A stretch of 48,608 nt of DNA, from the NCBI GenBank assembly GCA_029564595.1, contig JAKQPS010000191.1, forward strand, positions 1 to 48,608. Direction: 5' to 3'. The notes beneath the pieces were generated by a model, which searched no databases, was not told the DNA's origin, and saw only the letters and a list, made by a program, of their open reading frames with translations. Origin of the DNA: a bacterium. Its GTDB lineage: Bacteria > UBP15 > UBA6099. Of this stretch, positions 1 to 48,608 are shown piece after piece (within the stretch, counting starts at the first letter, position 1; the number at the start of each line of letters is the position of its first letter). The position numbers were made by a program, and so were the translations under genes.

Positions 1-142
1 CCCCGTTCATGTCCGCAGCCGTCCACGGAACCGGATAACCCTGCGACGTGAGACACGAGTATTTCTGACCCACCGGCTTGTCCACGCTCATCCGCGCCGT
101 AGTGTCCAGCGTGTCCACAAGGCACCGCGTCGAACATTTCAT
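1..142 (-). CDS. Possible 5' part of a leftward gene, cut by the window edge
   Basis: From an ATG at 142 (complement) a frame stays open to the window edge, about 47 codons. Codon third positions are mostly G or C, as in the sure genes of this window, and the product is Cys/Thr rich at its start (MKCSTRCLVD). I do not recognise the family. No good Shine-Dalgarno precedes the ATG, and the frame is open a little further upstream (to a stop about 14 codons before), so the true start could be earlier or this could be an interior fragment of a gene. The remainder lies outside the window. Confidence 0.3.
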   Translation of the reverse strand, partial: MKCSTRCLVDTLDTTARMSVDKPVGQKYSCLTSQGYPVPWTAADMNG

Positions 143-760
143 CCTTCGTGCCGCCGATTGATTCACATATGCCGATCGCTCTAGTTGCCGCTACTGTTGT
201 CTTAGCAATATAATTAATAGTACCATAAAAAGTCGCGCTGTGTCACCGGGCCAATAACTTTTTGTCAAAAGTCGGGAGCGTTTTGTTGTTATGTTGTCAT
301 TGGATGGCGTCCGGGCGGAGGCGGGAGCGGAGGGACGTTGAAAATGGTTGCCCGCTTTCGCGGGCATGACGGAGGAGGGGAAGCAATAGGAATGGCGGCG
401 GGAATCGGCGAGGCTGTACCGCCCTACAAGGGAGGCGGGAATGAATTCCCGGGTGTTTTCGCGTCGCTCGCGTTTAAAGCGGCGATGAATCGCCGCACTC
501 CAAAGCGCGCGAAAAGCAGCGCGCGCACTGTCTAAACAAAACCCGTCTCGCAGTGAAATATACAAAAAGGCAAAGACGACTCGTAATGTACCAGCGTCAA
601 CAAAGTGTGAAATTGGATAGAAAACCCAACCTATCTGTTTTATTTCCAGCAAGTAAAACACTTCAATTCAGGAATAAAACACCCATCGCGAATAAGCCGC
701 CCTGTGTGATTCTACATATCAAGCGGCATTTATTTTGGAGCGCGGCGATGAATGTATGGA
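143..760. other. Non-coding stretch with dispersed hairpins
   Basis: No gene is convincing here. Open frames on both strands run through repeat-like sequence. The stretch holds a GCCCGC/GCGGGC hairpin element (350-365), a GCGGCGA-TGAA-TCGCCGC hairpin (479-496) and a GCGCGC inverted pair near 505-530. The string gcggcgatgaat recurs near 742-753. It looks like a landing zone for small dispersed repeats. Confidence 0.5.
338..374 (+). repeat. REP-like dispersed palindromic element, copy 1
   Basis: AAAATGGTTG is followed by a perfect hairpin, GCCCGC-TTTC-GCGGGC (350-365), then ATGACGG. A closely similar element lies in opposite orientation at 40732-40770. Such short palindromes next to a conserved flank resemble REP/BIME-type intergenic repeats. 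I only have two copies to compare. Confidence 0.55.
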
Positions 761-761
761 C

Positions 762-800
762 GGAGACATAGGCAACAAGTGTTCGGGGACATAGGTAACA
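762..800 (+). repeat. Two direct repeats of a 16-bp motif, possible IS-end remnant
   Basis: GGAGACATAGGCAACA (762-777) and GGGGACATAGGTAACA (785-800) are two near-identical 16-mers 23 bp apart. Read on the other strand (tgttacctatgtcccc) they resemble sequences I associate with the ends of IS481/IS21-type elements, from memory. No transposase is nearby, so at most this is a solo end. Confidence 0.4.
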
Positions 801-830
801 CATTTTGGATGGGAAACAAGTAGGAGAAGG

Positions 831-876
831 GGCCGCGCGCGCAACGCGCGCGCGCGCAATTTTGATTTTTTTTTAT
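831..876 (+). terminator. GC hairpin plus T-run upstream of ftsH
   Basis: An alternating CG stem (835-842 with 845-857, tight AA turn) is followed by AATTTTGA and a run of about ten T. This is a plausible intrinsic terminator for rightward transcription, sitting directly before the ftsH promoter. The alternating purine-pyrimidine tract could also take unusual structures. Confidence 0.4.
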
Positions 877-889
877 AATCTGTTATAAA
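861..889 (+). promoter_or_regulatory. Candidate ftsH promoter
   Basis: TTTGAT (861-866), a 17-base spacer and TATAAA (884-889) fit a sigma-70-type promoter. A TATAAT at 874-879 is an alternative -10 without a good -35. Transcription would start about 40 bases before the ftsH ATG. Confidence 0.35.
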
Positions 890-900
890 TAGAGAACGCT

Positions 901-935
901 GAAAGGAGCCGGGCGGAAACCGGCGCGGTTTATTT
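901..935 (+). promoter_or_regulatory. ftsH leader: SD separated from ATG by a hairpin
   Basis: The only clear Shine-Dalgarno (GAAAGGAG, 901-908) lies 27 bases before the ATG, too far for normal use. Between them GCCGG (908-912) can pair with CCGGC (920-924). Folding this hairpin would bring the SD to a workable distance, so it may act as a translational switch or just as a spacer. Confidence 0.3.
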
Positions 936-3482
936 ATGCAGTCACAACAGGGGCAGAACAAGTTCTCGAAATATTCTTTCCTCGTCATAATAATGATTTC
1001 TTTCATTGTTTTCTCTTTATTCATTAGAAATCCGATGGGCGGGGAGCAGCAGAAAATTTCTTACAGCGAGTTCCTTAATCTCGTCGAGTCCAAGAAGGTG
1101 TCGGAAGTTTCCATAATCAACAGCAGCAATAAGCTGAAAGGGACGCTTACGGACAAGACGCGGTTCATGGTGGACGCGCCGACGGACGCGGACCTAGTAA
1201 AAACTCTGCGCGCCAACAACATCAAATTCACCGCTGAGAACCCCGGACTCAAAGAGAACGCGGGGCAGTTTCTGGCGGTGATAATCGTGCCTGTCGTTCT
1301 TATCCTCGCGATATGGTTTTTGATAATGAGGCAGGCGAACGTTGGCGGCGGACAGGCGATGAGCTTCGGCCGCAGCAAGGCCAAGGTGTTGACTGACAAC
1401 CTGCCGAAGGTCAGCTTCAAGGACGTGGCCGGAGTGGACGAAGCGATTGAGGAACTTAAGGAAATTGTGGAGTTCCTGAAAGACCCGGGGCGGTTCCAGA
1501 AGATGGGGGCGAAGATTCCCAAGGGAGTGCTGTTGCTGGGGCCTCCGGGTTCGGGCAAGACGCTCCTGGCGCGGGCTATCGCCGGAGAGGCTCAGGTTCC
1601 TTTCTTCCACATGAGCGGCTCTGACTTTGTGGAGATGTTCGTCGGGGTGGGCGCGTCGAGAGTGAGAGACTTGTTCGACCAAGCGAAGAAGAACGCGCCT
1701 TGCCTTGTTTTCGTGGACGAGATAGACGCGGTGGGCAGGCAGCGGGGGGCCGGGCTTGGCGGCGGCCACGATGAAAGGGAGCAGACCCTCAATCAGTTGC
1801 TTGTCGAGATGGACGGTTTCGACGCCAACAAAGGCGTCATTCTCATAGCGGCGACGAACAGGCCGGACGTGCTGGACCCGGCGCTGCTGCGTCCGGGACG
1901 TTTCGACCGCAGGGTGGTGGTTGACCGCCCGGACCTGAACGGCAGGCGCGCCATTCTGGACGTTCACGCCAAAGGAAAGCCGCTTGACCCTGCGGTGGAT
2001 CTGGACGTTATCGCCCGGCGAACTCCGGGGTTCACTGGCGCGGACTTGGAAAATGTTCTGAACGAGGCCGCGATACTTGCCGCGAGGGAAAACGCGGAGA
2101 TAATCACAGGCAGACACATAGAAGAATCTATTGACAGGAATATAGCAGGACCGGAGCGGCGAAGCAGGCTGTTGTCAGAAAAGGACAGGAAGGTCACCGC
2201 GTATCACGAGGCGGGGCACGCGCTGGTGGCGAAGACGCTGCCGGACTCCGACCCTGTGCATAAGATATCGATACTGCCGCGCGGGATGGCGCTGGGATAC
2301 ACGCTTCAGTTGCCGACCGAGGATAAATACCTTGAATCGAAGACGGCTCTTGTGAACGAGATATGCGTGCTGCTCGGAGGCAGGGCGGCGGAAGAGTTAA
2401 TGTTCGACGACATCACGACCGGGGCGTCGAATGATATCGAGCGCGCCACCCGGATAGCCCGCAGGATGGTCACGGAGTTCGGGATGAGCGAGTCTCTCGG
2501 CCCATTGTCATTCGGCAACAAGACGGAGGCCATCTTTCTCGGCAGGGACCTTGCGCGCGAGAGGGACTACAGCGAAGAGGTCGCCGCGAAGATCGACGGC
2601 GAGGTTCGCGGCATCGTCGAGAGCTGCCATTCCAAGGTGAAGGAAATGCTTTCCGAACACAGGGACAAGCTGGAGCTTGTGGCGGAAAAGCTCATTGAGC
2701 GGGAGTTCCTCGAAGGCGTCAGGCTCGAAAGCCTGCTTGAAGGCAAGGACTTGTCAGAAGAGGAAATCGAGCGGCTGGAAGAGGAAAAGAAGAAGATAGA
2801 CGAAGAGAAGAACAAGGCGCGGATAGAGAAAAAAGAGGCGAAGGAGAAAGAGGAGCTTGCCGCCGCCGAGAAAAGAGAGAACGGGGAGCAGGCAGGAGGC
2901 GCAGTCGAGGAGAAAGCGGACGACGCGCCCGGCGCGGATGAATCCAACGCGGACATGCGCGCTCTGGAAATCGCCCTTGAGAGAGCGGGCGGGCTTACCG
3001 CAGGCTGTTACCGCGCCCTCAAGAAAGCGTTCGGCGAAATCACCGCGCCGTTCTTGGAAAACGAGAGGATGAAACTCGCTCTGGGAGCGGTCGAAGATTT
3101 GATAAAAGGAAGCCAGTCGAAAGCCGCCGAGTTGGCTTTGAGGCGTCTGGTCAGGGAGAGCGATGAAGGCGCGCTGGAGGCGGGGTTCAGGCTTAGGCTG
3201 GCGATGCTTTACACCGCGCTGGGGCGCGCGGACAGGGCCGCCGAGGAGATAACAGCGGCGCTCTACGCGGCGTCGGAAAATCTTGCCCGCGAAACCGAGA
3301 AATCGCTAGTCGGCGCTGTTGGCTTCCTGCGTATTTTCAACGAGGAATTCAGTCGAAAAAAAATCCCGTTCGCCAGCTTCATCGCCGACAGGGGCGAAAT
3401 AGAGAAAATCGAGAAAAAGTTTCAGGAGTGGGAGAAGAAGGCGGGAGAGGACATGGGCGGTTTCTTCAGTCCGACCGCGTGA
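936..3482 (+). CDS. ftsH: FtsH, membrane-anchored AAA+ zinc metalloprotease, with long C-terminal extension
   Basis: FtsH is an ATP-driven inner-membrane protease that degrades membrane and regulatory proteins as a hexamer. Two membrane segments (about 14-30 and 112-130) frame a short periplasmic domain. The AAA+ module has Walker A GPPGSGKT (202-209), Walker B VFVDEIDA and the SRH ([20 protein letters not shown]). The zinc site is HEAGH (424-428), with the downstream TTGASNDI region supplying the third ligand. A typical FtsH is about 600-650 residues; this one has 848. After the normal end near residue 607 come about 50 very charged residues (Glu/Lys-rich, probably coiled coil), then about 180 residues of helical, TPR-like sequence. 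This tail is atypical and I do not know its role. The start at 936 is the only Met before the first membrane helix. Confidence 0.97.
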
Positions 3483-3497
3483 TTCCGGAGGAGAGAG

Positions 3498-4019
3498 ATG
3501 AGCAACGAGGCGCTTATCGTTATTGATATGTTGAATGATTTCGTTTGCGAGGACGGCGCGCTTTACATAGGCGAAACTGTCGGCAAGATAATCCCTGAAA
3601 TACAGAAGAAAATCTCGAAATGCCGGGAGAGCGGGATCCCCGTGATATACGTGTGCGACAACCACGACGAGGACGACGCAGAGTTCGAGATGTTTCCCAA
3701 GCACGCCACCGCCGGGAGCCGGGGCGCGGAGATTCACAAAGACCTGCGCCCGAGGCCGGACGACGCGGTGGTTATGAAGAAAAGGTTCAGCGCTTTCTTC
3801 GGAACGAATTTTGAAGATTTGCTGAAGGAAAAAGAAATCGACACGCTGGAACTGTGCGGCGTATGCACTAATATTTGTGTGTTATACACATGCGCGGACG
3901 CGCGCGCGCGCGGGCTGTCGGTGAGAGTGGACAGGCGGTGCGTGGACACTTTCGACCGCGCGGCCCACGAGTTCGCTCTGAAGGAAATGGAGCGCACTCT
4001 CGGCGCCAAGCTGATATGA
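3498..4019 (+). CDS. Isochorismatase-family cysteine hydrolase (nicotinamidase-like)
   Basis: A 173-residue protein of the isochorismatase/nicotinamidase superfamily, cytosolic hydrolases that cleave amides (for example nicotinamide, peroxyureidoacrylate) or vinyl ethers. The Asp-Lys-Cys triad is visible: D10 (VIDMLNDF), K94 before FSAF, and C127 in GVCTNICV. The metal-binding region CDNHDEDDAEF is also typical. GGAGGAGAG lies 6 bases before the ATG, 15 bases after ftsH, so the two are probably co-transcribed. A hairpin terminator follows. The substrate cannot be told from sequence; nicotinamidase (PncA) is the leading guess from the size and motif pattern. Confidence 0.85.
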   Translation: MSNEALIVIDMLNDFVCEDGALYIGETVGKIIPEIQKKISKCRESGIPVIYVCDNHDEDDAEFEMFPKHATAGSRGAEIHKDLRPRPDDAVVMKKRFSAFFGTNFEDLLKEKEIDTLELCGVCTNICVLYTCADARARGLSVRVDRRCVDTFDRAAHEFALKEMERTLGAKLI

Positions 4020-4047
4020 TTCCGGTTTAGTTGCGATGACTAATCGG

Positions 4048-4075
4048 GCGCGGCTCGGGCCGCGCGTTTGTTTTT
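4048..4075 (+). terminator. Intrinsic terminator after the isochorismatase gene
   Basis: GCGCGGC (4048-4054) pairs with GCCGCGC (4059-4065) over a TCGG loop and is followed by GTTTGTTTTT. It ends the ftsH unit just upstream of cysS. Confidence 0.65.
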
Positions 4076-4087
4076 ATGGAGGAACCG

Positions 4088-5563
4088 ATGGAATCGTCGG
4101 CGGAAAACTTCAAAGGTTTGAGAGTGACAAATGACCTGACGCGGACGAAAGAGCCTTTCTCGCCTGTCAACGGCGACAGAGTGAATATGTACGTCTGCGG
4201 CGTCACCGCCTACGATCACTGCCACATCGGGCACGCAAGATGCTATATCAGCTTCGACGTCATTCGGAGATATCTCGAATTCAAAGGCTACGGAGTGTTC
4301 CACATTCAAAACTTCACGGACGTGGACGACAAGATAATCAACAAGGCGAACGAGTTGGGAATAAGTTTCGGAGAGCTGGCGAGGGAGCACGAGACCAGTT
4401 ATTTCGACACTATGGACGCGCTGGGAGTAAAAAGGGCGACGGCGTATCCGAGAGCGACTGAGCACATCGAGCCGATGATAAAGATGATTTCCGGGCTTAT
4501 CGAAAAAGGGCACGCGTACGAGGCGGAGGGAAACGTTTACTTCAGCGTGTCAACGTTCGAGGGGTACGGCCGGATGGCGGGCACGGAGGGCGACACTGCG
4601 GCGGCTGACGGGCAGACCGAGCCGGGCAAGCGGGAGCGCAGGGATTTCGCTCTTTGGAAGGCGGCCAAAGAGGGCGAGCCGTGGTGGGATAGCCCGTGGG
4701 GGAAAGGCCGTCCCGGCTGGCATCTGGAATGTTCCGCGATGGCGGTGGAAATCGCCGGGCCGACCCTCGACATCCACGGCGGCGGACGCGACCTGATGTT
4801 CCCGCACCACGAAAACGAAATCGCTCAGTCCGAGGCTTTCACCGGAAAACCGTTCGCAAAATACTGGCTGCACAACGGTTTCGTGGAACTGGACAAGGAA
4901 AAGATGTCGAAGTCCCTCGGCAATGTCATACATTTAAAAGATATATTGAAGAAGACCCGGCCGGACGCGCTCCGGCTGCTGTTTCTATCCGCGCACTACA
5001 GGTCGCCGGTGAGTTATTCGGACGACAGGCTGGCGGAGGCGGAGAAGGGGCTGGCGCGGTTCGAGACATTTTTTGCGAAGGTTGAGGCGGCGGTCGGGCG
5101 GGCCGGGCAGGGGGACGTCGGGGACAGGGCGGAGGCGGTTAGGAACGCGGCAAGCAAGGCGCGCGCGGACTTCATCGCCGCTATGGACGACGACTTCGAT
5201 ACCCCGGCGGCGCTCGCGTCGCTGTTTACTCTGGTTCGAACAGCGAACACGCGGATGGCGGAAAATGACTCGGCCACCGGCGCGCGGGCGACCCGCGCGG
5301 AGGCGGACGCCCTGATGGCGGCTAAGGACGTCGCGCTCGAATTGGGCGGCATCCTTGGATTGTTCCAAGGCGGCGTTTCGACCGCCCGCTCCGAAGACGC
5401 AGGGCTTGTGGACGCGCTTATCGGACTGCTCGTCCGCATCAGAGACGGCGCGCGCGCGAAAAAGGACTGGGCGGTTTCGGATGCTGTAAGAGACGAGCTT
5501 GACAAGCTCGGTTTTGCAATCGAGGACGGCCCGTCGGGGACGTCTTGGCGAAGGAAACAGTGA
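4088..5563 (+). CDS. cysS: Cysteinyl-tRNA synthetase
   Basis: A class I aminoacyl-tRNA synthetase that charges tRNA-Cys. HIGH is at 46-49 and KMSKS at 272-276. The zinc ligands that select cysteine are C37, C215, H240 and E244, spaced as in the Escherichia coli enzyme. The C-terminal anticodon-binding helical domain is present and the length (491) is slightly above the usual 460-480. The ATG at 4076 overlaps the Shine-Dalgarno itself (GGAGGAA, 4078-4084), so I chose the ATG at 4088, five bases after it. A terminator lies immediately upstream, and the gene probably has its own promoter near that hairpin, though none is obvious. Confidence 0.97.
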   Translation: MESSAENFKGLRVTNDLTRTKEPFSPVNGDRVNMYVCGVTAYDHCHIGHARCYISFDVIRRYLEFKGYGVFHIQNFTDVDDKIINKANELGISFGELAREHETSYFDTMDALGVKRATAYPRATEHIEPMIKMISGLIEKGHAYEAEGNVYFSVSTFEGYGRMAGTEGDTAAADGQTEPGKRERRDFALWKAAKEGEPWWDSPWGKGRPGWHLECSAMAVEIAGPTLDIHGGGRDLMFPHHENEIAQSEAFTGKPFAKYWLHNGFVELDKEKMSKSLGNVIHLKDILKKTRPDALRLLFLSAHYRSPVSYSDDRLAEAEKGLARFETFFAKVEAAVGRAGQGDVGDRAEAVRNAASKARADFIAAMDDDFDTPAALASLFTLVRTANTRMAENDSATGARATRAEADALMAAKDVALELGGILGLFQGGVSTARSEDAGLVDALIGLLVRIRDGARAKKDWAVSDAVRDELDKLGFAIEDGPSGTSWRRKQ

Positions 5564-5567
5564 TCGA

Positions 5568-5603
5568 GGCGCGCGCGGCGCGCCGGACGCAGCGCTTTTT
5601 ATT
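5568..5603 (+). terminator. Candidate terminator after cysS
   Basis: GGCGCGC (5568-5574) and GCGCGCC (5578-5584) form a strong stem; 11 bases later comes TTTTTATTT. A second option uses GCGC (581-584) with the GCGC directly before the T-run. Moderate support only. Confidence 0.4.
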
Positions 5604-5626
5604 TCGACTGACGGAGGTTGTTTGAG

Positions 5627-6889
5627 ATGGGAATGACGATGACGGAAAAAATATTGGCCGCGAGCAGCGGGCGGGAGTCGGTGCGGCCCGGAGAGATTGT
5701 TCTCGCCGAATGCGACCTGATGATGGGCCACGACGTGACCGCTCCGCCCGCTATCAACGAGTTCAGGAAGACGGGCGCGGCGAAGGTCAAGGACCCGGAC
5801 AGAATAGCTCTCGTGAACGACCACTTCGTGCCGAACAAGGACATAATGAGCGCGGCGCTCGCGAAGGCGATGAGGGAATTCGCGCGCGAGCAGGGCATTA
5901 AGAAATACTTCGAGGTGGGGCGTTCAGGGGTGTGCCACGCGCTGCTGCCGGAAGAGGGGCTGGTGTCCCCCGGCGACGTGGTTATCGGGGCTGACAGCCA
6001 CACATGCACGCACGGCGCGATGGGGGCATTCGCGACGGGCGTGGGAAGCACCGACTTGGCCGCCGCTTGGGCCACCGGCAAAATATGGCTTAAAACTCCC
6101 GAAACGATGGCGTTCGACATTTCCGGCGCTCCTTCAAAATGGGCGTTCGGCAAAGATGTCATCCTGAAAATAATCGGCATGATCGGAGTCGACGGAGCCA
6201 GATACCGGGCGATGGAGTTCAGAGGGCCGGGAGTCGCCGCGATGTCGATTTATGACAGGCTGACCATGGCGAACATGGCGATTGAGGCGGGAGCCAAGAA
6301 CGGAATATTCGAGGCGGACGAAAAAACGGCGGAATATCTGGCGGGGACTCCGGCGCGCAAAGGAAAAATCTACGCCAGCGACGCGGACGCCGTATTCGCG
6401 GACGTGGTGAAAGTTGACATTGAGGGAATGGAGCCTGTGGTGGCGTGCCCAAGCCTGCCGGAGAACGTGAAGGCGGTCGGCGAACTGAAGGGCGTCAAAA
6501 TAGACCAGTCGTTCGTCGGCTCGTGCACGAACGGGTGGCTGCCGGACCTGAGGCTGGCCGCAAGCGTGATAAAGGGAAAGAAAGTGCATCCCGAAGTCAG
6601 GATGATAGTGATACCGGCAACGCAAAGGATATACCGGGCGGCGATGGCGGAAGGGCTGCTGGATATATTCGCGGAGGCGGGAGCGGCGGTGAGCGCGCCC
6701 ACGTGCGGGCCGTGCCTCGGCGGCCACATGGGCGTTCTGGCGGAGGGCGAGGTAGCCGTCAGCACCACAAACAGGAACTTTATCGGCAGGATGGGCCATG
6801 TAAAAAGCTTGGTCTATCTTTCCAACCCGGCGGTGGCGGCGGCGTCTGCGGTCGCGGGCGAAATTGTTCATCCCGAAGAAATAATGTGA
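5627..6889 (+). CDS. leuC: 3-isopropylmalate dehydratase-type large subunit (aconitase family)
   Basis: The large subunit of an aconitase-family hydro-lyase, normally isomerising 2-isopropylmalate to 3-isopropylmalate in leucine synthesis. The 4Fe-4S ligands are C300 (GSCTNG), C360 and C363 (CGPCLGG). Other family marks are DSHTCTHGAMGAFATGVGSTD and NRNFIGRMG. At 420 residues it is the short two-subunit type common in archaea and many bacteria; some of these enzymes act instead as homoaconitase or methylmalate dehydratase, which sequence alone cannot settle. The frame opens at a TTG at 5618, but GGAGG (5613-5617) fits the ATG at 5627 (9-base spacing) best; ATG 5633 is the alternative. leuD follows 7 bases downstream. 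Confidence 0.9.
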   Translation: MGMTMTEKILAASSGRESVRPGEIVLAECDLMMGHDVTAPPAINEFRKTGAAKVKDPDRIALVNDHFVPNKDIMSAALAKAMREFAREQGIKKYFEVGRSGVCHALLPEEGLVSPGDVVIGADSHTCTHGAMGAFATGVGSTDLAAAWATGKIWLKTPETMAFDISGAPSKWAFGKDVILKIIGMIGVDGARYRAMEFRGPGVAAMSIYDRLTMANMAIEAGAKNGIFEADEKTAEYLAGTPARKGKIYASDADAVFADVVKVDIEGMEPVVACPSLPENVKAVGELKGVKIDQSFVGSCTNGWLPDLRLAASVIKGKKVHPEVRMIVIPATQRIYRAAMAEGLLDIFAEAGAAVSAPTCGPCLGGHMGVLAEGEVAVSTTNRNFIGRMGHVKSLVYLSNPAVAAASAVAGEIVHPEEIM

Positions 6890-6896
6890 GGTTGCC

Positions 6897-7400
6897 ATGA
6901 GCGAAACATTCAAAGGAAAAGTCTGGAAGTTCGGACACAATATCGACACCGACATAATAATTCCGGCGATGTACCTGAACACGACCGACCCGGAAAAGCT
7001 CGCCGACCACTGCATGGAGGGCGAGTTCCCCGAATTCAGGAAGGCGGTGACGCCCGGCGACATCCTGTTGGCGGGCGAGAATTTCGGGTGCGGCAGTTCG
7101 AGGGAGCACGCGCCGGTGTGCATCCGCGCGGCGGGCATATCCTGCGTGGTGGCGACGTCTTTCGCGAGGATTTTCTTCAGGAACTCGATAAATATCGGGT
7201 TGCCTGTGATCGAGGCGGCGGACGTGTGGGATCAGACGGAACAGGGCGACGTCCTTGAAGCGAATCCCAACGGAGGCATCCTCAGAAACATCACGAAGAG
7301 CCGGGAATATAAGACGGCGGCGTATCCGGAATTCGTCAGAGAGATAATATCCTCCGGCGGACTCATCGAGTGGGTCAAGGCGCGCGAAGGCGTCAGATAG
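6897..7400 (+). CDS. leuD: 3-isopropylmalate dehydratase-type small subunit
   Basis: The swivelling small subunit that completes the active site with the large subunit encoded just upstream. The substrate-binding loop GCGSSREH is at 64-71 and the N-terminal DTDIIIPAMYL is typical. The length, 167 residues, is that of the stand-alone short subunit (about 160-170), not the 200-residue LeuD of enteric bacteria. YLNTT in the loop that contacts the substrate is typical for this short type and does not by itself decide between isopropylmalate and homoaconitate. A terminator begins at its stop codon. Confidence 0.9.
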   Translation: MSETFKGKVWKFGHNIDTDIIIPAMYLNTTDPEKLADHCMEGEFPEFRKAVTPGDILLAGENFGCGSSREHAPVCIRAAGISCVVATSFARIFFRNSINIGLPVIEAADVWDQTEQGDVLEANPNGGILRNITKSREYKTAAYPEFVREIISSGGLIEWVKAREGVR

Positions 7401-7440
7401 TCCGCGCCGCCGCGCGCGCATCGAATGCGGACACTTTTTT
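7400..7440 (+). terminator. Terminator after leuD
   Basis: GTCCGC (7400-7405) pairs with GCGGAC (7427-7432); the loop contains further GC pairing potential. CTTTTTT follows at once. It ends the leuCD unit. Confidence 0.6.
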
Positions 7441-7614
7441 GCTAGGCCGCGAAGACTGATCCGAAACTTGGCTCCTAACCGGCAGTTCATCATTGAGCCG
7501 TGGAAAATCGCTTATAAACCAGCAATATTTGTGTTTGTTGCGCAAATATGTCAGTCGCGGTTTTAATGTCCGCAATCATTCTTTTCGTCTGTCGCGCACA
7601 TTTTGGCATTATTC

Positions 7615-7644
7615 TTGATATAACAATTCATTATTTGATAGAAT
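7615..7644 (+). promoter_or_regulatory. Candidate promoter of the rpoN-chemosensory operon
   Basis: TTGATA (7615-7620), 18 bases, TAGAAT (7639-7644): five of six consensus bases at both boxes. The predicted start is near 7651, giving a leader of about 55 bases. The rest of the 7441-7706 gap is AT-rich and shows no gene. Confidence 0.5.
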
Positions 7645-7706
7645 ATTGTTTGAATTAACACTGAAACGTGTAATTAGTATATATGTGTGTGAAAGGCCGG
7701 TAAACG

Positions 7707-9161
7707 TTGGAGTTAAGGCAATCGACAGATCTCCGGCAGACGCTGACGGTCAGCCCTCAGTTCATCCTGTCTCAAAGACTGCTGCAGATGACGACGATAG
7801 AGCTTGCGCAGGAGATAACGACGGAGCTGGCGGAGAACCCGGCGTTGGAGATTGTCGAGATAACGACGTGTCCGCACTGCCATCGCCCGATGAGCGGGAG
7901 CAGGTGCGAGCATTGCGGGAACAAACAGGACTTGGAGAACGAAAGGCTCGAACAGTTCATCCAGCAGCAGAGGATGAACTACGACAGCGACGAGGAGTAT
8001 TATGAATCTCAGTCGTCCGGCGAAGACGGGGACGATGTTCCGCTGGAGCAGTACGCGCAGAGGGCCGGGGGATTCCACGATTTTCTGATGACGAATTTTC
8101 TGGCGACACCGTACAGGCCGGAGCTTCGCGAGTTGGCGGAGTATCTGATTTACTCGGTGGACGACGACGGGTTTCTTTCGTACGAATTAGCCGAATTGGA
8201 AGAGAAGTTCGGAGCCGGCGCGGAGGACGTTGAGGGCATAGTAGAGATAATCAAGACGCTCGAACCGGCGGGGGTTGGGGCGGCGAACGCGAGAGAAGCT
8301 CTCCTGATACAGATCAAGGTTCTGTCCGAAGAGGGCTTGGGAAATGAGACGGCGGAGAGAATAATACTGGATCATTTTGAGGATTTGGGGAAGGGCAGGC
8401 ACGACATCATCGCCAAGGCTCTTGGGATAGAAAAGTCTGAAGTGCTTGCCGCGCTCGACTACATCAGAAGGAACCTGACGCCGTATCCGGCGAGAGCGTA
8501 CAGCGGTCGCGCGGCGGAAATGGTGGAGCTTGCGAAGCCCGCCATCGCCATAAAATACGACGGGAGCGCTCTGAGCTACGAGATACTCGAAATGTCCGAT
8601 TTCAATTTGAGGGTGAACAAGACTTATTTAGACATGTACGAGAGCGGGCAGACGGAGGAAGGTCGCGCCGGAAGGTCGGAGATGGCTCACATAAAGAACT
8701 ATTTTCGGCGGGCCAAGTTTTTCATAGACAGCATCAACCAGAGGCGGGAAACGATGGAGAAAATCGCCGCAGCGCTGTGCGAAGAGCAGAAGGAATTCCT
8801 TACCATCGGGCTGCCGCACTTCAACAGCGAACTGACGCAGGGCAGGCTGGCGGACAAGATAGGATTGCACGAGTCCACAGTGTCGCGCGCGATGTCGGGC
8901 AAATACGTTATCATCCCGGCGCTTCGCGGAGAGCGCGACGGAAAAATCCTGAGTTTCGATTTCTTCTTCGATTCTTCCGTGAGACCGAAGGAATACATCA
9001 GGAACATAATAGCCAAGGAAGACCCGGACGATCCGATATCGGACGGCGAACTGAGAGACCGTCTGGCGAAGCAGGGGATAGACATCGCGCGCCGCACGGT
9101 GGCGAACTACAGAAACGAGATGGGAATTCCGTCAACCTACGAACGCAGAAGGGCGAGATAA
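7707..9161 (+). CDS. rpoN: RNA polymerase sigma-54 factor with an inserted zinc ribbon
   Basis: Sigma-54 directs RNA polymerase to -24/-12 promoters that need an enhancer-binding ATPase. Region I (about 5-47) has the usual Gln/Leu-rich pattern (SPQFILSQRLLQM, LAENPALE). The core-binding and HTH domains follow (STVSRAMSGKYV) and the RpoN box reads ARRTVANYR (461-469). Length 484 is normal. The oddity is CPHC (55-58) and CEHC (67-70) directly after region I: a four-Cys zinc ribbon where I expect only an acidic linker. The start is TTG at 7707, with GAAAGG 10 bases upstream; no ATG fits the conserved N-terminus. It leads an operon of more than 15 kb, with the next gene starting one base after its stop. 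Confidence 0.95.
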   Translation: MELRQSTDLRQTLTVSPQFILSQRLLQMTTIELAQEITTELAENPALEIVEITTCPHCHRPMSGSRCEHCGNKQDLENERLEQFIQQQRMNYDSDEEYYESQSSGEDGDDVPLEQYAQRAGGFHDFLMTNFLATPYRPELRELAEYLIYSVDDDGFLSYELAELEEKFGAGAEDVEGIVEIIKTLEPAGVGAANAREALLIQIKVLSEEGLGNETAERIILDHFEDLGKGRHDIIAKALGIEKSEVLAALDYIRRNLTPYPARAYSGRAAEMVELAKPAIAIKYDGSALSYEILEMSDFNLRVNKTYLDMYESGQTEEGRAGRSEMAHIKNYFRRAKFFIDSINQRRETMEKIAAALCEEQKEFLTIGLPHFNSELTQGRLADKIGLHESTVSRAMSGKYVIIPALRGERDGKILSFDFFFDSSVRPKEYIRNIIAKEDPDDPISDGELRDRLAKQGIDIARRTVANYRNEMGIPSTYERRRAR

Positions 9162-9162
9162 C

Positions 9163-12100
9163 ATGGCTCCGAACCCGCAAGCGGTGAAACTCCACACCCT
9201 CGGCAACAAGCTTGCAGAGGAGAAAAAATACAACGAGGCGATATCGCAGTTCGAGAAAGCCATAGCGATGCAGCCCGACTATGCCGCCGCGCACTTGCAT
9301 CTGGCCGAGGCGCTCGAGGCGAAGAAACAGGACGAAAAAGCATACGAGAGTTATATGCGGGCCATTGAGCTGAACCCGATGTATGCGACTCAGCACATAG
9401 ACACCGGGCTGGACACATTGCTGTCCGGACCGCTTGGCAAGGCGGTGGCCCAGTTTAAAAAGCAGCAGGGGCTGGCGACCAAGCCGGGAGCGGCTCTGGC
9501 GGGGCTTTCCACCCGCGAGATGTCCGCCGCCGAACAGGAAACCGCTCCGGCGATAAAAAAAGAAAAACAGAGAGGGCAGGCCGGGATAAAGCCGCTGAAG
9601 ATGCTCTTCAAGCCCGGAGAGACGAGCGTCTCCACTCCCGCAGGCGGTTTCGACTGGGTAGCGGTTGAAGTCCTCGGAGCCAAAGACATCCCCGCCGCCG
9701 ATTGCCCGGTCATATTCAAACTGAAGAACGGGCCGGAGCAGGCTGACGCGTTCCTCGGAGCCGACGCCGCGGCGATGGCTGCTTCTTCAGGGCCGAAAGA
9801 ACTGACTGTTAAAACCGACGGCGACGGACGGGCGACAGTCTATATGAAACGCGCCAAGATTGTCGGGGCGAACACTCTGGAAGTCAGGGCGGAAGGTATG
9901 TCGCCCGCGATGTTTGTTGACAATACGCATTCCGCAGAACTGGCAAAGCTGGACATCGGCCCCGCCGAAAGCCTCTTCTCGACCGCGCAAAGGGTTTCGT
10001 TCTCATTTCTCGCTCTCGACGCGTTCGGAAACAGGATACAGGATTTGACTTTGGAAATAGCTCTCCGAGCTAAGAAAAGGCATGAATGGGAAGTTGTCAA
10101 CAACGCCACGTTGAAAACGGACGCTGAAGGCAAGGCGACCTGCGAATTCGAGATGCCTACGCGGGGCAACACGAAATGCGTTCTTGAAGCGTTCCAGAAA
10201 CAGGCCGGTTTCAAGGCGGAAAAGAAATTCAATGTGGTTCCCGGAAAAGCAAGCTCGATGATGTTTATCCCCGCGAGGAAGAAAGCGGTTCCGGGCGCGA
10301 CGTACACGTTGAAATTGCGCCTGATGGACGAGTTCGACAATCCAATCGAGGGGTTGCCCGCGGCGATAGCGCTCAAGGAATCGTCGGGGGGGGACTGGCT
10401 GCTCGATAGCGCGTCGGAAGAAATCACCGGAGAGGACGGAAGCGTCACCGCGAAAGTGACAGCCCCGGCGGAAGAAGGCGCGGAGGCGGTGTTTGAGGCG
10501 ATAACGGACGCGCTTGCGCCTGAACTGAAGACGGAAGCGCGAGCGGAGACGGAAGGCGGCGCGACGCAACTGGGCGCGGCTGAAGAGACATTCGATTCGG
10601 GCGCGGCTCCCTCCGCCGGGAACGTCGACAATTTCGATTTTGGAGACGAAGAGCTTATTCCGGTGGCGGGAGCGGATATCGCCGCGCCGGCAGGCAAATC
10701 TTCACCCCCTGAAACTTTTTCCGACCTCGATATAGGTTCGGACGGTCTTTCGGGGCTTCCTGAAATATCGCTCGACGCGGACGCGGGGCGGCAGGATGTT
10801 TTCGCTCCTGAGGAAGAGTTGCGGCCGGGAGGGATTCCCGGAGGCGCGGCGGCGCTAGAAGGTCTCGATTTCGACGCCGACGGTCCGGCTCCGGTTCAAG
10901 CGGAGCCTTCCTTCGATTCGGAACCCGCCGTTCCGACAGATGATTTTGTTTCGGAACCCGCCCCGGAAACAGACGACTACGGATACGGCGAAACATCCCT
11001 TGAACCTCAGTCTGAAATCTCATACGAGGAGCCTGCGATGGAGCAAATCCCGGAACCGGATTTTACGGCAAGGCCGGTCATATCCGAAGTTCCCGACTTG
11101 CAGATACATATCGAATCGGAAGAAATCACGTGTCGCGCCGGGGAACTGTTGCCATTCAGGGCGAAGGCGACGGATTTGAAAGGCAAACCGATTTCTCTCG
11201 GAGTCACCCTGCTGTTCTCTATACAGGAGACGAGCGGCGAGGATTCCGGCGCATATTTTATGTCCATGAGCGGAATGCAGGGAGAGAAGACGTCGGAGAT
11301 GCAGCCGGACTTGGCCGGGGAAGCGGTGGCCAGCATACAGGTTCCCGGCGTGTGCGGCTCGTTCGGAGTGACGGTATCCGCAGGCGATGTGAGCAGGCAG
11401 GCGATAGTTAGTATTGCTCCGGGGGTTCCCGCCTCCATCGCGCTGAAGACGGCAAAGACGAGTTTGGCTGCCGGAGAAAAAACGATGGTCACCGCGACGA
11501 TATCCGACAGGCACGGAAATCCGGCCCCCGGCGAGTTCGTGTCGGTGGCTCTGGACGATTACACCGGAACGCCGGGAACGATAAATCAGGGAGAGCAGAT
11601 GAGCGACGCGAACGGGGAAGTGAGGGCGGTGTATGTGGCCGCCGGGGCGGGGTCGGCCACACTTTCTGCGTCAAATCCAAGCGTAGGCTCTTTCGCGGTG
11701 AAGACCGTGACTATAGAAAGCGTCGGAGGGGCGGCGGAGCAGAAACCGGCGGCGAAGAAGAAGTCCGCTCCCGCTCCGGTTCCCGCTCCGGAGCCTGTTC
11801 TGGAACAGTTTGATTTGTCGGAGCCGGGCGGATTGTCCGGGGAGCCGGCATTCGAGCCGTTCGAGTTTTCAGAACCGGGGCAGGCTGCGGCGGAGACTTC
11901 TATTGATGAATACGCGGCAGAGTCGGAGTATGAGCAGCCTTCGGATAGCGGGCAGGGCGAATACGCGGAGCCGGCTTCCGAATACGGCGGCGGCGAGGAA
12001 GGGGCGCGTCCCGGCGAGGGCGAAGAATACGATGAATACATGCGGAGCCTCGAAGCTGCGGACCCGTATCAGCCGCCGAAATTCGAGATTAAGCGCGGAC

Positions 12101-12675
12101 GCAAGCCTGTAATGGAATTGAACACCGCGCTCCCGAAGATGATGAAACTCGGAGCGGTGGCTGTTGGCGTTCTGGCGATCGCGCTGGCTATCCTGTTCTC
12201 ATACAAACAGGTGCTATACACATATCATTACAGCCAAGGCAGGAAATATTACGCCGCCGGGGACATGGCGAACGCTTTGGATTTTTATGAGAAGGCGGCA
12301 AAGATAAATGAAAAACAGACTGATCCCTTGAAAAGGATCGCTCGGATAAGAATGGACAATGCGGAAAAGCTGGCGCAGCGAAACCAGACATCGTTAGCGG
12401 AGAGGGAGTTGGACATGGCGACGGAAGCGCTGAACAAACTTCTCGCCATAGAGCCGAACAATCTGGACGCTTTATATCAGATGGGAGAAGCTCTGGAGAG
12501 CAAGGGAGAGTATTGCAAGGCGATAGAATCGTTTCAGAAATTGCTCAGGGACGTGGACCCGAATTATCAGATGGCGCAGGCGAAGATAGAACAGGACAGA
12601 GGATTGTGCGCGCAGGAACGCCAGTTGAAAGGCGGAGGCGCGCGCGGAGGAGCTAGAAGGAGCGCGGATCAATGA
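9163..12675 (+). CDS. Giant TPR / Ig-like repeat protein with a single C-terminal membrane helix
   Basis: A 1170-residue protein I cannot assign to a named family. Residues 3-77 are two TPR units (EAISQFEKAIAMQPDY type). About 145-460 holds repeated Ig-like beta modules of the bacterial Big/invasin kind (GASRVSF..DAFGN, LMDEFDNPIEGL, with T-D-x-x-G-x-A-T turns). 460-640 is an acidic Pro/Glu/Asp-rich spacer; 640-850 holds further Ig-like modules (ATDLKGKPISLGV, ISDRHGNPAPGEF); 850-975 is a second acidic spacer. One membrane helix lies at about 994-1016, followed by C-terminal TPRs (about 1018-1150). There is no signal peptide, so the Ig-like modules may be cytosolic, which would be unusual; the alternative is N-out topology without cleavage. 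It lies one base after rpoN and overlaps the next gene by four. Confidence 0.75.
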   Translation: MAPNPQAVKLHTLGNKLAEEKKYNEAISQFEKAIAMQPDYAAAHLHLAEALEAKKQDEKAYESYMRAIELNPMYATQHIDTGLDTLLSGPLGKAVAQFKKQQGLATKPGAALAGLSTREMSAAEQETAPAIKKEKQRGQAGIKPLKMLFKPGETSVSTPAGGFDWVAVEVLGAKDIPAADCPVIFKLKNGPEQADAFLGADAAAMAASSGPKELTVKTDGDGRATVYMKRAKIVGANTLEVRAEGMSPAMFVDNTHSAELAKLDIGPAESLFSTAQRVSFSFLALDAFGNRIQDLTLEIALRAKKRHEWEVVNNATLKTDAEGKATCEFEMPTRGNTKCVLEAFQKQAGFKAEKKFNVVPGKASSMMFIPARKKAVPGATYTLKLRLMDEFDNPIEGLPAAIALKESSGGDWLLDSASEEITGEDGSVTAKVTAPAEEGAEAVFEAITDALAPELKTEARAETEGGATQLGAAEETFDSGAAPSAGNVDNFDFGDEELIPVAGADIAAPAGKSSPPETFSDLDIGSDGLSGLPEISLDADAGRQDVFAPEEELRPGGIPGGAAALEGLDFDADGPAPVQAEPSFDSEPAVPTDDFVSEPAPETDDYGYGETSLEPQSEISYEEPAMEQIPEPDFTARPVISEVPDLQIHIESEEITCRAGELLPFRAKATDLKGKPISLGVTLLFSIQETSGEDSGAYFMSMSGMQGEKTSEMQPDLAGEAVASIQVPGVCGSFGVTVSAGDVSRQAIVSIAPGVPASIALKTAKTSLAAGEKTMVTATISDRHGNPAPGEFVSVALDDYTGTPGTINQGEQMSDANGEVRAVYVAAGAGSATLSASNPSVGSFAVKTVTIESVGGAAEQKPAAKKKSAPAPVPAPEPVLEQFDLSEPGGLSGEPAFEPFEFSEPGQAAAETSIDEYAAESEYEQPSDSGQGEYAEPASEYGGGEEGARPGEGEEYDEYMRSLEAADPYQPPKFEIKRGRKPVMELNTALPKMMKLGAVAVGVLAIALAILFSYKQVLYTYHYSQGRKYYAAGDMANALDFYEKAAKINEKQTDPLKRIARIRMDNAEKLAQRNQTSLAERELDMATEALNKLLAIEPNNLDALYQMGEALESKGEYCKAIESFQKLLRDVDPNYQMAQAKIEQDRGLCAQERQLKGGGARGGARRSADQ

Positions 12676-12977
12676 ACAATTTTTGGAAAATAGTAATCGG
12701 CGCGGCGGCGGCGGCGGTAGCCTCTTACGCCGTGTCGGCGGGCGTAAAGAACAGCCGGTTGAAAAAATCGCAGACACGCGACGGCGGATATGCGGCAGTC
12801 GAAAAAAGCAGTCCGGCGGCGGTCCCGAAACCTGAAATACTGGACAAACGCCCCGGACACAAGCTGTGTTCCGGCTGCGGCGAAAAAGTAGCCGAGTACG
12901 ATTTTTTCTGTCCCGCCTGCGGAAGTCCTATGGATCAGGTGGCGGCGGCGGGAGACCGCGCGGAGAACCGAGTCTGA
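12672..12977 (+). CDS. Small membrane-anchored zinc-ribbon protein
   Basis: A 101-residue protein. An N-terminal Ala-rich hydrophobic helix (about 6-24) is followed by a basic stretch and a C-terminal zinc ribbon with C66-x2-C69 and C80-x2-C83 (CSGCG...CPACG). Family unknown; zinc ribbons of this kind often mediate protein contacts in membrane complexes. Its ATG overlaps the stop of the giant protein (ATGA) and its own stop overlaps the next start, so the three are translationally coupled. Its zinc ribbon is of the same general type as the one inserted in RpoN; whether that is meaningful is open. Confidence 0.75.
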   Translation: MNNFWKIVIGAAAAAVASYAVSAGVKNSRLKKSQTRDGGYAAVEKSSPAAVPKPEILDKRPGHKLCSGCGEKVAEYDFFCPACGSPMDQVAAAGDRAENRV

Positions 12978-14464
12978 TGAGAATACTTGTCGTGGATGAC
13001 AGCGCAGTCATCCGGAAAATGCTCGAAGAGATTCTGGTGGCCGAGGGCTTTAGCGTGACCGCCGCTCCAGACGGCATAGAGGGTCTCGAAGCGGTGAGGA
13101 GCGGAGGATTCGACCTCATGTTCCTCGACATCGACATGCCGAGCATAAGCGGTCTTCAGGTCTGCCGCATGTTGCGGAACGACCCGCAGTTTCTGGACTT
13201 CCCAATAATCATGCTAACCGCGCGAGGCCAGAAACAGGACCAATTCTGGGGATTGGAGACTGGCGCGGACGCGTACATGACGAAGCCTTTCGACCGCGAC
13301 GAGCTTCTAGAAACGTTGCAAAGAGTGATGTCTGAAAAAGAGCGGCGCAGCGAAAGTCCCAAGGACCTGACCGCCGCGCTGTCTTCCGACAACGACGGCT
13401 CCGACCTTATCTTCAAAGCGGGCGAGGTTCAGGAAACCCAGCTTTTCAAGATGACGCTTGTCAACAGCATATACCAGATAGCCACAAGACAGAGCGACTT
13501 GGTCGACACTTGCCGAGCGATATCCGACACCCTGTCGTCCGTCGTCGAGTTCGACATCGCCATGATTCTGCTCAAGGACGACAACAGGCTTAAGCTTTTC
13601 GTGTACATATATCGACCCACCACGCGCGATTTCTTCGTTCAGGCTAAGAAGCGGTTGATGGACGAGTTGATGAAGGACGCGGACTCCGGGGAACTTGAGC
13701 GGGAAGGCATTGATGTGGAGCTTCACGACCCGGAACACAATATGATGAAAGCGGCGGAAGAAATGAGCTTGGCAGGATTCGAGGCCGCCGCTCTTGAATC
13801 AAAAGGCGAAAATTTCGGAATGTTCATGATGGCGCGCGGCCATCGGGGGCAGTTCAAGCAGGAGGAAAGAGACATCTTTTCCCTCATAGCCAGACAGTCC
13901 GCCATCGTGGTGGACAACGTGAGGATGTACGAAAAGATTAAAAGGTTCGCCGTCGCCGACGGCCTGACCGGGCTTCACAACCACAGGTATTTTCAGGAGC
14001 AGCTTGAAAAGGAATACAGCAGGTCGAGACGGTTCAACCTTTCGCTCTCGCTGATAATGATGGACATAGACCATTTCAAGGATCTGAACGACACCTACGG
14101 ACACCAGCAGGGGGACGTCGTGCTCAAAGGGATGGCCGGAGTGCTCAGAAGGTGCGTGAGGGACATCGACCTCGTGGCGCGGTACGGAGGCGAGGAGTTC
14201 GTGGCGATATTGCCGGAGACGCCGAAAAAGAACGCGGTGATAGTCGCGGAACGGATGAGGGAAATGATAGAAAATATGGAGTTCGAGGGCCGGGACGAGC
14301 CGTTGAAGATGACGGCAAGCTTCGGCGTTTCCGGATACCCAGACGACAACATAAAGACAAGGCTCGACCTGATAGCGAGAGCCGACGAGGCGATGTATCA
14401 GGCCAAAAGAGGGGGCCGCAACCGGGTGGCCCTATACACTCCCGAAGGGAGAGCTTCCCAATGA
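12977..14464 (+). CDS. Response regulator-diguanylate cyclase (REC-GAF-GGDEF)
   Basis: 495 residues that probably make c-di-GMP when phosphorylated. The N-terminal receiver has the acid pair D7-D8, phospho-acceptor D51 (FLDIDMPS) and Lys in TKPF. A GAF-like domain occupies about 150-320. The C-terminal GGDEF domain has the active-site loop GGEEF (404-408) and, five residues before it, the product-inhibition I-site RDID (395-398), so it should be catalytically competent and feedback-inhibited. The frame is open from 12866, but the ATG at 12977 starts exactly at the REC fold and overlaps the preceding TGA. Gene order (cyclase next to cheR, cheA, cheW, mcp, cheB) resembles Wsp systems, where the CheA phosphorylates the cyclase. 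Confidence 0.92.
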   Translation: MRILVVDDSAVIRKMLEEILVAEGFSVTAAPDGIEGLEAVRSGGFDLMFLDIDMPSISGLQVCRMLRNDPQFLDFPIIMLTARGQKQDQFWGLETGADAYMTKPFDRDELLETLQRVMSEKERRSESPKDLTAALSSDNDGSDLIFKAGEVQETQLFKMTLVNSIYQIATRQSDLVDTCRAISDTLSSVVEFDIAMILLKDDNRLKLFVYIYRPTTRDFFVQAKKRLMDELMKDADSGELEREGIDVELHDPEHNMMKAAEEMSLAGFEAAALESKGENFGMFMMARGHRGQFKQEERDIFSLIARQSAIVVDNVRMYEKIKRFAVADGLTGLHNHRYFQEQLEKEYSRSRRFNLSLSLIMMDIDHFKDLNDTYGHQQGDVVLKGMAGVLRRCVRDIDLVARYGGEEFVAILPETPKKNAVIVAERMREMIENMEFEGRDEPLKMTASFGVSGYPDDNIKTRLDLIARADEAMYQAKRGGRNRVALYTPEGRASQ

Positions 14465-14829
14465 AGGATTCCGCCATACTCGTCGTGGACGACAGCCCGG
14501 TCGTCGTCGAGGCGGTAAGCGAGGCGCTGATCAAAGACGGTTTTAAGGTGTTCACCGCGGCTGACGGCATAGAGGCCCTCGACGCGGTCAAACGCCATAG
14601 CGTAGACCTCATACTGCTCGACATCGACATGCCGCGAATGAACGGCTACCAAGTTTGCAAGCTGCTGAAGAGAGACCCGGCTTTCAAGCACATCCCCATC
14701 GTCATGCTCACCGCCAAAAGCGCCGAGACGGACAGGATATGGGGACTCAAGGCCGGCTCGGACGAATATCTCACAAAGCCTTTCAACTATGCGAAAGTGA
14801 AGGAAGTCATCAGGCGATTCGTGAAATAA
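14461..14829 (+). CDS. Single-domain response regulator (CheY-like)
   Basis: 122 residues, a lone receiver domain: acid pair D10-D11, phospho-acceptor D54 (LLDIDMPRMNGY), T84 and K106 (LTKPF), all conserved. No output domain. The ATG at 14461 overlaps the stop of the cyclase gene, and GGGAGA lies about 8 bases upstream; the frame runs open further upstream inside the cyclase gene, but that is not used. It is probably a phosphate sink or a diffusible messenger for the downstream CheA. It is very similar in sequence to the cyclase receiver (both share the DIDMP.. signature and spacing), suggesting a local duplication. Confidence 0.92.
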   Translation: MKDSAILVVDDSPVVVEAVSEALIKDGFKVFTAADGIEALDAVKRHSVDLILLDIDMPRMNGYQVCKLLKRDPAFKHIPIVMLTAKSAETDRIWGLKAGSDEYLTKPFNYAKVKEVIRRFVK

Positions 14830-15657
14830 ATGACTGAAATTTCTGAAAAACAACTCGTCGCGTTCAGGGACATCATCTGGAAGGCCTGCGGCCTCTGGTT
14901 CGGCGACTCCAAACTGTCGATACTCGGCAACAGGATACGCTCCCGGATGGCGGAGACAGGCATCTGCGATCCCGAACAGTACAGGCGGGCCATCTCTTCG
15001 GAAGACGACCGCGCCGAGCTTTCAACCCTAATCAATATCGTCACAACAAACGAGACTTATTTCTACCGTTCCGAGTCCCAGATAGACTGCTTCAGGAACT
15101 TCATACTGCCGCAACTGGCCGAAAAGAAGATAGCCGCCGGGGACAGGACGTTGAGGATATGGAGCGCTGGGTGCTCCACCGGCGAGGAGCCTTACACCAT
15201 CGCGATGGCCCTCATGGAGTCGATCAGGTTCCACTCTATATGGAACTTCCAGATTTATGCCACCGACATTTCCACGGCCGTGCTCGAAAAAGCGATGGAG
15301 GGAGTGTACTCCAAACGCGCGGTCGAGCGCCTCCCCAAAGAACTTCTGGACAAATATTTCACTTTTAGAGACGGCAAATACATAATTAACAACGTTGTCA
15401 AAAAGATGGTCGAGTTCGACTACGCCAACCTGTTCGACTCCTACTACATGGCCGGGTTCGACATAATCTTCTGCCGCAACGTGCTGATATATTTCAGGGA
15501 CGAGGATAAGAGAAGCATACTCGAGAGATTTCACGCCTCTCTCGTGGACGACGGATGGCTGTTCCTCGGGCCGACGGAGATGATCCGCGGCCTCGTGGAC
15601 GGCTTCAAACTGACACCGATGAAAGACTGCGTGATCTTTCAGAAACAACCGGGGTGA
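14830..15657 (+). CDS. cheR: CheR, chemoreceptor glutamate methyltransferase
   Basis: 275 residues, the normal CheR size. An N-terminal helical domain is followed by a class I SAM-binding methyltransferase: WSAGCSTGEEPYTIAM is motif I, and FDIIFCRNVLIYF is the family signature. It methylates glutamates on the methyl-accepting protein encoded downstream, countered by CheB. The ATG follows the preceding TAA with no gap. There are no C-terminal TPR repeats as in some alternative-function CheR proteins. Confidence 0.96.
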   Translation: MTEISEKQLVAFRDIIWKACGLWFGDSKLSILGNRIRSRMAETGICDPEQYRRAISSEDDRAELSTLINIVTTNETYFYRSESQIDCFRNFILPQLAEKKIAAGDRTLRIWSAGCSTGEEPYTIAMALMESIRFHSIWNFQIYATDISTAVLEKAMEGVYSKRAVERLPKELLDKYFTFRDGKYIINNVVKKMVEFDYANLFDSYYMAGFDIIFCRNVLIYFRDEDKRSILERFHASLVDDGWLFLGPTEMIRGLVDGFKLTPMKDCVIFQKQPG

Positions 15658-15662
15658 CTCGG

Positions 15663-18600
15663 ATGGCAAAATCGTTCAAAACGCCGAAGACCATCAAACT
15701 GTTCCTTGACGAGTGCAAGGAATATATCACGAACCTGAATCAGGATCTAGTCGAGCTTGAAGGCGGAGACACCGACGAGGAGCTGATCAAGCGCATCTCC
15801 CGCAACGTCCATACTATTAAAGGCTCTTCGGCCATGCTCGAATTCATGGACGTCTCCGAGATAGCCCACCAAATCGAAGACGTGATGGAGAAGCTGAAGA
15901 AGAAGTTTCCGGCGGTTGACAAAGAGTTTCTCGACGCGATATTTCAGAAAGTGGATGTGATAGACGGGATACTGCTGAAGATAGAAAACGGGAGTTACGA
16001 GGACGGAAGCGCGGCTCCCGCCGCTGCTGCTCCCGCGCCTGAACCCAAGCCCGAACCCGCTCCTCCGCCTCCCCCGCCCCCGCCGCCGCCCCCGCCGGAA
16101 CCGAAGCCCGAACCGGAGCTTGTCGCAAAGGACGCTAAAAAACAGCCGGAACCGCCGAAAAAGAAAAAACAACTCATAGCGCCTGCCGTCGGCAGAACAG
16201 GCGTGTTGGAAATCGCCGGCCCGGATATACTTCCTTCCATCGACAGGTGCTTTGCCCTGTTTGCGGACGTAGAGTCGAAATTCCTCATGGCCGACGACAG
16301 TTCCGGGGACGCTGGTTTTATCGACAAGATGTTCGACTCCGTCAAACATCTGCAGAGGTCTCTGGTGTGTTTCGGCCAAGCAGAGATAAACGAATCGCTG
16401 GCAAGGCTGCTGATGGTGAAGAAAGCTGCCGCCGCCGGCAAAGCGGAACTTGGGCAGAGAACTGCTGAACTGATATTCAAGGGCGTTATTCATGTGAAGG
16501 CGGTTTTGGAATCGCTGACTTCCGCCGAGCGCCCGAAGGCCCCCGATTCTGCTCCTTTCTTTAAGTCGGTGGATGTTGCTCTGGAAAAGGCGCGCGCCGA
16601 AAAGGACTACATGGCCAAAGGCGCGGCCTCCGAGTTGTTCGACCGCCTGAACGTCGGCAAAGACGCCCTGAAATATTTTACCCCCTTCGAGAAACAGTGC
16701 GTCGGCACAGCCATGATAGAGGACAGGAATGTCTTCAGGCTGAAAATGAGTTTCAAGACGCACGAGCTTGGCGACCTCGCCAGCATGTCTGAGTTCTTCA
16801 AGCCGCTGGCTGACGACGGCGAATTCCTCGCCTGCATAATCGTAGCCGTAGGCATGGACGTCACGGTGACAGGATACGACTTCCACCTGTTCTTCGGGAC
16901 CGCGATGTCGATGGATGAATTTGACAGAAAATATGCTTATCTGAAAAAGACAGGGATAAAAGCGACGGAGATTGGGCTGTCCGGAGAGACGGCGGAGGCC
17001 GCCCCGGTCCCCGGCGGCGGAGAGAGCGAGGAGAAACCCGGCGAGGCTCCGGCGCGATTGGCTGGCGGAAGGCGCGAAAAGGCGAAGAAATCTGGAGCCG
17101 TCGCAACCGTCAGGGTGGACACCGTAAAGCTGGACGACCTCGTAAATCTTATCGCCGAACTGGTGATCAACCACAACAAGCTCGAACAGGAAATAAAACA
17201 GTTGAAGCAGACCGCCAACGCGGCAGGAGACATTCTTGACGCGCTCAAACTGGGAAGGAAATCGAACGGGTTGTCGGAACGCAACATCACGCAGGACGAC
17301 CTCCTGCAGCCGTTCAAGGCGCTTCAACCTGACGCGTTCGACGAGAGCGGAGCGAGAAGGGAAACCGGCTTGGCGGGGCGCGCCAAGGAACTGCGCATGA
17401 TTCGCGAGAGCGTCATGGAACTGTATGACATGGAACTTGAGAAGGACAGGATGCTCAGCGAACTGAACGCCAAGATAGCCTCGCTCAAGTCTGAAATTGA
17501 ATCGCTCAATCAGGAGTTCCAGACCGACGGGCTTAATATAGGCAGGGTTATTTTCGAGCTTCAGGAAGAGACCATGAAGCTGAGAATGATGCCGATATCG
17601 AATGTGTTGAGCAAATTCCCGAGGCGGGTGCGGGACTACGCGAGGCAACTGGACAAAAAAATAGAGTTCATAGTCGAGGGCGAGGACACCGAACTGGACA
17701 AGAACCTCATCGAGGAGCTTGAAGACCCGCTGTTGCACATCATCAGGAACGCGATCGACCACGGAATCGAGACGACGGCGAACAGGCAGGCTGCAGGAAA
17801 GCCAGACACCGGCATCATAAGGGTGAAGGCCTCCCACGAGGGAAACTCTGTCGTCATCGACATCGAAGACGACGGCAAGGGGATGGACGGCAAGGTTCTC
17901 AAGAAGAAATGCGTCGAGAAAAGGCTTATAACTCCGGAGCAGGCGGCGCAGATGGACGACAAGGAGGCCGTGAACCTCATATTCATTCCCGGTTTCAGTT
18001 CGAAGGATCAAGTCAGCGATCTGTCTGGCAGAGGCGTAGGGATGGATGTCGTGAAGACTGGCATCTCCAAGCTCAAGGGCAGCGTGGACGTGAACACCGA
18101 GCCGGGCAACGGCACGATGATAAAACTGAAACTGCCCCTGACTCTTGCGATAATACAGGCGATGATCGTCAAGTGCGCCGGCCGCAAGTTCGTTATCCCT
18201 ATGGACCCGATAGAGTCCGCCGAGCAGGTGAAGAGCAGCGAAGTACGCAGCGTGGAGGGCAGGGAAGTCTACAAGTTCCACGACATGGTGATACCGTTGA
18301 TGCGGCTGCGGGACGTCTTCAGCCTCGGCGACGAGGAAGGGACGCGCCCCGCCCAGTTCCCTGTAGTAATAATGACTCACGGGGACAAGAAAATCGGTCT
18401 CATCGTGGACGAAGTCATAGAGAAACAGCAAGTGGTCATAAAGAGCTTGGGCGAGTTCCTCGGAGACGTCAAAAACATTTCCGGAACCACCATATTCGGT
18501 GACGGCTCAATGGCGCTTATTATTGACGTTCCGGGGATAGTGCAGTCCATTCCCCGGCTGTCGAAAAGGCTTGAAAGAGCTTCGGCGGGCGCGGACGAAA

Positions 18601-18974
18601 AGAGCAGGAAACACATACTCCTCGTGGACGATTCTCTTTCTGGCAGGATCGCGCAGCGCGAGATGATAGAGCGGATGGGATACACTGTGGAAGTGGCGTC
18701 GTCCGGGATGCAGGCGCTTGCAAGGCTGGCCGAGCGCAGATACGACATGATAGTGACCGATATCAACATGCCCCGGATGGACGGATACGAGTTCACCCAG
18801 AAAGTGCGTTCATCGCCGGACATCCACAGGATTCCCATCATAATGGTGACGTCCGACATCAAAAGCGCCGACAGGCAGAAAGCGTACGATGTCGGCATAG
18901 ACGATTTTCTAGCCAAGCCGTTCTCGGAGGACGATTTGAAAATCGCCATTGAGAAACACATGAGGCCATACTGA
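15663..18974 (+). CDS. cheA: Hybrid chemotaxis histidine kinase CheA-REC
   Basis: 1103 residues. Hpt domain with phospho-His H50 (VHTIKGSS); an extremely Pro-rich linker (about 115-165, including a run of twelve Pro); then a long middle part (about 175-470) with a second helical, Hpt-like segment lacking the HxxKG motif and an alpha/beta domain in the P2 position. Dimerisation helices, HATPase (N box around H692 HIIRNAIDHG; G1 EDDGKGMD; G2 GRGVGMD at 789), CheW-like domain, and a C-terminal receiver with D1033. CheA with a fused REC is usual in non-flagellar (ACF/Wsp/Frz-like) chemosensory systems. The frame is open from 15555, but the ATG at 15663, preceded by GGGGTG and matching the start of the Hpt fold, is the likely start, 5 bases after cheR. 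Confidence 0.95.
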   Translation: MAKSFKTPKTIKLFLDECKEYITNLNQDLVELEGGDTDEELIKRISRNVHTIKGSSAMLEFMDVSEIAHQIEDVMEKLKKKFPAVDKEFLDAIFQKVDVIDGILLKIENGSYEDGSAAPAAAAPAPEPKPEPAPPPPPPPPPPPPEPKPEPELVAKDAKKQPEPPKKKKQLIAPAVGRTGVLEIAGPDILPSIDRCFALFADVESKFLMADDSSGDAGFIDKMFDSVKHLQRSLVCFGQAEINESLARLLMVKKAAAAGKAELGQRTAELIFKGVIHVKAVLESLTSAERPKAPDSAPFFKSVDVALEKARAEKDYMAKGAASELFDRLNVGKDALKYFTPFEKQCVGTAMIEDRNVFRLKMSFKTHELGDLASMSEFFKPLADDGEFLACIIVAVGMDVTVTGYDFHLFFGTAMSMDEFDRKYAYLKKTGIKATEIGLSGETAEAAPVPGGGESEEKPGEAPARLAGGRREKAKKSGAVATVRVDTVKLDDLVNLIAELVINHNKLEQEIKQLKQTANAAGDILDALKLGRKSNGLSERNITQDDLLQPFKALQPDAFDESGARRETGLAGRAKELRMIRESVMELYDMELEKDRMLSELNAKIASLKSEIESLNQEFQTDGLNIGRVIFELQEETMKLRMMPISNVLSKFPRRVRDYARQLDKKIEFIVEGEDTELDKNLIEELEDPLLHIIRNAIDHGIETTANRQAAGKPDTGIIRVKASHEGNSVVIDIEDDGKGMDGKVLKKKCVEKRLITPEQAAQMDDKEAVNLIFIPGFSSKDQVSDLSGRGVGMDVVKTGISKLKGSVDVNTEPGNGTMIKLKLPLTLAIIQAMIVKCAGRKFVIPMDPIESAEQVKSSEVRSVEGREVYKFHDMVIPLMRLRDVFSLGDEEGTRPAQFPVVIMTHGDKKIGLIVDEVIEKQQVVIKSLGEFLGDVKNISGTTIFGDGSMALIIDVPGIVQSIPRLSKRLERASAGADEKSRKHILLVDDSLSGRIAQREMIERMGYTVEVASSGMQALARLAERRYDMIVTDINMPRMDGYEFTQKVRSSPDIHRIPIIMVTSDIKSADRQKAYDVGIDDFLAKPFSEDDLKIAIEKHMRPY

Positions 18975-19011
18975 AACGAGGCGCCGAGAGACGCCGGACG
19001 GGGTGACCCGC

Positions 19012-19518
19012 ATGGACAACAGAATTTTCGCCAGATTGAACGGCGATAGAGAAATTCAGATAGAAGAGCAGTTCGACCTTCAGAGCGTGCTCTGGTTCAA
19101 GCTCGGCTCGGAAGACTACGCAATAAAGGTGGACAGCGTGCAGACGGTGCTGGACGAGTTCTCGCTCACTCCGGTGCCGAACACGCCGAAGTTCGTCAAG
19201 GGTGTCATCAACCTTCGCGGCGTTATCGTTCCGGTGGTGGACCTCAAGGAGCTTTTTCAGATGCCGCTGGACGATGTGGAGACGGAGATGATTGTCGTCC
19301 TTGAACTCGACAACATGAAGGTGGGGATAGCCGTCGACAGGGTGATGGAAGTGCTGGCGGTGGATTTCTCAGCGCTCCAACCGCCGCCTCCGTCGCTTTC
19401 GGGCCTCGGCGCGGAATACGTCACCGGCCTCTGCAAACACGAGGCGCTAGTTCTAATAACGGTGGATATCGTTAAAGCGATAAATATAGCAAAAGAGATG
19501 CTCGGCAAGTATTCTTGA
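19012..19518 (+). CDS. cheW: CheW, chemosensory coupling protein
   Basis: 168 residues, a single CheW beta-barrel domain that links receptor tips to the CheA regulatory domain. Typical strings are [30 protein letters not shown] and [12 protein letters not shown]. The GTG at 19003 would sit on the Shine-Dalgarno (GGACGGGG), so the ATG at 19012 is preferred. It is the only separate CheW in this window. Confidence 0.95.
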
Positions 19519-19537
19519 AAAACGGAGGTGGCTTTGT

Positions 19538-22096
19538 ATGGAACGCAAGCATGGATTGAGAAGGAAGCTGTTCGCATGGTTCGGAGGTCTAGTCTTCGCC
19601 CTGTCGGGGATTGTGGGACTGGGCTTCTTGGGCATCTGGCAGCAATATAAAACGGTCACTCTGGAATTGTCCAGAAGCATGATCTACGGGGACACAAAGG
19701 ACGCGGTTCGCGAGTTGGACAAGCTGACGAACGCTCAGGGGCCGCTCATCCTGTCTCTGGACAGGACGTTCCTCGACTATGTCGGCATCGGCGACGACCC
19801 GACTCCGGCATACCTGAAGGCGCGCGGCGAGATGGAGACAATGGTAAAGCAACTCGGCGTCTCCGCCAAGTCGGATCAGGACGTCAAGAGCGTTAAAGAG
19901 TTTCAGGGCGTGTTCAAGCGCTACAAGGCGTCCGGCGACAAGATATTGAAGATGTCCGAGAACGGCGATTACGACGCCGCCAACCGCGAGGTCGAAAAGA
20001 GCGGTTTCACAGAAGACATCGAGACAATGTCGAGCATCCTCGCGGCGCTTGCAAAAGCGAACACCGTCAACAGAGCCGAGCTGAAACAGAAGCAGGACAT
20101 CGCCGGGACTGTGATCCCGCTGATTATTCTTTGCGTCATCGGCATCGTGATAGCGCTCAGCGTCGTCACCATCCCGATGGTTACGAAGAACATATCGGTC
20201 CCGCTATACCGTTGCGCGGAGTTCGCCGAATTGCTGTCCAACGGGGACCTGACGAAGAAGCTGATTTTCAAGCCGAACAGGATAGTGACCGAACACAGCG
20301 AGATAGGGCATCTGTTCAACAGCCTCAGCGACATGTCGCAGAAGCTCCACTCGATGCTGGAGAACATGAACAAGACGACGGTGCGGGTGAACAAAAGCTC
20401 GGTGCAGATAACGCAGGGCGCGCAGTCCATCCTCAGCGGCACGCAGGAACAGTCCGACTCGATAAACGACGTGACGAACAGCATCCAGCAGCTCACTTCG
20501 GCGATAGACACGATAGCGGACAATTCGAAGGCGATGAACTCTTCGGTCAGGGACACCGCCGGGTCGGTGGACAACCTTATCGAGGCCATCTTCAAGATAG
20601 ACGAATCGGTTGCCGACCTCACGAGCCAAGTGTCGAACACCACGGCGGTAATCGCCCAGATGTCCGCTTCCACCGCTCAGGTTCACAACAGTTCCACCGT
20701 CATGGCGGAAGCGGTTCAGGAGACGTCTTCGACCATTCAGGAAATGCTCGCCTCCATCGAGGAAGTCTCCCTCAACGCGAAAGAGATGGACAAGTCGGTG
20801 AACGACGCGTCGGGCACAGTGGACGAGATGATGGCGTCGATCAACGAGATGACGCGAAGCATGGACGTGATGAACAATTCGCTAAAGCACGCGATGGTGG
20901 ACATCGAGGTGCTGATATCGTCGGTGGGCGACGTGGCGAACGACGCAAAGGAAGCTTTCGCGGCGTCAGACGAAACCACCCGGATTGCCAAGTCGGGCGG
21001 CAAATCGATTCAGCAGAGCATAGAAGGAATGAAGGGAATCAAGGCGACGGTAAGCGACACCGCCAGAAAGATACGGGAACTGGGAGACAGTTCGGCGCAG
21101 ATCGGCGACATCATAAACGTGATTCGAGAGATAGCGGATCAGACGAACCTGCTGGCGCTGAACGCCGCAATCGAGGCCGCCCGCGCTGGCGAAGAAGGCC
21201 GCGGGTTCAACGTCGTGGCCGCCTCCATCAAGAAACTCGCAGAGCGCTCCACCGAAGCGACGAAGGAAATCGAGCGCCTCATCCGCAACATTCAGAAGGA
21301 GACCGAAAAGGCCGTCTCCGCTATGGACGAGGGCGTAAAGGAAGTGGAAAAGGGCACGCACCTAGCCGACCAAGCCGGAACGGCGCTCGCGGACATCGTC
21401 GCCAGCGTCGAACGCACGGGCGTGTACATGAAACAGATTTCGGTCGCCACTGAAAAGCAGACTCAGAGCAGCGAGGAAGTCAAACAGGCGATGACCCGCC
21501 TCGGCAGCGTCGCCGACGGCATGAACGGCATCACCATTTCCCAGCAGGAAGGCACGAACAGGGTTAGGAGCGCGTTCGATCAGCTCAGCGGAATCGCCCA
21601 GCAAGTGAAGAATTCCACCATCGAGCAGAGCAAAGCGGGCAATCAGATTTCTCACGCTATCGAGACTCTCAACGGCATTTCCACGCAACTCACGTCCGCA
21701 ACCAGCGAACAGGACAAGGGCAGCAACCAGATGGAACTGGCGATGGAGAACATCAACGTGCGGGCGCAGGAGATTCAGGACGCCACCCGCAAGCAGAAGG
21801 GCGAGGGCGACCGCATAAAGAAACAGATAGAGAACATGATGGAGTTGACTCAGAGGGTGACGGACGCGACGCTGCTTCAGTCGCAGTCCAGCCACAAGAT
21901 AGTCGAGAAGATGTCGAACGTCGGCAAGATAGCCGTCAACACGACGAACAAGTCGAACGAAGTCAACAAGGGAGCCTCGTATCTCGAAGGCGCGGTAAAC
22001 AATCTCGAACAGGTTATCTCTCAGTTCACTATCGAGATGTCGGAGCAGACGGTTCCGAAGGAAAAGGGACTGTCGCTTGTGGAGGAGGGCGGCTGA
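19538..22096 (+). CDS. Methyl-accepting chemotaxis protein
   Basis: 852 residues. TM1 about 12-34, a periplasmic helical sensor domain of about 150 residues (four-helix-bundle type), TM2 about 190-214, HAMP, then a very long coiled-coil signalling domain. The conserved hairpin tip ([21 protein letters not shown]) falls near 537-557, with a slightly divergent continuation ([14 protein letters not shown] instead of AVVADEVRKLAERS). About 280 residues follow the tip, so the cytoplasmic bundle is of a long heptad class. GGAGGTGG precedes the ATG. As the only receptor in the operon it is probably the dedicated input of this system; the ligand is unknown. Confidence 0.95.
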
Positions 22097-22121
22097 AGGG
22101 CGTCCGCGCGGGTCTTTTACT

Positions 22122-22149
22122 GACGCCGCCGCCAGAAGGAAGCGGCGTC
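22122..22149 (+). other. Stem-loop between mcp and cheB
   Basis: GACGCCGC (22122-22129) pairs with GCGGCGTC (22142-22149) over a 12-base loop. No T-run follows, so it is more likely an RNA-processing or attenuation hairpin than a terminator. cheB has no obvious Shine-Dalgarno after it. Confidence 0.35.
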
Positions 22150-22168
22150 TCCGCCTCGGCCGGTTGTT

Positions 22169-23293
22169 ATGGCGGAAAAACAGAAGAACATACTCGTCGC
22201 CACGAGCGACGAATCATTGAGGAAGTTCATCGGCGCGCTCGCAAAGGACGCCGGATTCGCCGCGTTGCGCGCCGCGCCCGACGAGTCTCCGGCGGACGAA
22301 GCGTTGCGTTTTCAGCCTTCGGTGGTTCTGCTCGACGCGGATGAAGACCCGGAGGCGCTCGCCCCGGCGGTGTGCAGAATCATGTTCGAGTCGCCCCGCC
22401 CTGCGCTTCTCGTCACGCGAGACCCGGAGAAGTCGAGGGGACCTGTCTCGAACGCGCTGGCTCTCGGAGCCGCGGGCGCGCTTAATGTCCCCGAAGGAAA
22501 ACCATACTCATCGCTGACCGACATTCAGAAAGACAGAATGGCTCGGTTGCTGACGAATGCCGCGTCGGCGCGGGTCGCCCGAATGCCTGTCAGGGAACTT
22601 GCCGCCCGGATTTCTTCAATGCGGGACGCGCTCGACTCGGAGACGGCGCGGCGCGATTTGGAAGTCCTTCAGTCTCACGTGAACGGCGCGCGCAGGTTCG
22701 ACATCGTAGGGGTTGCCATATCGACAGGAGGCCCGAACGCTCTCGGCAGATTCGTGCCTCTGCTCCCGGCCTCGTTCCCGGCTCCCATTCTGGTCGTTCA
22801 GCACATCATCCCCGGTTTTCTGGACGGGATAGTCAAGCGCCTGAACGATAGTTGCGAGGTAGCGGTGAGGATGGCGGAAAACGGGCAGCAGCTTGAGCCG
22901 GGCGCGGTGTATTTCGCTCCCGATAAAAAACATCTCACGGTTGCCCGAACTCCGCAGAAAAAGATAATATCTAAACTGAGCGACAAGCCGGAAGGGCTGC
23001 TGTTTTGCCCGTCGGCGGATGTGATGTTCAAGAGCATGGCGGTGGTGGCCGGTTCCCGCTGCCTCGGCGTTATAATGACAGGGATGGGGCATGACGGAGT
23101 CGAAGGGCTTGCCGCCATCAAGAAGGCCGGCGGAGTGGCCGTCGCTCAGGACCAAGCCTCCAGCGCCATTTACGGCATGGCCCGCGCCGCTGTTGACGCC
23201 GCCGTCGTCGATCACGTCTTCCCTCTCGATAACATCGCCGGCGAGATGTACGGCCTGCTGTTTGATGCTCCCTCCGCGCCCGCCTCTTCCTAA
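22169..23293 (+). CDS. cheB: CheB-type methylesterase with a degenerate receiver
   Basis: 374 residues. The C-terminal methylesterase/amidase domain is intact: S185 (AISTGGPNAL), H212 (VVQHIIPG) and D309 (MGHDGVEGL). It removes methyl groups from the receptor. The N-terminal receiver-like domain keeps D56 (VLLDAD) but the acid pocket is T12-S13-D14 (ATSDES) where VDDS is expected, and the Lys region reads NVPEGKP. Phosphorylation control by CheA may therefore be weak or absent. The gap to mcp is 72 bases with a stem-loop. Confidence 0.92.
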   Translation: MAEKQKNILVATSDESLRKFIGALAKDAGFAALRAAPDESPADEALRFQPSVVLLDADEDPEALAPAVCRIMFESPRPALLVTRDPEKSRGPVSNALALGAAGALNVPEGKPYSSLTDIQKDRMARLLTNAASARVARMPVRELAARISSMRDALDSETARRDLEVLQSHVNGARRFDIVGVAISTGGPNALGRFVPLLPASFPAPILVVQHIIPGFLDGIVKRLNDSCEVAVRMAENGQQLEPGAVYFAPDKKHLTVARTPQKKIISKLSDKPEGLLFCPSADVMFKSMAVVAGSRCLGVIMTGMGHDGVEGLAAIKKAGGVAVAQDQASSAIYGMARAAVDAAVVDHVFPLDNIAGEMYGLLFDAPSAPASS

Positions 23294-23357
23294 GCTGCTG
23301 GCAATGGCGTTATCGGCCCTCGCCACCGGAAATAATGAGTTATCCGGAATAACCTTG

Positions 23358-24467
23358 ATGAAAACTCTATCCTCAATAACGAACACAAGCGCCGCCAAGC
23401 GGATAATCGCATGCGCCATATTGTCGTGTTTAATATTTGCGGCTCGCGGCATATCGGCGGACGCTGGGTTTACTGTGATAAAAGTCGAGACGAAAGGGGC
23501 GGGGATTCCGAGCCGGGCGTGGATTGACGCGGGAGCTAGGGATGGAGTTGCGCCGGGCATGAAGTTGGAGCTTTTCAGAGGCGCGGCGAGCGTGGGAACC
23601 GTCGAGATAACGGAGGCGGGAGCTAAAACGTCATCGGGCTATTTTGAGCCGGGCTGCCCGCAGTGCGCGCCCGTTCAGGGCGACATAGCAGTCCGTTTTT
23701 CCGGCTCCGGTTTTACCATTATTCCCCCGCCTATACTGATACCTGAAGGAACAGGCCGCGCCAAGCAGCCGCCCGCCGAAGCTTTTGAGCAACTCGAAGC
23801 GGTTTTTAGGGCGTTCGCGTCTGGCGAGACTGACCCGGAGGTCGATGAAGAGGGAGTTGAAGCGGTCGCGCCGAAGCTTCCGCCACCGTGCCCGGCTGTG
23901 ACGGATGACCTTGCTGACATATCGACCGAATTCTTTCCGTCTCCCGGTGACAGAGTGCGGGTAAGCGGCTTCGGCGACTACGTTGATTTCTGCCTGACGG
24001 TGGACGCGCTCGGATATCTGCGTTTGCCAGACGGGTTTAACGTAAGGACGGTTAGGAAGACGCTCGCGGCGGCGGAGAGAGATTTGAACGTTGCGATGAT
24101 GGAGCGCGGAGGGCAGGGCGGCGCGAAGCTGTCGCTGATGCCACCCGGCGAATCAGCGCCGCAGGTTCATTATTACGTGTCCGGAAGCGTCGTTTTGCCC
24201 GGCGTTTACGAAGCGGAGCCGGGGCAGACGGTCGGCTCGCTTATCGCCCGCGCGGGAGGCCCTGCGCAAGACGCCGACGGAACAGCGCTCGTCGTTGAAG
24301 ACCTATCCGCAAAATGGAACATGAAGCTGCTGAAACCGGAGAAATTGACGGACGGAACATCGGGCGGGTTGGACGCTCCGATTAACGGCGGAGTCGTGTT
24401 TCTGCCTTCGTCGCCGGAGAATCTCAACGCTTTTATTAATGAGATATTGACGATTCTATCTGAGTAG
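23358..24467 (+). CDS. Secreted SLBB-domain protein, polysaccharide-export-like
   Basis: 369 residues after choosing ATG 23358, which places a clean signal peptide first (basic SAAKR, then IIACAILSCLIFAA, cleavage near ISA-DA). The frame is open back to 23091 through cheB, without a signal peptide. An N-terminal beta domain (about 38-95; GARDGVAPGMKLELFRG) resembles the FlgT-C/BON-like modules of outer-membrane proteins. After a spacer, about 205-260 resembles a polysaccharide-biosynthesis/export domain (PGDRVRVSGFGD...LDALGYLRLP pattern), followed by one SLBB beta-grasp domain (about 280-330; YVSGSVVLPGVYE..QTVGSLIARAGG). Role: probably periplasmic or outer-membrane contact with exopolysaccharide. 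Weak SD; may be the last gene of the operon. Confidence 0.7.
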   Translation: MKTLSSITNTSAAKRIIACAILSCLIFAARGISADAGFTVIKVETKGAGIPSRAWIDAGARDGVAPGMKLELFRGAASVGTVEITEAGAKTSSGYFEPGCPQCAPVQGDIAVRFSGSGFTIIPPPILIPEGTGRAKQPPAEAFEQLEAVFRAFASGETDPEVDEEGVEAVAPKLPPPCPAVTDDLADISTEFFPSPGDRVRVSGFGDYVDFCLTVDALGYLRLPDGFNVRTVRKTLAAAERDLNVAMMERGGQGGAKLSLMPPGESAPQVHYYVSGSVVLPGVYEAEPGQTVGSLIARAGGPAQDADGTALVVEDLSAKWNMKLLKPEKLTDGTSGGLDAPINGGVVFLPSSPENLNAFINEILTILSE

Positions 24468-24487
24468 AAACCTTCGTTCCGATTCTC

Positions 24488-25633
24488 TTACTTGATAAGC
24501 CCGAAAGCTTTTGCGTGGAAAGTCAGTATGACTCCTACTCGCGAGCGCCAGTAGCGCGCTGTGTGTATCCCGTTGCCGTTCAGTTCGTCGCCTTGAACGA
24601 TATGCTGCGAAGGGGCGGCGGGGATTCCCATTTCAGCCAGCGCCTCGCTCACTTTTCTGAAAGACTCGAAGTTGTTTCTTCCGGAAAAGAAGTCGTTGTG
24701 TCCGGCGTCGAAGTAAATGTGGACGTCTTTGCGTTTCATGTTCTTGAGGCGCGGCAGCGGGTCGTTGCGCCTGAGGTACTGTTTGTCGATTTTGCAGTTC
24801 GAGCCTTTTGACGCGTCTTCGCAGAATATGGAAGCTATTTCAGGCGTGGCGTCTTTCATATAGCTGAGGAAAAAAGAATCAGAAACCATGTCGGACAGAG
24901 TGTACATGGCGCTGAGAGAGGTCACGGAAGAAAAGACATCGGGGTTGCCTGCGAGCAAATTCATTGATCCGACGCCGCCCATGGAGAAGCCGCCGATTCC
25001 GCGCGCGCTCCTGTCCGCTTTCGAGCGGTACGCCGCGTCGATGTGCCCGACAAGATCGTCAACAATGTAAGTCTCGTACTGTCCCGTCGCGCTTTTTCTT
25101 ATGCCGTCCACAAATTCAGGGCCGTCCGCGGGCGGCCATGTTTTCTTCCCGTCTCTCCTGTTGATGTAGAAGCTGGAATCTCCATCCGGCATGACCACTA
25201 TCATCTCAGGCAACGGCAGCGGACATTCGGGATATTCCGCTTTCATGGCGTTCACCACGCCTTCAGGCAGCCCGACATCGTTTTTCTTGAGGCATGCCAG
25301 AAGCGCGTCGTAGTCCGCCACAGTGAACAGGCAGTCCGCTATCTGAGGGACCTGTTCCTGTTCGGGCCAGTGCTTCTCTTCCTCCAAATTGTCTTCTTTG
25401 GCGGGATCGTTGCGCACGAAGTTGTAGCCGTGCAGAAGGTAGACGACGGGGAAGCGCGCCGAATCATCCTTAAAATAGCTCGGCGGCAGATAGAGCCGGT
25501 AAAGCTTCTCCGTTCCCAGCGCCTGAGAAAAGAAACTTCCCCTGTCCGGTCTGACGTCGGACGCGAGAGCCGCAACCGCCGAGGCTATCAGGATCGCCGC
25601 CGCGAGCGCAGCCGAAAATTTTGTTTTTCTCAT
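24488..25633 (-). CDS. Exported esterase D-family serine hydrolase
   Basis: 381 residues with a signal peptide (MRKTKFSAALAAAILIASAV, cleavage near ALA). The fold is the esterase D/Fes alpha/beta hydrolase: FPVVYLLHGYN (oxyanion region), nucleophile S217 in GFSMGG, acid D309 or D314 (YFDAGHNDF) and H357 (GIHTARYW). Feruloyl/acetyl-xylan esterases, S-formylglutathione hydrolases and mycolyltransferases share this fold; export argues against the formylglutathione role and for a polysaccharide or lipid ester substrate. It lies 31 bases after the other exported hydrolase, with GGAGGCGG before its start, so both form a leftward operon. It ends 20 bases from the convergent SLBB gene. Confidence 0.8.
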   Translation of the reverse strand: MRKTKFSAALAAAILIASAVAALASDVRPDRGSFFSQALGTEKLYRLYLPPSYFKDDSARFPVVYLLHGYNFVRNDPAKEDNLEEEKHWPEQEQVPQIADCLFTVADYDALLACLKKNDVGLPEGVVNAMKAEYPECPLPLPEMIVVMPDGDSSFYINRRDGKKTWPPADGPEFVDGIRKSATGQYETYIVDDLVGHIDAAYRSKADRSARGIGGFSMGGVGSMNLLAGNPDVFSSVTSLSAMYTLSDMVSDSFFLSYMKDATPEIASIFCEDASKGSNCKIDKQYLRRNDPLPRLKNMKRKDVHIYFDAGHNDFFSGRNNFESFRKVSEALAEMGIPAAPSQHIVQGDELNGNGIHTARYWRSRVGVILTFHAKAFGLIK

Positions 25634-25664
25634 CTTATTTCCGCCTCCGCATCAAACATGTCCG

Positions 25665-26684
25665 TCACTCTTCGTCCGAACCGCCGCCCATGAATCTTTT
25701 AAATGTGTTCAGCGTGTGAATGATGACGTTCGGAACGGGAAGGATGTGGCCGGAGTTGAACCACACGATTTTTTTCGGGTCGTTTGCCGCTTTGTGGAAC
25801 GCTTCCATCGCCTCGTAAGGCAACAGTTCGTCTTTCTTGCCGTTTATAAGAAGCAGCGGGCGCGGGGTTATGTGGCCCACGTACTCTATGGGGTCTACCG
25901 GTTTGAGGATTTCAAACGCTTCTTCCAGAGTGTATCCGGCTTCTTGAATCTGCTTCACCACGTCGTTAACTTCAGGGAGTTCGGACTTGTTAAAGACCAC
26001 GGAGAAGTCTCCCGCGCCGTCCGCGAGAACGACCACTTTGAATCTTTCATCGACGGCTGTCGCGATAGCTCCCGTCATGGCTCCCATAGAGATGCCGAAA
26101 TAGCCGAGCCTGCTGATATCGATGTCGTCGCGGGATTCGAGGTAGTCAACGCCTCTGCGGCAGTCGATGACCTGCTGGGTGATATTCCATCGAGTGTCTT
26201 TCACGTTGGGTTCTAGGATGTGGCGACCCGGTTTTGCCCGCTCGCCCTTATGGATGCCGTCGATAGCCAGCACCGCGTATCCGTATTTAGTCCAGTCCGG
26301 CGCGAAAGAGTCAGCAAGACTTTTGTCCGACTGGAGCCAGTGCATAAAGAATACGACGGGCCACGGCGGGCCGTCCAGTTCAATGACCCGCTTGTTGAAT
26401 CCGGCTTTCAGTTCATCGTCCAGCGTGTCGATGTATCCGCGAATATTTTTCGGGACGAACAGGAACGCCGGGACGCGCTCTCCGTTGGCGCTGTCGAAAT
26501 AGACTTTGTGTTTGTCGTAATGCTGACGTGATTCGATGAGGGATGATTCCGCGTTAAGGGGCAGGGAGCGGTCGTAGTCGAAATCCGCGCGATGCGCCTC
26601 GAAGATGGATTGCGCGAAGGCTCCGGAAGCCGAGACTATCGCCGCCAGCGCCGCAACAAACGTTGTTTTCATGATGCTTTTCAT
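25665..26684 (-). CDS. Exported alpha/beta hydrolase (acetyl-xylan esterase / dienelactone hydrolase-like)
   Basis: 339 residues. Signal peptide MKSIMKTTFVAALAAIVSAS, cleavage near AFA-QS. Hydrolase landmarks: nucleophile S199 in GISMGA, acid D285 (LLINGKKDELLP) and H313 (NSGHILP); PVVFFMHWLQ supplies the oxyanion region. The family covers acetyl-xylan esterases and large dienelactone-hydrolase-like enzymes. The first ATG (26684) is preceded by GGCGGA; a second Met four codons in is also possible. With its neighbour it makes a pair of exported esterases that probably act on the same polymer. Confidence 0.8.
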   Translation of the reverse strand: MKSIMKTTFVAALAAIVSASGAFAQSIFEAHRADFDYDRSLPLNAESSLIESRQHYDKHKVYFDSANGERVPAFLFVPKNIRGYIDTLDDELKAGFNKRVIELDGPPWPVVFFMHWLQSDKSLADSFAPDWTKYGYAVLAIDGIHKGERAKPGRHILEPNVKDTRWNITQQVIDCRRGVDYLESRDDIDISRLGYFGISMGAMTGAIATAVDERFKVVVLADGAGDFSVVFNKSELPEVNDVVKQIQEAGYTLEEAFEILKPVDPIEYVGHITPRPLLLINGKKDELLPYEAMEAFHKAANDPKKIVWFNSGHILPVPNVIIHTLNTFKRFMGGGSDEE

Positions 26685-26718
26685 GGTGTTTTTCCGCCTT
26701 TCCGCCGAAGCCGCTCAA

Positions 26719-26746
26719 TTGACATTCACTCACAAAAACGTAATAA
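26719..26746 (+). promoter_or_regulatory. Candidate promoter in the divergent hydrolase/ompH gap
   Basis: A perfect TTGACA (26719-26724) with TAATAA 16 bases downstream (26741-26746). It would give ompH a long leader of about 130 bases. A second -10 (TATAAT, 26803-26808) lies closer to the gene. Confidence 0.35.
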
Positions 26747-26769
26747 CATTAACATACCGGGCCGTCGAA

Positions 26770-26792
26770 TTCAAACGCCGGGGGCGTTTGAA
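26770..26792. promoter_or_regulatory. Perfect 10-bp palindrome, possible operator
   Basis: TTCAAACGCC-GGG-GGCGTTTGAA is a perfect inverted repeat with a 3-base centre. It lies 10 bases upstream of TATAAT (26803-26808), where a -35 box would be, between the divergent hydrolase operon and ompH. That position suits a repressor or activator site; a hairpin in a longer transcript is the alternative. Confidence 0.4.
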
Positions 26793-26884
26793 CCGCCGTA
26801 TTTATAATGGAGGCGGAGGGCGGAATCTTTCACGGAAATCAAGCCCGCGTCAAAGGCGGGCCATAAACAATCGGAGGAACGGCA

Positions 26885-27388
26885 ATGAAGAAACGAATCG
26901 GGATGTGCGCGGCGATAGCGGCTTTGGTTCTGGCTGTCTCGGCGGCCGCGCCGAAAACTTCTCTGTCTCAGCAGGCGGCCGAATCGAAGGTCAAAGTCGG
27001 CATGATCGATTTCGACAAGGTCATCAGGGAGCACCCGGTGATGGTCAGGTGGCAGATCGAGCTTGAGACCACCAAAGACATGCGCGAAAAAGAAATGGAA
27101 AAGAAAATCAAGGAAAACTTCGGAATCACGGATCAGACGGAGCTTTCCGAGGAGCAGCGCGCTCAGATTCAACGCATAATCATGCAGGAGAGCCAGAAGT
27201 TCACCGCCGAGATGGAGCCTAAGCAACTCGAAAAAATGAAAGTGGTCGAAGAGGACGTCAAAGAAGTGGGAGCCGTCATCGCCACCGAGAAGAAGCTGGA
27301 TCTCGTGGTTCTGCGGCACATCGTAGTATTCGGCGCGACGGACATCTCCGACGCCATCATAGAGCGGATAAAGAAGAAGTACAACTAA
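26885..27388 (+). CDS. OmpH/Skp-family periplasmic chaperone-like protein
   Basis: 167 residues: signal peptide (MKKRIGMCAAIAALVLAVSAA), then KVKVGMIDFDKVIREHPV, the usual OmpH/Skp opening strand, two long charged helices (about 60-125) and a returning beta strand (KLDLVVLRHIVVFGATDISD). Skp trimers hold unfolded outer-membrane proteins in the periplasm. Here the gene is alone, not beside bamA or lpxD as is usual. GGAGGA precedes the ATG. The tentacle helices look somewhat shorter than in enteric Skp. Confidence 0.8.
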   Translation: MKKRIGMCAAIAALVLAVSAAAPKTSLSQQAAESKVKVGMIDFDKVIREHPVMVRWQIELETTKDMREKEMEKKIKENFGITDQTELSEEQRAQIQRIIMQESQKFTAEMEPKQLEKMKVVEEDVKEVGAVIATEKKLDLVVLRHIVVFGATDISDAIIERIKKKYN

Positions 27389-27403
27389 TACTAGCATAAG
27401 CAT

Positions 27404-27490
27404 GGCGGCAAGAGGCCGCCCCGGACGCGCGCGCGGCATGTGTGTCCAGCGCGCGCAGCGGTTTCAGCCCGCATTGGCGAATAATGCGGG
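27404..27490 (+). terminator. Hairpin cluster after ompH
   Basis: Three stem-loops follow each other: GGCGGC/GCCGCC (27404-27420), an alternating GCGCGCGC pair (about 27427-27458), and CCCGCATT/AATGCGGG (27468-27490). None has a clear T-run. They probably end or stabilise the ompH transcript. Confidence 0.35.
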
Positions 27491-27544
27491 TTAGGCGCGC
27501 ACGGCGGTCGGGCGTTCACGGCATTGTTTTGCGGAGGATTTCAT

Positions 27545-28297
27545 TTGAAACTAGGATGCGGCACAGCTTCTTTTCATAGAAAATTTTTTTCCGGCGAGAT
27601 GGACATCTTCGACTGGATGGCCGTCTGCGCGCGAGACCTGAAAGTGTCGGGGATCGAGATATCAGACCGCCATCTGCAAAGCGCGGATGAAGATTACGTA
27701 TGCAAGGTAAAGAGGGTGGCGGTGGATTTGGGGCTGACGATTTCCGCTTTGACCGTATCGACCGATTTCGGGATTGCGGACGACGCGGCGAGGGATAAAC
27801 AATTGGAAGACGGAGAGTTTGCGGCCCAACTGGCTGCCGCGCTCGGCGCGCCGATATTGCGGTTCTCGGCGGGAAGGCCCGAGGAAAACAAGGAAGCGCA
27901 GTGGGACGAAATGGTCCGTTGCGTGCAGATAATGTGCGAACTGGCCGAACGCGACGGTATTGTTATGGCGGTCTGCAACGAGGCCGATGAAGATTTCATA
28001 CAGACGTATGAAGACATCGACAGATTGATGACGGACGTCGGCTCGGAATGGCTGAGGCTGGGTCTAAACGCGGACGCGTTCGGCTCGGACGCCGAGGGTT
28101 TGACGAAGTCGATGTTCTACACTGTGCATGTCAGCGTTTCTGGAAATTCGAGAGGGTTCGACTGTCCCGCTTTCATACGCGCGGCCGCCGGGTTGAACTA
28201 CCGGGGGTTCGTCTGCCACAGAGGCGAGGGAGCAGAAGACGAAGCAGCGGCGGCCGCGCGCGGAGTGGAGACCCTACGCGCGCTCATAGCGGGCTGA
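27545..28297 (+). CDS. Sugar phosphate isomerase/epimerase-like TIM barrel
   Basis: 250 residues of the xylose isomerase-like/AP endonuclease 2 superfamily: MKLGCGTASFHRKFF, VSGIEISDRHL, a barrel pattern with E and D residues at strand ends (VCNEADEDF) and the final RGFVCHRGEG. These enzymes isomerise or epimerise sugars, inosose or hydroxypyruvate using a divalent metal. The substrate cannot be inferred. GCGGAGGA (27531-27538) fits the TTG at 27545, which starts exactly at the first barrel strand; a TTG at 27524 lies before the SD and is not used. Confidence 0.75.
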   Translation: MKLGCGTASFHRKFFSGEMDIFDWMAVCARDLKVSGIEISDRHLQSADEDYVCKVKRVAVDLGLTISALTVSTDFGIADDAARDKQLEDGEFAAQLAAALGAPILRFSAGRPEENKEAQWDEMVRCVQIMCELAERDGIVMAVCNEADEDFIQTYEDIDRLMTDVGSEWLRLGLNADAFGSDAEGLTKSMFYTVHVSVSGNSRGFDCPAFIRAAAGLNYRGFVCHRGEGAEDEAAAAARGVETLRALIAG

Positions 28298-28342
28298 CGA
28301 GGACCGCGGGCGGGCATCCGGTTCGCCCTTATGGAGACGGAT

Positions 28343-30175
28343 ATGATAAAAAAAATTGCCGCAGCCGTATGCGCGCTCGTTCTCGCCGCCGGCGCGGCTC
28401 TCGCTGTCCCCAAGACCGAAAATTTCGGCGTTCCCATCATGACTGTGGACGAGGTTCGTCCGGGAATGAAGGGCTACGGCCTGTCTGTTTTTAAGGGGGC
28501 CGAGCCTGAAAAATTCGATATCGAAGTAGTGGCGGTAATAAAAAAATGGCGCACGGGCAACGATTTGATAATAGTGCGCTGTAGCGGAAAAAATCTTGAA
28601 TTCACGGGCATCGCCGCCGGCATGAGCGGCAGCCCTATGTACATCGACGACAGGCTAATCGGGGCGCTCGCGTACGGGTGGTACTGGCCCAAGGAAGCCA
28701 TCGCGGGCGTTCAGCCGATAGAACACATGTTTGAACTCTGGGAGATGCCGGAAGCCAAAGGCTCCGCAGGCAAAGCGCAGGAGAGCGGGCGCTCCGCCGC
28801 GCCGTTCAGTTTTCTGAACCTCAGAGGCGAGGAGACGACGGCGGCTCTGACGGAAATCAAAAGGCTGCTCGGCGCTGGCGGCCCGGCAAGCAACTCAGGG
28901 CCGGAGCGAGCGGGAGGCGTCGATCTGGCTCCCATAGCCACCCCTGTGGCCACCTCAGGCATAGAAGGCGCGGGCGCGTCGCTTCTGTCAGATTTATTGC
29001 TGTCGCGCAACATGACCCCGGTGTCGGGCGGAGGCGCGGCGGGCGCGGCGGGTCCCCCCGGAATCAACGACCTGAAACCCGGCTCCGTGCTAGGCTCTCC
29101 TCTAATGAGGGGAGACCTCCGCGCCGCAGCCATCGGCACGGTCACTGTCCGACACGGTGACCGCATCCTCGGATTCGGCCATCCCTTCTTCAACGAAGGC
29201 CCGAACACGATTCCTCTGAGCGGCGGCGAAATATTCCACTTCATGTCGACACTCAACTGGACTTTCAAGATAGGGGCGGTCGGAGATGTCTTGGGCAGCA
29301 TCACAGACGACCGGCTTCCCGCGATTTCAGGAAAAATCGGACTCATGCCGGAGTTCTTCCCGGTTAAAATAAATGTCTCTGACGCCTCGACAGGGTACTC
29401 GGCGAAATACGATTTCGAGGTCGCCAGAATAAGGGACATAGACGCCTCTCTAATGTTCGGCGCGGTCTCCACCGCCCTCGAACGCGCGTCCCTGCAATCC
29501 GAAGTCACCGCGAAGGTAACTGTGAGCGGGCGGCTGGAAGGATATGACCGCCAATTCGTTTTCGAGGACGTCTTCGCGCAGCCGCCCGGCAGCGTCTATT
29601 TTGCCCCCATGTTTTATCTGGCGGACCTTCTGTACAATCCGTTCCGCAAAGTAGATATCAAAGATGTCAGGTTCGACATCGAATTATCGAGGGAATCCAA
29701 GAGTTGCGAGATTTCGGCAGTGAATCTTATATCGAACAAGTTTCGCCCCGGAGACATCGTGAAGGCGGCGGTCAAGCTGAAACCCCACAACGCCGAGGAG
29801 TTCATGTCGGAAATCGAGTTTGCGATTCCGCGCGACGCTAGGCCCGGCCCGCTCACCATCGAGTTCGAAGGCGGAGCCTCTTTCTCCGGAGCGCCCACCG
29901 CAGCCGCCCCGGAAAACTTCGATCAGTACTACGACACTATTCTCAAATGGATTCCGCAGAACACTCTCTCTGTAAAATTCATCTATCCTGAATTGGGACT
30001 TGCGCTCGGCGGATTCGAGGTCAACGGACTTCCCAAATCAATGGAAGCCTCCGTGAATAAAAGCTTGGCGACGACGCAGAAACCGTTCCCGAGATACGAG
30101 CGGTCAACGCTGAAGACGGACTATGTCGTCAGCGGCAGGCGGCAGATTGTCGTCAACATCGAGAAGGAGTACTGA
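28343..30175 (+). CDS. Exported S55 (SpoIVB-type) peptidase domain protein
   Basis: 610 residues. Signal peptide (MIKKIAAAVCALVLAAGAALA). About 30-125 matches the S55 start seen in Gram-negative homologues: RPGMKGYGLSVFKG, then AAGMSGSPMYIDDRLIGAL with S97 as the expected nucleophile. A Gly/Ala/Pro-rich insert separates this from the second conserved part, GDRILGFGHPFFNEGP (H280). Then comes a beta-rich C-terminal half. In sporulating Firmicutes SpoIVB cleaves a partner to trigger sigma-K; here the role is unknown and probably periplasmic. GGAGACGG favours the ATG at 28343 over 28331, and this also gives a clean signal peptide. The next gene starts two bases after its stop, implying a shared job. 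Confidence 0.8.
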   Translation: MIKKIAAAVCALVLAAGAALAVPKTENFGVPIMTVDEVRPGMKGYGLSVFKGAEPEKFDIEVVAVIKKWRTGNDLIIVRCSGKNLEFTGIAAGMSGSPMYIDDRLIGALAYGWYWPKEAIAGVQPIEHMFELWEMPEAKGSAGKAQESGRSAAPFSFLNLRGEETTAALTEIKRLLGAGGPASNSGPERAGGVDLAPIATPVATSGIEGAGASLLSDLLLSRNMTPVSGGGAAGAAGPPGINDLKPGSVLGSPLMRGDLRAAAIGTVTVRHGDRILGFGHPFFNEGPNTIPLSGGEIFHFMSTLNWTFKIGAVGDVLGSITDDRLPAISGKIGLMPEFFPVKINVSDASTGYSAKYDFEVARIRDIDASLMFGAVSTALERASLQSEVTAKVTVSGRLEGYDRQFVFEDVFAQPPGSVYFAPMFYLADLLYNPFRKVDIKDVRFDIELSRESKSCEISAVNLISNKFRPGDIVKAAVKLKPHNAEEFMSEIEFAIPRDARPGPLTIEFEGGASFSGAPTAAAPENFDQYYDTILKWIPQNTLSVKFIYPELGLALGGFEVNGLPKSMEASVNKSLATTQKPFPRYERSTLKTDYVVSGRRQIVVNIEKEY

Positions 30176-30177
30176 AA

Positions 30178-32580
30178 ATGAAATCGACTAAGATATTCGT
30201 CGCGGCCGTCGCGTTGTGCGCGCTGTGCTCGACCGCTCTGGCAAACACCACAAGCTACTGGTCGCAGGCGGGAGTCGCGCAGTTCTACAAAGGCAAGTTC
30301 ACAGGGACTGCCCTTACCGACACCGGGCTGATAACCCTCGGCGTTAAAATGGAGCAGACATTTTCGACTCCGGAGCCGAATCTCTGGGCCGCGGCATACG
30401 ACAACAAGGGCGACTTGTGGGCGGGCAGCGGCAACAAAGCCATACTGTATAGAATTCGCTCCGGAAAAGGAGAAGGCGAAGAGGTTGCCATCCTTCCCGG
30501 CTCTGGAATAAGCTCGATAGTGGTAGATAGGAACAACAATGTGTACGCGGCGGTATTTCCCGGCGGCTCGATCTATGTTGTGCGGCCCGGCGCGCGCGCG
30601 GCCGTATTCGCCCAGATTCCCGCATCCTTTGTGTGGGATATGAAGTTCGCGCCGTCGGGCGACTTGTACTGCGTGACCGGCATGCCCGCCGCGGCTTACA
30701 GAATCAATCCATCAGGCATCTTCAAAAACCTTTATGTCAGTTCCACCGAGAGACATTTTCTCTCGATGTTCATGGATGGAGACAAGTTTATTTACACAGG
30801 CACAAGCCCGAACGGACTTGTGTTGCGCGTGAACATCGAAGCGGCGGAGAAAGGCTACGCGCCGCCTCCCGAAGTCTCCGCTCCGAGAATGACCACCCCA
30901 CGCCCGTCCTCCGACGACGCGGCGCAGGAGGACGAATTCCAGCCTGAACCTTCAATGCCTGTTTCTCCGGACGGCGCGGGCTTTGCCGAAACCGCCGTCG
31001 AGCGAGCGCCGGATCCGAGGGTGTCGGTTCTTATCGATATGGTGGAAGACGAGGCGTACAGGTTGCTTCCGTGGAAGGACGGGTCGTTCCTTATCGCGGC
31101 CAACAGCGAACAGTCCCCGCAGTCGGCGTCTGCGCAACAGCGCCGGCCCGGACGAGTCGAGCCTTTGAGCTTCATGCTGCCCCCAAAAGTTCCGCAGTCC
31201 GGGCAGCAACTGCCGTTGAACCCTGCCCGCGTATATCTCGCCGACCCGTCCGGACAGTCCCGCGTCATCCTTGAGATTCCCGACCCGTTTATTCTGTCCA
31301 TGATTCCGGCGGGGGCCGACCGCGTTCTCATCGGTTCCGGCAACGACGGCAGGTTCTACAACCTTGACATGAAAAAAGAAACGGCGACGCTTCAGGAGTT
31401 GCAAGCGTCCCAGATTCTGGCGATTGTCGGCGAAGGCCCGAAGCTCCGCTTTGTCACAGGCAACCCCGGAGCGGTGTTCGCGCCCACAGGACTTATGAAT
31501 GACCTCGGGGAATTCCTCTCCAGCGTGAACGACGCCTCCACCCCGGCGGTTTACGGAAACCTCGACGCGGTGGCGTTCACTCCCAAAGGCTCCGCTCTTG
31601 AATTCAAAACGCGCACCGGAAACACGCCCGACCCGACGGACGGCACATGGAGCGAATGGTCCGCCAAAGAGGGCAGATGGCCTTTCAGGATATCAAGTCC
31701 TCCCGGCAGATATGTTCAGTATGGAGCGACGCTTCTTCCGACAACCGACGGGCAGTCGCCCGAACTGCGCGAGGTGAAAGTGTTCTACCTGACGGCCAAC
31801 CAGCCGCCGAGGATATCTGCGATAAACGTGACGCCCGCGCCGCAGTCGAGAAGGCCCACCGCCCCGCCGTCGAGAACAGGCGCCGCGGCCACTCCGCCTC
31901 AGATGCCTCCCGCCTCCTCTGCGGCCTCCTCCGGACCCGCTCCGGCGTCCGCCGCCGCTGCGGCAGCCGCTCAGCAGCGCGCCGCCATTGCTCCTTCCTC
32001 GACTGAGACTAATCTCATCGTCGGCTCGATAGCCGCTTCCAACGACATCTCCGTCCGTTGGTCGGCCTCAGACCCCGATCAGGATTCTCTTCGCTACAGC
32101 CTCCAGTTCAGGTCCCTTCCGGACGGCCAGTGGACCGTCCTCGAAAAGGAATTCTTCGAATCGGAGTATCGCTGGAGCACGGAATCTGTTCCGGACGGCA
32201 GATACGAAGTAAAAGTGGCCGCCTCAGACATAGAGTCCAACACAGCCGAGCGCGCCCTTTCACACGAGGCGATAACCGACCCGTTCATAATCGACCACAC
32301 ACGACCGACAATAATTATCTCCGAACTTAAAAAGGACGGCGCTCTCTACCGCGTCTCCGGCTCGGCGACGGACAACTTCAGCGCGATATCATCCATTGAG
32401 TATTCCGTCAACGATCTGAAATGGCGGATGGTGTTTCCCAAAGACGGGCTTCTGGACTCGATGCGCGAGGAGTTCAGCTTCTCGTTCGAAGCTCCCGGCG
32501 GCGACGGCCCGCATACGCTGATTGTGCGCGCCCGCGACTTTGTCGGCAACACCGGCTCTGTTTCCAAATCGTTTAAATAA
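30178..32580 (+). CDS. Exported beta-propeller protein with C-terminal Ig/FN3-like domains
   Basis: 800 residues. Signal peptide (about 1-22, cleavage near ALA-NT). About 40-230 and 280-430 carry propeller-blade strings (LWAAAYDNKGDLWAGSGN, ISSIVVDRNNNVYAAVF, FAPSGDLYCVTG, VLIGSGNDGRFYNLD), interrupted by an acidic Pro-rich insert around 225-265. A galactose-binding-like strip, then a Pro/Ala/Ser-rich linker (about 555-605), then FN3/Ig-like modules (VRWSASDPDQDSLRYSLQFR; YRVSGSATDNFSAISSIEYS) to the end. No enzyme motif is visible. Coupled to the S55 peptidase gene (AAATG right after its TGA), so the two probably act together in the envelope, for example as protease and substrate or scaffold. 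Confidence 0.7.
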   Translation: MKSTKIFVAAVALCALCSTALANTTSYWSQAGVAQFYKGKFTGTALTDTGLITLGVKMEQTFSTPEPNLWAAAYDNKGDLWAGSGNKAILYRIRSGKGEGEEVAILPGSGISSIVVDRNNNVYAAVFPGGSIYVVRPGARAAVFAQIPASFVWDMKFAPSGDLYCVTGMPAAAYRINPSGIFKNLYVSSTERHFLSMFMDGDKFIYTGTSPNGLVLRVNIEAAEKGYAPPPEVSAPRMTTPRPSSDDAAQEDEFQPEPSMPVSPDGAGFAETAVERAPDPRVSVLIDMVEDEAYRLLPWKDGSFLIAANSEQSPQSASAQQRRPGRVEPLSFMLPPKVPQSGQQLPLNPARVYLADPSGQSRVILEIPDPFILSMIPAGADRVLIGSGNDGRFYNLDMKKETATLQELQASQILAIVGEGPKLRFVTGNPGAVFAPTGLMNDLGEFLSSVNDASTPAVYGNLDAVAFTPKGSALEFKTRTGNTPDPTDGTWSEWSAKEGRWPFRISSPPGRYVQYGATLLPTTDGQSPELREVKVFYLTANQPPRISAINVTPAPQSRRPTAPPSRTGAAATPPQMPPASSAASSGPAPASAAAAAAAQQRAAIAPSSTETNLIVGSIAASNDISVRWSASDPDQDSLRYSLQFRSLPDGQWTVLEKEFFESEYRWSTESVPDGRYEVKVAASDIESNTAERALSHEAITDPFIIDHTRPTIIISELKKDGALYRVSGSATDNFSAISSIEYSVNDLKWRMVFPKDGLLDSMREEFSFSFEAPGGDGPHTLIVRARDFVGNTGSVSKSFK

Positions 32581-32691
32581 CGGAACAGCAAAACATAAAA
32601 TCGCTTCCTCAGGCGCGCGCCGTCGCGCTCCGCCGCTTCTTTGCCGCGAGCATTTCCATTAACCCGGAGTTTTCGCTATTATTAATCCATT

Positions 32692-32714
32692 GGCGGCGCG
32701 ACGCTGGCGCCGCC
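32692..32714 (+). promoter_or_regulatory. Stem-loop in the leader of the guanylyltransferase gene
   Basis: GGCGGCGC (32692-32699) pairs perfectly with GCGCCGCC (32707-32714) over a 7-base loop, about 20 bases before the Shine-Dalgarno. A CTATTATTAAT segment (32675-32685) upstream may hold the -10 box. It could be a terminator of the previous unit lacking a T-run, or a leader structure. Nothing else is seen in this 165-base gap. Confidence 0.35.
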
Positions 32715-32745
32715 TGAAAGAATTTATCACAACGGAGGTTTGACC

Positions 32746-35241
32746 ATGAAAGCCGTGATGATGGCGGGCGGAGAAGGAACCCGGTTGAGGCCCCTCACGC
32801 TCAACTTGCCCAAACCCCTTGTTCCAGTTTGCGACAAACCGATGATGGAACACATATTGGAAAAGGCCCGCGACATGGGCATTAAGGACTACATATCCAC
32901 CCTTTACTATCTAGGCGATGAAATCATGGCGCACTTCGGAGATGGCTCGGCTTGGGGCGTCAACATGGATTACTCAGTCGAGGAGACCCCCCTCGGAACC
33001 GCTGGCGCGGTAAAAATCCTTGAAGACAAACTCAACGACACATTCATAATCCTCAGCGGCGACGCCCTGACCGACATGGATTTGAAGGAAGCCGTGAAGT
33101 TCCACAAAAAGGTCGGTTCCATCGCCACCATCGTTCTCACTCGCGTTGAGACTCCGCTCGAATACGGCGTCGTCATCACCGGCGACGACGGGCGGATCAT
33201 CCGTTTCCTAGAAAAACCGGGCTGGGGCGAAGTCTTCAGCGACACCGTAAACACCGGCATATATATCATCGACCCCGCAGTATTTAAATATATGGTGTCC
33301 GGAAAGAACTACGACTGGAGCCGCGACATATTCCCGATGTTGCTCGCGGACGGCATGCCGTTGTACGGTTGCGTCCTCGACGGTTACTGGTGCGACATCG
33401 GCAGCCTGAAGCAATACCGAGAGGCGCACGAAGACGCCCTGAACGGCAGAGTAAAAATCTCATTCGGCGGCAAACAGATTAAACGCAAGGTGTGGGTCGG
33501 AAAGAACACCGAGATTGCCTCCGGCGCAAAGATTATCGGCCCGGCAATTATCGGCTCGAACTGCAAAATAATGAGCGGAGCGATGATTAACGAGTTCTCC
33601 GTCATCGGGGACAACTGCATAATCGAGCCGGGAGCCGGGCTGACCCGCTCGGTGTTCTGGAACAACGTCTACTTCGGGCGCAACTCATCCGCCACCGGCG
33701 CGATAGTCTGTCGCAACAACATAATCAGGGAGGACGTCAAGATAGGCGAGGGGGCCATCCTCGGAGACAAGTGCAACGTCGGCAAAGGGGCTGTCATAAA
33801 GCAACAAGTTAAGATATGGCCCGACAAGACCATCGTCTCCGGAGCGACCGTCACAAACAGCGTTATATGGGGAGACAACTGGCCCGGAGCTCTGTTCAGC
33901 GCGCTCGGCGTCAAAGGCGTCGCCAACGTCGAGATAACGCCCGAATACGCCGCCGCGCTCGGAACCGCATTCGGCGCGTCCCTGCGCCCCGGTTCCCGCC
34001 TCATCGTCAGCCGCAGTCCCCATAAAGTTGCCCGCATCATCAAGCGCGCCCTCATCTCCGGCCTGATGTCCGTCGGCGTCAACGTACTCGACTACCGCAC
34101 CGTCCCTCTCCCCGTAACACGGCATATCGTCAGGAAATCGGACTGCGTCGGCGGCATCCACATCCGCATATCCCCATATCAGAACGAGATGATACTCATC
34201 GAGTTCTACGACAACAACGGAATCAACATCGACACGAACGTCGAACGCAAGATAGAAAGCATTTTCCAGCGGCAGGATTATCGGCACGCTCCTCTGGACA
34301 GCGTCGGCACGCTCGAATACGACCCGCTCGCGCTTGAACAGTACGCGAGCGATTTCCTTCAATATGTCGATCTCGACGCCATCCGCGCGAAAAGATTCCG
34401 CATGGTCATCGACTACTCGCACGGAAGCCTTTCCCTGCTTCTGCCTCCCGTCCTCGGAAGGCTAGGCATAGAGGCCATATCCCTTAATTCCTACATCGAC
34501 CCCAACATGAGCCCCCGCGCCTCCGCCATAGACCCGGACGGACTCAAACAACTAAGCGCCATAGTTCGTTCCCTCAGCGCCGACCTCGGCGTTCTTGTAG
34601 ACGGCGAATCGGAAAAAATTTCTCTCGTCGACTCAAAGGGCAGGGCGGTTTTCGGCGACAGACTGCTCGCCCTTATGATTGAACTGATAGCCCTTGAAAG
34701 AAAAAATCCCGTTATCGCCACTCAGATACGCGCTCCGTTGGCTGTTGAAAAAATTGTCGCAAAGCACAAGGGCAGCCTCATTTACACCAAGTCCAATTCG
34801 CGCGACCTGATGGCCGCCGCAATGAAAGAAAAAATCGACTTCGCAGGCGACACCAAAGGCGGCTTCATATTCCCGGAGTTCCAGCCTTCTTTCGACGCGA
34901 TGATTTCTCTGAGCAAAATACTTGAAATCATGGCCAAGCACGACGTTTCCCTGTCCGACGTCAACACGAAGATACCGGAGATACATGTCGAATCCGCAAC
35001 CGAGCCTTGCGACTGGGACAGCAAAGGCAAACTGATGCGGCTGCTCGTGGAGAAGTTCAAAGGCAAAAACGTGAACCTCACGGACGGATTAAGGATGGCA
35101 GTAGGCAAAAAGGGATGGGCGCTCATGCGGCCCGACCCCTCGGAGCCTCTGGTGCACATCGTCGCCGAAGCGGAATCTGCAGCCGAAGCAAAAAAACTGG
35201 TCTCGCAGTATTCTAAAGTTATCCGCGAGATAAGCGAATAA
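32746..35241 (+). CDS. Mannose-1-phosphate guanylyltransferase-like fusion (NTP-transferase, LbH, PMM-like domain)
   Basis: 831 residues in three parts. 1-235: sugar-nucleotide transferase (GGEGTRLRPLT, 8-18; NLPKPLVPV; GDALTDMD). About 250-370: left-handed beta-helix hexapeptide repeats. About 375-831: phosphohexomutase-like fold whose catalytic loops are altered. TASHNP is replaced by ISPYQN (S476), the metal loop DGDADR by DGESEK (619-624), and GEMSGH by GDTKGG (701-706). So the front domain is probably an active nucleotidyltransferase for GDP-mannose or a similar sugar, while the mutase part is likely inactive or regulatory. This three-part build is known in other bacteria, usually annotated as mannose-1-phosphate guanylyltransferase. 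GGAGG (32734-32738) fits the ATG at 32746, not the TTG at 32740. Confidence 0.88.
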   Translation: MKAVMMAGGEGTRLRPLTLNLPKPLVPVCDKPMMEHILEKARDMGIKDYISTLYYLGDEIMAHFGDGSAWGVNMDYSVEETPLGTAGAVKILEDKLNDTFIILSGDALTDMDLKEAVKFHKKVGSIATIVLTRVETPLEYGVVITGDDGRIIRFLEKPGWGEVFSDTVNTGIYIIDPAVFKYMVSGKNYDWSRDIFPMLLADGMPLYGCVLDGYWCDIGSLKQYREAHEDALNGRVKISFGGKQIKRKVWVGKNTEIASGAKIIGPAIIGSNCKIMSGAMINEFSVIGDNCIIEPGAGLTRSVFWNNVYFGRNSSATGAIVCRNNIIREDVKIGEGAILGDKCNVGKGAVIKQQVKIWPDKTIVSGATVTNSVIWGDNWPGALFSALGVKGVANVEITPEYAAALGTAFGASLRPGSRLIVSRSPHKVARIIKRALISGLMSVGVNVLDYRTVPLPVTRHIVRKSDCVGGIHIRISPYQNEMILIEFYDNNGINIDTNVERKIESIFQRQDYRHAPLDSVGTLEYDPLALEQYASDFLQYVDLDAIRAKRFRMVIDYSHGSLSLLLPPVLGRLGIEAISLNSYIDPNMSPRASAIDPDGLKQLSAIVRSLSADLGVLVDGESEKISLVDSKGRAVFGDRLLALMIELIALERKNPVIATQIRAPLAVEKIVAKHKGSLIYTKSNSRDLMAAAMKEKIDFAGDTKGGFIFPEFQPSFDAMISLSKILEIMAKHDVSLSDVNTKIPEIHVESATEPCDWDSKGKLMRLLVEKFKGKNVNLTDGLRMAVGKKGWALMRPDPSEPLVHIVAEAESAAEAKKLVSQYSKVIREISE

Positions 35242-35256
35242 GCGCGGCGGGAAGCG

Positions 35257-35282
35257 CGGCGCGGGCGGTTTCATCCGCGCCG
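35257..35282 (+). terminator. Stem-loop after the guanylyltransferase gene
   Basis: CGGCGCGG (35257-35264) pairs with CCGCGCCG (35275-35282), 10-base loop, 15 bases after the stop. No T-run follows, so termination is plausible but not certain. Confidence 0.4.
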
Positions 35283-35284
35283 TC

Positions 35285-35313
35285 TGGAAATAATTATTAG
35301 CAAAGTGTAGAAT
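35285..35313 (+). promoter_or_regulatory. Candidate tRNA promoter
   Basis: TGGAAA (35285-35290), 17 bases, TAGAAT (35308-35313). The start would fall about 20 bases before the tRNA. Confidence 0.4.
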
Positions 35314-35341
35314 ACTTTTTACGGCCGAGCCGTAGCGTCAA

Positions 35342-35416
35342 CGGGGCGTAGTGAAGTCAGGTCATCACGCCAGTTTTGGGAACTGGAAACCCTCGGTTCA
35401 AATCCGAGCGCCCCGA
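35342..35416 (+). tRNA. tRNA-Pro (anticodon TGG)
   Basis: A full cloverleaf can be drawn. Acceptor CGGGGCG/CGCCCCG (7 pairs); D stem GTGA/TCAC; anticodon stem CCAGT/ACTGG with loop TTTGGGA, anticodon TGG at 35377-35379; 5-base variable loop; T stem CTCGG/CCGAG with loop TTCAAAT; discriminator A at 35416. The C1-G72 start is typical for tRNA-Pro. A CCA occurs one base too far (TCCA), so the CCA end is probably added after transcription. Confidence 0.96.
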
Positions 35417-35471
35417 TCCACAAAGAACAAAACCGGCAGATATGGTTGTCGGCGCATTGAGCGCGAGGGGG

Positions 35472-36416
35472 CTACAGGCGGCCCTGTTTGCGAAGCGTTT
35501 CCTCAAAGAACGGCAGTGTTTTTTTCATGCCGTCTTCCGCGCTTATCCGGGGCTGCCAGCCGAGAACTTTTTTTGCCACCGAAATATCGGGCATTCGTTT
35601 TTTCGGGTCGTCCACAGGAATATCGCGGTAAACGATTTCGCTTTTTGAGCCAGTGATGTTGATTATCAGGCGAGCATATTCGAGCATAGACATCTCGCGC
35701 GGGTTGCCGATGTTCACCGGGTCGTGATAGTCGGCTTCGAGCAGCCTCATTATGCCGTCCACGAGGTCGTCCACATAAGTGAAGCAACGAGTTTGTGAGC
35801 CGGCCCCGAAAACGGTAATCGGCTCTCCGAGAAGAGCCTGCGCGCAGAACGCGGGAACAACCCGTCCGTCGTTTATTCTCATCCTCGGGCCGTAAGTGTT
35901 GAATATCCTTACTACGCGGGTGTCCAGCCCGTGGCTGCGGTGGTATGCCATAGTCATGGCTTCGGCGAACCGTTTTGCCTCGTCGTATACTCCGCGCGGC
36001 CCGATCGGGTTGACGTTTCCCCAGTATGTTTCCTTCTGCGGGTGTTCCAGCGGGTCGCCGTACACCTCGGACGTTGACGCGAGGATGAACTTCGCGCCTT
36101 TCGCTCTGGCAAGCCCAAGCGCTTTGTGGGTTCCCAGCGATCCGACCTTTAGGGTCTGTATGGGATAGTTGATGTAGTCGATCGGGCTGGCCGGGCTTGC
36201 GAAGTGCATCACCAAGTCAACTTTGCCGTCTATAAAAAGATAATTTGTCACGTCGTAGTTGAAAAACATAAACTTTTTATCCATCAGGTGGCTGACGTTG
36301 TCGGGATTGCCTGTTATAAGATTGTCCAAGCAGACGACGTCGTATCCCGACGCGATGAGTCTGTCGCAAAGATGAGAACCTAAAAAACCCGCTCCGCCTG
36401 TCACAACCGCTCTCAT
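35472..36416 (-). CDS. UDP-glucuronate decarboxylase-like NAD-dependent epimerase (UXS type)
   Basis: 314 residues of the extended short-chain dehydrogenase family. Rossmann motif GGAGFLG (7-13), catalytic Y144-x3-K148 (GVYDEAKRF) with S116 nearby (ASTSEVYGD). The strings [25 protein letters not shown] and [11 protein letters not shown] are strongly those of UDP-xylose synthase, which turns UDP-glucuronate into UDP-xylose for polysaccharides. The frame is open to 36458, but the Met at 36416 starts the Rossmann strand and has GGGAGA at the right distance. It faces the tRNA gene tail to tail and is divergent from the glycosyltransferase. Confidence 0.9.
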
Positions 36417-36557
36417 GCCGATCTCCCGAATCGCGCGCCGCGTTCCCCGGCGCCGCATTCAGTATATTACAGGAGCGATAGGCTGAATACAAGGCGTTCT
36501 GCGGCTGCTTCTGCCGCGCCGGACAAAGCGCGCTTCCGCAAGCGGGCCGCCGTGGGT

Positions 36558-36563
36558 TATAAT
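36558..36563 (+). promoter_or_regulatory. -10 box placed for a leaderless glycosyltransferase mRNA
   Basis: TATAAT (36558-36563) ends six bases before the ATG at 36570, so transcription would start at or next to the A of the start codon. No Shine-Dalgarno exists. The -35 (TTCCGC near 36534) is poor. Confidence 0.4.
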
Positions 36564-36569
36564 CCGCGC

Positions 36570-37583
36570 ATGGCAGCGCCGGAAATCTCAGTGGTTATCC
36601 CCGTCAGGAACGGCGGCGCGCGCCTCCGCGAAGCTCTCGACTCCATCGCGGCTCAGACATTCGGCAACTGGGAATGCCTGATTGTGGACGACGGGTCGAC
36701 GGACGGTTCGCGGCGCGCGGCAGACGAATACGCCGCGGCGGACGCGAGATTCAAAACTCTGAGCGTCGGCGGCTCCGGGCTGGTGGCCGCCCTTAATGCG
36801 GGGCTTCGCGCAGCCCGCGCTCCTCTCATCGCCCGCATGGACGCAGACGACATTTCCGTTCCCTCCCGGCTCGAATCGCAGGTCGCTCTCATGCGAGCTA
36901 GGCCCGAAATCACCCTCTGCTCATGCCTCGTGCGCATGTTCCCGGACGAATCCGTCGGCGAGGGTATGAAACTCTACGAAGAATGGCTCAATTCGGTTGT
37001 GGACGAGGCGGACATACTGAGAGATTTTTTCGTGGAGTCCCCTTTTGCGCATCCTTCGGTGATGTTCAGGCGGCAGGCGGTTATTGACGCCGGGGGATAT
37101 CTGGACAACGGTTGGGCCGAGGACTACGACCTTTGGATGAGGCTCAGAGAGCGCGGAGCAAGATTCGCGAAAGTCCCGGAAGTCCTCCTGCTCTGGAGGG
37201 ACTACCCCGAAAGGATGTCCCGTTCGGACGCCGCGTACACTTTGCCGAGGTTCAGAAAACTGAAGGCGAAATATCTTGCCGGAGCGTACTTGAACAAGGG
37301 CAAGGCGGCGGTCATCTGGGGAGCTGGCAGGGAAGGGCGGTGGTGGTGCGCCGAACTATCAATGCGCGGCGCGGACGTCCGCCGTTTCGCAGATGTCGAC
37401 CCTGATAAAATCGGTCACAAGATCGGAGTCATCCCCATCGTCTCCTACGAGGAGCTTGCGGACAGGAACCCGGACGAATTCATTTTCTGCGCGGTCGGCG
37501 CGCGCGGCGCCCGCCCCCTCATCAGAAGCAAACTCCTAGAATTCGGTTATGTCGAACTTGAAGACTTTATTTTTCTGGCTTGA
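36570..37583 (+). CDS. Family 2 glycosyltransferase with C-terminal Rossmann-like domain
   Basis: 337 residues. GT-A fold: ISVVIPVRNGG (6-16), DDGSTDG (40-46), DADD metal motif (91-94), and ED in WAEDYDLWMRL as the probable base region. From about 247 a second domain begins with AVIWGAGREGRWW, a nucleotide-binding turn like those in PglD-type acetyltransferases and small SDR modules; its ligand is unknown. It transfers a sugar from a nucleotide donor to a glycan or lipid acceptor. Together with the UXS-like and guanylyltransferase genes it suggests a surface polysaccharide locus. The 3' end overlaps the convergent transporter gene by 17 bases. Confidence 0.88.
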   Translation: MAAPEISVVIPVRNGGARLREALDSIAAQTFGNWECLIVDDGSTDGSRRAADEYAAADARFKTLSVGGSGLVAALNAGLRAARAPLIARMDADDISVPSRLESQVALMRARPEITLCSCLVRMFPDESVGEGMKLYEEWLNSVVDEADILRDFFVESPFAHPSVMFRRQAVIDAGGYLDNGWAEDYDLWMRLRERGARFAKVPEVLLLWRDYPERMSRSDAAYTLPRFRKLKAKYLAGAYLNKGKAAVIWGAGREGRWWCAELSMRGADVRRFADVDPDKIGHKIGVIPIVSYEELADRNPDEFIFCAVGARGARPLIRSKLLEFGYVELEDFIFLA

Positions 37584-38511
37584 TTCCGGGAGCCGCCGGG
37601 GTTCCGCTTTTAGCGGCTGCGCTCTTCTTGTCTGTCAGGTTCGCAAGATACACCCCGGACAACACCGCCGCCGTATACACGAGCAACTGCGCGGTTATCG
37701 GCTCTCCGAGCGTCAGCCATGCGATTATCATCGTTATCACGCATTGAAGATATATCAGGTTCGTAGTGAAAATGATTCCCAGAGTGTCCATGCAGCGCAC
37801 CCAGAGCGTGAACGCCAGCGCGTGGCACAGCGCGCCGAGATAAAACACTCCGGCTATAGACGCGGGCGTTATGCCGGACAACTTGCCCGAAACCAGTTCG
37901 GCGATAAAAAACGGCATCGTCGCGAATATGCCCACGACGGTGATTTTCCGGGTGATGATTATGGGCGACAGACGCCGGGAGATGTCCCTGCCGATAAGCG
38001 TGTAAGCAGTCCATGCCACAGCCGATAAAAGGATAAGGACATCGCCCAACGGGTTGAGGTCGAAATTAACCTTGCCGTTCCATATTATGAGCGCGCCGCC
38101 CGTGAAAGCCACAACCAGCCCGACCCCGTTTTTCCACGATAGTTTCGATGAAAACAAAATTGCAGACCCTAGCGCCGTCAGCGCGGGAGCCAGAGATATC
38201 AATATAGAAGCGTTCGTCGCGCTAGTGTGGATCAGCCCTGTGTGCTCGAAATAAAAATATAGGAAAAGCCCGGTAAGGCCCATCCCCGCCATTAGCCGGT
38301 TGTCCTTCGTGTCGGGTTGTGCGCCTCGCTCCGTTCTAAACGGCAGTAGAGCCAGCCAGCCCACCACGAACCTCATAAACGCCAAACTCATCGGCGGTAT
38401 CGTTCCGTCCTTCACCGTCACCCGGATAACGATATATGCGTATCCCCAGATGAAAAGGGTGAGAACGCCCAAAAAAACATTAAAAGGCCTGTTTTTCAGC
38501 AACTTATCCAA
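37567..38511 (-). CDS. EamA/DMT-superfamily transporter
   Basis: 314 residues, about ten membrane helices in two EamA repeats (FIWGYAYIVIRVTVKDGTIPP...MRFVVGWLAL; and SAVAWTAYTLIGRDISRR..., ending with IMIIAWLTLGEPITAQLL-type sequence). These carriers export amino acids, nucleosides or other metabolites; substrate unknown. The C-terminus is a cytosolic, Lys/Pro-rich tail. The start is a TTG at 38511 with GGCGGA upstream; no ATG fits the first helix. Confidence 0.88.
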   Translation of the reverse strand: MDKLLKNRPFNVFLGVLTLFIWGYAYIVIRVTVKDGTIPPMSLAFMRFVVGWLALLPFRTERGAQPDTKDNRLMAGMGLTGLFLYFYFEHTGLIHTSATNASILISLAPALTALGSAILFSSKLSWKNGVGLVVAFTGGALIIWNGKVNFDLNPLGDVLILLSAVAWTAYTLIGRDISRRLSPIIITRKITVVGIFATMPFFIAELVSGKLSGITPASIAGVFYLGALCHALAFTLWVRCMDTLGIIFTTNLIYLQCVITMIIAWLTLGEPITAQLLVYTAAVLSGVYLANLTDKKSAAAKSGTPAAPGIKPEK

Positions 38512-38560
38512 TAAAGTTCCGCCCGCGCGTCACAAGACGCAACGCTATCCGACCCGCGAT

Positions 38561-38589
38561 ATTATAAAGCTTGAGGCAAAAATTCACGA
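38561..38589 (-). promoter_or_regulatory. Candidate promoter of the EamA gene
   Basis: On the complement TATAAT occupies 38566-38561, about 50 bases before the TTG start; the -35 region (38589-38584) reads TCGTGA, a weak match. Confidence 0.35.
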
Positions 38590-38660
38590 TATCCGCTGAG
38601 ATATTTGCTCGCCGGGCCGCCTGAAGAACGGCAGATGCCCCGTCGCTCGCGTTGTTTCCA

Positions 38661-38690
38661 CAAAGAAAAAAGCCACCTTCCTTGGTGGCT
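38661..38690 (-). terminator. Intrinsic terminator on the complement strand
   Basis: AGCCACC (38671-38677) pairs with GGTGGCT (38684-38690) over TTCCTT. Read leftward the stem is followed by TTTTTTCTTT. It would end a leftward transcript that starts between here and the YcaO gene, yet no gene is visible there on that strand, so an unannotated small RNA is possible. Confidence 0.55.
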
Positions 38691-38694
38691 CTGT

Positions 38695-38807
38695 AGGAGG
38701 AGTTGCTGTGGCTAGCAGCAACCATGTCAATATATATATCGGAGCTCTGGCGAAAAACTTTAGAGGTCTTTAAATATTTTTTTGCCCTCAAAGAAATCAG
38801 TAAATAA
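38695..38807 (+). other. SD-bearing structured element with two overlapping short frames upstream of ycaO
   Basis: AGGAGGAG (38695-38702) is a perfect Shine-Dalgarno. Five bases later a GTG (38708) opens a 21-codon frame, MASSNHVNIYIGALAKNFRG.. (stop 38771-38773). A 7-bp hairpin, GTTGCTG/CAGCAAC (38702-38723), covers the GTG; directly after it an ATG (38724) opens a 27-codon amphipathic frame, MSIYISELWRKTLEVFKYFF.. (stop 38805-38807). Either could be a leader or precursor peptide; equally this may be part of a small structured RNA ending at the terminator at 38661-38690. Neither frame resembles a peptide I know. The rest of the 38512-38976 gap shows only promoter-like boxes. Confidence 0.3.
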
Positions 38808-38898
38808 AGAAAAAACCATAAGAAAGATTGCCGAGCCAGAGATGGCATAGCCCTTTTTTGAAAAAAATGATGTAGCTTCTAAATTTCAGTTATCTTCA

Positions 38899-38926
38899 TT
38901 GTGTTTTAAGAGATTAACAGTATAAT
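38899..38926 (+). promoter_or_regulatory. Candidate promoter of the YcaO gene
   Basis: TTGTGT (38899-38904), 16 bases, perfect TATAAT (38921-38926). The start would be near 38933, giving a leader of about 45 bases that contains AAAGGGA as SD. Confidence 0.45.
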
Positions 38927-38976
38927 TTTGCTAACAAATTGATAGATTTTTAACAACATAGCACAAAGGGATTTTT

Positions 38977-40296
38977 ATGAGACCTGATGCTCAGTGGACG
39001 CTTAATCACGCGCCGAAATACGGCCGTTTCGGCGCGCCGCGAACAATTTCGCCTTTGGAAACGGCAAAAAAACTTAAACCTATCTTTGATTGTTTCGAGG
39101 TCAGAAGCAAAAAAGACATATATCGAGTGGATAGATGTGGCGTGCCCGCTTATGTCGTGAAGCGAACCGGAGAACATGGCCGCGAGGATGCTTTCTACAA
39201 GGGAAAAGGATATGCGGATATCGACGCAAGAGTAAGCGCCCTTATGGAAGCCGTGGAACGGTATAGCGCGGAACGCTATGACGGCGAAATCGTATGCGGC
39301 ACATTCGATCAGATTAAAACCAAGGGGCCGGCGGTCAATCCCGATGATTTGGGGCCGCCGCGCGTCGATGATGCGTATTCGAAGAATTGTGTCGTGGAAT
39401 GGGCGCAAGGCTTCGACCTAATTCAGCAGCGCTCTACATTCGTGCCGCTAAATCTTGTCATATATCCTTATAAGCGCGGCCCGGAGCTTTTTCGCGCCGG
39501 GAGCGTTGGGTTGGCATCGGGCAACACTATGGAAGAGGCGATTTCACATGCTTTGTGCGAGGTCATTGAGCATGACGCGCTTGGCGTGTCCAATGTTTAT
39601 AATCCTCATGCTTTAGAAATAATCATTTGCAAACCTGACGGTTCGATAGACGAAGAAAGGGATCGAGATAAGCCGGATGACATAACTCCCGGGTTTGCGT
39701 TTCCGCTTATTGATCCGTCAACTTTTCCGGCGCGCGCCGCGAAGATAGCAAAAAAACTAAACGACGCTGGCCTCGCATTTTTTGTCAGGAATATTACAAC
39801 GGATATAGGCATTGCTTCGGTTCGCTGTATCGTCGTGGAAAAGAATTCAGACGGCGCGTTTTATGCGTTCGACGGCGCGGGTTCCCATCCCGACGCGGCA
39901 ATAGCGTTGCTCAGAGCGCTCAGCGAAGGCGCTTTAAGCCATTCGGCGTCAGTATGGCTGCGGAACAAAGGCCTATGGCCTCCTTTTACACCGTTGACTA
40001 TGGGCCCGCATAAACTATATGGTTATGGCCGTGTTTGTCCGTTTTCCGATGTGCCTTCTTACAAACATAAAACAGTCGATGAAGATATACGCCTCATGCT
40101 CAAAAAACTTCAGACCGCAGGCCTGAATCAGGCAGTCGCAGTGGATTTGACAAAGCCGGAGACCGGCTTTCCCTCGCTTAGAATTATTGTTCCCGGAACA
40201 GAATATTTGTGTGAAGAACCCGGAAAACATCCATATGGTTTGCGCGCGAATAATGCGAAAAATCAACGTTTCAAGCAGTTCGCTGAATTACTATAA
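38977..40296 (+). CDS. Stand-alone YcaO-family enzyme
   Basis: 439 residues. YcaO proteins use ATP to activate backbone amides, making azolines in RiPP peptides or, with TfuA or in methanogens, thioamides. The ATP-binding pattern is present: SALMEAVERYSAE (S87, E91, E94, R95) and SGNTMEEAISHALCEVIEHDA (181-201), plus the C-terminal VDLTKPETGFPSLRIIVPG. The N-terminal LETAKKLKPIFDCFEV and KGYADIDARVSA layout is like the archaeal McrA-thioamidation type. The C-terminus ends in FKQFAELL, without the Pro-rich tail of azoline-forming cyclodehydratases. No TfuA, E1/Ocin-ThiF, dehydrogenase or transporter lies adjacent. GC is visibly lower than in the left part of the window, suggesting transfer. 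Substrate unknown; short frames just upstream are candidates. Confidence 0.88.
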   Translation: MRPDAQWTLNHAPKYGRFGAPRTISPLETAKKLKPIFDCFEVRSKKDIYRVDRCGVPAYVVKRTGEHGREDAFYKGKGYADIDARVSALMEAVERYSAERYDGEIVCGTFDQIKTKGPAVNPDDLGPPRVDDAYSKNCVVEWAQGFDLIQQRSTFVPLNLVIYPYKRGPELFRAGSVGLASGNTMEEAISHALCEVIEHDALGVSNVYNPHALEIIICKPDGSIDEERDRDKPDDITPGFAFPLIDPSTFPARAAKIAKKLNDAGLAFFVRNITTDIGIASVRCIVVEKNSDGAFYAFDGAGSHPDAAIALLRALSEGALSHSASVWLRNKGLWPPFTPLTMGPHKLYGYGRVCPFSDVPSYKHKTVDEDIRLMLKKLQTAGLNQAVAVDLTKPETGFPSLRIIVPGTEYLCEEPGKHPYGLRANNAKNQRFKQFAELL

Positions 40297-40374
40297 TCTT
40301 CCGACCTATCGACGCGAGTATGATGTTTTCCGCCCGCATAGCTCGCTTGAAACATGACGCTGTCGGAATTTTCA

Positions 40375-40429
40375 CTCCGCTATGGAAGCTCCAGTCGACC
40401 TCCTGTCTCCTTACGCTTCCATAGCGGAG
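40375..40429. repeat. Perfect 15-bp inverted repeat with 25-base loop
   Basis: CTCCGCTATGGAAGC (40375-40389) and GCTTCCATAGCGGAG (40415-40429) match without error. It lies 80 bases downstream of the YcaO gene. No T-run follows, so it is not a standard terminator. It could be the end of a mobile element, a protein-binding site or a structured RNA. Confidence 0.6.
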
Positions 40430-40731
40430 ACAGCATTGACGACACAACTCGACGGAGACTGAGACTACAAAAAGAAAAACCCCTAACTTTCTGGCTGGTA
40501 CTATAAATGGGGGCAGATCGCGTTTAACAATAAACAATCAAAAGCAAAACCATTATTCACGATATTTATATAGATGTAGGGCGGCATCGCCGAATGCCGC
40601 CGCTTAGAAAACGCGCCCGGTTCGTCGGCCTTATCGACGAAGCAGGGTTGAAAAGCAATTTAGCGTATTATGATTGAACAGCATTGAGCGTCATGCCATA
40701 TATTATTATGCAGTCATTCCTTTTTCTTTGT

Positions 40732-40770
40732 GCCGTCCTTCCCGCGAAAGCGGGAACCCATTTTTAACCA
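40732..40770 (-). repeat. REP-like dispersed palindromic element, copy 2
   Basis: CCCGC-GAAA-GCGGG (40741-40754) with AACCCATTTTTAACC on one side and GTGCCGTCC on the other. On the complement it aligns with copy 1 at 338-374: AAAATGG, hairpin, GACGG in the same order. Confidence 0.55.
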
Positions 40771-41002
40771 TATTGCTAAACAGCCCTCGCTATAATTGTC
40801 AATAATCGGCATCAATCCAAAACCATTACCCCAAAACCTCAAGTGCTAGATACTCATGCAAAATGAGATTCCGCTACTTGGTTTGTTTTCTCTGGATGCG
40901 TTTGGTGGTATAATATCGTGACTATCGGAGAACCAATAGCATGTGTCATCAAAACTCACAGAACATTATAAAAAAACACATTTTCGTATTTCTCGGCATC
41001 TT

Positions 41003-41137
41003 TTCCCCGGAGACAACCCTCTTCAAACTCCAGAAACCCCGCTTTTTCTGAAACCCCCTCTGGAGAGAAATCGCAGAGAACCCCGCGCCCAACACCTTAT
41101 CGTGAAAAAACCCGCCCGATAATTTAACAGTTTGAGA
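41003..41137 (+). repeat. ~135-bp direct repeat, left copy (A)
   Basis: Starts TTCCCCGGAGACAACC and ends near TTTGAGAG. It matches 48302-48437 in the same orientation; by hand I count about ten mismatches and one indel (a T-run length change). Inside, CTCCAGA (41029-41035) can pair with TCTGGAG (41060-41066). It bounds the accessory island on the left. No coding frame is kept between the two copies because the indel breaks it. Confidence 0.85.
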
Positions 41138-41338
41138 GTTATCGCTAGTCAAAGCATCAAAAAACCTGCGAAAATACATTGCCCCTAAATGACCGCGTAA
41201 CCCGCTATTTAGCAGTCGAATAAGACGGAATGCCATCCTGTAGTCGATATGAAACAAAAGCGAGCGTGATAGCTAAAGGGTTGAGGAATGTTAGTAATTG
41301 GACATGTAAAATTGTCGCAGAAAAAAAACCACGGATGG

Positions 41339-41367
41339 TTGACAGGGTATCTGTTAGCCGATATAAT
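41339..41367 (+). promoter_or_regulatory. Perfect consensus promoter of the MerR-like gene
   Basis: TTGACA (41339-41344), exactly 17 bases, TATAAT (41362-41367): a full sigma-70 consensus. Transcription would start near 41374, about 28 bases before the ATG. Such a strong site normally needs a repressor, or marks recently arrived DNA; the MerR-like product itself may bind here. Confidence 0.8.
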
Positions 41368-41402
41368 AACTGTAAAGGCTTACGGCTATGGAGGGTTGTT
41401 TC

Positions 41403-41918
41403 ATGTCTAAACCGATTAAGGAATGGCTGACGCAGGAAGAGCTTGAGGCGGAGCTTAAGCGAGCGGGCGTTGACCTCGCAGAGGAGCGCAGCAATCGGAA
41501 TGTTCGCCGAGTTCTTTATTATTACAGGTACAAAGGGCTGATCACGCCGCCTATCCGAAAAATGGTCGGCAAGCGGCTCACTCTTTTTTATCACAACATA
41601 GTGGTCAGCGAATTTCTCACCATCCGCTTGCTCAAAGCGCGGGGAAAGTCTCTTGATGATATAGCCGAATACATGAATAAGGGGGCGAGGGCGGAATTCG
41701 TCTCGAGCGTCTGCGACGCCGTGCGGGAAGTTGAGGCGCGTTTCGGATTTGAGCAAGACACGGACATGATGACGATGTCCGCGCTGAGCAAAGACGGTCA
41801 GTTCATCTACCTGAAAGCGAAGAAGAAAAATGTGAAGGCGATAAGAGAAGCGCTGCGACGGATAGGCTTCGAGCCTGACTCGCTCACGAGCGAAGACATT
41901 GATGGGATGGTGAAATAA
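41403..41918 (+). CDS. MerR-like DNA-binding regulator
   Basis: 171 residues. The segment VRRVLYYYRYKGLITPPIRK...LFYHNIVVSEFLTIRLLKARGKSLDDIAEYMNKG (about 34-93, quoted with a gap) follows the MerR winged-helix pattern: YYxxxGLI.P, a second helix-turn, then LK..G.SLDDI. The C-terminal 75 residues end in a small alpha/beta segment with no Cys cluster or known effector site. An ATG at 41388 precedes the SD (GGAGGG, 41390-41395), so 41403 is the start. First gene of the island; likely autoregulated from the consensus promoter. Confidence 0.7.
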   Translation: MSKPIKEWLTQEELEAELKRAGVDLAEERSNRNVRRVLYYYRYKGLITPPIRKMVGKRLTLFYHNIVVSEFLTIRLLKARGKSLDDIAEYMNKGARAEFVSSVCDAVREVEARFGFEQDTDMMTMSALSKDGQFIYLKAKKKNVKAIREALRRIGFEPDSLTSEDIDGMVK

Positions 41919-42044
41919 AAATTTGCCGTCTAACTGTAAGGGTGTACAAAATAGCAAAGGGTCGATGCCGAGATTGCTTTGAATGCAGTCTTACATTTCA
42001 TATATAAACAAGCAGACAAAATTGATTAAAAAGGAGAATATGCC

Positions 42045-42458
42045 ATGACAGAAGAACTGTACTTGAAAAAGCTCAACTGGTTTAAAGAAAATGAGAAGCC
42101 GGAAGTTGTTCTATTTGTTACGGATTATGAGCCGCGCACAAGAATTGTTATTGCATGGACTAACACCAAGACCACTATGCTAAAAAACATCAGCCCTCTA
42201 AAAACCAACGTCGAAAGCGAAATATGGGATTGGCTATGGCAAAACACGGCATTTTCCTTGGATGAACTCAGGATGAAAAGCTCTGTTTCGTCACTTGAGA
42301 TAGACAGATTGCTCCGGCCTCTTGTGGCAAACAGGCTCATATATCCGGATGGCACGGTGAACTCCTTCGTCCAGCGGTATCTCAGAGAGAGGGTGCTCAA
42401 GCTTTTCGATGCAAAACATAAAACAACCGCAACTAAACGCAATAAAATAGCATATTAG
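42045..42458 (+). CDS. Small protein of unknown function, possible winged helix
   Basis: 137 residues, not recognised. The N-terminal half (to about 50) has alternating beta-like strings (PEVVLFVTDYEP, RIVIAWTNTK). The second half (about 58-120) looks like a winged helix: EIWDWLWQNTAFSLDELRMKSSVSSLEIDRLLRPLVANRLIYPDGTV. The end is Lys/Thr rich. AAGGAGAA lies about 7 bases before the ATG. It stands alone between the regulator and the radical SAM operon, with its own short gaps on both sides (126 and 97 bases). Confidence 0.6.
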   Translation: MTEELYLKKLNWFKENEKPEVVLFVTDYEPRTRIVIAWTNTKTTMLKNISPLKTNVESEIWDWLWQNTAFSLDELRMKSSVSSLEIDRLLRPLVANRLIYPDGTVNSFVQRYLRERVLKLFDAKHKTTATKRNKIAY

Positions 42459-42466
42459 CATCTATA

Positions 42467-42494
42467 TTTACAAAAGCGGGACGAACGATATACT
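42467..42494 (+). promoter_or_regulatory. Candidate promoter of the radical SAM operon
   Basis: TTTACA (42467-42472), 16 bases, TATACT (42489-42494): five of six matches in both boxes. Leader about 55 bases, with AAAGGAG before the GTG start. Confidence 0.5.
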
Positions 42495-42555
42495 AAGAAA
42501 TGGCATCTAAATATTTGTACAATTATTGCAGATGGTTTAAGAAAGGAGCTGAAAA

Positions 42556-43308
42556 GTGAGACTTATCTATGAGCCTAAAGGTCGCGCGCGGGAATATGCT
42601 CCCCTTGCCGCCAACCTGTATACGTCCTGCACACACGGTTGTCTCTACTGCTATGCTCCAAGGTGTATGCAACGGAACCGCGAACTTTTTCACACTTGCG
42701 CAAATGTAAGAAAGAACGCTCTCAAGCTTTTCGCCTCTGACTGTGCGGAATATGCAAAAATGCGACTAACGGAGCCTGTATTGATGTCCTTTGTAAGCGA
42801 TCCATATCAACCTGATGAACTTGAGTTGAGAATCACCCGAAAAGCTCTCGAAATCGCAGCCGAGCACAAAGCGCCGATACAGATATTGACTAAGGGGGGC
42901 ACAAGAGCGATATCGGATTTTCCGCTTCTCGCGGCGACAGGCGCGCAGGCTGCTTTTGCTTGCACATTAACGGTGTGCGATAAATCGTGGGCCGCAAAGC
43001 TCGAACCGCAAGCGGCAGAACCGGAAGACCGGTTGAACGCGTTGAAAGCCGCATATAACGCCGGAATAACCACTTGGGTTTCTTTCGAACCGTCGATTGA
43101 TGAGAAATCAGTTATTGAATTCATCAGATTGTCTCATTCTTATGTTGACCTGTATAAAGTAGGCGCGATCAGCGGCGATAAAACATTGTCCACGATAAGC
43201 AACTGGCGCGATTACGCGTCGAACGTTATCAATGAACTCGAAAAGCATGAAAAGAAATATATCATTAAGAGCGATCTCAAGAAAGAGATGACTCCTAATG
43301 GCGACTAA
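42556..43308 (+). CDS. SPL-family radical SAM protein (phage type)
   Basis: 250 residues. The 4Fe-4S/SAM motif is C25-x3-C29-x2-C32 (CTHGCLYCYAP). Strings such as IYEPKGRAREYAPLAANLY, LMSFVSDPYQP, IQILTKGG and TWVSFEP are those of the spore-photoproduct-lyase-like radical SAM proteins that are common in phages and prophages; their reaction is not known. The start is GTG at 42556 with AAAGGAG at the right distance. Its 3' end overlaps the ParB-like gene by 11 bases, so the two are coupled. Confidence 0.85.
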   Translation: MRLIYEPKGRAREYAPLAANLYTSCTHGCLYCYAPRCMQRNRELFHTCANVRKNALKLFASDCAEYAKMRLTEPVLMSFVSDPYQPDELELRITRKALEIAAEHKAPIQILTKGGTRAISDFPLLAATGAQAAFACTLTVCDKSWAAKLEPQAAEPEDRLNALKAAYNAGITTWVSFEPSIDEKSVIEFIRLSHSYVDLYKVGAISGDKTLSTISNWRDYASNVINELEKHEKKYIIKSDLKKEMTPNGD

Positions 43309-43897
43309 AAACAAAATAAACATTGTTACAATGAGGCTGGAGGCATTGACGCCCGCTGACTATAATCCGCGTAAAATCACGCGATTGGCAAAACGCGGTT
43401 TGAGAAAATCCATCGAGACATTCGGATACGTCGACCCCATAATATGGAACAAACGCTCAGGCAAAATTATATCAGGCCATCAACGGTACGCCACGCTTGT
43501 TGAAATGCACGGAAAGGATTATGAGGTTGAGGTCAACGTGGTTGACGTGGACGATCAGACTGAAAAGGCGATGAATATTGCTTTGAACAATGCAGAAATA
43601 CAGGGAGTCTTCGATTCGGACGCTCTTGATAAATTGTTGCAGGACATAATTGAATTCCCGGAATATATCGATTTGAATTTTGATCTAATACATCCGCAAA
43701 ATCATAATAAACCCGAGATCGGCATCATCAGCAAAGACCCATTATTATATCCTAATTGGATTGTGATAAGATATGACAATTGCCAGCTTGGCGGTAATAA
43801 AATTAAGAGCATCAAGAAAGAAATCGAGAAGACGGGCGCAAAAATGATATGTTCTGAAAACCTAAACGACGAGAAAGAAAAATCAAAACATGCCTAA
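43298..43897 (+). CDS. ParB-like domain protein
   Basis: 199 residues. The N-terminal two thirds match the ParB/sulfiredoxin-like fold: LTPADYNPRKIT (NPR 23-25), SIETFGYVDPIIWNKRSG, and IISGHQRYATL with GHQR at 60-63, the nucleotide-binding box. NIALNNAEIQGVFD is typical of the version that forms the N-terminus of phage adenine methyltransferases. Here that domain stands alone, with a Lys-rich tail, next to a separate methyltransferase-like gene. ParB-like domains bind CTP/ATP and some are nucleases. Role here unknown. Confidence 0.8.
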   Translation: MATKNKINIVTMRLEALTPADYNPRKITRLAKRGLRKSIETFGYVDPIIWNKRSGKIISGHQRYATLVEMHGKDYEVEVNVVDVDDQTEKAMNIALNNAEIQGVFDSDALDKLLQDIIEFPEYIDLNFDLIHPQNHNKPEIGIISKDPLLYPNWIVIRYDNCQLGGNKIKSIKKEIEKTGAKMICSENLNDEKEKSKHA

Positions 43898-44462
43898 GGA
43901 CAACACTGCAAAAGAAACAAAACTTGTGTTAAGAGAAAGCATGCTCCCGGAACACCCCCGTGTGCTTGATTTATTCTGTGGCAACGGCGTTATGTACAGA
44001 TCTCTATATGAAGAGCGCTCTGTCAGATATTTAGGTATTGATAAATCAAAAATATTCAATGCTGAACTTTGTATAAAAATAGATAACGAGAAATGGTTGC
44101 TCAATAACAAAATAGACTGCTTCAATGTGTTTGACATCGACGCATATAGTTCTCCGGGCAAGTATTACAGCCTCATACTGAGCCGCATTGCAGTGATAAA
44201 TGAACCATTAATATTATTTTCGACCGACGGCGCTCTGATAAGTTTCAGAATCAATACGAAGCTTCCATGCGAATATCTTATTTCTGAAGGAATAAGTCCT
44301 GATTTTCAGATACCCGGACTATATAATTATTACGAAGACATTCATTCGACATACATAAAAAAGCTTGAATTGAACTACCCTGTCAAGGTTGATGAAATAA
44401 AAGTCTCTTATAACGACACGAAAACCACAGCATACTGGGGATTCAGATTGTTGCCTGTTTGA
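43890..44462 (+). CDS. Methyltransferase-like (class I SAM fold) protein
   Basis: 190 residues, AT-rich gene. VLDLFCGNGVMY (25-36) is motif I and YLGID (48-51, Asp 51) motif II of a Rossmann methyltransferase. FDIDAYSSP (81-89) takes the motif IV position and recalls the DxDPYGSP box of Trm1-like tRNA methyltransferases, not the DPPY box of DNA adenine enzymes. The rest (IPGLYNYYEDIHSTYIKK) I cannot place. It overlaps the ParB-like gene by 8 bases. RNA or DNA as substrate is open; protein length is at the short end for an active enzyme. Confidence 0.65.
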   Translation: MPKDNTAKETKLVLRESMLPEHPRVLDLFCGNGVMYRSLYEERSVRYLGIDKSKIFNAELCIKIDNEKWLLNNKIDCFNVFDIDAYSSPGKYYSLILSRIAVINEPLILFSTDGALISFRINTKLPCEYLISEGISPDFQIPGLYNYYEDIHSTYIKKLELNYPVKVDEIKVSYNDTKTTAYWGFRLLPV

Positions 44463-44519
44463 ATCTTGAACTGCGTAATAGATGACAATATACGAAGAAT
44501 CGTATTGAAGGGGAATAGA

Positions 44520-44975
44520 ATGAAGAATAGTCAGTCAACACTATTTCCAGAATATGAGGTGAAGAAATATAAAGAACCGGCGCTCGTAAGCGCATGTTTT
44601 CTTGGTATTCCATGCCGATGGCACGGAAGAAGAGCGAAGAAGCGGGATAAACTTATCGAAAAACTGAAAGAGAAATATGTGCTTATTCCGGTTTGTCCCG
44701 AGCAGCTTGGCGGAATGCCGACTCCGCGCACCAGCGAGTACCTGAAGGGGACCGGCGCGCAGGTCCTCGACGAGGGTCTCCGGATTATCGCACCCGAAAC
44801 ATGGGAAGATGTCACAGTCTATCACGTGAAAGGCGCTGAATATGTTCTTGAAATTGCGCGAATAGTCGGAGCGGATGTTGCATATCTAAAAAGCGGAAGC
44901 CCATCCTGCGACAGGGAAGGCGTGGCCGGAGAAGTATTGAAAAGAGGCGGAGTGAAGGTTGTGAAGGTTGGATAG
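44520..44975 (+). CDS. DUF523 / TudS-like desulfidase family protein
   Basis: 151 residues. DUF523 marks: VSACFLGIPCRWHG (C26, C32), PVCPEQLGGMPTPR (C59) and LKSGSPSC (C130). Members of DUF523 include TudS, an Fe-S enzyme that removes sulfur from 2-thiouracil, in which three conserved Cys hold the cluster; this protein has the residues for that. The ATG at 44520 is preceded by AAGGGG; the frame is open to 44466 without an SD. It sits between two radical SAM genes, an arrangement reminiscent of DUF523/YbgA genes next to photolyase in other bacteria. Confidence 0.82.
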   Translation: MKNSQSTLFPEYEVKKYKEPALVSACFLGIPCRWHGRRAKKRDKLIEKLKEKYVLIPVCPEQLGGMPTPRTSEYLKGTGAQVLDEGLRIIAPETWEDVTVYHVKGAEYVLEIARIVGADVAYLKSGSPSCDREGVAGEVLKRGGVKVVKVG

Positions 44976-45025
44976 TACATGGTTTTTAGACGAGGTCGCT
45001 GTCGTCGAACAAAGGTTGAAATCTG

Positions 45026-46204
45026 TTGTTGTCAGATAAACAATTAATAATGGATTTATTTGCATCCGAAAGTCCAAATCGCGGATTGCCGATTGATTAC
45101 ACCCCGGTGAAGGCGCCTTTCTTTGAGCCGGAAAGAATTATTCTGGCAAAGGGGAGCATGGAGACGGAAATCCGGCGGCGATTTGTCGAGTCTATAATTT
45201 CTTTGTATCCGGGGGCGCTGGTTATTGATCGCCGGGACATCCCTCACAATAAAGTGTCTTTTGATGAAAAGAATCCGGTTGAAAGGCTCGCCGCAGGCAA
45301 AAAGACTCTTGTTTTTGGAGAACACAAAAGCGCAGTCCGGTTTAGCGACGAGGAAGGCAACACTTGCCCCAACTACTGGCACTTCTCGCCTTATGGATTC
45401 TGTCCTTATGGATGCAAGTATTGCTACCTTGCCGGAACGCTTGGCGTGTGGCATTCGCCGACGGTAAAGATTTTCGTGAACATCGAGGAAATTGTTGAGC
45501 AGATTGATAAAATCGCGAAAAAACTTTCCTCGCCAACCGCTTTTTATGTCGGTAAACTCCAGGACGGATTGGCTCTCGATCCGCTTACCGGGTTCTCGAA
45601 GGTTCTGGTTCCATTCTTCGCGGCGCATGAATTCGCGAGACAGGTCATTCTCACGAAATCCGACAGCGTTGAAAACCTGTTGAATCTGGAACACAAAGGA
45701 AAAACCATAGTAACATGGAGCCTGAACCCGCCTGAGATCGCGGAGAAATACGAAGAGAATGTTCCTTCTATTGAGCGTCGCATGGAAGCCATGAAAAAGT
45801 GCGCCGCTGCGGGGTATCCGGTCAGGGCGGTGATTATGCCGGTGATCCCTGTTGATAACTGGGAGACGCTATACGGACCATTCGTGAAAAAACTTGTTTC
45901 GGAAATTCCGCTTGAAAGACTTACCATCGGTGGAATCTGCATATATAAAAATGCGCGCCGCCTGATGGAAAATAAAATTGGGGCGAAAAACTGTATCTCA
46001 GGACAAATTGACAAAGCAACCGAATCCGAAGACGGTCGCGCCCGGTATTATTCAGAAACAAGGCATAAGATGTATCACCTGATCTCAAGAATAGTGCAGG
46101 AAACAAACCCTGAAACAACAGTTGCCCTGTGCCTCGAAGAGCCGGATGTATGGGAGAAACTTGGTCTGACAAATAATCTTGGCCGCTGCAATTGTGTACT
46201 TTGA
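45026..46204 (+). CDS. Second SPL-family radical SAM protein
   Basis: Up to 392 residues. Radical SAM motif C126-x3-C130-x2-C133 (CPYGCKYCYLAGTLG), then VKIFVNIEEI and VTWSLNPPEIAEKYE, as in spore photoproduct lyase relatives. True SPL uses an extra Cys a little over 40 residues after the cluster as hydrogen donor; I see none here before about residue 263, so UV-lesion repair by the SPL chemistry is doubtful. The C-terminus ends CNCVL. The start is uncertain: TTG at 45026 or 45029 (AAAGG upstream) or ATG at 45050 (no SD). 50 bases after the DUF523 gene. Confidence 0.82.
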   Translation: MLSDKQLIMDLFASESPNRGLPIDYTPVKAPFFEPERIILAKGSMETEIRRRFVESIISLYPGALVIDRRDIPHNKVSFDEKNPVERLAAGKKTLVFGEHKSAVRFSDEEGNTCPNYWHFSPYGFCPYGCKYCYLAGTLGVWHSPTVKIFVNIEEIVEQIDKIAKKLSSPTAFYVGKLQDGLALDPLTGFSKVLVPFFAAHEFARQVILTKSDSVENLLNLEHKGKTIVTWSLNPPEIAEKYEENVPSIERRMEAMKKCAAAGYPVRAVIMPVIPVDNWETLYGPFVKKLVSEIPLERLTIGGICIYKNARRLMENKIGAKNCISGQIDKATESEDGRARYYSETRHKMYHLISRIVQETNPETTVALCLEEPDVWEKLGLTNNLGRCNCVL

Positions 46205-46310
46205 GATTCTGGCAATTAATTGATTACGAGATAAATGAACATATATAATGAAAACAGCTTTTGTTTTCATTCAGTCGGAATTCGGATGTTTTCGATGGAG
46301 TTTGCACATA

Positions 46311-47765
46311 ATGGTCAGAAATATGAATCTCAATGAACTGAAAAAACTTGTTGCTGGTGGAGAGTCCGAACGCACGGAGTTCAAGAAATCCACAGGACAG
46401 CGGACCGAAGCCGCGAAAACTATCTGCGCCATGCTGAACAGTCTTGGAGGTTTTCTCCTATTCGGGGTCATGGACAATGGTGATATTACCGGCCAGCAGG
46501 TTTCCGGAAAGACTTTGGAGGATATCGCGGAAGAAGTGCGGCGCATCGAGCCGCCAGCACTGCCAGATATCGAAACTGTACCCGTGAAAGGCGGCAAAGC
46601 AGTTATTGTCGTTCGTGTCCCCGGCGGCGGAGGTCCATATACATACGACGGCAGAGCATACATGCGGCACGGCCCAACGACTCGCCGGATGCCGCAACAA
46701 CGTTACGAACGCTTGCTTCTGGAACGAATGCACGCCGCCAACCGATGGGAAAATCAAGTTGCACATGATTTCAAAATCGGCGATCTCGACAAAAACGAGA
46801 TATTCAGGACCGTCGAAGAGGCAGTCCGCAGAAACCGATTGGATGATCCCGATACCCGTAACACCAAGGAACTTCTCAGGGGTCTCGGTCTCCTCAATCA
46901 GGATGAACTATTGAACGCGGCTGTCGTTCTTTTTGCAAAGCCGGATCGTTTGCTGCCCAATTATCCGCAATGTCATTTGAAGCTGGCTCGTTTCAGAGGA
47001 ACTTCGAAATCTGAATTCATAGATAACAGACAGGAGTATGGGAATGCTTTTGATTTGCTCCAGAGAGCGCAACGATTCCTGCGCGATCACCTGCCAGTGG
47101 CCGGTCGCATCGTGCCTGAACTTTTCGAGCGCATTGATGATCCATTGTATCCGGTGCTTGCTCTCCGTGAAGCCATTGCAAATGCGATCTGTCATCGTGA
47201 CTATAGCATCGCAGGTGGTGCCGTGAGCATTGCCCTTTTCGACGACCGCTTGGAGATATCCAGTACGGGTATTCTCCCGTTTGACATTAAACCCGTCGAC
47301 CTTTTTCGGCCGCACGCATCCCGACCATGGAATCCACTAATAGCGCAGGTGTTCTATCGCCGCGGTATCATTGAAACATGGGGACGCGGAACAATCAAAA
47401 TGCGAGATCTCACCGTTGCGGCGGGACTGCCCAAGCCGGAAATCGAGTGCCCGCCAGGAGAAGTCGTTGTTCGTTTCCGGCCTTCCTCAGGCCGGTCTCA
47501 TATTCATAAGATATCTTCTGGGGCAGAGTCAAAAGCAGAGTCGGGGGCAGAGTCAAAAGCAGAGTCGCTCAGAAGATCAATATTGTCTCTTCTATCCAAT
47601 GGTCCGCTGTCAAAATCAGAAATTGCGTCGGGGCTTGGAATTAATAAAATATCTGGAAATTTCAATGATACAGTACGTAATATGATGAAAGAAGGTTTCA
47701 TCGAATATACGATGCCGGAAAAACCGCAGAGTCGCCTGCAAAAGTATAAACTGTCAGCAAAATAA
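46311..47765 (+). CDS. AlbA_2 / HATPase ATP-binding regulator (RecG-like annotation type)
   Basis: 484 residues. N-terminal AlbA_2 (Schlafen-like) domain: ESERTEFKKSTGQ, ICAMLNSLGGFLLFGVMDNGDITG. A central HATPase_c_4-type domain has REAIANAICHRDYS (from 286) as N box and ETWGRGTIKM as G2 box. A linker with a 24-bp tandem duplication (GAESKAES twice) leads to a C-terminal winged helix (about 425-484). These proteins are often called 'RecG-like' but are probably ATP-dependent transcription or defence regulators. The ATG at 46311 (GGAG 10 bases upstream) fits better than 46248; 46323 is also possible. Last complete gene of the island. Confidence 0.85.
   Translation: MVRNMNLNELKKLVAGGESERTEFKKSTGQRTEAAKTICAMLNSLGGFLLFGVMDNGDITGQQVSGKTLEDIAEEVRRIEPPALPDIETVPVKGGKAVIVVRVPGGGGPYTYDGRAYMRHGPTTRRMPQQRYERLLLERMHAANRWENQVAHDFKIGDLDKNEIFRTVEEAVRRNRLDDPDTRNTKELLRGLGLLNQDELLNAAVVLFAKPDRLLPNYPQCHLKLARFRGTSKSEFIDNRQEYGNAFDLLQRAQRFLRDHLPVAGRIVPELFERIDDPLYPVLALREAIANAICHRDYSIAGGAVSIALFDDRLEISSTGILPFDIKPVDLFRPHASRPWNPLIAQVFYRRGIIETWGRGTIKMRDLTVAAGLPKPEIECPPGEVVVRFRPSSGRSHIHKISSGAESKAESGAESKAESLRRSILSLLSNGPLSKSEIASGLGINKISGNFNDTVRNMMKEGFIEYTMPEKPQSRLQKYKLSAK
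47520..47567 (+). repeat. 24-bp perfect tandem duplication inside the AlbA/HATPase gene
   Basis: The unit GGGGCAGAGTCAAAAGCAGAGTCG occurs at 47520-47543 and again at 47544-47567 (split here only in description; the unit is 24 bases and encodes GAESKAES in frame). It lengthens the linker before the winged helix and could change in copy number by slippage. Confidence 0.85.
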
Positions 47766-47806
47766 GATTCAGGATATAAAGAAGGACGAGGATCCCGGAG
47801 GAAATC

Positions 47807-47845
47807 ATGGCAAATCACGTTATGATCGGCAAAGACGCGCGATAA
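47807..47845 (+). pseudogene. Gene stump: excellent SD and ATG, then stop after 12 codons
   Basis: GGAGGAA (47797-47803) precedes an ATG at 47807, but the frame (MANHVMIGKDAR) stops at 47843-47845 and no frame reopens with similar character. It is probably the front end of a gene lost by deletion at the island edge; a tiny real peptide is less likely. Confidence 0.35.
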
Positions 47846-47902
47846 TGTCACTGAAATGAGCACTATTTGCTGATAATCGTCAGATGTTTTTCTTGCTCTC
47901 TG

Positions 47903-48160
47903 GCTGTTAACCAGACCTGTTAAACAGAGATGGTTGTTAAATAGAGAGCGGTAAAATTGAACCCGAACGATGAATATGACGGAATTCGGTGTCAATAAAT
48001 GCTAATTCCACAGCTATTTTACTGCGAAAAAGACGAAAAGCTGTTAACTAATGGGTTGTTTTTGCACTAAGCTGTTAACCAATGGGTGGGGTTGCTGTTT
48101 CAAAAACATAAAATTTAACAGATTGAGATATCGACCTCCGTTTTGGGCTGTTAACCAGAT
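47903..48160 (+). repeat. Cluster of GCTGTTAACCA repeats
   Basis: The core G-CTGTTAACCA (centre GTTAAC is palindromic) occurs near 47903 and 48147. Close variants lie at about 47917 (CTGTTAAACAG) and 47934 (TTGTTAAATAG). A longer pair, AGCTGTTAACTAATGGGTTG (48039-48058) and AGCTGTTAACCAATGGGTGG (48070-48089), lies 31 bases apart. Iterated sites of this kind suit a DNA-binding protein or a transposon end. Confidence 0.6.
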
Positions 48161-48301
48161 TGTGAATAGTTGCGTATATGCATCTTGGCATCAAATAACT
48201 GACCTCTAAATAATGCCTTTATTCATTGGGCTTTTTACACAGATACATCCATAACAATACGATATGAATCATCATTACGTAAATCTGACAGAGAAACAAA
48301 A

Positions 48302-48437
48302 TTCCCCGGAGACAACCCTCTTCAAACTCCCAAAACCCCGCTTTTTTCTGAAACCCCCTCTGGAGAGAAAACGCAGAGAACCCCGCGCCCAACACCTTAT
48401 CGTGAAATACCCCGCCCGAAAATTTAACAACCTGAGA
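48302..48437 (+). repeat. ~135-bp direct repeat, right copy (B)
   Basis: Same orientation as copy A at 41003-41137, 7.3 kb away; see that entry for the comparison. It bounds the accessory island on the right. The internal stem is weakened in this copy (CTCCCAA against TCTGGAG). Confidence 0.85.
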
Positions 48438-48476
48438 AACCGCTCACAGCCGCCGGGGTATAGAAGCCGGAACCTC

Positions 48477-48583
48477 CCCCCATTGGTTGGACAGAAAATG
48501 GGGGTTTATAAAGTGGGGTTTGGTGTAGGTTTTAGTCTTTTGCCTTTGACTTTGCCTGTTCCTGACGCACGCATCATGCGTGC
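48477..48583. other. Two stem-loops at the right edge
   Basis: CCCCCATT (48477-48484) pairs with AATGGGGG (48497-48504), followed by TTTATAAAG, which could serve as a weak terminator. GCACGCA (48567-48573) pairs with TGCGTGC (48577-48583) and runs into an alternating GC/GT tract. Confidence 0.4.
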
Positions 48584-48608
48584 GCGCGCGCGTGTACGTG
48601 CGCTCACA

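Follow-up and report, generated by a model that had tools for sequence, protein, structure and literature searches.

A five-gene block of radical SAM, ParB-like, methyltransferase-like and DUF523 genes related to a conserved phage cassette

The window analysed here is a stretch of 48,608 nucleotides from a bacterium of the UBP15 lineage (contig JAKQPS010000191.1), in which five open reading frames follow one another on the forward strand between positions 42556 and 46204. They encode a radical SAM enzyme of the PA0069/DUF5131-like type with a CxxxCxxC motif (g1, 42556..43308), a ParB-like protein made of an N-terminal ParB domain and a conserved tail (g2, 43298..43897), a small class I SAM methyltransferase-like protein with a D-x-D-A-Y-x-x-P motif (g3, 43890..44462), a DUF523/TudS-like protein with three cluster cysteines (g4, ORF 44466..44975) and a radical SAM enzyme resembling spore photoproduct lyase, SPL (g5, 45026..46204). 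The coordinates bear out the original prediction of five co-directional genes, the first three overlapping, with 11 bases shared by g1 and g2 and 8 by g2 and g3. Spacing is looser further down: judging from the sequence, g4 probably starts at ATG 44520, which follows a GAAGGGG and agrees with its relative at another locus (L175), and this start leaves 57 bases between g3 and g4, with 50 between g4 and g5. The G+C content is 40.5% in g2 and 37.7% in g3, and higher, at 47–48%, in g1, g4 and g5.

Upstream, on the same strand, lie genes for a MerR-type regulator (41388..41918; PF13411) and for a 137-aa protein to which no function is assigned (42045..42458); 5' of the MerR-like gene, at 41339..41367 of the forward strand, a pattern scan found the sigma-70 promoter TTGACA-17-TATAAT, whose agreement at 12 of 12 positions is a consensus match and not proof of use. 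Downstream, a gene encoding a SLFN/AlbA_2 plus HATPase protein (46248..47765, forward strand; PF04326, PF13749) is preceded by a promoter-like sequence at 46220-46249 (10 of 12 consensus positions in the pattern scan), and is probably a separate accessory gene. A sister species (G003) has the MerR gene, the 137-aa gene and g1 in the same order (L038); g2–g5 are not beside g1 there, and a search of that genome for g3 and g5 homologues found none, so that it retains just the MerR–137-aa–g1 part, together with a decayed second copy elsewhere (L039). In the same species, a type III restriction system and a PglZ-type gene, both named by sequence likeness only, adjoin g1.

The g1 gene starts with GTG, with AAGGAG ahead of it, and its product is recognised by PF04055 and NF033668. 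It is most closely related to radical SAM proteins of the PA0069/Rv2578c type and, weakly, to DUF5131 (PF07505, 22.2 bits, under the cut-off of 28.9); the PADLOC profile PDC-M41B, for which no cut-off is given, is matched with 20.5 bits (E 6e-5). The CxxxCxxC motif is present in 130 of 134 members of the g1 family, and g1 groups with phage radical SAM enzymes partnered by ParB and methyltransferase. Cellular relatives have a TcmP gene directly upstream, with 4-base overlaps; the TcmP scores 129 bits against TIGR04474 (cut-off 53) and bears a winged helix-turn-helix (wHTH) of the DNA-binding type.

The ParB-like, methyltransferase-like and DUF523 labels originally given to g2, g3 and g4 were upheld by PHROG, a structural model and PF04463, respectively. 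The g2 protein falls in phage ParB-like families (PHROG 9353, E 8e-35; PHROG 620, E 2e-29) and its ParB_N score is under the Pfam cut-off; the assignment also draws on the alignment, on the profile match to ParB N-domains in the PDB and on a model. Where partition ParB has the CTP-binding GERR, g2 has GHQR, and many relatives have GHxR or GNxR. Moreover, neither the domain search nor the model revealed an HTH in this protein of 199 aa with a short tail, which has no room for the DNA-binding domain of partition ParB. Neither of the two marks of partition ParB/CTPase, GERR and the parS-binding HTH domain, was thus found in g2. As for g3, its sequence matches are weak and its AlphaFold model is confident (pLDDT 90.6), with a class I methyltransferase fold and the motif I glycines present; G31 is almost invariant in the family alignment. 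Foldseek returned class I methyltransferases of a generic kind only, so no substrate can be read from the fold. No match to TIGR04474 (TcmP) was obtained with g3 and its phage relatives, the domain search detected in g3 no counterpart of the C-terminal GMT-like wHTH of TcmP, and a profile comparison gave no support for a shared origin of the two proteins, the match being not significant (6% probability).

The g4 protein (169 aa) matches PF04463 with 79.5 bits (cut-off 34.7), and the alignment to TudS (PDB 6z92) places its cluster cysteines at SAC, VCPE and SPSC. Like TudS and RudS, whose substrates are thiouridine or thiouridine monophosphate (PMC10611767, PMC11417400), it belongs to DUF523 and has the three cysteines of the cluster, and a desulfidase role is predicted for it. 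The fusion of DUF523 to DUF1722 seen in RudS is absent from g4, in which PF04463 is the only domain. Its closest relatives elsewhere directly follow a PP-loop/ferredoxin gene, some within phage-like runs, which points to sulfur chemistry in a fuller version. A DUF523 protein 72% identical to g4 is found in an unrelated genome (G061).

The g5 protein shares with spore photoproduct lyase the fold family, the CxxxCxxC motif (here CPYGCKYC) and the overall sequence, as judged from PF20903 (115.6 bits, cut-off 27) and the alignment to PDB 4fhc, SPL being also its nearest solved structure. It differs in its score against the equivalog TIGR04070 (146.5, below the cut-off of 400), in a C-terminal CNC motif, in a context that is phage-type and linked to ParB/TcmP, not to sporulation, and, above all, in the residue corresponding to the hydrogen-donating cysteine 140/141 of SPL: FEAACTSD of 4fhc, with Cys140, aligns to FYVGKLQD, with Lys in all three g5 sequences compared. 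The narrow SPL-repair reading was dropped, this catalytic cysteine being missing. Two SPL-like radical SAM enzymes had been predicted; the description stands for g5 and, in the narrow sense, fails for g1, given its PA0069-type kinship, and neither enzyme has the catalytic cysteine. Orthologues of g5 with 57–58% identity occur in G061 and in one further genome (G046). More broadly, of 24 loci with a g5-type enzyme in bacterial chromosomes, 14 have a ParB-like gene immediately 5' of it, four of these with 4-base overlaps; in 3 further loci a TcmP methyltransferase lies next to the enzyme or is fused to it.

An alignment-based scan provided 69 distinct viral loci with a g1-type radical SAM enzyme, the window being excluded from this count; single-sequence viral scans with g1, the Dulem methyltransferase and g5 gave no confirmed relatives. 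Within four genes of the enzyme, a g3-type methyltransferase was found in 37 of the 69 loci, a ParB in 39 and both in 33. The methyltransferases were concentrated near the enzyme (37 of 461 genes within four positions versus 0 of 433 further out; p about 1e-11). Among the 33 loci with both partners, 28 are wholly on one strand, 30 have methyltransferase and ParB adjacent or fused (fusions at L111 and L141), and 21 have a gene of the terminase-large family within four genes; on the circular genome of Dulem virus 36, ParB, methyltransferase and radical SAM genes lie just ahead of the terminase. By these profiles, 31 of the 69 loci have neither methyltransferase nor TcmP, and several of them end at contig ends. 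A motif search detected PP-loop genes in only 2 of 636 nearby genes, so that the usual set does not include one; a search of the window's genome for a PP-loop homologue of the G061 type found none.

The radical SAM, ParB-like and small class I methyltransferase genes are therefore a conserved phage cassette, usually placed just before the terminase, and the viral neighbourhoods agree with the original prediction that the first three genes are typical of phages or prophages. Some loci, like the one in the window, add to the cassette a DUF523 [4Fe-4S] protein and a second, SPL-like radical SAM enzyme. In G061, a single run (C729) holds a methyltransferase, two ParBs, a PP-loop gene, DUF523, a radical SAM gene, a g5 orthologue and a terminase-like gene, with which the run ends. 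The clustering of g1–g5 is more than chance, since the same families recur jointly across many unrelated loci; homologues that never co-occur would have spoken against the grouping, and co-occurrence was found in phages, in G061 and in cellular g5-type loci. The set has a mosaic look in the window, where it lies outside any recognisable prophage, and this copy was probably captured or is part of a mobile island.

The reading that we favour, at about even confidence, is that of a phage-derived module modifying nucleic acid, most likely DNA bases, in which the ParB-like protein directs the methyltransferase and the radical SAM enzyme(s). Base modification would agree with the position near the terminase, with the ParB precedents and with the fold of the methyltransferase. 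The ParB-like protein would hold or target DNA, as has been proposed for its relatives in Dpd, Dnd and CmoX. Using S-adenosylmethionine, the methyltransferase would act on a base; the radical SAM enzyme(s) would then employ a 5'-deoxyadenosyl radical to take hydrogen from that base, from one beside it or from an adduct; and the [4Fe-4S] cluster of the DUF523 protein might serve to remove sulfur or to transfer it. The outcome would be a hypermodified base shielding phage DNA, and the window copy may mark or defend host DNA. The ParB-like DpdB takes part in 7-deazaguanine DNA modification (PMC12839542), DndB is a ParB-superfamily precedent in Dnd DNA modification (PMC10853773), and a ParB adjoins the DNA C5-carboxymethyltransferase CmoX (PMC12783734). 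Like the window set, these systems, which occur in phages or mobile islands, combine DNA-modifying enzymes with a neighbouring member of the ParB superfamily. The window set differs in using radical SAM proteins and another methyltransferase, and no TGT/DpdA, DndA-E, CmoA or CmoX/C5-methyltransferase is found among the annotated genes at 41388-47765. Location alone does not define the chemistry, since phage ParB domains by the terminase also accompany ordinary DNA methyltransferases.

The original prediction had also left room for lesion repair, and a UV-response operon, in which g5 reverses photoproducts and g4 strips sulfur from thiouridine, would suit the structural proximity of g5 to SPL, the TudS-like g4 and the MerR-like gene upstream, as RudS genes often share a light-responsive operon with photolyase and LitR regulators of the MerR type (PMC11417400). 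The hypothesis is weakened by the missing catalytic cysteine, which makes strict lesion repair unlikely; g4 is also without DUF1722, with which DUF523 is partnered in RudS, and the terminase and methyltransferase neighbours do not suit repair. We likewise regard as improbable a set acting on tRNA, where g3 would methylate guanine like Trm1, g4 would remove thio groups and RNA bases would be the targets of the radical SAM enzymes. The D-x-D-A-Y-G-x-P motif of g3 does recall Trm1, and the TudS/RudS substrates agree with such a role, but the sub-threshold TRM1 match of a g3 relative is just 12 bits, and the tight linkage is to ParB and terminase, both DNA-handling. Moreover, the ThiI match in the window's own genome covers only 34 positions, which, as weak evidence, makes a 4-thiouridine pathway doubtful.

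A host defence system against phages, akin to the PADLOC candidates PDC-M30/PDC-M41 (TcmP plus radical SAM), would account for the pairing of cellular g1 relatives with TcmP (PDC-M30A), for the weak matches of g1 to PDC-M41B and of g3 to mad2 of MADS, and for the restriction and PglZ-type neighbours in the sister species. We give it a low probability: the PDC entries are computational candidates, a toxic effector or nuclease is absent from the set, and phage genomes are the majority context of this variant. The window set is like the TcmP pairs in that a g1-family gene is translationally coupled to a methyltransferase-like partner; unlike them, its methyltransferase, as in phages, is much smaller, without wHTH and of unsupported homology, and a separate ParB-like protein is added. 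Finally, the deviating G+C of g2–g3 and the solitary g1 of G003 suggest that g1–g5 may not work as a single unit in this genome. A full mosaic of independently useful genes in a variable island, without joint function here, would also explain the decayed copy in G003; it seems very improbable, because homologues of g2, g3, g4 and g5 with a radical SAM gene share one terminase-linked run in G061 and the ParB, methyltransferase and radical SAM genes are strongly associated in phages.

Returning to base modification, to our knowledge radical SAM chemistry has seldom been documented in phage DNA modification, and our literature search on this gene combination, TcmP and PDC-M30/M41 found no functional study. 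We tentatively propose, as a possibility somewhat short of probable, a widespread new class of DNA modification in which a ParB guides an SPL/PA0069-like radical SAM enzyme and a methyltransferase, of the small type in phages and TcmP in cells, towards a hypermodified, possibly sulfur-linked base. The coupling of SPL-like radical SAM, ParB-like and methyltransferase genes, across phages and many bacterial lineages, would provide concrete gene sets in which to look for new DNA bases, and it would offer a function for TcmP ('three-Cys-motif partner') and for many non-sporulation SPL homologues.

G+C drops from about 57% in the first 38 kb of the window to 42–49% in its last 10 kb, which encode on the plus strand, in this order, a MerR-like regulator, a 137-aa protein, the five-gene set and an AlbA_2/HATPase protein (46248–47765, +), directly downstream of the fifth gene. 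A YcaO cyclodehydratase-type gene (38977–40296) lies at the left edge of this low-G+C region, and the genes sampled at 22–38 kb were ordinary chromosomal ones. Within the set, the radical SAM gene g1 (42556–43308) overlaps the ParB-like g2 (43298–43897) by 11 bases, and g2 overlaps the methyltransferase-like g3 (43890–44462) by 8; the DUF523 gene g4 probably starts at the ATG at 44520, and is therefore separated from g3 by a 57-base gap, while 50 bases lie between g4 and g5 (45026–46204), a radical SAM gene related to spore photoproduct lyase (SPL). Around the set, the window yielded neither a terminase nor any other phage structural gene.

Genes g1–g3 constitute a phage module. In the phage Dulem virus 36, ParB, a methyltransferase relative (28% identity to g3) and a relative of g1 (36%) are contiguous and immediately precede the terminase, which lies beyond the origin of the circular record. 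Viral contigs were scanned with a profile built on a g1 alignment, in which three of the five query sequences came from phage loci with the module already known, the remaining viral loci being picked up through g1 alone; of 145 relatives, 80 were retained. With genes called by a simple script on metagenomic contigs, many of them short, and with methyltransferase (E 0.01) and ParB (1e-4) profiles whose training loci include the loci counted here, a g3-type gene lay within four genes of the g1-type gene in 37 of 69 distinct viral loci, ParB in 39 and both in 33; beyond four genes, g3-type genes were 0 and ParB genes 2 of 433 (Fisher p ~1e-11 and ~6e-10, respectively). Where both partners were present, they were adjacent or fused in 30/33 loci, all three genes were co-stranded in 28, and terminase-large families occurred within four genes in 21. 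A single reading frame spans methyltransferase and ParB in two contigs (L111 and L141). A further ParB/radical SAM combination was seen in another viral contig (L049:586–4067), where terminase is preceded by a DNA methyltransferase, ParB, a second radical SAM-like protein and a radical SAM enzyme resembling the g1 family.

The AlphaFold model of g3 (pLDDT 90.6) has a class I methyltransferase fold; Lys11, Arg15, Asp82, Asp84 and Pro89 are invariant in an alignment of 32 relatives, and the motif D-x-D-x-[YFWC]-x-x-P occurs in 37 of 40 sequences. g2 is a ParB N-domain with GHQR replacing GERR and a conserved tail, and no HTH was found in it. g4 is TudS-like and retains all three TudS cysteines. 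g5 belongs to the SPL family, yet has Lys at the position of Cys140, and its C-terminal CNC motif is common to its orthologues.

The closest cellular relatives of g1, in Syntrophaceae, Desulfobacterales, Lentisphaerae and other groups, sit downstream of a gene of the 'three-Cys-motif partner' (TcmP) type, and the two frequently overlap by 4 bases. For one locus, L056, TcmP was confirmed by TIGR04474 (129 bits against a cut-off of 53), and PADLOC assigns this protein to the defence candidate PDC-M30A. In the tree, the TcmP-partnered enzymes make up a starred group and g1 falls among phage-type enzymes, the deeper branches around it being weakly supported. Since homology between g3 and TcmP was not demonstrable by profile comparison, we offer TcmP as an analogue of g3 and not as its family. 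An AlbA_2-like gene was also observed downstream of a TcmP–radical SAM pair (L066).

The sister species (G003) retains the MerR–137-aa–g1 stretch, with 83% identity in g1, and no g3 or g5 homologue was found in its genome. Downstream of g1 it carries genes that, from reading of the sequences, look like a type III restriction-modification system together with one of PglZ type (L038:10800–19959, G003:C38), apparently a defence island. A decayed second copy of the 137-aa–g1 stretch, in a different context (L039:9100–9741, G003:C7), suggests that the cassette moves. This partial cassette and decayed copy, together with the lower G+C of g2–g3 relative to the rest of the set, suggest a mosaic, mobile locus.

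Similar company surrounds g4- and g5-type genes elsewhere. A 7.2-kb contig of genome G061 carries, in order, methyltransferase, ParB, ParB, PP-loop/ferredoxin, DUF523 (72% to g4), radical SAM, a g5 orthologue (57–58%) and a gene read as terminase-like, for which Pfam gave no family above cut-off; its other radical SAM enzyme is of the g1 superfamily (E 2e-16 to g1), in a different subtype. The g5-type gene also adjoins methyltransferase, ParB and terminase-like genes in G046 and G060. The PP-loop gene, whose product has a C-terminal ferredoxin-like cysteine cluster and 62–75% identity between distant genomes, lies directly 5' of a DUF523 gene resembling g4 in each of the three genomes having both, G046, G030 and G061 (loci L175:2544–4198, L201:7465–9121 and L202:8164–9797, not in the order of the genomes), and the two look like a sulfur-handling pair. 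A viral contig (L198) has a DUF523 gene 73% identical to g4, with a radical SAM gene nearby. Among 24 cellular loci with g5-type enzymes, from many families, 14 have a ParB-like gene, mostly of ~320 aa, immediately upstream on the same strand (L161, L163, L166, L168, L172, L027, L029–L032, L034, L036, L169, L171), with a 4-base overlap in four, and three others have TcmP upstream of or fused to the enzyme. Fusions include TcmP with an SPL-like enzyme (719 aa, L176:4451–6607, G063:C223) and two SPL-like domains in one 735-aa protein (L026:1501–3705, G046:C96). From these counts and the G061, G046 and G060 contexts, the coupling of SPL-like enzymes to ParB or TcmP is, as judged from gene neighbourhoods, general; a literature search returned no paper describing the ParB-like/SPL-like pair.

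The evidence consists of the linkage of the genes, their location in phages, and the folds and motifs of the proteins, from which we infer the enzyme steps: ParB would position the enzymes on DNA, a base would be the target of the methyltransferase, that base or one next to it would undergo radical chemistry by the radical SAM enzyme(s), and DUF523 would deal with sulfur. ParB-superfamily companions are present in DNA modification as DpdB (PMC12839542), DndB (PMC10853773) and in CmoX phages (PMC12783734). The DNA-binding type wHTH domain of TcmP fits DNA as substrate, the TcmP and ParB findings being of sequence and neighbourhood only. That the set serves repair, RNA modification or host defence are all live rivals. 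We give any specific product a lower probability than the general reading, by which the five genes have about an even chance of being a DNA-modification module in the broad sense.
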